From assembly GCA_017432345.1 (NCBI GenBank), contig JAFRJI010000036.1:1-32254 (forward strand): a stretch of DNA of 32,254 nucleotides, written 5' to 3'. The notes under the pieces were generated by a model. The model had not been told where the DNA came from. It did no database searches and saw only the letters and a program-made list of their open reading frames with translations. Shown here piece by piece: positions 1-32,254 of the stretch. Positions within the stretch are counted from its first letter, which is position 1, and each line of letters begins with the position of its first letter. A program made the position numbers and the translations under genes. This DNA is from Bacillota bacterium (GTDB lineage Bacteria; Bacillota; Clostridia; Peptostreptococcales; Anaerovoracaceae).

Positions 1-101
1 AAGACATCAACGATTCTGCAGCTGACTTCCTCGATGAGCCGATCATCGTTGCCAGAGCATCCGGAACTTGCGTGACCCCGAAGGAAATGAAGAGAAAATA
101 A
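1..101 (+). CDS. C-terminal end of an unidentified protein (partial)
   Basis: An open frame enters from the left edge and reads about 32 residues to a TAA at 99-101, ending in a basic tail (KEMKRK). The next gene begins one base after this stop, so the two are probably co-transcribed and translationally coupled. The remaining piece carries no motif I can recognise, so I assign no function. It could be an accidental frame, but its length up to the edge, the tight junction with the next gene and the absence of a competing start make a real C-terminus more likely. Confidence 0.5.
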
Positions 102-102
102 C

Positions 103-882
103 TTGAAATTCGATTTGCATTGCCACACAAAAGAGGGATCCTTTGACTCCAAAGTATCCCTCTCTGAATATATCCGCAAATACCGCATACTCGGATACGA
201 CGGTTTCATGATCGCCGATCACAACACCTGGCGCGCCTGCAAGAAATGGTCGTACCTGCGTGATCTTCCGGAATACGCTGACTTCACCGTCATCTGCGGG
301 ATCGAATACGACACCAAGGATGCCGGCCACGTTCTCGTCGTGCTGCCGGACGGCGTCTATCCGAGCCTTCTCAAAGTCCGCGGTATGCGCTGCAAAAAAC
401 TCATACGCCTTGTGCACACTCTGGGCGGCATCATCGGCCTCGCCCATCCTTTTGGTGTGCGTTCTTCTTCGGCCATGGGCTTCAAGCTCATGGACCGGCA
501 TCTGCTGGAAGAAATCGACTTCATCGAAGTCTTCAACACCTGTGAGGCGCACGATTCCAACTACCTCGCCGGTGAGCTGGCGGTCAAGTACCACCTGCCG
601 GGAACGGCCGGCACCGATGCCCACAACGCGCAGTATCTGGGCATGGCCTATACCGAGATCGATGCGGACATCCGCAACAATCACGACTTTATCGAGGCAG
701 TAAAAAACGGCGCTATCGTAAGCGCCGGTGGTGTCGAACGTGAAGACACGAGAAAAAGCAAGGCCAAGGATCATTGGGCCGGCGTCATCGGCTACAAGAT
801 CTACAACCGCGGTCTCGGCAAACTCAAAATGCCGCGCCGTAAATACATGCACCGGAAGCAATTTGGCCGTCTGGTCAAATAA
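103..882 (+). CDS. PHP-domain metal-dependent phosphoesterase
   Basis: The 259-residue protein has the PHP (polymerase and histidinol phosphatase) metal-site motifs in order: DLHCH (H6, H8), ADHN (D39, H40), GIEY (E68), AHPFG (H115) and GTDAHN (D172, H174). Known relatives hydrolyse phosphoesters with two or three bound metal ions; the substrate here cannot be told. The start is a TTG at 103, one base after the stop of the preceding gene. It is required because the first metal motif begins only three residues in. No strong ribosome binding site is seen, only a purine-rich run (GAAGAGAAAA), so translation is probably coupled to the upstream gene. It converges on the pseudouridine synthase gene, and I see no terminator in the 12-bp gap. 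Confidence 0.88.
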   Translation: MKFDLHCHTKEGSFDSKVSLSEYIRKYRILGYDGFMIADHNTWRACKKWSYLRDLPEYADFTVICGIEYDTKDAGHVLVVLPDGVYPSLLKVRGMRCKKLIRLVHTLGGIIGLAHPFGVRSSSAMGFKLMDRHLLEEIDFIEVFNTCEAHDSNYLAGELAVKYHLPGTAGTDAHNAQYLGMAYTEIDADIRNNHDFIEAVKNGAIVSAGGVEREDTRKSKAKDHWAGVIGYKIYNRGLGKLKMPRRKYMHRKQFGRLVK

Positions 883-894
883 CCGGATCACAGT

Positions 895-1599
895 CTACAG
901 TTCTTTTAAATAATTGATTTCTTGCCGGGTCAATTTTCGATAATGGCCCGGTTTTAATCTGCCCAAACGGATCTCGCCGATGGCGACGCGTTCCAGCGAC
1001 TGGACTTTGTTGCCCACTGCCGCGAACATCTTGCGGACCTGCCGGTTCTTCCCCTCATGGATCGAGATCTCCACGACTGCGGAGCGAGGGTTTTGCTTGA
1101 GCACTTTGACTTTCGCCGGTGAAGTGACGAACCCGCCGATGTCGACGCCCTTCCGCAGCTGCGAAAGCCGGCGGTCGGAAACCACGCCGGCAACGGTGGC
1201 CACGTACGTCTTGTCCACTTCGTGTTTCGGGTGCGTCAGGGAATACGTCAGCTGCCCGTCGTTGGTCATGATCAGCAGTCCCGTCGTATTGTAATCCAGC
1301 CTCCCGACCGGGAACAGCCGCTCCGGAATGTCGGAAACCAGTTCCGCGACGGTGGCTCTGCCCTTGTCATCCTCCATGGACGTAATATAGCCCAGCGGTT
1401 TGTTGACGGCGACGTAGACTTTGTCCTTCTCGCCCTCGATGAGCTTGCCGTTGACCCAGACCTTGTCGCCGGGCGCCACGTCGAACCCCATCTCGCGGAC
1501 GACCGCGCCGTTGACTTTCACATTGCCGTTGGCGATGAGCTCATCCGCCTTGCGCCTGCTGCAGACGCCGGCCGATGCAATGTACTTATTCAGCCTCAT
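895..1599 (-). CDS. rluB: 23S/16S rRNA pseudouridine synthase, RsuA/RluB family
   Basis: The 234-residue protein has an N-terminal S4 RNA-binding domain (about residues 1-60, MRLNKYIASAGVCSRRKADELI) and a pseudouridine synthase domain with the family signature GRLDYNTTGLL, in which D102 is the expected catalytic aspartate. Enzymes of this family isomerise a specific uridine in rRNA during ribosome assembly. Bacillota members are usually called RluB (23S U2605), but RsuA and RluB cannot be separated by eye, so the gene symbol is provisional. Start ATG at 1599, with a GAGGA ribosome binding site that overlaps the stop codon of the upstream 80-residue gene. The two genes therefore form a tightly coupled pair. 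Confidence 0.9.
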   Translation of the reverse strand: MRLNKYIASAGVCSRRKADELIANGNVKVNGAVVREMGFDVAPGDKVWVNGKLIEGEKDKVYVAVNKPLGYITSMEDDKGRATVAELVSDIPERLFPVGRLDYNTTGLLIMTNDGQLTYSLTHPKHEVDKTYVATVAGVVSDRRLSQLRKGVDIGGFVTSPAKVKVLKQNPRSAVVEISIHEGKNRQVRKMFAAVGNKVQSLERVAIGEIRLGRLKPGHYRKLTRQEINYLKEL

Positions 1600-1602
1600 C
1601 GT

Positions 1603-1845
1603 CTATCCTCGCAGATTCTTCAGGGCATTGAGAAGTTCCAGGTCGGACTGTGTCACCCGCAGACCCGTCTTGTACTCCGTTCCGTCCGGGTACCGGACAG
1701 CCACTGCGATTTCCTGCTTCTCGCAAAAGCCTTTCGCCTGGACATTGTTGAGGAACTGTTCCATCTTCGGATGGTTGCTCATGAACTTGTCTTTTGCCTG
1801 CATCGCTTTGAAGATGCTCTCAAAATTCATCATATCCATATCCAC
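1603..1845 (-). CDS. Small conserved-looking protein upstream of rluB
   Basis: An 80-residue, mostly polar protein with no recognised domain. The N-terminal half looks helical and is rich in Met and Lys (NFESIFKAMQAKDKFMSNHPKMEQFLNNV). The C-terminal half contains a short beta-like stretch (EIAVAVRYPDGTEYKTGLRVTQSDL) and a leucine-rich end. The GTG at 1845 lies 11 nt after a GAGGGG ribosome binding site; ATG codons at 1839, 1833 and 1830 are alternatives. Only three bases separate it from rluB, and the rluB ribosome binding site lies in its last codons, so it is translationally coupled and may act in the same rRNA-related context. No function can be assigned. Confidence 0.7.
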   Translation of the reverse strand: MDMDMMNFESIFKAMQAKDKFMSNHPKMEQFLNNVQAKGFCEKQEIAVAVRYPDGTEYKTGLRVTQSDLELLNALKNLRG

Positions 1846-1919
1846 ATTTTACCATTCCCCTCGCGCGCAGGCAACCCCGCAATCGCAATGCAGGGCGGCA
1901 TTCCCTTTTCCCGGGCGTA

Positions 1920-1948
1920 TTTACCTGTTTTTCTATTTGATGTATAAT
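1920..1948 (+). promoter_or_regulatory. Sigma-A promoter for the 103-aa protein / DUF815 operon
   Basis: A -35-like TTTACC (1920-1925) and a perfect TATAAT (1943-1948) are separated by 17 bp. The start of transcription would fall near 1955, just before the AAGGAGG ribosome binding site at 1963-1969. Confidence 0.6.
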
Positions 1949-1975
1949 GGTCAAGTCAAGACAAGGAGGCGACTC

Positions 1976-2287
1976 ATGAGAAAAATCAAACTGGAACCGG
2001 TTCTGGAATTTGGAAACAAGTGCGATTTCGCCATCATCGATGTGACGGAGTCCGATGGTGCTGCCGGCGGCAAGAAGCGCGGCACGATCACCATCGATTA
2101 CGCGCCGGCGGACGTGCGTCAGCTGGTCGCGGAAGGCAAAGACCTAAACGGCGCGCTCGCCTATTACCATGACCGGATCTACAGTCTGGTGAAATACTAT
2201 ATTTCCGGCGACTGGGAATGCGTCCAGGGCTACGACGAAGCCATGGACATCATCCGGCGCCATATCGAACCGCATTTCGCGGACTGA
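1976..2287 (+). CDS. Hypothetical protein, 103 aa
   Basis: Starts at ATG 1976, seven bases after an AAGGAGG ribosome binding site; an open frame extends further upstream but lacks such signals. The acidic 103-residue protein has a beta-rich first half (LEPVLEFGNKCDFAIIDVTESD) and a helical, aromatic second half (ALAYYHDRIYSLVKYYISGDWECVQGYDEAMDIIRRHIEPHF). I do not recognise a family and see no signal peptide or membrane segment. It is followed after 33 bp by the DUF815 ATPase and shares its promoter, so it may be functionally linked to that gene. Confidence 0.7.
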   Translation: MRKIKLEPVLEFGNKCDFAIIDVTESDGAAGGKKRGTITIDYAPADVRQLVAEGKDLNGALAYYHDRIYSLVKYYISGDWECVQGYDEAMDIIRRHIEPHFAD

Positions 2288-2320
2288 AGCCTTTGCATAG
2301 TAATAGTAAAGGAACGAAAA

Positions 2321-3565
2321 ATGATAAATAGTGCAGAATTAAAAATCAAGATCGATGCGCTGACCGTGTTCAGCGATCTGAAAGAGGACCCCGTCCTGCA
2401 GACGTTCCGGGCGCTGCTGGACAGCTTTTCGGTGCCGGATTACAGCCGGTTCGTGGCGAGCCTCTATCAGAGTACGGACAACCTGTCCGAGTACATCCGC
2501 GAGATCGTGCTCCGCAACGACAACTTCTACGTGAAGGACGTCGCGTCCGGCAAGGTGCAAAGCCCTCCGATCACGGAAGCGGTCAAGTATGAACTGATGG
2601 TGCTGGAAGAGATCGCGGCGGTCACGGCGGAGGATATTCAGGGCAAAGTCCGGGACAGATGCCCGATAGATACTTCCGAGATCTACCTTCCGGGCTGGAA
2701 GAACAATCCGATCCACCTGGCTATGGAATTCACCCGCAAGCTGGGGAACATCCATCAGACCGGGTATGGGATCTTTGCGCGGTACACGTTTTTCCGCGTC
2801 GTCGACGGCAAGATCGTGCCGGTCGCTCACCCGGATTACCAGACGCTCGACGAACTGTTCGGGTATGAACGCGAGCGCGGCCTGATCATCCGCAACACTG
2901 AGGCACTCATCGAAGGCAAGGGCTGCAATAACATGTTGCTTTACGGTGACATGGGCACGGGCAAGAGTTCTACGATCAAGGCAGTCGCAGCCGCATACTC
3001 GGACAAAGGTCTCCGGATCGTGGAAATAAAGAAAAACCAGCTGTTCCAGATCCCGGATATCATGGAAGAACTGGCTTCGAATCCGTTGAAGTTCATTCTG
3101 TTCATCGACGATCTGAGTTTCGCCGGGAACGACGATAATTTCTCGGCGCTCAAGGCGACTCTGCAGGGAAGCATTTCCGGCTGCGCCGGCAATACCGTCA
3201 TATACGCTACCAGCAACCGGCGTCATCTGGTCAAAGAAAACGCCAGCGACCGCGTAGCTGCCAGCGGGTTTGACGAGGATCTGCACCTGAACGACACCAT
3301 GCAGGAGACCATGAGTCTGGCGGCGCGCTTCGGGCTGACCATCACCTTCCAAAAACCAAATAAGGAAGAATATCTGGCGATCGTCCGCGCGTTGGCGGAT
3401 GAGTATGGCATTCCGGTCATCAGCGACGATACGATTGCCTTGGTTCCGGGCGCGCTTACAGAAGCGGAGCTGTTCCGCCGCGCGGAAGCGCATGCGATCC
3501 GCAGAAATGGAAGAAGCCCGCGAACGGCACGCCAGTTCATCGAGCTTCTGAAAACCGGTTTATAA
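2321..3565 (+). CDS. DUF815 family AAA-type ATPase
   Basis: The 414-residue protein carries a Walker A loop GDMGTGKSS (209-217) and a Walker B strand FILFIDDLSF (258-267), followed by a sensor-1-like ATSNRRHL segment. The arrangement of a poorly conserved N-terminal half and a C-terminal P-loop domain fits the DUF815 family of AAA proteins, whose cellular role is not established. The C-terminal region (RSPRTARQFIELL) fits a small lid domain. Start ATG at 2321 with AAAGGAA upstream. It lies 33 bp after the 103-residue gene and converges on cca; no terminator is seen in the 13-bp gap between the two stops. Confidence 0.85.
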   Translation: MINSAELKIKIDALTVFSDLKEDPVLQTFRALLDSFSVPDYSRFVASLYQSTDNLSEYIREIVLRNDNFYVKDVASGKVQSPPITEAVKYELMVLEEIAAVTAEDIQGKVRDRCPIDTSEIYLPGWKNNPIHLAMEFTRKLGNIHQTGYGIFARYTFFRVVDGKIVPVAHPDYQTLDELFGYERERGLIIRNTEALIEGKGCNNMLLYGDMGTGKSSTIKAVAAAYSDKGLRIVEIKKNQLFQIPDIMEELASNPLKFILFIDDLSFAGNDDNFSALKATLQGSISGCAGNTVIYATSNRRHLVKENASDRVAASGFDEDLHLNDTMQETMSLAARFGLTITFQKPNKEEYLAIVRALADEYGIPVISDDTIALVPGALTEAELFRRAEAHAIRRNGRSPRTARQFIELLKTGL

Positions 3566-3578
3566 TTTTTTTCTGACA

Positions 3579-5018
3579 TCAAAGGCCGCTGACGATCTGC
3601 CGGATCCGTACGAGCAGTTTTTCCCGCTCATTCGGCAACGTTCCATCAATGACTTCTTCAAGGACCTGGTCGAGGACTTCTCCGACCCAAGGTCCTTTTT
3701 GTTTGCCCGCGCCGCCCGTATTTTCCGCACTGCTGTCTTCGTTCGCTATGGCCAATACGTCGTTTCCGTTGACCATCAGATCCCGGACACTGAAGCAGGC
3801 GTTGGTTTCGAGAATGCGGTGAATCGTCGCTTCGACCTGATCGTACTTTTCTGAAAGTTCGTGGCTCATGTTGCCGCTCGCGATGTTGTCCGCCCGCTTG
3901 ATATGGAGGATCTCCAACAAGAACTCCGCCCCGTAGCGGTTCATCCATCGTTTGAGGAGCCGCTCGTCGTTCTGGAACACCAAGTCGTGGTATTTGACCA
4001 GCATCGCAACGCGTTCTGTCATGAACCGGTCCGCTTTGAGCCTTTGCATGATCCGGCGCACGAGAACTTCGCCCCGCTCCGCATGCCCGTGCATATGCCC
4101 GATGCCGTTTTCGTCAACATAAAACATATCCGGTTTTCCGACGTCATGCAAAAGTGCCGTCAGCTTCATATATTCGTTCGGTGGCTGCACCACCTCCATC
4201 GCCCGGATGCAGTGCTCGAGAATATCGTATTTGTGATATGGGTTCCTCTGATCGAACCCTTTCATCGGCAAAAGCTCCGGTATCACAACGCCCAGTACAT
4301 CAACGTATCGCCTAATAACGATGCCGGCGAACGGTCCGGTAATCAGCTTTTTGAGCTCGGTGAACAGGCGCTCCGCCGAAACATTCTGCAGCAGTTCCTG
4401 ATTCCGGAACATAGCTTCTTCCGTCGCCGGATCGATGCTGAAAGAACCATCCGGGTCGCTGCCCAGCACTGCCGCAAAGCGCATGGCCCGCATGATGCGC
4501 AGCGCGTCCTCATGGAATCGCTGATCCGGATCACCGACTGTACGGATGATCCGCTTCCGGATATCACCCATTCCGCCAAACGGATCCTGGATGTTCCCGT
4601 TCCGGTCCATCGCGATCGCATTGATGGTGAAATCCCTGCGCTGCAGATCCTCTTTTAAGCTCCTTACAAAGACCACGCTGTCCGGGTGGCGGTTATCGGA
4701 GTACGTGCCGTCCGTCCGGAACGTCGTGATCTCGATCGGGATTCTTTTCCCACTGCCCGCTTCATCTTCAGTAAGCACCGTCAGGGTTCCATGCTGAATG
4801 CCCGTTTCGATCACGCTGTCATTTTGAAAAACCCGCTTCATCTCCTCCGGCGTGGCGCTCGTTGTGATATCGATGTCGCCCGCAGCTGTTCCTGCTGTCC
4901 CCTCGCGTCTCACCTCGTCCATGAGCAAGTCGCGCACGCAGCCACCCACGTAATACGCCTCGTATCCCGCGTCTTCGAGCTTCTGTATTAACTTGTCCCC
5001 TTTCGTGATCCTGTTCAT
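3579..5018 (-). CDS. cca: CCA-adding tRNA nucleotidyltransferase
   Basis: The 479-residue protein begins with the class II nucleotidyltransferase head: YYVGGCVRDLL, then GDIDITTSATPEE with the catalytic DxD (D48, D50), RRDFTINAIAMD, and the RMMRAMRFA-type motif (LRIMRAMRFA) used in nucleotide selection. An HD phosphohydrolase motif follows (LLHDVGKPD). The enzyme adds or repairs the 3' CCA of tRNAs. A short insertion (EVRREGTAGTAAG) sits just before the catalytic DxD. I place the start at ATG 5018 because family members begin a few residues before this motif, although the frame is open to 5087. There is no ribosome binding site; an extended -10 box ends six bases before this ATG, so the mRNA may be leaderless. 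Confidence 0.92.
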   Translation of the reverse strand: MNRITKGDKLIQKLEDAGYEAYYVGGCVRDLLMDEVRREGTAGTAAGDIDITTSATPEEMKRVFQNDSVIETGIQHGTLTVLTEDEAGSGKRIPIEITTFRTDGTYSDNRHPDSVVFVRSLKEDLQRRDFTINAIAMDRNGNIQDPFGGMGDIRKRIIRTVGDPDQRFHEDALRIMRAMRFAAVLGSDPDGSFSIDPATEEAMFRNQELLQNVSAERLFTELKKLITGPFAGIVIRRYVDVLGVVIPELLPMKGFDQRNPYHKYDILEHCIRAMEVVQPPNEYMKLTALLHDVGKPDMFYVDENGIGHMHGHAERGEVLVRRIMQRLKADRFMTERVAMLVKYHDLVFQNDERLLKRWMNRYGAEFLLEILHIKRADNIASGNMSHELSEKYDQVEATIHRILETNACFSVRDLMVNGNDVLAIANEDSSAENTGGAGKQKGPWVGEVLDQVLEEVIDGTLPNEREKLLVRIRQIVSGL

Positions 5019-5024
5019 ACTGAA

Positions 5025-5033
5025 ATTATACCA
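5025..5033 (-). promoter_or_regulatory. Extended -10 promoter of cca
   Basis: Reading leftward, TGG followed directly by TATAAT (5030-5025) forms an extended -10 element. No good -35 is present, as is common with extended -10 promoters. The expected transcription start is at or within one or two bases of the cca ATG at 5018. Confidence 0.5.
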
Positions 5034-5088
5034 CATTGTTTGGCGGCCGCAGACCGATATGTATCCATTCTTTCGATTCTTCCTCATT

Positions 5089-5116
5089 AAAAAACCCGGG
5101 AGGTAATGCTCCCGGG
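5089..5116 (-). terminator. Rho-independent terminator of the Na/Pi cotransporter gene
   Basis: An 8-bp perfect stem, CCCGGGAG (5095-5102) with CTCCCGGG (5109-5116), has a 6-nt loop. Reading leftward it is followed by six T (A run at 5089-5094). It lies 20 bp past the stop of the cotransporter and just upstream of the cca promoter, separating the two transcripts. Confidence 0.85.
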
Positions 5117-5136
5117 AGGTTTCTTCTGTGTGCCGC

Positions 5137-6906
5137 TTAGTCCAAATAGTATTTCTGATGGTATTCTTCGAACATTTCGTTGAAGCGCTCGTCCTTCATC
5201 TTCTTCAGGCTGGACAGGTAACGGTGCGTATCGAATTCGTCGTTGCCGAGCTCGATCATACCGACGGCGATATTCGAACAGTGGTCGGAGATACGCTCAT
5301 AGTTGGTGATCAGGTCATTGAATGCAAAGCCCTTCTCGAATGCGCATTCCCCGCTCGTCAGACGGTCGATGTGGTGACTCTTCATTTCGTCGCACAAGTT
5401 ATCGATGAGCTCTTCCAGAGGTTCGACGTGCATCGCCATCTCCAGATCGTCATTGATAAAGGCGCTCGTCGCGATGGAAACGACCTCGGTGATCGCTTCA
5501 CGAAGCACGTTCAGTTCTTTGACAGCCGCGTCGGAGAATTCGATCTTCTTCCTATATATTTCTTGTGCCGATTCGGCGATGTTCAGTGCATGGTCGGACA
5601 TACGCTCAAAGTCCGTAATGGAGTGCAGGAACTCGTACATCTGCTCGTTCTGTTTCTTGGAAAGTTCCCGGGCGCTGATCTTGACCAGATACGATCCCAG
5701 CTTGTCTTCGTAGATATCGACGGTCTTCTCGATCCGCTTGACTTCCTGGAATCCTTCATCCGTATACTCATCCAGCAGCGCAAACGCATCCAGCAGATTG
5801 GTCTGCACCAGATTCGCCATCGAATCGATAGCCTGGTGGCTTTGCTGCAGAGCCAGCGCCGGGTGCTGGATAAAACGCGCTTCCAGACGGGCGACCGGCT
5901 CCGGAATGTTGCTCTCCTCGGCCGGTTCCGGACGATCCTTGACGATTGCGCAGGCCATCTTTTCCAAAAGCCCCACGCACGGGAACAGGGTCACGACTAC
6001 GACGAACCGGAACAGTGTATTCAAAAGCGCCATGCTGACTGCCGTCATGGTCGCTTCCATGATCGAGAAATCAAAGATGGCGTTGAGCGCATAGAACGCA
6101 ACGCCGCAGATCAACGCGCCGAACACATCGATCAGCAAGTGTACCAGCGCCGTTCTGACGCCGTTGATGTTGGCGCCCAGAGCACTGATGAGGACCGGCA
6201 GGGCGCCGCCGACGGCGATACCCAGCAGGATCGGAAAAGCGGTGGAAAAATGCAGCACCCCGGTCATGGCCAGCGCCTGCAGGATACCGACTGCCGCCGC
6301 CGAACTCTGGATCAGGGCCGTGAACAGAATACCGGCCAGGATACCGAGCACCGGGTTCGCGAAGGCCGTCAGTACGCTGAGGAACTGATCACTTTCGCAG
6401 AACGGCTTGACGGATGTGCTGATGGCGGTCATGCCGTACATGAGCACTGCAAAACCCATCAGGATCTCGCCGACCTGATTTTTGACCTGTGAGGATGTGA
6501 ACTTGCGAAGATAGATACCGATGATCGCGACGATTCCTGTGATCGTGCTGGTCGACAGGAGTGCGACCCATCCGTTGGCACCCTGAATGGCAGATAAACA
6601 AACGATCCAGCCGGTGATGCTCGTTCCGAGAATGGAACCGAGAATGATGCTGACCGCCTGCCGGAACTTCATCATGCCCGAGTTGACGAAACCGATGGTC
6701 ATGATGGAGGTGGCCGATGAGGACTGGATCACGGCGGTGACGCCGACTCCCAGGAGCATGCCCTTGAATGCGTTGCTGGTCAGTTTGTACAGGAAAGTCT
6801 CCAGTTTATCGCCGGCGACTTTCTTAAGGCCGTCTCCCATCAGCGCGATTCCGAACAGAAACAACGCGATGCCGCCAAAGAAAGATATGATATTTACTAT
6901 GCCCAT
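5137..6906 (-). CDS. Na/Pi cotransporter family protein with PhoU-like C-terminal domain
   Basis: The 589-residue protein has a hydrophobic N-terminal part (about residues 1-310) with two copies of the QSS signature of the PNaS family (VIQSSSATS near Q61 and LIQSSAAAV near Q200). A soluble helical C-terminal part (about 345-560) contains PhoU-like repeats (FERMSDHALNIAESA and YERISDHCSNIAVGM). Family members import inorganic phosphate with sodium, or have a linked regulatory role. ATG 6906 is chosen over the longer frame to 6957 because GGAG lies five bases before it and the membrane segment starts at once. It is monocistronic, with a clear promoter and terminator. No phosphate-specific operator is recognised. 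Confidence 0.9.
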   Translation of the reverse strand: MGIVNIISFFGGIALFLFGIALMGDGLKKVAGDKLETFLYKLTSNAFKGMLLGVGVTAVIQSSSATSIMTIGFVNSGMMKFRQAVSIILGSILGTSITGWIVCLSAIQGANGWVALLSTSTITGIVAIIGIYLRKFTSSQVKNQVGEILMGFAVLMYGMTAISTSVKPFCESDQFLSVLTAFANPVLGILAGILFTALIQSSAAAVGILQALAMTGVLHFSTAFPILLGIAVGGALPVLISALGANINGVRTALVHLLIDVFGALICGVAFYALNAIFDFSIMEATMTAVSMALLNTLFRFVVVVTLFPCVGLLEKMACAIVKDRPEPAEESNIPEPVARLEARFIQHPALALQQSHQAIDSMANLVQTNLLDAFALLDEYTDEGFQEVKRIEKTVDIYEDKLGSYLVKISARELSKKQNEQMYEFLHSITDFERMSDHALNIAESAQEIYRKKIEFSDAAVKELNVLREAITEVVSIATSAFINDDLEMAMHVEPLEELIDNLCDEMKSHHIDRLTSGECAFEKGFAFNDLITNYERISDHCSNIAVGMIELGNDEFDTHRYLSSLKKMKDERFNEMFEEYHQKYYLD

Positions 6907-6962
6907 GTTGACTCCATCTTCTGCTGCGAAATTGAATTGAATCCCATTTCTCCCCAATTATA

Positions 6963-6991
6963 ATATTACTAACCGCGGCGATGTTCGTCAA
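6963..6991 (-). promoter_or_regulatory. Sigma-A promoter of the Na/Pi cotransporter gene
   Basis: Reading leftward, TTGACG (6991-6986) and TAATAT (6968-6963) are separated by 17 bp. The expected start near 6956 leaves a leader of about 50 nt before ATG 6906. A further TATAAT at 6962-6957 overlaps the downstream side. Confidence 0.6.
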
Positions 6992-7044
6992 TTGTAAAAT
7001 CAAATAATTGTAAAAACCATGTAAATTTTTAAAACAAGATCGAT

Positions 7045-7077
7045 CCAACAAAAGAGGGCCGGCATTCTGCCGGCCCT
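7045..7077 (-). terminator. Rho-independent terminator of the amidohydrolase gene
   Basis: A 10-bp perfect stem, AGGGCCGGCA (7055-7064) with TGCCGGCCCT (7068-7077), has a 3-nt loop. Reading leftward it is followed by the T-rich tract CTCTTTTGTT. It lies 45 bp after the amidohydrolase stop. Confidence 0.85.
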
Positions 7078-7121
7078 GCTGCTGCCCACTTGTTGCGGGT
7101 TTGGTTTTTATAGGTTTGTTA

Positions 7122-9434
7122 TTACTCAGCCTCATATACCAGCTGGCCATCCTTGTAAGTCTTCAGAACCTTGATGCCGTCGAGGTCAAGGACATCGACC
7201 TTCATCGGGTCTTCCTGAAGGATGATGAAGTCAGCAACTTTGCCCGGCTTCAGGGAGCCGCAAAGATCTTCTTCATACATCTGGTATGCACCGTTGATGG
7301 TGTATGCCTCTATGGCCGTCTTCAGATCGACGCGTTCTTTGGCATTGAGCAGATATGTCGGATCGTTTTCGTCCAGGATATCATCCACGCCGTAGTAATC
7401 CGCGTTGTTCAGATTTCTGGTTACCGATGCCTCGATGGCCCAGAACGGATTGTTGATCGGGGATACCGGGAAGTCGCCGGAGAAGGTCAGCAGGACGCCG
7501 TTGTTCTGCAGGGACTTCAGCGGATATTCTCTCCATGCTCTGGTAACGCCAAGATAGTTTTCGTCGACAGGATCGTACCAATCAGGCTCCTTCAGCATCC
7601 AGAACGGCTGGAGTGCCGCGATGATTCCCAGATTGCCCATTCTTTCCTTTTCGGTATTGCGAACGACCTGCAAATGGGTGATAACATTTCTGTAATCGGA
7701 TAAGCCTGCGTTATCCTGCGCGTATTCAATACCGTCAACTGTCATCTTGACAGCTGCATCACCGATAGCGTGAACGTGGATCTGAACACCTTCCTTCTGA
7801 ACTGCCAGCATGTTCTCGTTCCATGCATCGACATCAGCCCACTTGGATGCGGATACCCAGTCATCGCCCATGTCTTCTGCTGCTGTACCAACGTATGGCT
7901 CAAGCATGTATGCCGTATAGCCTTCAACTACGCCGTCGCAGAAGAACTTCGCTGTCTTGACCATAACATTGTCGCTGTCTTTTACCAGCTCCTGGTTCTT
8001 GTGCAGATTGTCCAGGTTCTCTTCAAGAGTGCACTCCGGATACATATTGCTGGAATAATTGATCCGCATGGTCAGTTCACCCTTCTTATCGAGATTGACT
8101 GCGTTCTCAACGGTAGCCTGTCCGCCGGTGTTTGCACCGGTGTAGCCCCATGCATTCATCATGTTGCAGAAGTACTTCAGACCATTGTCATACATTTCTT
8201 CCGTATAATCCTTCTGTAAGGTGATGAGGTTGGAACAGTCTGTGAGGATTCCGTTCGGTTCACCGCCAATCAGCTTCTGGATATTTCCACCCTGCGTTGC
8301 CTGTGTCGTCTCGTCAATGCCGCACGCCTCCAATGCCTTGCTGTTCAGCCAACGGCTGTGTCCGTCATTGGATGTGAGGATGATCGGTCTGTCATTGCAG
8401 ACTGCATCCAGCAGTGCCTTTGGCGATGGATGTTCTGCGTCCGGAGTGCTGCATCCGATGTAGTCCCCGAACATTCCATAGTTGAATCCACTTCCCCAGT
8501 AAATGGCAAGGTCCGGATTCTCGTCAACAAATGCCTTGACAGTATCAATGGTTTCCGGGATCTTGAAATCGAAGTAATTGTTGATTTCATACAGATCCGT
8601 CATAGCTGTTCCAGGTGGATGTACATGGGAATCGATGAAGCCCGGATATACAGACTTGCCATGCAGATTCGTGACGACCGTTTTTTCTCCAACGAAGGCT
8701 TTGATTTCAGCGTCCGTTCCGACCGCCAGAATCTTTCCATCTGCCCCAATAGCCATGGCCTGTTGAGGGGTCGTATCCCAATCATCACCTTCGACGGTAT
8801 AGACCTTGCCGTTGAGGAATACCTGACTTGCCTCATCAATGACTTCTATTTCGGCGGTTGCGGATATGCCGTTATGCGCTCTGACTGTGATCGCACATGT
8901 ACCGAGTGCTACGCCGAAGATCTTTCCATCTTCATCGACGGTGGCGACACTCTCATCGCTGGATGACCAGAAGTCGATTCCCGTATAGGCGCCATATATC
9001 GTATCCGTTGCCTGAACAATGCTTCCAAGCGCGACTTTATTGGAATCAAGTGAGATTTCTATAGCGGTTGCATTGCTGTTCTTGGCCGCTATTACTTCGA
9101 TGACATACGATTTCTTGCTGGTTTTTTTGCCTTTTGCCGCTGCCACCGCATATTTGTAGACTTTGCCCTTCTTGACCTTTTTGTCTGTAAACTTCAGAGC
9201 CTTAACAGTTTTCAGCTTTTTGCCGTTCCTATATACGACATAGGATTTTGCTCCAGCCGATTTGCTCCACTTGAGCTGGATGGACTTCGCAGACGGCGCG
9301 GTACCGCTGAATGTGACCGGTGCCTTGAGCGCAGTCGCTGCACTTGCGGTGCCGACACTGAACATTGGTGTAAATGTAGCAAGTACGGCAATCGAAAGAG
9401 CAATGACTAGAATGCGTTTGATCGCGTTTTTCAT
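7122..9434 (-). CDS. Secreted FN3-BIG2-amidohydrolase (YtcJ-like)
   Basis: The 770-residue protein starts with a Sec signal peptide (MKNAIKRILVIALSIAVLA..., probable cleavage after GTASA near residue 32). A lysine-rich fibronectin-III-like domain follows (about 38-112), then a BIG2 immunoglobulin-like domain (about 118-200), then an amidohydrolase domain to the end. The amidohydrolase shows FIDSHVHPPG (H270, H272), a later HVHAIGDAA, an ITHLQVV histidine and FSGDFPV, matching the amidohydrolase-3/YtcJ pattern of metal-dependent hydrolases; the substrate is unknown. ATG 9434 follows GGGAGG by five bases. The enzyme should act outside the membrane or at the cell surface. No sortase motif or lipobox is seen. 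The adjacent membrane-bound LuxR-type gene and the dyad at the promoter suggest regulated expression. Confidence 0.88.
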   Translation of the reverse strand: MKNAIKRILVIALSIAVLATFTPMFSVGTASAATALKAPVTFSGTAPSAKSIQLKWSKSAGAKSYVVYRNGKKLKTVKALKFTDKKVKKGKVYKYAVAAAKGKKTSKKSYVIEVIAAKNSNATAIEISLDSNKVALGSIVQATDTIYGAYTGIDFWSSSDESVATVDEDGKIFGVALGTCAITVRAHNGISATAEIEVIDEASQVFLNGKVYTVEGDDWDTTPQQAMAIGADGKILAVGTDAEIKAFVGEKTVVTNLHGKSVYPGFIDSHVHPPGTAMTDLYEINNYFDFKIPETIDTVKAFVDENPDLAIYWGSGFNYGMFGDYIGCSTPDAEHPSPKALLDAVCNDRPIILTSNDGHSRWLNSKALEACGIDETTQATQGGNIQKLIGGEPNGILTDCSNLITLQKDYTEEMYDNGLKYFCNMMNAWGYTGANTGGQATVENAVNLDKKGELTMRINYSSNMYPECTLEENLDNLHKNQELVKDSDNVMVKTAKFFCDGVVEGYTAYMLEPYVGTAAEDMGDDWVSASKWADVDAWNENMLAVQKEGVQIHVHAIGDAAVKMTVDGIEYAQDNAGLSDYRNVITHLQVVRNTEKERMGNLGIIAALQPFWMLKEPDWYDPVDENYLGVTRAWREYPLKSLQNNGVLLTFSGDFPVSPINNPFWAIEASVTRNLNNADYYGVDDILDENDPTYLLNAKERVDLKTAIEAYTINGAYQMYEEDLCGSLKPGKVADFIILQEDPMKVDVLDLDGIKVLKTYKDGQLVYEAE

Positions 9435-9453
9435 ATGGACCTCCCTTCGCAAT

Positions 9454-9484
9454 ATAATAAATGTCTCAACTATCTATTTGAGAC
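9454..9484 (-). promoter_or_regulatory. Amidohydrolase promoter region with GTCTCAA inverted repeat
   Basis: A perfect inverted repeat, GTCTCAA (9463-9469) and TTGAGAC (9478-9484) with an 8-bp spacer, lies directly upstream of a -10-like TATTAT (9459-9454, read leftward). No good -35 hexamer is found at the right distance; the dyad occupies that space. This is what a regulator-dependent promoter looks like, and the neighbouring LuxR-type protein is the obvious candidate regulator. Whether it acts as activator or repressor cannot be told. Confidence 0.6.
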
Positions 9485-9554
9485 CATAGTAAGGGAAATC
9501 GCTCTATATTAGCAATTACACCCAGGTACCATTTTTAGTTTTTTGAATTATCTG

Positions 9555-10487
9555 TTAATTTTTGGATGTGAAAGTGATCTTATACGTGCTCATAAGATCC
9601 ACTCTGGTCGAAACGGAAAGTTTTTTGAAAATGTTGTTGACATGTTTTTTGACGGTATTCTCGCTGATGAACAGTTCCTCCGCGATTTCCTGATTGGTGG
9701 CTCCCCGATAAATCAGATTCAGAACGTCCAGCTCTCTTCGTGAAATGCCATATTCATTTTTCAGCTGCTCCGCGGAAACGATCATCCGTTCATCCTCATC
9801 GATGGAAATCTCTTTCGCAACGTTCAAAAGTGCGAAGATAAGGACCATGAGACTGATGACAGCGCAGGACGCCAGACAGCTATGCACGGTGATCACCTGC
9901 AAAATTCCCGCATCAAACCATTCTGTCCCGGTGCTTACATCGATATATTGGATATAGATTATATAGACGATCAGTGTGATCGTGATGACCCAAATCATCC
10001 GGTTGCTCTCATGTTTCAGGTCGATAACATAGCATACTATGACCATGAGCATAAATGCCAGACCTGCCAGCGTACTGATCGAATTGCCCGCCAGGTTCTG
10101 GACGAAAAACGCATCGGTAAAGAAGATGCTGTCCATTGTCCACAGCACCGCGCATACCAACGCCATTACCAACAGCGCTGTTTCTCTACCCGTCCGCTCT
10201 GAGACCTCTTTCCGTACGAGAAGGAACCTGTTCCAAACCAGAAACATGAACAAAAACGCATAGTTTGCGATGACGGACCACACGGCCGGCATATCCCGGT
10301 GGAGTCCATCCAGATAATGATGACTGATCAGAATGCAGGCAGCATAAAACAGCAGTGCCGCTTCAAATATGAAGAGCCACCGGTACGTCGGCTTCTGTTT
10401 CTTATATGCGACGATCCCGCATATGATCAAGTTAATCGCGCCGCCAAAAATGTTGAACGCGATAAGTCCGTTCTCCAATATCAGCAC
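9555..10487 (-). CDS. Membrane-bound LuxR-type transcriptional regulator
   Basis: The N-terminal two thirds is hydrophobic, with about seven membrane segments. The C-terminal 60 residues form a LuxR/GerE helix-turn-helix: YGISRRELDVLNLIYRGATNQEIAEELFISENTVKKHVNNIFKKLSV. There is no receiver domain, so it probably senses a signal through its membrane part and binds DNA from the membrane. I start it at GTG 10487 (310 residues), which has AAGGAAG six bases upstream. The longer frame to ATG 10541 adds 18 residues, but that ATG lies inside the -10 box of the only visible promoter and has no ribosome binding site. It lies about 120 bp upstream of the secreted amidohydrolase in the same direction. 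Confidence 0.82.
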   Translation of the reverse strand: MLILENGLIAFNIFGGAINLIICGIVAYKKQKPTYRWLFIFEAALLFYAACILISHHYLDGLHRDMPAVWSVIANYAFLFMFLVWNRFLLVRKEVSERTGRETALLVMALVCAVLWTMDSIFFTDAFFVQNLAGNSISTLAGLAFMLMVIVCYVIDLKHESNRMIWVITITLIVYIIYIQYIDVSTGTEWFDAGILQVITVHSCLASCAVISLMVLIFALLNVAKEISIDEDERMIVSAEQLKNEYGISRRELDVLNLIYRGATNQEIAEELFISENTVKKHVNNIFKKLSVSTRVDLMSTYKITFTSKN

Positions 10488-10539
10488 TGCCCGCTTCCTT
10501 CCGCTTTCAGACGCTGCCTTTGTGTCGGTTCCTTCCACC

Positions 10540-10569
10540 ATTATACTGAATCTCAGGGCATCTAATCAA
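10540..10569 (-). promoter_or_regulatory. Sigma-A promoter of the LuxR-type regulator gene
   Basis: Reading leftward, TTGATT (10569-10564) and TATAAT (10545-10540) are separated by 18 bp. Transcription would start near 10533, downstream of the ATG at 10541 and upstream of the GTG at 10487, which decides the start in favour of the GTG. Confidence 0.6.
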
Positions 10570-10576
10570 TCTCCAT

Positions 10577-10606
10577 TTGTCATACCCCTGCAATGTATGT
10601 TACTCT
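10577..10606 (+). promoter_or_regulatory. Possible promoter of the DUF5685 operon
   Basis: TTGTCA (10577-10582), 18 bp, then a weak -10 TACTCT (10601-10606). The ATG follows six bases later with no ribosome binding site. TATGTT at 10596-10601 is an alternative -10 with a poor 13-bp spacer. The -35 is good and the -10 weak, so this call is tentative. Confidence 0.35.
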
Positions 10607-10612
10607 TAACTC

Positions 10613-11530
10613 ATGTTAGGCTATGTCAAAATCTACAAGCCGGACATGAAAGTCCGCGAATACGAGATCTACAACGGCTACTACTGTGGGATCTGCAAAT
10701 ACATCGGGAGCCGCTATGGTCAGCTGCCGCGCATGTCGCTGAGCTACGACGCTGCATTTCTGGCGGTTTTGCTGGATTCTGTTGACGCGGAACCGGACCG
10801 GCCGACAAAGGAACACTGCATCGTCCACCACATCAACAAGCGCCCGGTCGTCCGCAACAAAAGCATCGAATACGCCGGCGATCTGATGCTGATTCTGGCA
10901 TGGTACAAACTGCTGGATGACGCCCATGATGAAGGCAAGACATCTGCGAAAGCCGCAAGCCTGCTCTTGCGCCGCCAGTATCGCAAGCTCTCGCAAAAGC
11001 ACCCGGCTCTTTGCAAAGGCATCGCCGAGCACCTGGCGGAACTTTCCGCACTGGAAGAGGCAAAATGCGACAGCATCGACGCGGCGGCGGAAGCGTTCGC
11101 GAAGATCATGGAAGTCATTTTTCGTGAAGGTTCCACCAATCTTCACGAAACCTTCGCAGAAATCGGGTATCATATGGGCAAATGGATCTATCTGATCGAC
11201 GCGCTCGACGACATCGAAGAGAACATCGAAAGCGGCGCCTACAATCCGCTGCTTTACCGCTTCGATTTCCAGGGCCGCGTTTCCGGCGACCCCGCGCTGG
11301 CAGACGAGACACCGGAGGAATTCCGGCAGCGGATCCGCGAGCGGATGGAGTTCAATCTCTACCACTACCTGGCCGTTCTCGGAGAAAAGATAGAATGCCT
11401 TGATATACAGAAAAATAAAGGTATAATAGAAAATGTAATATACTTCGGCATGAACCGGACGACCGAAGAAATACTCGAACACAAAGAAACCAACAATAAC
11501 CAGAAGGAGGATCTGCATGAATCCATATGA
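10613..11530 (+). CDS. DUF5685 family protein
   Basis: The 305-residue soluble protein opens with [54 protein letters not shown]. This matches my memory of the DUF5685 family N-terminus, including the conserved YYCGxC motif (C25 and C28). Such a CxxC pair with further histidines and cysteines suggests metal or Fe-S binding, but the function is unknown. The start is fixed by this family N-terminus, though no ribosome binding site precedes ATG 10613. The last 14 bases overlap the next gene, a J-domain protein, so the two are translationally coupled. The J-domain partner suggests a protein-folding or assembly role; this is inference from context. Confidence 0.8.
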
Positions 11531-12089
11531 GGTTTTAGGAATAAAAGAAGGCGCTTCCGAAGAGGAAATCCGCGCGGCCTACAGAGAACTGGTCAAAAAG
11601 TACCATCCGGACAAGTACCAGAACAACCCTTTGGCCGATCTGGCTGAGGAAAAGCTGCAGGAGATCAACGAAGCATACGACATGCTCATGAAGGGCAGTT
11701 CATCCGGCCAGCAGTCCTACAGCAACAGCACCGGCATCAGCCCGGACTATATGCAGGCGCGCCGGTACATTGACGCGCAGAATCTCACGGCGGCGGAAGA
11801 CATTTTGAACCGCACCAGAGATCGCAGCGCGGAATGGTTCTTCCTGAAGGGAGTCATCGCGTCCAGACGGGGCTGGTATGACGAAGCGGTCAACAATCTC
11901 CAGACCGCCGTCGACATGAACCCGCAGAACGCGGAATACAACCAGCATCTGCGCAGCATCATGGCGCAGGGCCAGATGTTCCGCAACCAGGCGGCCGGCC
12001 GCGGTTACAACAGCGGCATGAACGACGACTTCTGCTGCAGGGCGATCCAGTGCTACATCTGCGCGGATTGCTGTTGCGACGCATTCTAA
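11517..12089 (+). CDS. J-domain (DnaJ-like) protein with cysteine-rich tail
   Basis: The 190-residue protein has a type-C J-domain at residues 1-62 with the HPD motif at 30-32 (KKYHPDKYQ). This motif stimulates the ATPase of a DnaK/Hsp70 partner. Next comes a Gly/Ser/Gln linker, then a region resembling a pair of TPR helices ([37 protein letters not shown]). The C-terminus holds seven cysteines within residues 173-187 ([16 protein letters not shown]). There is no zinc-finger domain of the DnaJ type and no client-binding domain. AAGGAGG lies seven bases before ATG 11517, inside the end of the DUF5685 gene. The cysteine tail may bind metal or be an acylation or membrane-contact site; neither is shown. 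Confidence 0.85.
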
Positions 12090-12101
12090 TAGTTCCAAAT
12101 C

Positions 12102-12611
12102 ATGAAGCGAAACAAAACATTCAAAATTGCACTGGGCGGGATTTGTCTCGCCCTTGCTGTTATATCGATGTTTGCAGCGACCTTCGTCCCGGGGGTCGAT
12201 CTTACATTTTTTGCGATCAGTTCCCTGTTCACGGTGGTCATGATCCTCGAGACCGGCGTCGGCGGCGGACTGCTTCTCTACGCGGCCGCCTGCATCCTCG
12301 GCCTGATCCTGATCCCGGGAAAGATCGCCCTGGTCCCGTACATCTTTTTCTTCGGCTACTACGGAATCGTCAAATTCTATATCGAAAAAATAAAAAGCGG
12401 CGCAGTGCAGATCGCCCTGAAGCTGATCTTCTTCGCCGCTTTGATGTGTCTCGGTATCCTCGCCTTCAAAGCCGTGCTCGCTGCCGGTATCCATCTGCCG
12501 GAGTACCCTTCGGCCGTACTGATCGCCGGAGGCGCACTGATGCTTTTGGTGTACGATTATATCCTCACGTTCATTATTCAGTTTTACCGGCGCCGCTTCC
12601 GACAGAGTTAG
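12102..12611 (+). CDS. Small polytopic membrane protein
   Basis: The 169-residue protein has about five hydrophobic segments: KIALGGICLALAVISMFAATFV, FAISSLFTVVMIL, GGGLLLYAAACILGLILI, IALKLIFFAALMCLGILAF and VLIAGGALMLLVYDYILTFII, with a basic C-terminal tail. The N-terminal layout loosely resembles small integral membrane families such as ECF-transporter S components or YybS-like proteins, but I cannot confirm either. It begins 12 bp after the J-domain gene and is the third gene of that operon. There is no clear ribosome binding site before ATG 12102. Confidence 0.75.
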   Translation: MKRNKTFKIALGGICLALAVISMFAATFVPGVDLTFFAISSLFTVVMILETGVGGGLLLYAAACILGLILIPGKIALVPYIFFFGYYGIVKFYIEKIKSGAVQIALKLIFFAALMCLGILAFKAVLAAGIHLPEYPSAVLIAGGALMLLVYDYILTFIIQFYRRRFRQS

Positions 12612-12625
12612 CGCCGGCATCTCTT

Positions 12626-12644
12626 CCGCATTCGCGGGTGTTTT

Positions 12645-12646
<2 letters not shown>
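12626..12646 (+). terminator. Weak terminator at the end of the DUF5685 operon
   Basis: A short CCGC-ATTC-GCGG hairpin is followed by GTG and six T (12641-12646), overlapping the clpB stop codon region. The 4-bp stem is marginal. Confidence 0.35.
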
Positions 12647-15239
<2,593 letters not shown>

Positions 15240-15300
15240 TTGTAGTCCCCCTTTTGGTTGGTTTTTAGCAGATACCCCTTTTGATCTCTCTGCTGATTCT

Positions 15301-15330
15301 ATTGTAATCCCACCATGTATACAAAGTCAA
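15301..15330 (-). promoter_or_regulatory. Sigma-A promoter of clpB
   Basis: Reading leftward, TTGACT (15330-15325) and TACAAT (15306-15301) are separated by 18 bp. This leaves a leader of about 55 nt before ATG 15239. Confidence 0.7.
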
Positions 15331-15337
15331 TACTTTT

Positions 15338-15364
15338 TTGGCACTCACCGACAGAGAGTGCTAA
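15338..15364 (+). promoter_or_regulatory. CIRCE operator (HrcA binding site)
   Basis: The element reads TTGGCACTC, nine bases, GAGTGCTAA. The CIRCE consensus is TTAGCACTC-N9-GAGTGCTAA, so there is a single mismatch in the left arm. HrcA represses heat-shock genes through this site. It lies eight bases upstream of the clpB -35 and about 14 bp before the -35 of the divergent decarboxylase gene. It is orientation-neutral and could serve either promoter. Confidence 0.92.
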
Positions 15365-15377
15365 TAATTTTCTTTTC

Positions 15378-15407
15378 TGTACAATTTTCACTCGTATATG
15401 GTATTAT
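15378..15407 (+). promoter_or_regulatory. Promoter of the glutamate-decarboxylase-like gene
   Basis: TGTACA (15378-15383) lies 18 bp before TATTAT (15402-15407), which is preceded by TGG, giving an extended -10. The expected start is near 15414, only about 16 nt before the ATG. Confidence 0.5.
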
Positions 15408-15429
15408 TTACTCAGGAAGGAGAATAACC

Positions 15430-16860
15430 ATGCTTTACGGAGAAAAAAATAAAGAAACACTGGAAAAAGTACGCAGTGTCTTACTGGATTTCGGAATCAA
15501 GAAACACGAAGGTATGATCCCGAAATACAAGCTGAATAAGACATCGATCGACGCGGATACCGCGAAACTGCTCATCGAGAATCAGCTGCTGGACGAGGGA
15601 AATTCCCGCCAGAATCTGGCGACGTTCTGTCAGACCAGAATGGAAAAACAGGCTCAGGAGCTGATGGCGGAGACGCTGGATAAGAACGCCATTGACAAGT
15701 CGGAATATCCACAGACAGCGGAACTGGAAAACCGCTGCGTAAACATCCTGGCCGATCTTTGGAACGTTCCGGATGACGGCGAATATTTGGGCACCTCTAC
15801 GGTCGGCAGCAGCGAGGCCTGCATGCTGGCCGGCATGGCCATGAAGTTCCGCTGGCGGAATCAGGCAAAAGCTCTCGGAATGGATGTGCGTGCCCGCGAC
15901 GCGAATCTGGTCATCAGTTCATCCTACCAAATCTGCTGGGAGAAATTCTGCACGTACTGGGATGTCGAGATGCGCGTGGTGCCGGTGCAGCCGGATAAGC
16001 TGACGCTGGATCTGAGCAGCGTCATGGATTATGTGGATGAATACACCATCGGCATCGTCGGTATCCAGGGAACGACCTATTCCGGCGAATACGATGATAT
16101 CAAGGGGCTGGACGCATTGGTCGCGGACTACAACTGGAACCATCCGGACCGTCCGGAACTGGTGATCCATGTCGACGCGGCCTGTGGCGGCATGTTCACG
16201 CCGTTCATCGAGCCGGAGCTGAAATGGGACTTCCGCCTGCCGAATGTCGTTTCGATCTCCACATCCGGACACAAATACGGATTGACCTATCCGGGCGTTG
16301 GCTGGATCGTATGGCGCGACCGGAAGTACCTGCCAAAAGAACTGATTTTCGAAGTCAGCTATCTGGGCGGACATATGCCGACCATGGCCATCAACTTCTC
16401 CCGCAGCGCCAGCCAGATCATCGGCCAATATTACAATTTCCTGCGGTTCGGCTGGGAAGGTTTCCTGCTGATCCATCAGAGAACTTTGCAGAGCGCGTTC
16501 CATATCGGATCGAACATCGCGGAAACCGGCTTGTTCGAGCTGTACAATGAAGGACGCCGTACACCGATCGTCTGCTATAAACTCAAGGAAAACGCCAGGT
16601 ATAAAGACGGCACGCCGGTGGTCTGGAACATGTACGACTTATCGGATCGCCTGCGGATGCGCGGATGGCAGGTCCCGGCCTACCCTCTGCCGCACGGGGC
16701 GGAAGATGTCATCGTGCAGCGGATCGTCTGCCGCGGAGACTTCTCATTCAATATGGCGCAGGCCTTCGTGCAGGACTTCGAAGCATGCCTGGAAGAACTG
16801 AAGCACGCTCACGTGCTGTGCAACGAACAAAAGTCCGGCAGCTACGGATTCACCTATTGA
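15430..16860 (+). CDS. gadB: PLP-dependent decarboxylase, glutamate decarboxylase type
   Basis: The 476-residue group II PLP decarboxylase shows STVGSSEACMLAGMAMK, HVDAACGGMFTPF (the Asp that pairs with the PLP ring nitrogen) and STSGHKYGLTYPGVGW with the Schiff-base lysine at K282. The length and the N-terminal segment FGIKKHEGMIPKYKL are close to E. coli GadA/GadB (466 residues). The expected reaction is L-glutamate to GABA and CO2, consuming a proton, as in acid resistance. No glutamate/GABA antiporter gene is adjacent, so substrate identity rests on similarity. AGGAAGGAG lies upstream of ATG 15430. It diverges from clpB across a CIRCE site, so stress-linked expression is possible. Confidence 0.88.
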   Translation: MLYGEKNKETLEKVRSVLLDFGIKKHEGMIPKYKLNKTSIDADTAKLLIENQLLDEGNSRQNLATFCQTRMEKQAQELMAETLDKNAIDKSEYPQTAELENRCVNILADLWNVPDDGEYLGTSTVGSSEACMLAGMAMKFRWRNQAKALGMDVRARDANLVISSSYQICWEKFCTYWDVEMRVVPVQPDKLTLDLSSVMDYVDEYTIGIVGIQGTTYSGEYDDIKGLDALVADYNWNHPDRPELVIHVDAACGGMFTPFIEPELKWDFRLPNVVSISTSGHKYGLTYPGVGWIVWRDRKYLPKELIFEVSYLGGHMPTMAINFSRSASQIIGQYYNFLRFGWEGFLLIHQRTLQSAFHIGSNIAETGLFELYNEGRRTPIVCYKLKENARYKDGTPVVWNMYDLSDRLRMRGWQVPAYPLPHGAEDVIVQRIVCRGDFSFNMAQAFVQDFEACLEELKHAHVLCNEQKSGSYGFTY

Positions 16861-16881
16861 TCGAACGGCGGGTCTCGCGCA

Positions 16882-16933
16882 GATTCCGCGTGGATTCCGA
16901 TTCGGATTCCTGATGTGATTCCTCATCGATTCT
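16882..16933 (+). repeat. Phased GATTCC repeats
   Basis: GATTCC occurs at 16882, 16893, 16905 and 16917, with GATTCT at 16928. The steps are 11, 12, 12 and 11 bp, about one helical turn. The array lies between the end of the decarboxylase gene and the ncRNA promoter, ending 40 bp before the -35. Such phasing suggests a cooperative protein-binding site, but no binding protein is identified. Confidence 0.55.
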
Positions 16934-16972
16934 GAACCGAAATTGGTGGTTTTTGGAATTTTCAAAAAACTC

Positions 16973-17000
16973 TTGCAATTTCAAAAACATGTGCTATACT
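16973..17000 (+). promoter_or_regulatory. Promoter of the structured ncRNA
   Basis: TTGCAA (16973-16978), 16 bp, then TATACT (16995-17000) preceded by TGC, an extended -10. The predicted start at about 17007-17008 coincides with the first base of the first RNA stem. Confidence 0.7.
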
Positions 17001-17007
17001 ATTAGTA

Positions 17008-17290
17008 GTCAGAACAGACCGGAAGGGTCGACGACCTGACACGAACATTCCAAAAATAAAGGTTCCGCGGTACATGTTTGCAGAGCGCCCGAGGTTTGAA
17101 GTAGAAACCAGGGGATTATGGGGAGAGACCCCAACAGGGAGAACCGGAGAAGCGTTAGTACTCCGGCAGGAACCGGGCAAGTGGCCCGGGAGGAACCGAA
17201 AGAAGGAGGGTGATTCCGCCAGAAGTTAAAGTAATAGTATAAACAGCTGTTTCGTGCGAGAAGTGTGAAACAGCTGTTTTATTTCATTTT
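17008..17290 (+). ncRNA. Structured non-coding RNA of unidentified class
   Basis: A 508-bp stretch without a protein gene holds a transcription unit with its own promoter and a strong terminator. Visible pairings are: GTCAG (17008-17012) with CTGAC (17036-17040), enclosing GACC/GGTC (17017-17020 / 17026-17029); GGTTT/AAACC (17093-17097 / 17105-17109); GGGG/CCCC (17120-17123 / 17129-17132); CCGGAG/CTCCGG (17144-17149 / 17161-17166); CCGGGC/GCCCGG (17173-17178 / 17184-17189). GGTTCC at 17061 can pair long-range with GGAACC at 17169 or 17192. The RNA is GC-rich with purine-rich joining segments. It is not tRNA, tmRNA, RNase P RNA, SRP RNA or a common riboswitch by the motifs I know. A raiA-type RNA is one idea, unproven. 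The lipoprotein gene downstream has its own -10 and is probably separate. Confidence 0.75.
17241..17290 (+). terminator. Rho-independent terminator of the ncRNA
   Basis: A 13-bp perfect stem, AAACAGCTGTTTC (17241-17253) with GAAACAGCTGTTT (17267-17279), is followed by a T-rich tail (TTTTATTTCATTTT). Each arm is itself nearly palindromic (CAGCTG). Confidence 0.9.
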
Positions 17291-17320
17291 ATTAAAGAAC
17301 CGTTTGTTTCAAAACTCCTG

Positions 17321-17329
17321 TGATATAAT
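17321..17329 (+). promoter_or_regulatory. Extended -10 of the lipoprotein gene
   Basis: TGA followed directly by TATAAT (17324-17329). No well-spaced -35 is visible. The start would be near 17336, about 33 nt before the ATG. Confidence 0.5.
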
Positions 17330-17368
17330 TGCGATAGACTCTAACAAGGGCAATCAGGAGGTATCAAA

Positions 17369-17932
17369 ATGAAACATAGAAATATATTTATCTTGGTCAC
17401 CGCCGTTGTTTTAGCGTTTTGCATGACGCTCTCCTTTGTGGGATGCGGCTCAACGGGTGATGAGACAGAGACCGAAGAAACCGAAGCCACTGAAGAAACG
17501 ACTGAAGCGGTCGATCCGGCCAGTGAATACGATATTGCAGCAGGCCTGGTACTGAATGATGACGGTGAAGATGCGATTCTCGTCGGCAATGGATTTGAAC
17601 TGACCATGCCGAATACAGGCACCTGGTCCTATAACGTGACCGGCCTGGATTCCATGGAACTGTATTACCTGACAGCGGCAGAGGCCGACTTTGGCGGCAT
17701 CTTCCTGACGATCGTAGCGATGGATATCGACGATAACACCTACGAAGAATGGCCTTCCTATGCGGTGGCCGGCGTGAACGAAGATCTCGGCAAGCGCTTC
17801 ATCGCGATGTACCCGACGGACGTCCAGTATAATCCGGAAGACCCTTACCAGGAAGAAGAGTACATGACGCTGCTGGATCACGTCCGGACCATCAACGAGA
17901 CTTCCGCGGGAAGCCCGTTCGTCATCAAATAG
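17369..17932 (+). CDS. Lipoprotein of unknown function, 187 aa
   Basis: The N-terminus MKHRNIFILVTAVVLAFCMTLSFVGC is a lipoprotein signal with a lipobox ending at Cys26. It is followed by an acidic, threonine-rich linker (ETETEETEATEETTEAVDP) typical of surface-exposed tethers. The remaining 130 residues form a soluble domain with beta-strand-like segments (DAILVGNGFELTMPNTGTWSYNV and FGGIFLTIVAMDIDD). I do not recognise the family. AGGAGG lies eight bases before ATG 17369. It ends four bases from the convergent FTR-like gene. Confidence 0.85.
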   Translation: MKHRNIFILVTAVVLAFCMTLSFVGCGSTGDETETEETEATEETTEAVDPASEYDIAAGLVLNDDGEDAILVGNGFELTMPNTGTWSYNVTGLDSMELYYLTAAEADFGGIFLTIVAMDIDDNTYEEWPSYAVAGVNEDLGKRFIAMYPTDVQYNPEDPYQEEEYMTLLDHVRTINETSAGSPFVIK

Positions 17933-17935
17933 CAG

Positions 17936-18133
17936 TTACTTTGCTTTATAGTACAACATGCAATGGCAATACCCTTCGAATTCCGGGTCGGCAATCTGAT
18001 CCCGGAATTCTTTGCACATGCAGATATTATCTTCGTTTTTCTCGAAGCGGCACGGACAGTAGCCGTCTTTTTTCTTTAACCCTGCGCGGATCGCTTCAAC
18101 GATCTCGCGGTTTTCATTGTAACGAATCTCCAT
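17936..18133 (-). CDS. Ferredoxin-thioredoxin-reductase-like mini protein
   Basis: The 65-residue protein has the six-cysteine pattern CPC (26, 28), CMC (38, 40) and CHC (56, 58), with the context GYCPCR...CMCKEFR...GYCHCMLYY. This matches the catalytic chain of ferredoxin:thioredoxin reductase. In that enzyme four cysteines bind a 4Fe-4S cluster and the other two form the redox-active disulfide; by analogy C28 and C58 would be the redox pair. The protein is shorter than the plant catalytic chain (about 110 residues) but keeps the whole core. No variable-chain gene is near. GAGGAG lies seven bases before ATG 18133. It follows the cupin gene in the same direction. Confidence 0.82.
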   Translation of the reverse strand: MEIRYNENREIVEAIRAGLKKKDGYCPCRFEKNEDNICMCKEFRDQIADPEFEGYCHCMLYYKAK

Positions 18134-18168
18134 TTCGTTTCTCCTCTGCTTGATGATTATATCGATCC

Positions 18169-18516
18169 TTACTCGACGAAGTCGTCCCGCATCGGCGCGA
18201 ACAGGTCAATGACTTTGCCCGGCTTCGTGCAGATCACTTCGTGGTAAGCGTGCGGCGCCATGAAGACGGAATCGCCAGGCCCCACGAGCTGGTGCTCCCC
18301 TTCCACGTTGAAATCGAATTCGCCCTCGATGACGTAGGTGATCTGCGTGTGGAAGTGTTCATGCCAAGGCGCCTTTTCGCCCGATTCGAATATGTTCTCG
18401 ACGCACATCATGCCCTCACCGTAGGCCAGGATCCTGCGCTCGTGCCAGGTCGGCATGTTCTCGACGAGAACGTCTCCATGCTTGACCCATATTTGTCCTT
18501 TGTCTGGTTTTTTCAT
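18169..18516 (-). CDS. Cupin-domain protein
   Basis: The 115-residue single-domain cupin has motif 1 reading WHEHFHTQITYVIEGEFDF, with metal-ligand histidines H52 and H54 and a glutamine (Q58) where many cupins have a glutamate. Motif 2 reads VGPGDSVFMAPHAYHEV, with H92. Such small cupins bind a metal and act as isomerases, dioxygenases or ligand sensors; no specific role can be given. AGAGGA lies seven bases before ATG 18516. It sits 27 bp after the lipoprotein gene and 35 bp before the FTR-like gene, all on the same strand. Confidence 0.85.
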   Translation of the reverse strand: MKKPDKGQIWVKHGDVLVENMPTWHERRILAYGEGMMCVENIFESGEKAPWHEHFHTQITYVIEGEFDFNVEGEHQLVGPGDSVFMAPHAYHEVICTKPGKVIDLFAPMRDDFVE

Positions 18517-18543
18517 GACTTTATCCTCTCTATTGTTTCTTCT

Positions 18544-20055
18544 TTACTGCTTCTTCAGTTTCTTCAGGTAGTTCAGTGCTTTGTCGATATCGACTTCCCC
18601 GGAGTGCTTATCCGGCACGCTTCCGGCAAAGTATGAGAACGACTGCGGCGCGGCGGCCGTTCCAACGCTTTCCGCTTCATAGGCGATCTTGTTCTCCATG
18701 TCGAAGACCTGCACGTGCAGGTTCTGGGAGTACGCTTTGGTGCCGCTGGTGTAAACGCCGGTGCGGGTATAGGTCGGATAGATGTAGACGAACGTCTTGT
18801 AATCGCCCATCGTTTCCGGCACCTTGATATCTTTCTTCGCCGCTTCCGTCAGCAGGATGTTTCCGGAGCTGGTGAACTTCCGCTTGTCGCTCCAGCTTTC
18901 CATCGGCGGTTCCGCCTGGAAGATCAGGCACTTTCCGGTGAGCACGGCGTCGCCACCCTTCTCTTTGTATTTGATACATTTCTTGTAGACTTTTTCGAGG
19001 TCATTATCCAAAAAATCCTTCAGCAGCGCTGTCGCCGTATCCTCGGTCACATTCGGCGTTTCGACGTCCGTCACCGCGACCAGTTCCTCCGTGCCCGGCG
19101 TTCCCGGAGGGTTCACCTGAAGGTCCGGTTTGATGAGCTGCATCGCTTTGATGAACGACTCGCCGCCCGGCGTCATCGAATACCCCGTTTCCGGATAGAT
19201 CAGCAGCGTCTTCAGGCTCTTCATATTTGCAAAATTCTCAAGGCCCCTGGCGGTGTAGGTGTAGTAATCGAATTCCGTCAGGTTGACCGCTTCTTCCTCA
19301 GCCGCTTCGCCGGTCTCTCCGGCAGCTGTTTCGGCAGTCGCTTCCGCGGTCGTTTCAGCAGTCACGTTGCCAGTGCTGTCGGCGCTTTCCAGATACGGGT
19401 TATCCTCGGTGACTTTATCAAGAGGATCTTCCGATGTCTCCGTCTGATTGAACACATAACCCGAAACCAGCGACAGCGTCTCCGCCCCGCTCAGGGCGTC
19501 GATGCAGTACCAGTCCATGCTCGGGCTGTAGACGACCTGGACATCCTTGAATTTCCCCAGATCCTCCAGGTCCTTATCCCGGTATTCTCCCAATGTGGAT
19601 ATCGGGGTCACGAGGTACAGCTTATCCGTCTTATCGGCGATCGCCAGCCAGTCGTGTTGCTCGTAATCCAGTATGTGATAGTTCAGGCCCAGACGCTCCA
19701 TAGACGTGCACGGCAAAGCCCCGATCTTCTCGACCAGATCTTTTTCGTAACCGTTGCCCTTCGTCCCGTCCAGGGTGAAGATCAGCGTTCCGATTTCTTT
19801 CCCATCGATGGCTTGGTACAACGCTTCGAAGATCGGTTCCAGATCCGCGCCGTTTTCAAGATCGATCTGCAGAACGTCCTGCTCTGCGTTATACTGCACA
19901 TTGAATGCCACCTCGCCGGCAGCGCGCTCTTCGACCGGCTTGTCCGCCAGTTCGGTTAATGATTTGTTCGCTTGTTCCAGCGGAGAGCCGCCACATCCGC
20001 AGAGGACGAAGAGAAAGACGCCCATCATGAGGATGCCGATAAGATATTTTTTCAT
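18544..20055 (-). CDS. Large lipoprotein of unknown function, 503 aa
   Basis: Starts at ATG 20055, six bases after GGAGG; a longer open frame upstream has no such signal. The lipoprotein signal MKKYLIGILMMGVFLFVLCGC gives a lipidated Cys21. The extracellular part has a first domain with alternating strands and helices (about 35-260, including DVLQIDLENGADLEPIFEALYQAIDGKEIGTLIFTL), an Ala/Thr/Glu-rich low-complexity linker (about 240-275), and a second beta-rich domain with repeated YTRTGVYTSGTKAYSQNLHVQVFD-like strands. The first part reads somewhat like a leucine-rich-repeat-style scaffold, but this is not certain. I do not recognise a family. It heads a leftward run with the cupin and FTR-like genes. 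Confidence 0.8.
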   Translation of the reverse strand: MKKYLIGILMMGVFLFVLCGCGGSPLEQANKSLTELADKPVEERAAGEVAFNVQYNAEQDVLQIDLENGADLEPIFEALYQAIDGKEIGTLIFTLDGTKGNGYEKDLVEKIGALPCTSMERLGLNYHILDYEQHDWLAIADKTDKLYLVTPISTLGEYRDKDLEDLGKFKDVQVVYSPSMDWYCIDALSGAETLSLVSGYVFNQTETSEDPLDKVTEDNPYLESADSTGNVTAETTAEATAETAAGETGEAAEEEAVNLTEFDYYTYTARGLENFANMKSLKTLLIYPETGYSMTPGGESFIKAMQLIKPDLQVNPPGTPGTEELVAVTDVETPNVTEDTATALLKDFLDNDLEKVYKKCIKYKEKGGDAVLTGKCLIFQAEPPMESWSDKRKFTSSGNILLTEAAKKDIKVPETMGDYKTFVYIYPTYTRTGVYTSGTKAYSQNLHVQVFDMENKIAYEAESVGTAAAPQSFSYFAGSVPDKHSGEVDIDKALNYLKKLKKQ

Positions 20056-20088
20056 GGTACACCTCCTTCCCACTCGGGGCTTTGCATT

Positions 20089-20097
20089 ATTATACCA
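20089..20097 (-). promoter_or_regulatory. Extended -10 of the large lipoprotein gene
   Basis: Reading leftward, TGG directly precedes TATAAT (20094-20089). The start near 20082 leaves a leader of about 27 nt with the GGAGG site. No convincing -35 is seen. Confidence 0.5.
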
Positions 20098-20117
20098 TAG
20101 AACCGATCGGGAAAGAA

Positions 20118-20146
20118 TTGCAAAGCCTTCCGTCATGCGATAGAAT
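20118..20146 (+). promoter_or_regulatory. Promoter of ansA with -10 abutting the start codon
   Basis: TTGCAA (20118-20123), 17 bp, TAGAAT (20141-20146), then six bases to ATG 20153. Transcription would begin at or next to the A of the ATG. Confidence 0.55.
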
Positions 20147-20152
20147 GACGCT

Positions 20153-21220
20153 ATGAAAAAGATTTTGATTTTGACCACGGGCGGGACCATCGCTTCCGTC
20201 CAATCCCCGGACGGACTCGTGCCGGGCATGAGCAGCGAACAGCTGCGCGGACACCTTCCGCAAATCGGTGCGGATATCGCCATCGATATCATCGAACTGT
20301 TCCACATCGACAGCACGGACATGACCGTCGATCACTGGATCACGATCATCCACGCGATCCGCGACCATTATGATGATTACGACGGTTTCGTCATCTGCCA
20401 CGGAACGGATACCATGGCGTACACAGCCGCCATGCTTTCCTATACGATCCAGGATTCCGACAAGCCGATCGTCCTGACCGGCGCGCAAAAGCCGATCGGG
20501 TTTGAGATCACGGACGCCAAATCCAATCTGCAGGACAGCATTCTCTATGCGGCGGATCCGCGATCCCGCGGCGTGCAGGTCGTCTTTGCCGGCAAAGTCA
20601 TCGCTGGAACGCGGGCGCGCAAAATCCGCTCCATGAGTTTCTCGGCATTTTCCAGCATCAATCTGCCGGAGATTGCGGACATCAACAACGGGCAGATCAT
20701 CCGCTATCTGACGGATCCTGCCTACTGCAAGCCGGCTGGCGAAGGCAACCATTCGACCGGTGCGGCGGTGCGCTTCTGTGACGCGATCGATCCGAACGTC
20801 TTCTTGCTGAAACTTACGCCGAGCATGTCTCCGGAACTTTTGCCGGAGATCTTCCGGATCTACGACGCGATCGTCATCGAGAGCTTTGGCGCCGGCGGTA
20901 TCCCGGCTTCTCTCGAACAGACGCTGTTCGAGGAACTCGCCAAGTACCGGCCGGAGGAAAAGATCCTCGCCATGACGACGCAGGTCCCTTTCGAAGGCAG
21001 CCATCTGGAAACCTATGCCGTCGGCCGCCGGATCGCTGGATCGTTCCAGATCCTGGAGGCCCGCGACATAACGCTGGAAGCAACGGTCGCCAAACTGATG
21101 TGGATCCTGGCGGACAAGGATCAGTCCTGGGAAGAGATTCAGCGGCGTTTCTACACGCCGATCGCAATGGACACCCTCATCACGCCGGAGGAGTCCTGCG
21201 GCGGATTTGTCTTGAGATAG
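20153..21220 (+). CDS. ansA: L-asparaginase, type I (AnsA-like)
   Basis: The 355-residue protein has both asparaginase signatures: TTGGTIAS (residues 8-15, nucleophile Thr12) and CHGTDTMAYTAAML (T85, D86), followed by VLTGAQKPIG. It hydrolyses asparagine to aspartate and ammonia. The lack of a signal peptide and the length suggest a cytoplasmic type I enzyme. The start is fixed by the family N-terminus (MKKILILTTGGT). No ribosome binding site precedes it, and the -10 box ends six bases upstream, so a leaderless mRNA is plausible. The next gene starts 18 bp after its stop and probably shares the transcript. Confidence 0.92.
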   Translation: MKKILILTTGGTIASVQSPDGLVPGMSSEQLRGHLPQIGADIAIDIIELFHIDSTDMTVDHWITIIHAIRDHYDDYDGFVICHGTDTMAYTAAMLSYTIQDSDKPIVLTGAQKPIGFEITDAKSNLQDSILYAADPRSRGVQVVFAGKVIAGTRARKIRSMSFSAFSSINLPEIADINNGQIIRYLTDPAYCKPAGEGNHSTGAAVRFCDAIDPNVFLLKLTPSMSPELLPEIFRIYDAIVIESFGAGGIPASLEQTLFEELAKYRPEEKILAMTTQVPFEGSHLETYAVGRRIAGSFQILEARDITLEATVAKLMWILADKDQSWEEIQRRFYTPIAMDTLITPEESCGGFVLR

Positions 21221-21238
21221 AATAATGCAGGTGAAAAC

Positions 21239-22348
21239 ATGGTAAAGAATATATTGAAAACAATCGGTATGCTGATCGGGGTGGTTTTGCTGGCCATCTG
21301 CGTGCTGCTGGCATGGCTCTCCTTTAACGAGTACAAGCCGGCGCCGGAAGAACCGCTCGAAGTCGTCAGCAACATTGACGGGGAGCCGACCAAAGCGCGT
21401 GATCTTTCGGTCAACGAATCCATATCGATCCTCTCCTGGAACATGGGCTATGGGGCTTTGGGAGACAACGCCGACTTCTTCATGGATGGCGGCGAGAGCG
21501 TCATGACGGCTGACCTGACCCGGGTCAACGCGAATACGATGGCGGTCATCGAATACCTGAAGTCGCAGAACCCGGATGTCGTCTTCCTCCAGGAAGCCGA
21601 CCAGGACAGCAAGCGCAGCCAGCACGTCGATGAAGTGGCGAAGATCCGCAAAGCTCTGAACAAAAAGTACCAGAGCACCTTTGCGAACAACTATAAAGTT
21701 TCATATGTCCCGTACCCGGTCCCGACCCTCGGCAAGGTCGACTCCGGACTTTTGACGCTGTCAAAATTCAAGGTCTCGGGCGCGACCCGCGTCAGCCTGC
21801 CGTGTCCGTTCAGCTGGCCAGTCCGGACGATGAATCTGAAGCGCTGCCTGATGGTGGACCGTATTCCTCTGCTGGCGGAGGGCAGCCCGCAGGAACTCGT
21901 CCTCATCAACCTCCATCTGGAGGCCTACGATAGCGGCGAAGGGAAAATCGCCCAGACAAAGGCGCTCCGCAAAGTTCTGGAGGAGGAGTACGCGAAGGGA
22001 AATTACGTGATCGCGGGCGGCGATTTCAACCAGACCTTCTCTAACGTCAACCATTCGCTCTATCCTGTCCTCGAAGGAAAGTGGGAGCCGGGCAAGCTGA
22101 AGGCGAAGCCTTTCAAAAAGAACTGGGCTCTTCTCATGGATCCGACGGCTCCGACCTGCCGGTCGCTGGACCGCCCGCTGGAAGGTCTGACACCGGATGA
22201 AAAGGATCCGACGGAATTCCAGTATTACATGATCGACGGGTTCATCGTCAGTAAAAATCTGGAGATCCAGCAAATAAAAACACAGGATCTCGGGTTCCAG
22301 TTCTCGGACCACAATCCTGTGCTTCTGCAGGTACGAATCATACCGTAA
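21239..22348 (+). CDS. Membrane-anchored endonuclease/exonuclease/phosphatase-fold protein
   Basis: One N-terminal membrane helix (MVKNILKTIGMLIGVVLLAICVLLAWL) is followed by an extracytoplasmic EEP domain of about 320 residues. Motifs seen are LSWNMGYG, VFLQEAD (the metal-binding Glu), INLHLEAYD, AGGDFNQ (Asp and Asn), DGFIVSK and SDHNPVLLQV (the Asp-His pair). These match the DNase I / sphingomyelinase / inositol phosphatase superfamily. Anchoring outside the membrane suggests a phosphodiesterase or lipid phosphatase rather than DNA repair, but the substrate is unknown. The upstream AGGTGA is a moderate ribosome binding site. It is probably co-transcribed with ansA and ends at a clear terminator. 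Confidence 0.85.
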   Translation: MVKNILKTIGMLIGVVLLAICVLLAWLSFNEYKPAPEEPLEVVSNIDGEPTKARDLSVNESISILSWNMGYGALGDNADFFMDGGESVMTADLTRVNANTMAVIEYLKSQNPDVVFLQEADQDSKRSQHVDEVAKIRKALNKKYQSTFANNYKVSYVPYPVPTLGKVDSGLLTLSKFKVSGATRVSLPCPFSWPVRTMNLKRCLMVDRIPLLAEGSPQELVLINLHLEAYDSGEGKIAQTKALRKVLEEEYAKGNYVIAGGDFNQTFSNVNHSLYPVLEGKWEPGKLKAKPFKKNWALLMDPTAPTCRSLDRPLEGLTPDEKDPTEFQYYMIDGFIVSKNLEIQQIKTQDLGFQFSDHNPVLLQVRIIP

Positions 22349-22402
22349 CGGCACGGTACGGTACAGTGCGTTACCGAAACGTTACGACACATCATACGTT
22401 AC
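22345..22402 (+). repeat. CGTTAC repeats before the terminator
   Basis: CGTTAC occurs at 22369, 22380 and 22397, with the inverted copy GTAACG at 22345. Between the first two lies GGTACGGTAC. The first inverted pair can fold with a one-base bulge (GTAACGGCAC with GTGCGTTAC). No function is evident. Confidence 0.35.
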
Positions 22403-22411
22403 CAAATACAA

Positions 22412-22441
22412 CGCGGCGCTTTGACAGCGCCGCGGTTTTTT
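22412..22441 (+). terminator. Rho-independent terminator of the ansA / EEP unit
   Basis: A 9-bp perfect stem, CGCGGCGCT (22412-22420) with AGCGCCGCG (22426-22434), has a 5-nt loop followed by GTTTTTT. It also lies just past the stop of the convergent gene and may work weakly for it. Confidence 0.9.
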
Positions 22442-23267
22442 ATTCTTCTTCGAACTCTTTGTCCAGCTCTTCGGCGGCCGCGCCGATCATGCTCGCCGGC
22501 GCCGGCATCACCGATGCTACCTTGTCCACACCGGAAACGATCGGTTTCTTGATCCGGCACAGCTTGTCCCGGCAGTTCTCGCACCGGATCGACGCATTGG
22601 ATCCGCGCCAGAACCGTTCCGGATGCTGTGCGAAGACCAGTTCCCACCGCAGCATGACGATGATCGCCATGAAGATCAGGCTCCAGCTGAAGAAACTGCG
22701 GATCATGATCATCGGCGTGTACATCATCAGATGCCCCCAGTCAAAGATCCGACAGTTGACGCAGCAGCGGTTGCCCATCATGTATTTCTGGAACGGGCAG
22801 AACAGCATCATGCAGATCAGGTCCGCCGTGTAATAGAACAGCGTCAGGAGAAGCAGCTCCTCTACACCGATGATGTTGCACAGATACAGGATCGCAAAAA
22901 TCGCGTTGAAGCTGAGCCACAGGAGCAACACCCGCCACGCCCGGACGTTCATCCTCTGCACATACTCCAGAAGCTGCAGACGGTCGTAGCCGCCTTCCGG
23001 CTCGCGGTAATTGATCGGCCGGCTCTTGAATCCGCTCATGGTGATGCGCACTTTCGGGATCAGATGGATGACCATGCCGGCCATCAGTATCATCCACAGC
23101 ACGTGCAGCGGCGTGAACCCATGAAAAAACTGGTCCGTCATGATGTCCCGCAGCATCTGCCGGTGCGTGAAGTACGCATAGATCACGGCCAGCAGGATCA
23201 TCACACGGCATGCGAGCCGCGCCATATAGATCGCGAATATTTTATTGTGTTCGATCACCTTTTTCAT
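22440..23267 (-). CDS. Membrane protein with two cysteine clusters
   Basis: The 275-residue protein has about five membrane segments. Two cysteine clusters face the same side by the segment count: CPFQKYMMGNRCCVNCRIFDWGH in a loop, and IRCENCRDKLCRIKK after the last segment. These resemble metal or Fe-S binding knuckles. The acidic C-terminus ends EELDKEFEEE. I do not recognise a named family. ATG 23267 has GGAG eight bases upstream and lies inside the end of the YczE-like gene (26-bp overlap), so translation is coupled. It is the last gene of the four-gene leftward operon. Confidence 0.75.
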   Translation of the reverse strand: MKKVIEHNKIFAIYMARLACRVMILLAVIYAYFTHRQMLRDIMTDQFFHGFTPLHVLWMILMAGMVIHLIPKVRITMSGFKSRPINYREPEGGYDRLQLLEYVQRMNVRAWRVLLLWLSFNAIFAILYLCNIIGVEELLLLTLFYYTADLICMMLFCPFQKYMMGNRCCVNCRIFDWGHLMMYTPMIMIRSFFSWSLIFMAIIVMLRWELVFAQHPERFWRGSNASIRCENCRDKLCRIKKPIVSGVDKVASVMPAPASMIGAAAEELDKEFEEE

Positions 23268-23916
23268 CGAACAATCTCCGTTCCATCCCAGCAAAGAATT
23301 TTGCATAAACCTTCACGATGTTGCCGACCAACAGCGCCGCCGCGATCGTCCCCTCCCGCACGCCGATCAGCGCGCCGAGGAAGATCATGCAAAGTACTCC
23401 GGCAGCGACGGTCCATCCCGCATCGGTCAGTACCCGGATGTTTCCAAAACTTACGTGGGACACCTTGCTGATGGCCCGTACAAACGCGTCGCCCGGCAGC
23501 ATGACCACATCGGCTACGACTTCCAGGTGTACGCCGAATGCCAGAACGACACATCCGATCAGCAGAACGAGCGCCTGCTGCCAATACGCGGCCGGCTCGA
23601 CCCGCGTCAGAATCCATACGCAAAAATCGATGCAGTACCCGAACACCAGCGTCAGCACTGCCTGCAGCACCAACTCTATTTTAACAACTTTTCTCTTTAA
23701 TATAAAGATTTGCGAAACGATCAACAGGTAATTGAACAAAATCGTCCAGTTGCCCAATGTCAGTTTCGTAAGGATCAGCGACAAGGTATACGGCACTGCC
23801 GCGATCGGCGAAGTCCCCAATCCGGCTTTCGTTGTAAGCGCGATTCCCAGCGACACGAAAAACAGCCCCAAAAGGAAAATGATGTGTCGTTTTATGATCT
23901 CTCTGCTATCTCTCAT
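23242..23916 (-). CDS. YczE/YitT-like integral membrane protein
   Basis: The 224-residue protein has about five membrane segments. Its N-terminus, FLLGLFFVSLGIALTTKAGLGTSPIAAVPYTLSLI, is characteristic of YczE-type (DUF6198) membrane proteins, where a glycine-rich GLGTSP turn follows the first helix. A second similar motif is VADVVMLPGDAFVRAISKV. Relatives are of uncertain function, possibly transporters. It starts six bases after the stop of the 122-residue gene and overlaps the start of the next gene by 26 bp. Confidence 0.82.
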   Translation of the reverse strand: MRDSREIIKRHIIFLLGLFFVSLGIALTTKAGLGTSPIAAVPYTLSLILTKLTLGNWTILFNYLLIVSQIFILKRKVVKIELVLQAVLTLVFGYCIDFCVWILTRVEPAAYWQQALVLLIGCVVLAFGVHLEVVADVVMLPGDAFVRAISKVSHVSFGNIRVLTDAGWTVAAGVLCMIFLGALIGVREGTIAAALLVGNIVKVYAKFFAGMERRLFDEKGDRTQ

Positions 23917-23922
23917 GCAGTA

Positions 23923-24291
23923 TCATTCTTCCGGCGTGACCTGGATGCCCGCCTTGTTCAGGAAGTCCTCGAAGCTTTCGCAGTCTTCGATCACGACCGG
24001 CGCCACGAGCCCATACAGATCCTCGAAATCTTCGTTCTTGATTTCGATCGTCTGCGTCACGATGTCGCCTTCGTCATCCATCTCGATGTTCAGGAACTGA
24101 ACGAAGGAGAGCGGCTGGTCGGCGCACACAATGTAAAGCGCGTTGCCGTCCAGGTTTTCCCCGATGCAAAGCATCCGGATGCCGGTCTGAAGCATTGCTG
24201 AAAATGCTCCGACAAACTTATTCATAACCTCTTCCCGGACTTCGGGTGTGATCTCTTCAAAAGTCGTGCTTTCTTCGTATTCGCCTATCAT
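23923..24291 (-). CDS. Acidic hypothetical protein, 122 aa
   Basis: A soluble, strongly acidic protein with beta-alpha character: MNKFVGAFSAMLQTGIRMLCIGENLDGNALYIVCADQPLSFVQFLNIEMDDEGDIVTQTIEIKNEDFEDLYGLVAPVV. No family is recognised, and there is no signal peptide or membrane segment. AGGAG lies six bases before ATG 24291. It starts 16 bp after the GDPD-phosphoesterase gene and ends six bases before the YczE-like gene, so it is part of the same operon. Confidence 0.75.
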   Translation of the reverse strand: MIGEYEESTTFEEITPEVREEVMNKFVGAFSAMLQTGIRMLCIGENLDGNALYIVCADQPLSFVQFLNIEMDDEGDIVTQTIEIKNEDFEDLYGLVAPVVIEDCESFEDFLNKAGIQVTPEE

Positions 24292-24307
24292 GTAGTGCTC
24301 CTTTCAT

Positions 24308-26266
24308 CTATTGTTTATGGTTTTTGTTTCGTTTGATCGTTTGCGGGCTGTCCACCTTCTCGCTGTAATAGTCGGCCGGGATCAGCTCCGTATCGTTGCG
24401 GTACGGGTTCGCGCTGCCGGCGCTGCTGAGCGGATATTCACCGTCTTCGGAAAAACGCGTGAGAACGATCTTGCCTTTGTAGATCTCGCAGATCGTACCC
24501 GTCAGCGTGTTGTCGGCCGCCGCGTACTGGCTGACTGTTCCCACGTCGACTTCATCCGGCGAGCAATTCATGCAGTGCCCGATGTAACCCGCGTTCATAT
24601 ACGTAAAGCGCAGTTTGCGCACCGCGTACTCGTTGCTGGTCATCTTCGTTTCGGTGAACTTCGGAATGAGGATGCTGTCGCCTGGCGCTTTGTAAACGCA
24701 GCTCTGACCGAGATAGCAGTCCCAGCCCTTGGTATGATTATGTCCGAAAAGGTAGATTATGTCCAGCGATTCCGCCGCCTCGTTGACCGCCTTGAAAATC
24801 AGCGAGGAGTACAGGTTGTCGCCCGTCACGTGCAGCGAGGAAGTCCTTCCCGTAAAGTGCAGCGGCACATGTCCCGCGATGATGACCGGCCGCGTCTCCC
24901 CCTCCGCGATCAGTTCGTCAAAGCACGCCTTCATGTTGGCGGCGGTCTGCTCGACTTTCGCCAGGCTGCCGGTAACTTTGCCCTGCTTCCACGGGAAGTC
25001 CTGCTCGGTATTCAGCACATAGACCAAATAGTCGCCGAACTCGTGCAGGCCGGACGCCGCGATAGACTTCGTGAGCTTGTCGTGATTGCCCTGCACGAAC
25101 AGCATGTCACCCTTCTTCAGATCCGGGAACTTCTCCCGGACGGTCTTCCGGATCTCGCTGATCGCTTCCTCCGGACTGATTTGATAGTCATGCAAAATTC
25201 TATCGTTGGAGTAGTCGCCGCAGATGATGACTTCATCCGGCGATTTCCCGGCGGCCTTCGCCGCGGCTAAGATTTTTGCAAGATTCTCCTTTGGCTCGTC
25301 CCACCCCGTCTCTTCCTGATAATCGGACGCAAAGAACAATGTGGCGAGAGGCGTTGTGCGGTATTTCTTCTCCAGCTTTATCGCCAGCGCGGTGTCGTTC
25401 GTGAAGTACGTGTCGACGCCCATGTCGATGGCGCGGCGGATCCCTTCTTCGGTGTCCAGCGTCCAGACGTTGAACTGCTTGCCGTGCTCGTGCGCCGCCC
25501 GGAGATTCGATTCGCTGAACATGGTCTTGTCGACGGAGACCATGTCCACATAATCCTTGCTCAGCGCATTCTCGAACGACCACTGGTCCATTTCAGAGAG
25601 GTGGAGCTTCGGCATATTTGGATAGTATTCTTCCAGCGTTTTCAACACCTGCAGCTGGAAGCACTGTACGACGATCTGGTCTTCGTATCCGTACTCGTCG
25701 ACGATCTTTCGGAACGCGTCGATGGTTCCGCTATCCATGCTCTTGAGCTCGATGATGTAGTGGACTTTTTTGCCGTAACGGTCGAAGACCTCGCTCAGTT
25801 TCAGGATCTTCTCGCCGTTCGATGTCCGCAGCTCGTCGATCTGGCTGTCCGTCATGCCCGAATAGTATGCGCTGACGCCGGTGAGCCGGGTCGCCGTCGC
25901 GTCGTGGGAGACGTAAAGTGTCCCGTCTGCGGAAATCACCAGATCCTGCTCGATGTTCCTGGATCCGGCGGCGATGGCCATATCGTACGCCTCGAAGGTG
26001 TGTTCAACGGCCAAAGTCTCGCTGCCGCGATGCGAGTAGACATGCGATGCGGCCTGTTCCGCGATGCGTTCCTCCTCATCCTTCTGATGCTGCGTGGCCT
26101 GCTGCTCCTGCTGCATCTGCTGGGCGGCATTCGCCTCGGCTTGCTCAGCCGCTGCCCGCTCCTTGTCCAGCTTGGATTTTTGCATGAAAAGAGAGCCCGC
26201 GAACAGCGCGACCGCGAGAACCGCTACGATTATGATCCATGTTACGATGCGTGATTTCTTTTTCAT
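24308..26266 (-). CDS. Membrane-anchored GDPD - metallophosphoesterase fusion
   Basis: The 652-residue protein has an N-terminal membrane helix (residues 6-28), then an Ala/Gln/Glu-rich coiled linker (about 35-72). A glycerophosphodiester phosphodiesterase domain spans about 75-305: SHRGSE (H79, R80), NIEQDL (E106, D108), VSHDAT (H121), YIIELKS. A calcineurin-type metallophosphoesterase domain spans about 310-650: FASDYQ, ICGDYSND, QGNHDK, AGHVPLH and GHNHTKG. The first metal motif is DxQ where the family has DxH. A plausible chain is removal of the alcohol from a glycerophosphodiester, then of the phosphate, but this is inference. The open frame extends to 26632, but ATG 26266 is chosen because the membrane helix follows at once and a promoter ends eight bases upstream. 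It heads a four-gene operon. Confidence 0.87.
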   Translation of the reverse strand: MKKKSRIVTWIIIVAVLAVALFAGSLFMQKSKLDKERAAAEQAEANAAQQMQQEQQATQHQKDEEERIAEQAASHVYSHRGSETLAVEHTFEAYDMAIAAGSRNIEQDLVISADGTLYVSHDATATRLTGVSAYYSGMTDSQIDELRTSNGEKILKLSEVFDRYGKKVHYIIELKSMDSGTIDAFRKIVDEYGYEDQIVVQCFQLQVLKTLEEYYPNMPKLHLSEMDQWSFENALSKDYVDMVSVDKTMFSESNLRAAHEHGKQFNVWTLDTEEGIRRAIDMGVDTYFTNDTALAIKLEKKYRTTPLATLFFASDYQEETGWDEPKENLAKILAAAKAAGKSPDEVIICGDYSNDRILHDYQISPEEAISEIRKTVREKFPDLKKGDMLFVQGNHDKLTKSIAASGLHEFGDYLVYVLNTEQDFPWKQGKVTGSLAKVEQTAANMKACFDELIAEGETRPVIIAGHVPLHFTGRTSSLHVTGDNLYSSLIFKAVNEAAESLDIIYLFGHNHTKGWDCYLGQSCVYKAPGDSILIPKFTETKMTSNEYAVRKLRFTYMNAGYIGHCMNCSPDEVDVGTVSQYAAADNTLTGTICEIYKGKIVLTRFSEDGEYPLSSAGSANPYRNDTELIPADYYSEKVDSPQTIKRNKNHKQ

Positions 26267-26274
26267 TTGTATCC

Positions 26275-26304
26275 ATATTATCACGGTTGAGGTGCCGATT
26301 TCAA
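26275..26304 (-). promoter_or_regulatory. Promoter of the GDPD-phosphoesterase operon
   Basis: Reading leftward, TTGAAA (26304-26299), 18 bp, then TAATAT (26280-26275) preceded by TGA. Only eight bases separate the -10 from ATG 26266, and no ribosome binding site is seen. The stretch to the next gene on the right (26305-26414) holds G/T-rich sequence without other recognisable signals. Confidence 0.55.
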
Positions 26305-26414
26305 TATGCGGCGCTGTCCGGACTTCGCTGTTGCGGATATGGGTGGTTGTTGTGGGTTCTGTTATGTGTGCTGTTGTTGGTGCTGTCCCTTTCGTTACAT
26401 CTGACCGTTTCGGG

Positions 26415-26443
26415 TTGCTTTTGGGTTCGTTTTGAGCTATAAT
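26415..26443 (+). promoter_or_regulatory. Sigma-A promoter of the HTH-Uma2 gene
   Basis: TTGCTT (26415-26420), 17 bp, TATAAT (26438-26443), followed by AAAGGAGG at 26452-26459. Confidence 0.65.
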
Positions 26444-26468
26444 CGGGGCACAAAGGAGGTATGATGAG

Positions 26469-27299
26469 ATGAAAATTGAAGAAATGAAAGCTATAAAGGC
26501 GGAACGGGGATACTCCAACAAGCATATTTCTGAAAAAACCGGGATTCCTTTAGGCACGGTGCGGAAGATTTTTTCCGGAGAAACGAAACAACCGCGGTTC
26601 GAGACGATGCAGGCGCTGGAGAAATTGTTCAACGATCCGCATGCTCCGAGCTACCCGGGCCCAGTCTATGATTTTTATCCCGGTCAGCCGCCGGTTCTGG
26701 TCAAGGAAAGGAACACGGTCGAGGATTACCGCGTCTATAAAGACGGAACCTATACGGCCAGTGATCTGGACCGGCTGCGCGGCGATAACGGGCGGGGTGA
26801 ACTGATCGACGGCGTGTTGTTCAATATGGCTTCACCGCCCGTTTCGCATCAGTTGATCCAAACCGAATTGGTCACTCATCTAACGAACTATGTGAAATCC
26901 AATGGCGGCAACTGCCTGCCGCTGACCTGCCCGCTCGATGTTCACATTGAGAAAGATGATAAAACAGTGCTTCAGCCGGACATTTTAGTCCTCTGTGACA
27001 GAGGTCTGATCCGAGATGGCATAGTCTGGGGCGGTCCGGATCTGGTCATCGAGATCCTATCTCCATCGACCCGTGATAGGGATCTTATCGATAAACTGTA
27101 TAAGTATCAGAATGGCGGTGTTCGGGAATACTGGATCGTCGACCCTGCCAAAGAACGCATCATCGTTTACGATTTTGCCCATGGCGGCCTGATCCGTCTT
27201 CATTCCTTCCAAGACTCCATTCCGGTCGGAATCTGGGATGGAGATTGTGTAATCGACTTCGCTCCGATCGCCAGCGAGTTTCGGTCGCTGGAGGAATAA
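26469..27299 (+). CDS. HTH-Uma2 family fusion protein
   Basis: The 276-residue protein starts with an XRE/Cro-type helix-turn-helix (residues 1-55: MKAIKAERGYSNKHISEKTGIPLGTVRKIFSGETKQPRFETMQALEKLF). A Uma2 domain follows (about 88-272). This is a PD-(D/E)XK nuclease-like fold with QPDILVLC (D171), GGPDLVIEILSPSTRDRDLIDKLYKYQNGGVREYWIVDP (E195, E220) and the usual ELIDGVLFNM start. Uma2 proteins are widespread in cyanobacteria and some Bacillota; their function is not established. ATG 26469 follows GGAGG by nine bases. The HTH suggests it binds DNA or controls its own gene. It has its own promoter and ends in a bidirectional terminator. Confidence 0.87.
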   Translation: MKIEEMKAIKAERGYSNKHISEKTGIPLGTVRKIFSGETKQPRFETMQALEKLFNDPHAPSYPGPVYDFYPGQPPVLVKERNTVEDYRVYKDGTYTASDLDRLRGDNGRGELIDGVLFNMASPPVSHQLIQTELVTHLTNYVKSNGGNCLPLTCPLDVHIEKDDKTVLQPDILVLCDRGLIRDGIVWGGPDLVIEILSPSTRDRDLIDKLYKYQNGGVREYWIVDPAKERIIVYDFAHGGLIRLHSFQDSIPVGIWDGDCVIDFAPIASEFRSLEE

Positions 27300-27303
27300 T
27301 CGC

Positions 27304-27350
27304 AAACAAAAAGAGGGGTTTTGAAATTGAAATTGAACCCCTCTCTCTTT
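27304..27350. terminator. Bidirectional terminator between Uma2 gene and lipoprotein gene
   Basis: A 9-bp perfect stem, AGAGGGGTT (27312-27320) with AACCCCTCT (27336-27344), has a 15-nt loop. Leftward it is followed by TTTTTGTTTG, a strong tail for the lipoprotein gene. Rightward the tail CTCTTTAATT is weaker. Confidence 0.8.
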
Positions 27351-27843
27351 AATTCTTGGTCCCATCCATCAGTGCCTCGCCGTCATATGTCAGCTGCCAC
27401 TCCGTGTGACTCGTTGAGTCGGTTACTGATTTATGTGGTTTCTTTGGTTTCCATTTATAATATAAAAAGCCGGAATAAGAATCTTTTGGTTCCATCTTGA
27501 TTTCCTGCGGAATGCAATACTCCAGTTTTTCATAATACGATCCATGCTGCCTGTATGACATGCCAAAAAACGAACAGCTTATCACAGTCTTGCTCGTTGC
27601 CGTAATGGCAACCGGAATCTTGATAAAGGCCTGCTCTTCTGACTTGGCTTTTACGGTCACGATTTCTACGGGATTGCCTACAATCACGTTGTAATCGGGT
27701 GCTTCCGCCCACGTCCCCGCATCGACAGTAGTGATTTTCTCCGCGGGCTGCTCCCGCTGTGAGATTTCTGAGCAGGAACAGAGGCACAGCGATATGGCCA
27801 TCATTAGACAGATTGTTATTAATACTCGTATTCTGGCTCTCAT
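27349..27843 (-). CDS. Small lipoprotein, about 164 aa
   Basis: The N-terminus MRARIRVLITICLMMAISLCLCSCS is a lipoprotein signal with several cysteines near the lipobox; LCSC is the likely site. The mature part contains beta-rich sequence (NPVEIVTVKAKSEEQAFIKIPVAITATSKTVISCSFFGMSYRQHGSYYEKLEYCIP and GFLYYKWKPKKPH). No family is recognised. Tandem ATG codons stand at 27846 and 27843; the second has GAGGAG at the better spacing of seven bases. The open frame further upstream is only the complement of the tRNA-Leu gene. Confidence 0.78.
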   Translation of the reverse strand: MRARIRVLITICLMMAISLCLCSCSEISQREQPAEKITTVDAGTWAEAPDYNVIVGNPVEIVTVKAKSEEQAFIKIPVAITATSKTVISCSFFGMSYRQHGSYYEKLEYCIPQEIKMEPKDSYSGFLYYKWKPKKPHKSVTDSTSHTEWQLTYDGEALMDGTKN

Positions 27844-27898
27844 CATGGAACTCCTCTGATTTATCGAAAGGGAACGCTGAAATCTCAACGTTCCCCTC

Positions 27899-27981
27899 TG
27901 GTGCGCCTGGAGGGACTTGAACCCCCACGCTCTCGCACTAGAACCTAAATCTAGCGTGTCTGCCAGTTCCACCACAGGCGC
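27899..27981 (-). tRNA. tRNA-Leu (anticodon UAG)
   Basis: The acceptor stem GCGCCTG pairs with CAGGCGC, followed by discriminator A and an encoded CCA. The anticodon stem CTAGA/TCTAG encloses the loop TTTAGGT, anticodon TAG. A long variable arm and the T arm GGGGG-TTCAAGT-CCCTC follow, as expected for a class II tRNA. It is a single tRNA with its own promoter. Confidence 0.95.
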
Positions 27982-27992
27982 GCGACTAGGTT

Positions 27993-28021
27993 ATTATAGC
28001 ACAAGTTTTTTTTCGTTTAAA
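27993..28021 (-). promoter_or_regulatory. Promoter of tRNA-Leu
   Basis: Reading leftward, TTTAAA (28021-28016), 17 bp, TATAAT (27998-27993) preceded by TGC. The expected start is about five bases before the tRNA. Confidence 0.6.
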
Positions 28022-28080
28022 GAGCCTGCCGCCCCAATGGTACCGTCATGCACGATTGACAGATTCTCTTCCGGAGGGAC

Positions 28081-30099
28081 TTACTTCTTGCGTAGTTTAG
28101 AGCCGCCTTCGACCCAAACTCTGCTATCCGGCTGGATCGTCCCGTTCAAATTAACGTCCTCTATCAAAACAGGGCATTTATGGTCGACTCCAGAAATGCG
28201 GATCGTTGTAAAGATGCCCTTTTGCCCGGTATAGCTCAGGCATGGCCAGAATGGGTTCATACTTTCATATCCTTTGCACCGTTTCATTGTCACGCCCGCT
28301 TTCTTTTCAAAGCGCGACACTTTCATCGGCTCCGTGATGCCCAGCATATCCTTCGCCTCTCCGTGCATTCCGAAACAGATGTCGTCATCATCAACGTCAT
28401 AATCTGTATAGTACTCTCCTTCATATACTACTTTTGTTCCGTTGAACTCAAATTCTCGGGAATCGAAATCACACATGTATACTCTGTAGCCATCGGTTGC
28501 GCCGCAAGGATGTATGCCGTATCTTCCGGAGATGGCGCCAAAGGTGTGGCCGATTTCATTGACGCTCTTAAAGTAACGCAACGGATTTTCATAGGCGCAT
28601 GTTTTGACCTTCTTGCCGTCTTCATAATGCCAGACCCATCGCAGCGGATTCTTTTCATTATTGTCGAGAATCACCCAATCTCTTTTTTTGACTTCCATAT
28701 AATCGAGAAAATCCCAAACAAGATTTCCGCTTAACAGCCCGAGTTGCACAAACGCATAGATGCTTTTTTCATCACATTCGTACGGTTTCGTCAAATGGAT
28801 GGTCGCCTTGTTGTCGAATCCCGGACCTCCGCGGACATAAAGACCGGCAAGCGGAATGTCCAGACACCGTTCTTTCAGCTCCCTATTCCAATAACCGCCA
28901 AAACTCAGACCAACATCTGATCGCAACAAGGTCTCGAGTTTGAGCTCCGTAGAACCGGTTGCGTCCAGTTTGCAATTCTTATATACTTTCGGCTTTCCGT
29001 AGCCCATATAGTTGACACCCGCATTGACCGTAAAGGTGCTTTCCACCGATGCGGTCATCTCCCCGTAGATGTCCAGATAGAATACAACATCCACAACAAA
29101 TCCGTATCCGAGTTCGATTCCTGGAATACTGAACAGATAGATTGGATCCAAGTCCGTTTTTATCGTCGCGGAAAGATCCGCACTGGCCTGAAAATCGACA
29201 TTGATATCAAAATGTTCGACCTCCATCCCTGCACCGCTCCGATTGATTTCGATGTCCGGTGTGACCGTTGGAGCACCTATCACCACTTCGCCATCGATAA
29301 TCGTTCTAGTGTGCAGTTCTTTATCTTCGTATTCCTTATGAAGGGTCAGGGTTTTGTCTTTGCCCACATTAAAGGACGTATCCGCATTCGCTTGCAGCCG
29401 GTTTGTTTCCTCTGCCGTGGCGTCACGCACGGATGTAACAACATCCTCATTGACCTGCATGTCATCAAGGTTGCCGTGCGCGAGTTCCTCAATGTCAACC
29501 GATTGCAGAATCTCTTCCGCGTCCGGCACGCGGCCCTGCAGACCGATATAGTTGCCATAATCATCTACACGCTCGACATAAATCATAGCGCCATCGTAAT
29601 CCTCATTTGGCGGAAGAACCACAACGTCCCCCACCTGGATCGGATCGATCGGAGGATCATTCCGGATCATCACGCTCATACGTTCATTTGTAGCGTTTTG
29701 CGCAACGAGATAGTTTGTTTGATCCATCTGCACGACGGAACTGTCAAACACGATATTATTTTCGCGATCTTTCGCGAAGATATTGCATTTCAGCGTTTTC
29801 CTGTTGACCTTCGCTTTGATCATACACGTGCCCGCCTTCTTTAAAGTCACCTTGCCTTTCTTGCTGACTTTCGCGATTTTCCTATTGCTGCTGGACCATT
29901 TGACCTTGCTTTTCGTCCCGGTTACTTTCAGTTTGACGGTCTGCCCGACAAACCCCTGGAACTCTGTCTTGTTCAGCTTAACTTTGGATACCGCGTATAC
30001 GTCTCCTGTTCCCGGGATGATCGGCGCGAAGCCGACCATCACGACCATGACCAGAAGAAGAATACAAATGCGTCGGATATAAATGTGTTTCTTATTCAT
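28081..30099 (-). CDS. Large secreted protein with BIG2-like domain
   Basis: The 672-residue protein starts with a signal peptide (IRRICILLLVMVVMVGFAPIIPGTGDVYA). A BIG2 immunoglobulin-like domain of about 80 residues follows (VKLNKTEFQGFVGQTVKLKVTGTKSKVKWSSSNRKIAKVSKKGKVTLKKAGTCMIKAKV). The remaining 550 residues have no domain I recognise. They include an acidic linker (about 190-260), a long beta-rich middle (about 280-460, FDINVDFQASADLSATIKTDLDPIYLFSIPGIELGYGFVVDVVFYLDIYG) and a C-terminal part with spaced cysteines. No lipobox or LPxTG motif is present. GAGGAG lies seven bases before ATG 30099. It is monocistronic; no terminator is obvious before the tRNA-Leu promoter. It is probably a cell-surface or exported protein, perhaps an adhesin or envelope factor. 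Confidence 0.82.
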   Translation of the reverse strand: MNKKHIYIRRICILLLVMVVMVGFAPIIPGTGDVYAVSKVKLNKTEFQGFVGQTVKLKVTGTKSKVKWSSSNRKIAKVSKKGKVTLKKAGTCMIKAKVNRKTLKCNIFAKDRENNIVFDSSVVQMDQTNYLVAQNATNERMSVMIRNDPPIDPIQVGDVVVLPPNEDYDGAMIYVERVDDYGNYIGLQGRVPDAEEILQSVDIEELAHGNLDDMQVNEDVVTSVRDATAEETNRLQANADTSFNVGKDKTLTLHKEYEDKELHTRTIIDGEVVIGAPTVTPDIEINRSGAGMEVEHFDINVDFQASADLSATIKTDLDPIYLFSIPGIELGYGFVVDVVFYLDIYGEMTASVESTFTVNAGVNYMGYGKPKVYKNCKLDATGSTELKLETLLRSDVGLSFGGYWNRELKERCLDIPLAGLYVRGGPGFDNKATIHLTKPYECDEKSIYAFVQLGLLSGNLVWDFLDYMEVKKRDWVILDNNEKNPLRWVWHYEDGKKVKTCAYENPLRYFKSVNEIGHTFGAISGRYGIHPCGATDGYRVYMCDFDSREFEFNGTKVVYEGEYYTDYDVDDDDICFGMHGEAKDMLGITEPMKVSRFEKKAGVTMKRCKGYESMNPFWPCLSYTGQKGIFTTIRISGVDHKCPVLIEDVNLNGTIQPDSRVWVEGGSKLRKK

Positions 30100-30131
30100 T
30101 GCAGGTCTCCTCTCTCATCCGCTCGATCTAT

Positions 30132-30206
30132 GTACTTGTATTTTAATATATATCGCGGCAGAAAAAAAGAACCCTGCAAAGGGTTCTTTAGGAAAATGGT
30201 GATCCT
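30132..30206. repeat. Left copy of 75-bp repeat flanking the ACT/UPF0210 operon
   Basis: This aligns without gaps to 31898-31972 at 65 of 75 positions. It contains the terminator hairpin AAAGAACCC/GGGTTCTTT and ends in TGGTGATCCT, the complement of the last ten bases of tRNA-Glu. Confidence 0.85.
30161..30189 (-). terminator. Terminator of the ACT/UPF0210 operon
   Basis: A 9-bp stem, AAAGAACCC (30166-30174) with GGGTTCTTT (30181-30189), is followed leftward by a T run. It lies 35 bp after the stop of the UPF0210 gene, inside the left repeat copy. Confidence 0.85.
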
Positions 30207-30223
30207 CCTGCCTTGAACTTCTC

Positions 30224-31579
30224 CTAGTTCTTGAACGAGTGTACCGGCGCCGGGATCCTCCCGCCGCGTCGAATGAAACCGCTGCTGTTGAAACCGTTGA
30301 CTTCCATGACTGGTGCCGCTCCGAACAGGCCTCCCCAGTCGACTTTGTCGCCGGCTTTCATGCCGTAGACCGGCACGACACGGACCGCTGTTGTCTTGTT
30401 ATTGATGACGCCAATGGCCGCTTCGTCCGCAATCATGGCCGAGATCGTATCCTCCGGAGTATCTCCCGGGATCGCAATCATATCGAGACCAACTGAACAG
30501 ACGCTGGTCATCGCTTCCAACTTATCAAAGGTCAGACACCCGTCTTCCACGGCGGCGATCATCCGGTTATCTTCACTGACCGGAATAAACGCTCCGGACA
30601 AGCCGCCCACACTGCTGGACGCCATCAGGCCGCCCTTCTTGACCGCGTCGGTCAACATGGCCAGAGCTGCCGTACTTCCATGCGCGCCGCATCGCTCAAG
30701 TCCCATTACTTCCAAAATCTCCGCTACGCTGTCACCGACTGCCGGCGTTGGTGCCAGCGAAAGATCCAGGATCCCGAACGGGATACCCAGCCTTTTGCTG
30801 ACCTCTCTGCCGACGATCTGCCCGGCGCGCGTGATTTTGAACGCTGTGATTTTGATTTTTTCCGCCAGTTCATCCACTGTCGCGTCTTTCATGCCTTCCA
30901 GCGCGGTCTTCACCACGCCCGGTCCGCTGACCCCAACGTTGATCACGTTTTCCGCTTCGCCGATCCCGTGAAATGCTCCCGCCATGAACGGGTTGTCTTC
31001 GACTGCATTCGCAAAAGCAACGAACTTGGCGCAGCCGAACGAATTGTTATCTCTCGTCAGATAGGCAGTTTTCTTGATCAGCGGTCCCATCTTCTTGACC
31101 GCATCGAAATTGATCCCAGCCTTCGTCGATCCCAGATTGATGCTGGAACACATGCGTTCCGTTTCCGCTAATGCAAAAGGCACCGATTCAATAAAACTTT
31201 CGTCGGTCGGTGTGATGCCTTTCTGTACCAGGACCGAGTAGCCGCCGATGATATCCACGCCGACCTCGCCCGCAGCGCGGTCGAGAGCTTTTGCATATTT
31301 CAGCCAGTCTTCGAGATTCGATGCGCACGCCAATGCGATCGGCGTTACGGAGATTCGCTTGTTCACGATCTCGATGCCGTATTCGCTGCTGACGGTGTCC
31401 GCCGTTGAAACGAGATGCTCCGCCAGTCTTGTGATCTTGTCGTAAATAAGTCTGGCCGTTCTGTCTCCGTCTTCCTCGAAACAGTCGAGGAGCGAAATGC
31501 CCATCGTCGTTGTCCGGATATCGAGATGCTCCTTTTCGAGCATTTCGATGGTTTCCATTACATCGCTATAGATTGCCAT
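30224..31579 (-). CDS. PFL family protein (UPF0210 / DUF711)
   Basis: The 451-residue protein belongs to the UPF0210 family by its long glycine- and serine-rich conserved blocks: [89 protein letters not shown] and [14 protein letters not shown]-like sequence. Family members share the fold of pyruvate formate-lyase but lack its glycyl-radical motif, and their function is not established. GAGGTGA lies four bases before ATG 31579. It is 12 bp downstream of the ACT-domain gene. This pairing is common across bacteria and archaea, which suggests that the ACT protein regulates or partners it. Confidence 0.92.
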
Positions 31580-31591
31580 CTCGTCACCTCT

Positions 31592-31861
31592 TTATACTCT
31601 GTGCATTGCAGCGAAGATTTCTTCTTTCTGGACGTTGATGGACAGCCCCTGTTCCTCGCCCATCTCCGTCATCGCTGCTTTGAGTTCACTGAAACTGGAT
31701 TTTGTCTCGTCGATGTTGACGACCATGAGCATGGTGAAATAATCCTGCAAAATCGTCTGTGTTACGTCTTCGATGTTGACTCCCTGCTCCGCCAGTATCC
31801 TGGAAACGTTGTACATGATGCCGACGGTGTCTTTGCCGAGCACGGTAATGATCGCTTTCAT
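31592..31861 (-). CDS. ACT domain protein (UPF0237)
   Basis: The 89-residue stand-alone ACT domain reads MKAIITVLGKDTVGIMYNVSRILAEQGVNIEDVTQTILQDYFTMLMVVNID, with a short C-terminal helix. ACT domains bind amino acids or other small ligands and regulate partner enzymes. The start is confirmed by GAGG upstream of ATG 31861 and the family N-terminus. It forms an operon with the UPF0210 gene. A -10-like TACAAT at 31911-31906 could drive it, with only a T-rich -35 region; these bases lie in the right copy of the 75-bp repeat. Confidence 0.9.
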   Translation of the reverse strand: MKAIITVLGKDTVGIMYNVSRILAEQGVNIEDVTQTILQDYFTMLMVVNIDETKSSFSELKAAMTEMGEEQGLSINVQKEEIFAAMHRV

Positions 31862-31897
31862 TGATTTTTTCCTCGTTTGAATCGTGGTTTGGTTTAC

Positions 31898-31972
31898 GTA
31901 TCTGTATTGTAATATATCTCAGGGCAGAAAAAAAGAACCCTAAAAAGGGTTCTTTGGAAAAATGGTGATCCT
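31898..31972. repeat. Right copy of 75-bp repeat flanking the ACT/UPF0210 operon
   Basis: This is the partner of 30132-30206 (65 of 75 identical, no gaps), in direct orientation. It contains the same terminator hairpin and continues into a longer remnant of the tRNA-Glu 3' end. Confidence 0.85.
31928..31955 (-). terminator. Second terminator of the tRNA-Glu / rRNA tail
   Basis: AAAGAACCC (31932-31940) pairs with GGGTTCTTT (31947-31955), followed leftward by a T run. It lies upstream of the ACT gene and would stop readthrough from the rRNA/tRNA transcript. Confidence 0.8.
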
Positions 31973-31981
31973 ACCGGGAAT
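31963..31981 (-). pseudogene. tRNA-Glu 3'-end remnant
   Basis: TGGTGATCCTACCGGGAAT is identical over 19 bases to the 3' end of the intact tRNA-Glu (32134-32152), including the CCA complement. The match then breaks off. It is too short to be a tRNA. Confidence 0.8.
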
Positions 31982-32040
31982 TACGCAGCCTCGCTTTGCT
32001 CGTCTGCCGTCCTGCGCTCGACTCAGCCGTGCTCGGACAC

Positions 32041-32092
32041 AAACAGTCCACCGGACTGTTTGGCCCTTTCGGGTTCGATTCCCGGTCAAACA
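32041..32092 (+). repeat. AAACAGT palindromes with inverted tRNA T-arm fragment
   Basis: AAACAGTCC-ACC-GGACTGTTT (32041-32061) is a perfect 9-bp hairpin. Its right arm can also pair with CAAACAGT at 32086-32093, enclosing a 17-base copy of the tRNA-Glu T arm (CGGGTTCGATTCCCGGT) in the opposite orientation to the tRNA. The two pairings are mutually exclusive. Confidence 0.65.
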
Positions 32093-32094
32093 GT

Positions 32095-32134
32095 AAAGAA
32101 AAAACGGACCGCTGTGCGATCCGTTTTTTTCTTT
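32095..32134 (-). terminator. Terminator directly behind tRNA-Glu
   Basis: AAAGAAAAAACGGA (32095-32108) pairs with TCCGTTTTTTTCTTT (32120-32134) with one bulged T. Reading leftward, the GC part is followed by a T run. It begins at the CCA end of tRNA-Glu. Confidence 0.8.
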
Positions 32135-32208
32135 GGTGATCCTACCGGGAATCGAACCCGGGTTACCGCCGTGAAAGGGCGGTGTCTTAACCGCTTGACC
32201 ATAGGACC
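32134..32208 (-). tRNA. tRNA-Glu (anticodon UUC)
   Basis: The acceptor stem GGTCCTA pairs with TAGGATC (one G-U), followed by discriminator A and an encoded CCA. The anticodon stem CCGCC/GGCGG encloses the loop CTTTCAC, anticodon TTC. The T arm is CCGGG-TTCGATT-CCCGG. It follows the 5S rRNA by about five bases and is part of the rRNA operon. Confidence 0.95.
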
Positions 32209-32213
32209 AAAAT

Positions 32214-32254
32214 AAGCGGCAACGTCTTGCTTTCCCAGGCAGTCGCCCACCAAG
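32214..32254 (-). rRNA. rrf: 5S rRNA, 3' end (partial)
   Basis: Read leftward, the last 41 bases contain CUUGGUGGGCGACUGCC followed by UGGGAAAGCAAGACGUUGCCGC. This matches the 3' third of bacterial 5S rRNA (loop E region, helix IV and the closing helix I strand). The gene continues past the right edge. It marks the end of a leftward rRNA operon. Confidence 0.82.

Follow-up and report, generated by a model that had tools for sequence, protein, structure and literature searches.

A structured RNA family of Anaerovoracaceae and Fusibacter with a core nearly complementary to the 16S rRNA 3' tail and a CodY-like box at its promoter

The DNA stretch analyzed here (the window, 32,254 nucleotides) contains a transcription unit without an open reading frame, located 3' of a gene for a PLP-dependent decarboxylase (Pyridoxal_deC, in the region 15031-16860) and 5' of a lipoprotein gene. 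Its features are compiled in Table 1. The first-pass annotation had described a complete, ORF-less RNA unit with a TTGCAA element and an extended -10, a first stem beginning at the predicted start and a 13-bp terminator stem. Our promoter scan retrieves this promoter and predicts an RNA start near 17007 on the + strand, with the GTCAG/CTGAC stem following directly; the terminator stem is present as well, with 17 pairs rather than 13. The scan returned two promoter-like sites compared with a shuffle mean of 1.1, so the promoter is weak as a lone piece of evidence, a weakness that is offset by the recurrence of the same promoter in relatives (see below). The RNA folds with a predicted energy of -95.5 kcal/mol, compared with -72.7 ± 4.7 kcal/mol for dinucleotide shuffles (z = -4.86), none of 200 shuffles being equally stable. 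Together with the conserved helices, these features bear out the reading of the region as a complete RNA unit.

Table 1. Features of the RNA locus in window coordinates
Feature	Position	Strand	Remarks
CodY-box-like palindrome AATTTTCAAAAAACT, directly 5' of the -35	16957..16971	+	2 mismatches to AATTTTCWGAAAATT
Promoter TTGCAA-16-TG.TATACT, extended -10	16973..17000	+	promoter scan; conserved in relatives
5' hairpin GTCAG/CTGAC, inner GACC/GGTC	17008..17040	+	fold; inner helix with one compensated change
Long-range helix GGTTCC (17061-17066) / GGAACC (17192-17197), closes multibranch domain	17061..17197	+	fold
Hairpin CCC..GGTTT-GAAGTAG-AAACC.GGG (helix 4)	17088..17113	+	fold
Hairpin TGGGG-AGAGA-CCCCA	17119..17133	+	compensated T-A to C-G change
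Extra hairpin CCGGAGAAGCGTTAGTACTCCGG	17144..17166	+	among three homologs only in the window copy; absent from G018 and G013
Hairpin CCGGGC-AAGTG-GCCCGG	17173..17189	+	two compensated pairs
Family core AGAAGGAGGGTGATTCCGCC, nearly complementary to the 20 nt at the 3' end of 16S rRNA	17201..17220	+	edit distance 4 to AGAAAGGAGGTGATCCAGCC
Place of the relatives' mini-ORF, GTT AAA GTA ATA GTA TAA	17225..17242	+	no start codon
Terminator helix, 17 pairs (17241-17279), loop GCGAGAAGT, T-rich tail	17241..17290	+	conserved in G018 and G013

A BLAST search with the whole RNA located it in two other genomes of the same genus (G018 and G013) among 41 genomes, its own included. The three-way alignment conserves the promoter, the 5' hairpin, AAATAAAGGTTCCG, the hairpins, GGAGGAACCG, the purine tract and the terminator. 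Overall, 93% of the alignment cells pair and 6 of 48 pairs are changed on both sides, a number matched by 2 of 500 shuffles, with slid registers giving 0-1. Based on three sequences, the covariation over the whole structure lends modest support. The first-pass annotation had proposed covariation as a check and had pointed to a possible long-range GGTTCC/GGAACC pairing; covariation is found at the six pairs, and GGTTCC/GGAACC is invariant across the three full-length homologs, so that its covariation neither supports nor refutes the helix. The arms of helix 4 differ in G018 and G013, yet they can pair after realignment by eye; in the program's alignment 72.7% of its cells pair, a shortfall that is partly due to misalignment. 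In the terminator (helix 8), 87.9% of the cells are paired.

The three loci share part of their neighborhood. In G018 and G013 the RNA adjoins a divergent clpB-type gene (Clp_N and AAA_2 in both, ClpB_D2-small in the complete one), with a CIRCE-like element in between. In the window, the decarboxylase gene separates clpB from the RNA, and the CIRCE-like element has remained beside clpB rather than beside the RNA. This inverted repeat (15338-15364, upstream of clpB) has one mismatch to the CIRCE consensus, with zero such matches expected by chance, and is probably an HrcA heat-shock operator. A lipoprotein gene lies 3' of the RNA in all three loci, the two other proteins being 49% and 53% identical to the one in the window. 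The first-pass annotation had assigned this gene its own promoter; a TATAAT-like box can be read upstream of it, and our scan called no + strand promoter there.

A covariance search of the window against Rfam 15 at gathering scores returned no match in the RNA region and, elsewhere in the window, two tRNAs only, in line with the earlier statement that the sequence matches no tRNA, tmRNA, RNase P, SRP, 6S RNA or riboswitch. At E ≤ 10, positions 16850-17400 gave chance-level matches to eukaryotic Rfam families only and none to RF03072 (raiA). Twenty homologous loci compared with Rfam at E ≤ 1 yielded one unrelated tRNA.

The whole-RNA BLAST search, with hits in 2 of 40 related genomes, had hidden a larger family, which was revealed by a covariance model of the core. 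A first model (R1) gave weak but consistent matches in the genus (8/49 genomes) and the order (16/297). Ten of these matches, viewed as alignments, have one common 3' block, AAGAAAG-R-GGUGANNCCRCC-AGAARU, with the shared core AGAAAGRGGUGANNCCRCC, and a 20-row alignment agrees with it. With the window's own genome included, a second model (R2) matched in 29 of 197 genomes of the family and 2 of 391 of the class, and a third (R3) in 18 of 49 of the genus (E ≤ 0.05) and 50 of 393 of the order (E ≤ 0.01); in the class (1/381) and the phylum (1/169), R3 found the window's own genome alone. All of these tallies are lower bounds, as part of the first-look candidates was scored per genome. Similarly, the 31 of 49 genus genomes in which R3 did not find the RNA include many incomplete MAGs with partly scored candidates; the RNA may nevertheless be dispensable.

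A pattern scan of named genomes yielded 30 stretches, including two likely chance matches, from Emergencia, Anaerovorax, Candidatus Avanaerovorax, Fusibacter, and MAGs titled Bacillota, Clostridiales, Eubacterium and the like. The RNA is present in Emergencia timonensis SN18 (L069) and in Anaerovorax odorimutans SL.3.17 (L088). Emergencia and Anaerovorax belong to the Anaerovoracaceae, Fusibacter to the Fusibacteraceae. IMG/VR contains no exact instance of the core pattern, and the window RNA has no blastn match in the phage and plasmid collections. From 54 core matches we removed the two chance matches (L065, Microbacterium; L079, an Ignavibacteriae MAG) and merged near-duplicates, leaving 47, 48 or 49 loci depending on the length required. 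One isolated match lies outside the order (L059 in G809, same class, other family); it has a mini-ORF (MQTEPKN) and a terminator-like stem, is without a good CodY-like box and could be a transfer or an ancient member.

A clear promoter of the same type as in the window is found 5' of the core at 46 of the 49 non-redundant loci, and the promoter score is ≥12 at 51% of loci compared with 0.4% of shuffles. The core lies about 20 nt past the predicted start in L055 and about 250 nt past it in L042, the two extremes; in several relatives, a single small hairpin flanked by AAATAAA and AAGAAAG takes the place of the window's multibranch domain. A 3' stem with a U-tract has a median of 16 pairs, compared with 7 in shuffles (95th percentile 11); 85% of 47 loci lie above this percentile, and an automatic search finds stems of ≤9 pairs at 7 of the 47. 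As the stem is found by a search for complementarity, its pairing is circular and its length relative to shuffles alone counts. The weak covariance matches thus showed the window RNA to be an enlarged representative of a family that occurs in Anaerovoracaceae and Fusibacter. Three Fusibacter-type loci (L026 from Fusibacter bizertensis, L027, and L074) carry two tandem cores, 200-350 nt apart.

The family core is a near-complement of the 16S rRNA 3' tail. As the tail was not found in the window's own genome or in four others, we used the E. timonensis sequence GGCTGGATCACCTCCTTTCT, which we take to be the last 20 nt of the mature 16S rRNA and whose complement is AGAAAGGAGGTGATCCAGCC. The edit distance to this complement is 3-5 for every one of the 49 collected cores (21 at 3, 21 at 4 and 7 at 5). 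Shuffled cores reach ≤3 edits in none of 20,000 cases and 4 edits in 6 of 20,000. In the window plus the 30 stretches (506,250 bases, both strands), the cores account for 13 of 13 sites at distance 3 and for 15 of 17 at distance 4. Since the loci were gathered with models and patterns that contain GTGA..CC.CC, the counts lack full independence; the informative part is the scarcity of other near sites, together with indel variants that stay near. The 43 loci from the last model are likewise at 3-5 edits, 42 of them by script and L125, whose match lies elsewhere in the locus, read by eye as AAGAAAGAGGTGAGTCCACC. L107 and L108 depart from CCRCC (AACACC) and are at distance 5. Pairing with 16S rRNA is kept in the core indel variants AAAGAGG, AAAGGGG, AAAGGAG and AAGGAGGG. 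Different members thus lose different bases of GGAGG and keep the pairing, which, in our interpretation, would be expected if pairing rather than exact sequence were selected. The match begins opposite the 16S terminus and extends on both sides past the partner of the Shine-Dalgarno sequence, and the complementarity appears to exceed both chance and the extent of a Shine-Dalgarno sequence.

The predicted duplex between the window core and 16S rRNA has an energy of -28.9 kcal/mol, compared with -16.2 ± 3.0 kcal/mol for shuffles (0 of 200 as good). The family median is -24.7 kcal/mol, and twelve hand-picked ORF starts of the window range from -5.7 to -16.1 kcal/mol. Duplex energy was dropped as sole proof of pairing, as values down to -32 kcal/mol occur at unrelated sites in the window; it is the sequence match, not the energy, that makes the argument. 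In 48 folded RNAs, the purine tract is predicted to be unpaired (mean 0.78 compared with 0.44 for the whole RNA; 0.68 in the window). The GGUG of the core is predicted to be mostly paired in a hairpin of its own (mean unpaired 0.14), which must open for full pairing with 16S rRNA; in the window, this alternative fold is GGTG/CGCC (17209-17212 / 17217-17220).

Most relatives have an RTG 3' of the core, opening a short reading frame whose stop lies at the base of the terminator stem. This frame has 5-8 sense codons in 40 of 52 ORF rows and up to 16 in the others, the rows including one spurious pattern match (L023, VKH) and one frame cut by a contig end (L073). The first stop at offset 28-41 is in frame at 33 of 48 loci; the two alternative frames have 5 and 10 such stops. 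RTG occupies the same position at 37 of 48 loci, TAA, TAG and TGA are all in use, and three loci with one extra base before the ATG (L025, L055, and L122) retain the ORF. Residue 4 is Glu in 28 of 44 frames, near-duplicates included (motif M-x-x-E...R/K), and the last codon is mostly Arg or Lys, with Arg specified by four codons; residue 4 and the C terminus are the sole positions that show a preference. The ORFs of L101 and L107 differ by synonymous changes only. Among the 26 nearest pairs, near-duplicates again counted, codon changes are nonsynonymous in 67 cases and synonymous in 18, and the three codon positions carry 38, 46 and 46 changes. With no excess at the third position, the peptide seems weakly constrained, and translation or its stop site may matter more than the peptide itself. 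In the window, G018 and G013, the start position reads GTT, GTA and GTA, respectively, and residue 4 is not Glu; in this lineage, the mini-ORF looks lost and the 16S complement kept. The first copies of the tandem Fusibacter-type loci likewise have no start codon, and their frame ends after PPx-Y/T codons. In an Emergencia-like group (L022, L023, L024, and L069), there is no stop at this place and the frame reads on. We also considered a GTG start within GGUGA (peptide V-S/R/I-P-P-E, with a polyproline stall in mind). This was rejected: the GTG overlaps the Shine-Dalgarno-like tract, no start is conserved in the upstream frames, and the loci with an extra base keep the downstream ORF.

Directly upstream of the -35, the window promoter carries a palindrome resembling a CodY box, and many loci have AATTTTCARAAAA in this place. 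The CodY consensus is given as AATTTTCWGAAAATT in PMC5314169. We compared the 46 loci with a clear promoter, skipping the remaining 3: a box with ≤3 mismatches is present at 30, compared with 1.8% of shuffles, and at 33 the best box starts 37-41 nt 5' of the -10. The median number of mismatches is 2 at 34 family promoters and 8 at 22 other promoter-like sites, two of which (L048 and the second copy in L027) do lie at family loci. The Fusibacter copies L026, L027 and L074 have no good box (4-6 mismatches). CodY itself (PF06018) is encoded in 23 of 24 genomes, including the window's own (G000, 168 bits), and codY is also present in genomes in which the RNA was not found. The boxes at the promoters and the presence of codY make control by CodY, repressing or activating, likely in Anaerovoracaceae.

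We infer from these features a scheme for the expression, CodY control, 30S binding and physiological role of the RNA, and regard it as plausible, if somewhat short of probable: a CodY-linked RNA would pair with the 16S 3' tail, withholding 30S subunits from initiation and/or shielding the 16S end. A strong promoter with an operator of the CodY type would drive an autonomous small RNA, whose unpaired purine tract and small hairpin would complement the whole single-stranded 16S 3' tail, including the anti-Shine-Dalgarno sequence. Nutrient supply would shift CodY activity, and the RNA would then base-pair with free 30S subunits; these would be kept from initiation and/or have their 16S 3' end covered, where RNase R starts degradation. 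In relatives with a mini-ORF, an engaged ribosome might be parked between the 16S duplex behind it and the terminator helix ahead, and in the window lineage, with no start codon and an enlarged 5' domain, pairing alone would have to suffice. According to the literature, RNase R begins 30S degradation at the 16S 3' end/anti-Shine-Dalgarno (PMC10901742), the hibernation factor HPF protects ribosomes from RNase R (PMC8406268), and CodY controls the HPF gene hpf in Staphylococcus aureus as both activator and repressor (PMC6256015). A nutrient-linked RNA at the 16S end would fit this existing logic. The window's genome encodes a long-form HPF, so that the RNA would act beside HPF, not instead of it; the gene for this HPF (Ribosomal_S30AE plus C-terminal domain) is found at positions 892-1461 of L005, beside the raiA RNA.

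Against this mechanism, the genome has a protein hibernation factor already and the mini-ORFs kept in relatives argue that translation matters there. The main rival, which we consider rather unlikely but by no means negligible, is a tiny mRNA in which the 16S complement serves as an unusually long, extreme Shine-Dalgarno sequence for a micropeptide usually of 5-8 residues, the window copy being in decay or repurposed. The phased stops, the RTG at a fixed position and the use of all three stop codons speak for such an mRNA, as do the ORFs retained next to an extra base, the recurrent Glu-4, the terminal Arg/Lys and the purely synonymous differences between L101 and L107. The same frames, however, encode a weakly conserved peptide, with nonsynonymous changes far outnumbering synonymous ones, and have no start codon in the window, G018, G013 and the first Fusibacter-type copies. 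In bacteria, the usual spacing between Shine-Dalgarno sequence and start is 5-9 nt, and here the RTG lies 14 nt past the Shine-Dalgarno core. Moreover, only two other background sites come as near to the full 16S complement. It is much less probable that the purine-rich tract acts as a sponge for C-rich regulatory RNAs or for an RNA-binding protein, its likeness to the 16S complement stemming from the affinity of these targets for Shine-Dalgarno sequences: the GA-rich tract is mostly unpaired in the 48 folded RNAs, and C-rich small RNAs in Firmicutes generally target Shine-Dalgarno-like sequences, both of which would suit a sponge, but the match outruns the Shine-Dalgarno core in both directions, with AGAAAG as far as the 16S terminus and with UCC-RCC at the other end, and survives the indel variants. 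A reading as a CsrA sponge, raised by the many GGA motifs of the window RNA, was set aside on a few relatives read by eye.

A cis-acting leader or attenuator of the downstream gene, in the window the lipoprotein gene, would explain why this gene is constant in the window, G018 and G013. We consider it very unlikely: a strong terminator intervenes, and the first downstream ORF lies on the same strand at 26 and on the opposite strand at 23 of 49 loci, a count that takes in near-duplicates as well as tandem copies. Pfam confirms some of the opposite-strand genes (PP-loop ATPase, patatin, Exo_endo_phos). Nine of ten sampled neighbors are recognizable and unrelated (HIT, LysO, PP-loop ATPase, patatin, EF-G, ParB, and others). 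The mixed strands and unrelated neighbors show that the RNA does not serve one particular gene as its leader, and the relatives in varied gene contexts, with their conserved promoter, helices and terminator, speak for an independent structured RNA, as the first-pass annotation had it. That annotation had not mentioned the 16S complementarity, the CodY-like box or the relatives' mini-ORF. Its other suggestion, a raiA-type RNA, fared worse. The window's genome has a genuine raiA RNA on another contig (G000:C28:19778-19944, RF03072, 138.7 bits at a cut-off of 101.3), which excludes raiA as the identity of the RNA described here. A divergent raiA RNA would account for a 12-nt hairpin loop common to both RNAs, but this hairpin sits at a variable place of the raiA model and RF03072 is silent in the region even at E ≤ 10; we hold this origin to be extremely improbable.

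We rate the kind of RNA as new, absent as it is from Rfam 15, and put its function forward as a hypothesis. Among the open-literature matches listed, there is no description of this RNA or of any CodY-linked RNA complementary to the 16S tail, and we know of no RNA class with a free-standing gene and a near-complete 16S-tail complement as its core. Tentatively, and with less confidence than we attach to the mechanism itself, it would represent a new class that pairs with the entire 16S tail and in this way regulates or preserves ribosomes, is switched by CodY, has an optional ribosome-parking mini-ORF, and could be viewed as an RNA equivalent of the proteins that act in hibernation. In that case, a chromosomal RNA would target the ribosomal anti-Shine-Dalgarno under control of a nutrient sensor, and would thus control or protect ribosomes in a way so far attributed to proteins, HPF among them. 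Shielding of the 16S 3' end by an RNA in starving Firmicutes, and the mini-ORF as a ribosome trap, would then become directly testable in the named species. On a conservative reading, there is a structured and conserved family, absent from Rfam 15, in a poorly studied lineage.

The RNA resembles several known systems in part. With S. aureus HPF under CodY it shares a CodY-type promoter and the proposed nutrient-linked occupation or protection of 30S subunits, whereas HPF is a protein at the decoding center and the molecule described here is an RNA complementary to the 16S 3' tail. Like leader peptides and the peptide-coding small RNAs, as described in PMC5521070, it is in most relatives a short transcript with a Shine-Dalgarno sequence, a mini-ORF and a terminator, but it usually has 5-8 codons, a poorly conserved peptide, a far longer Shine-Dalgarno complement and, in the window clade, no start codon. 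As in trans-acting small RNAs that pair with mRNAs, there is an own promoter, an own terminator and an unpaired seed-like tract; unlike there, the sequence points to an rRNA partner, a comparison drawn from the rRNA match alone. The raiA RNA of this genome is likewise structured and comes from a gene of comparable size; it differs in architecture, gives no covariance match to our RNA and is present separately.

Some minor observations concern individual loci. In Emergencia-like loci (L022, L023, L024, L069, and L075), the RNA lies 3' of a gene of 113-115 codons, with a HIT domain identified by Pfam in L022, the copy examined. A frame beginning MAQVIV starts about 140 nt past the terminator in L022 and resembles ribosomal protein S21 by eye. 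In the window's genome, the loop GAAGCGNTAGTA, presumably bulged-G-like, is common to the window-only hairpin CCGGAGAAGCGTTAGTACTCCGG and to a variable hairpin of the raiA RNA, CCGGGGAAGCGATAGTACCCGG, and may be a shared or convergent module.
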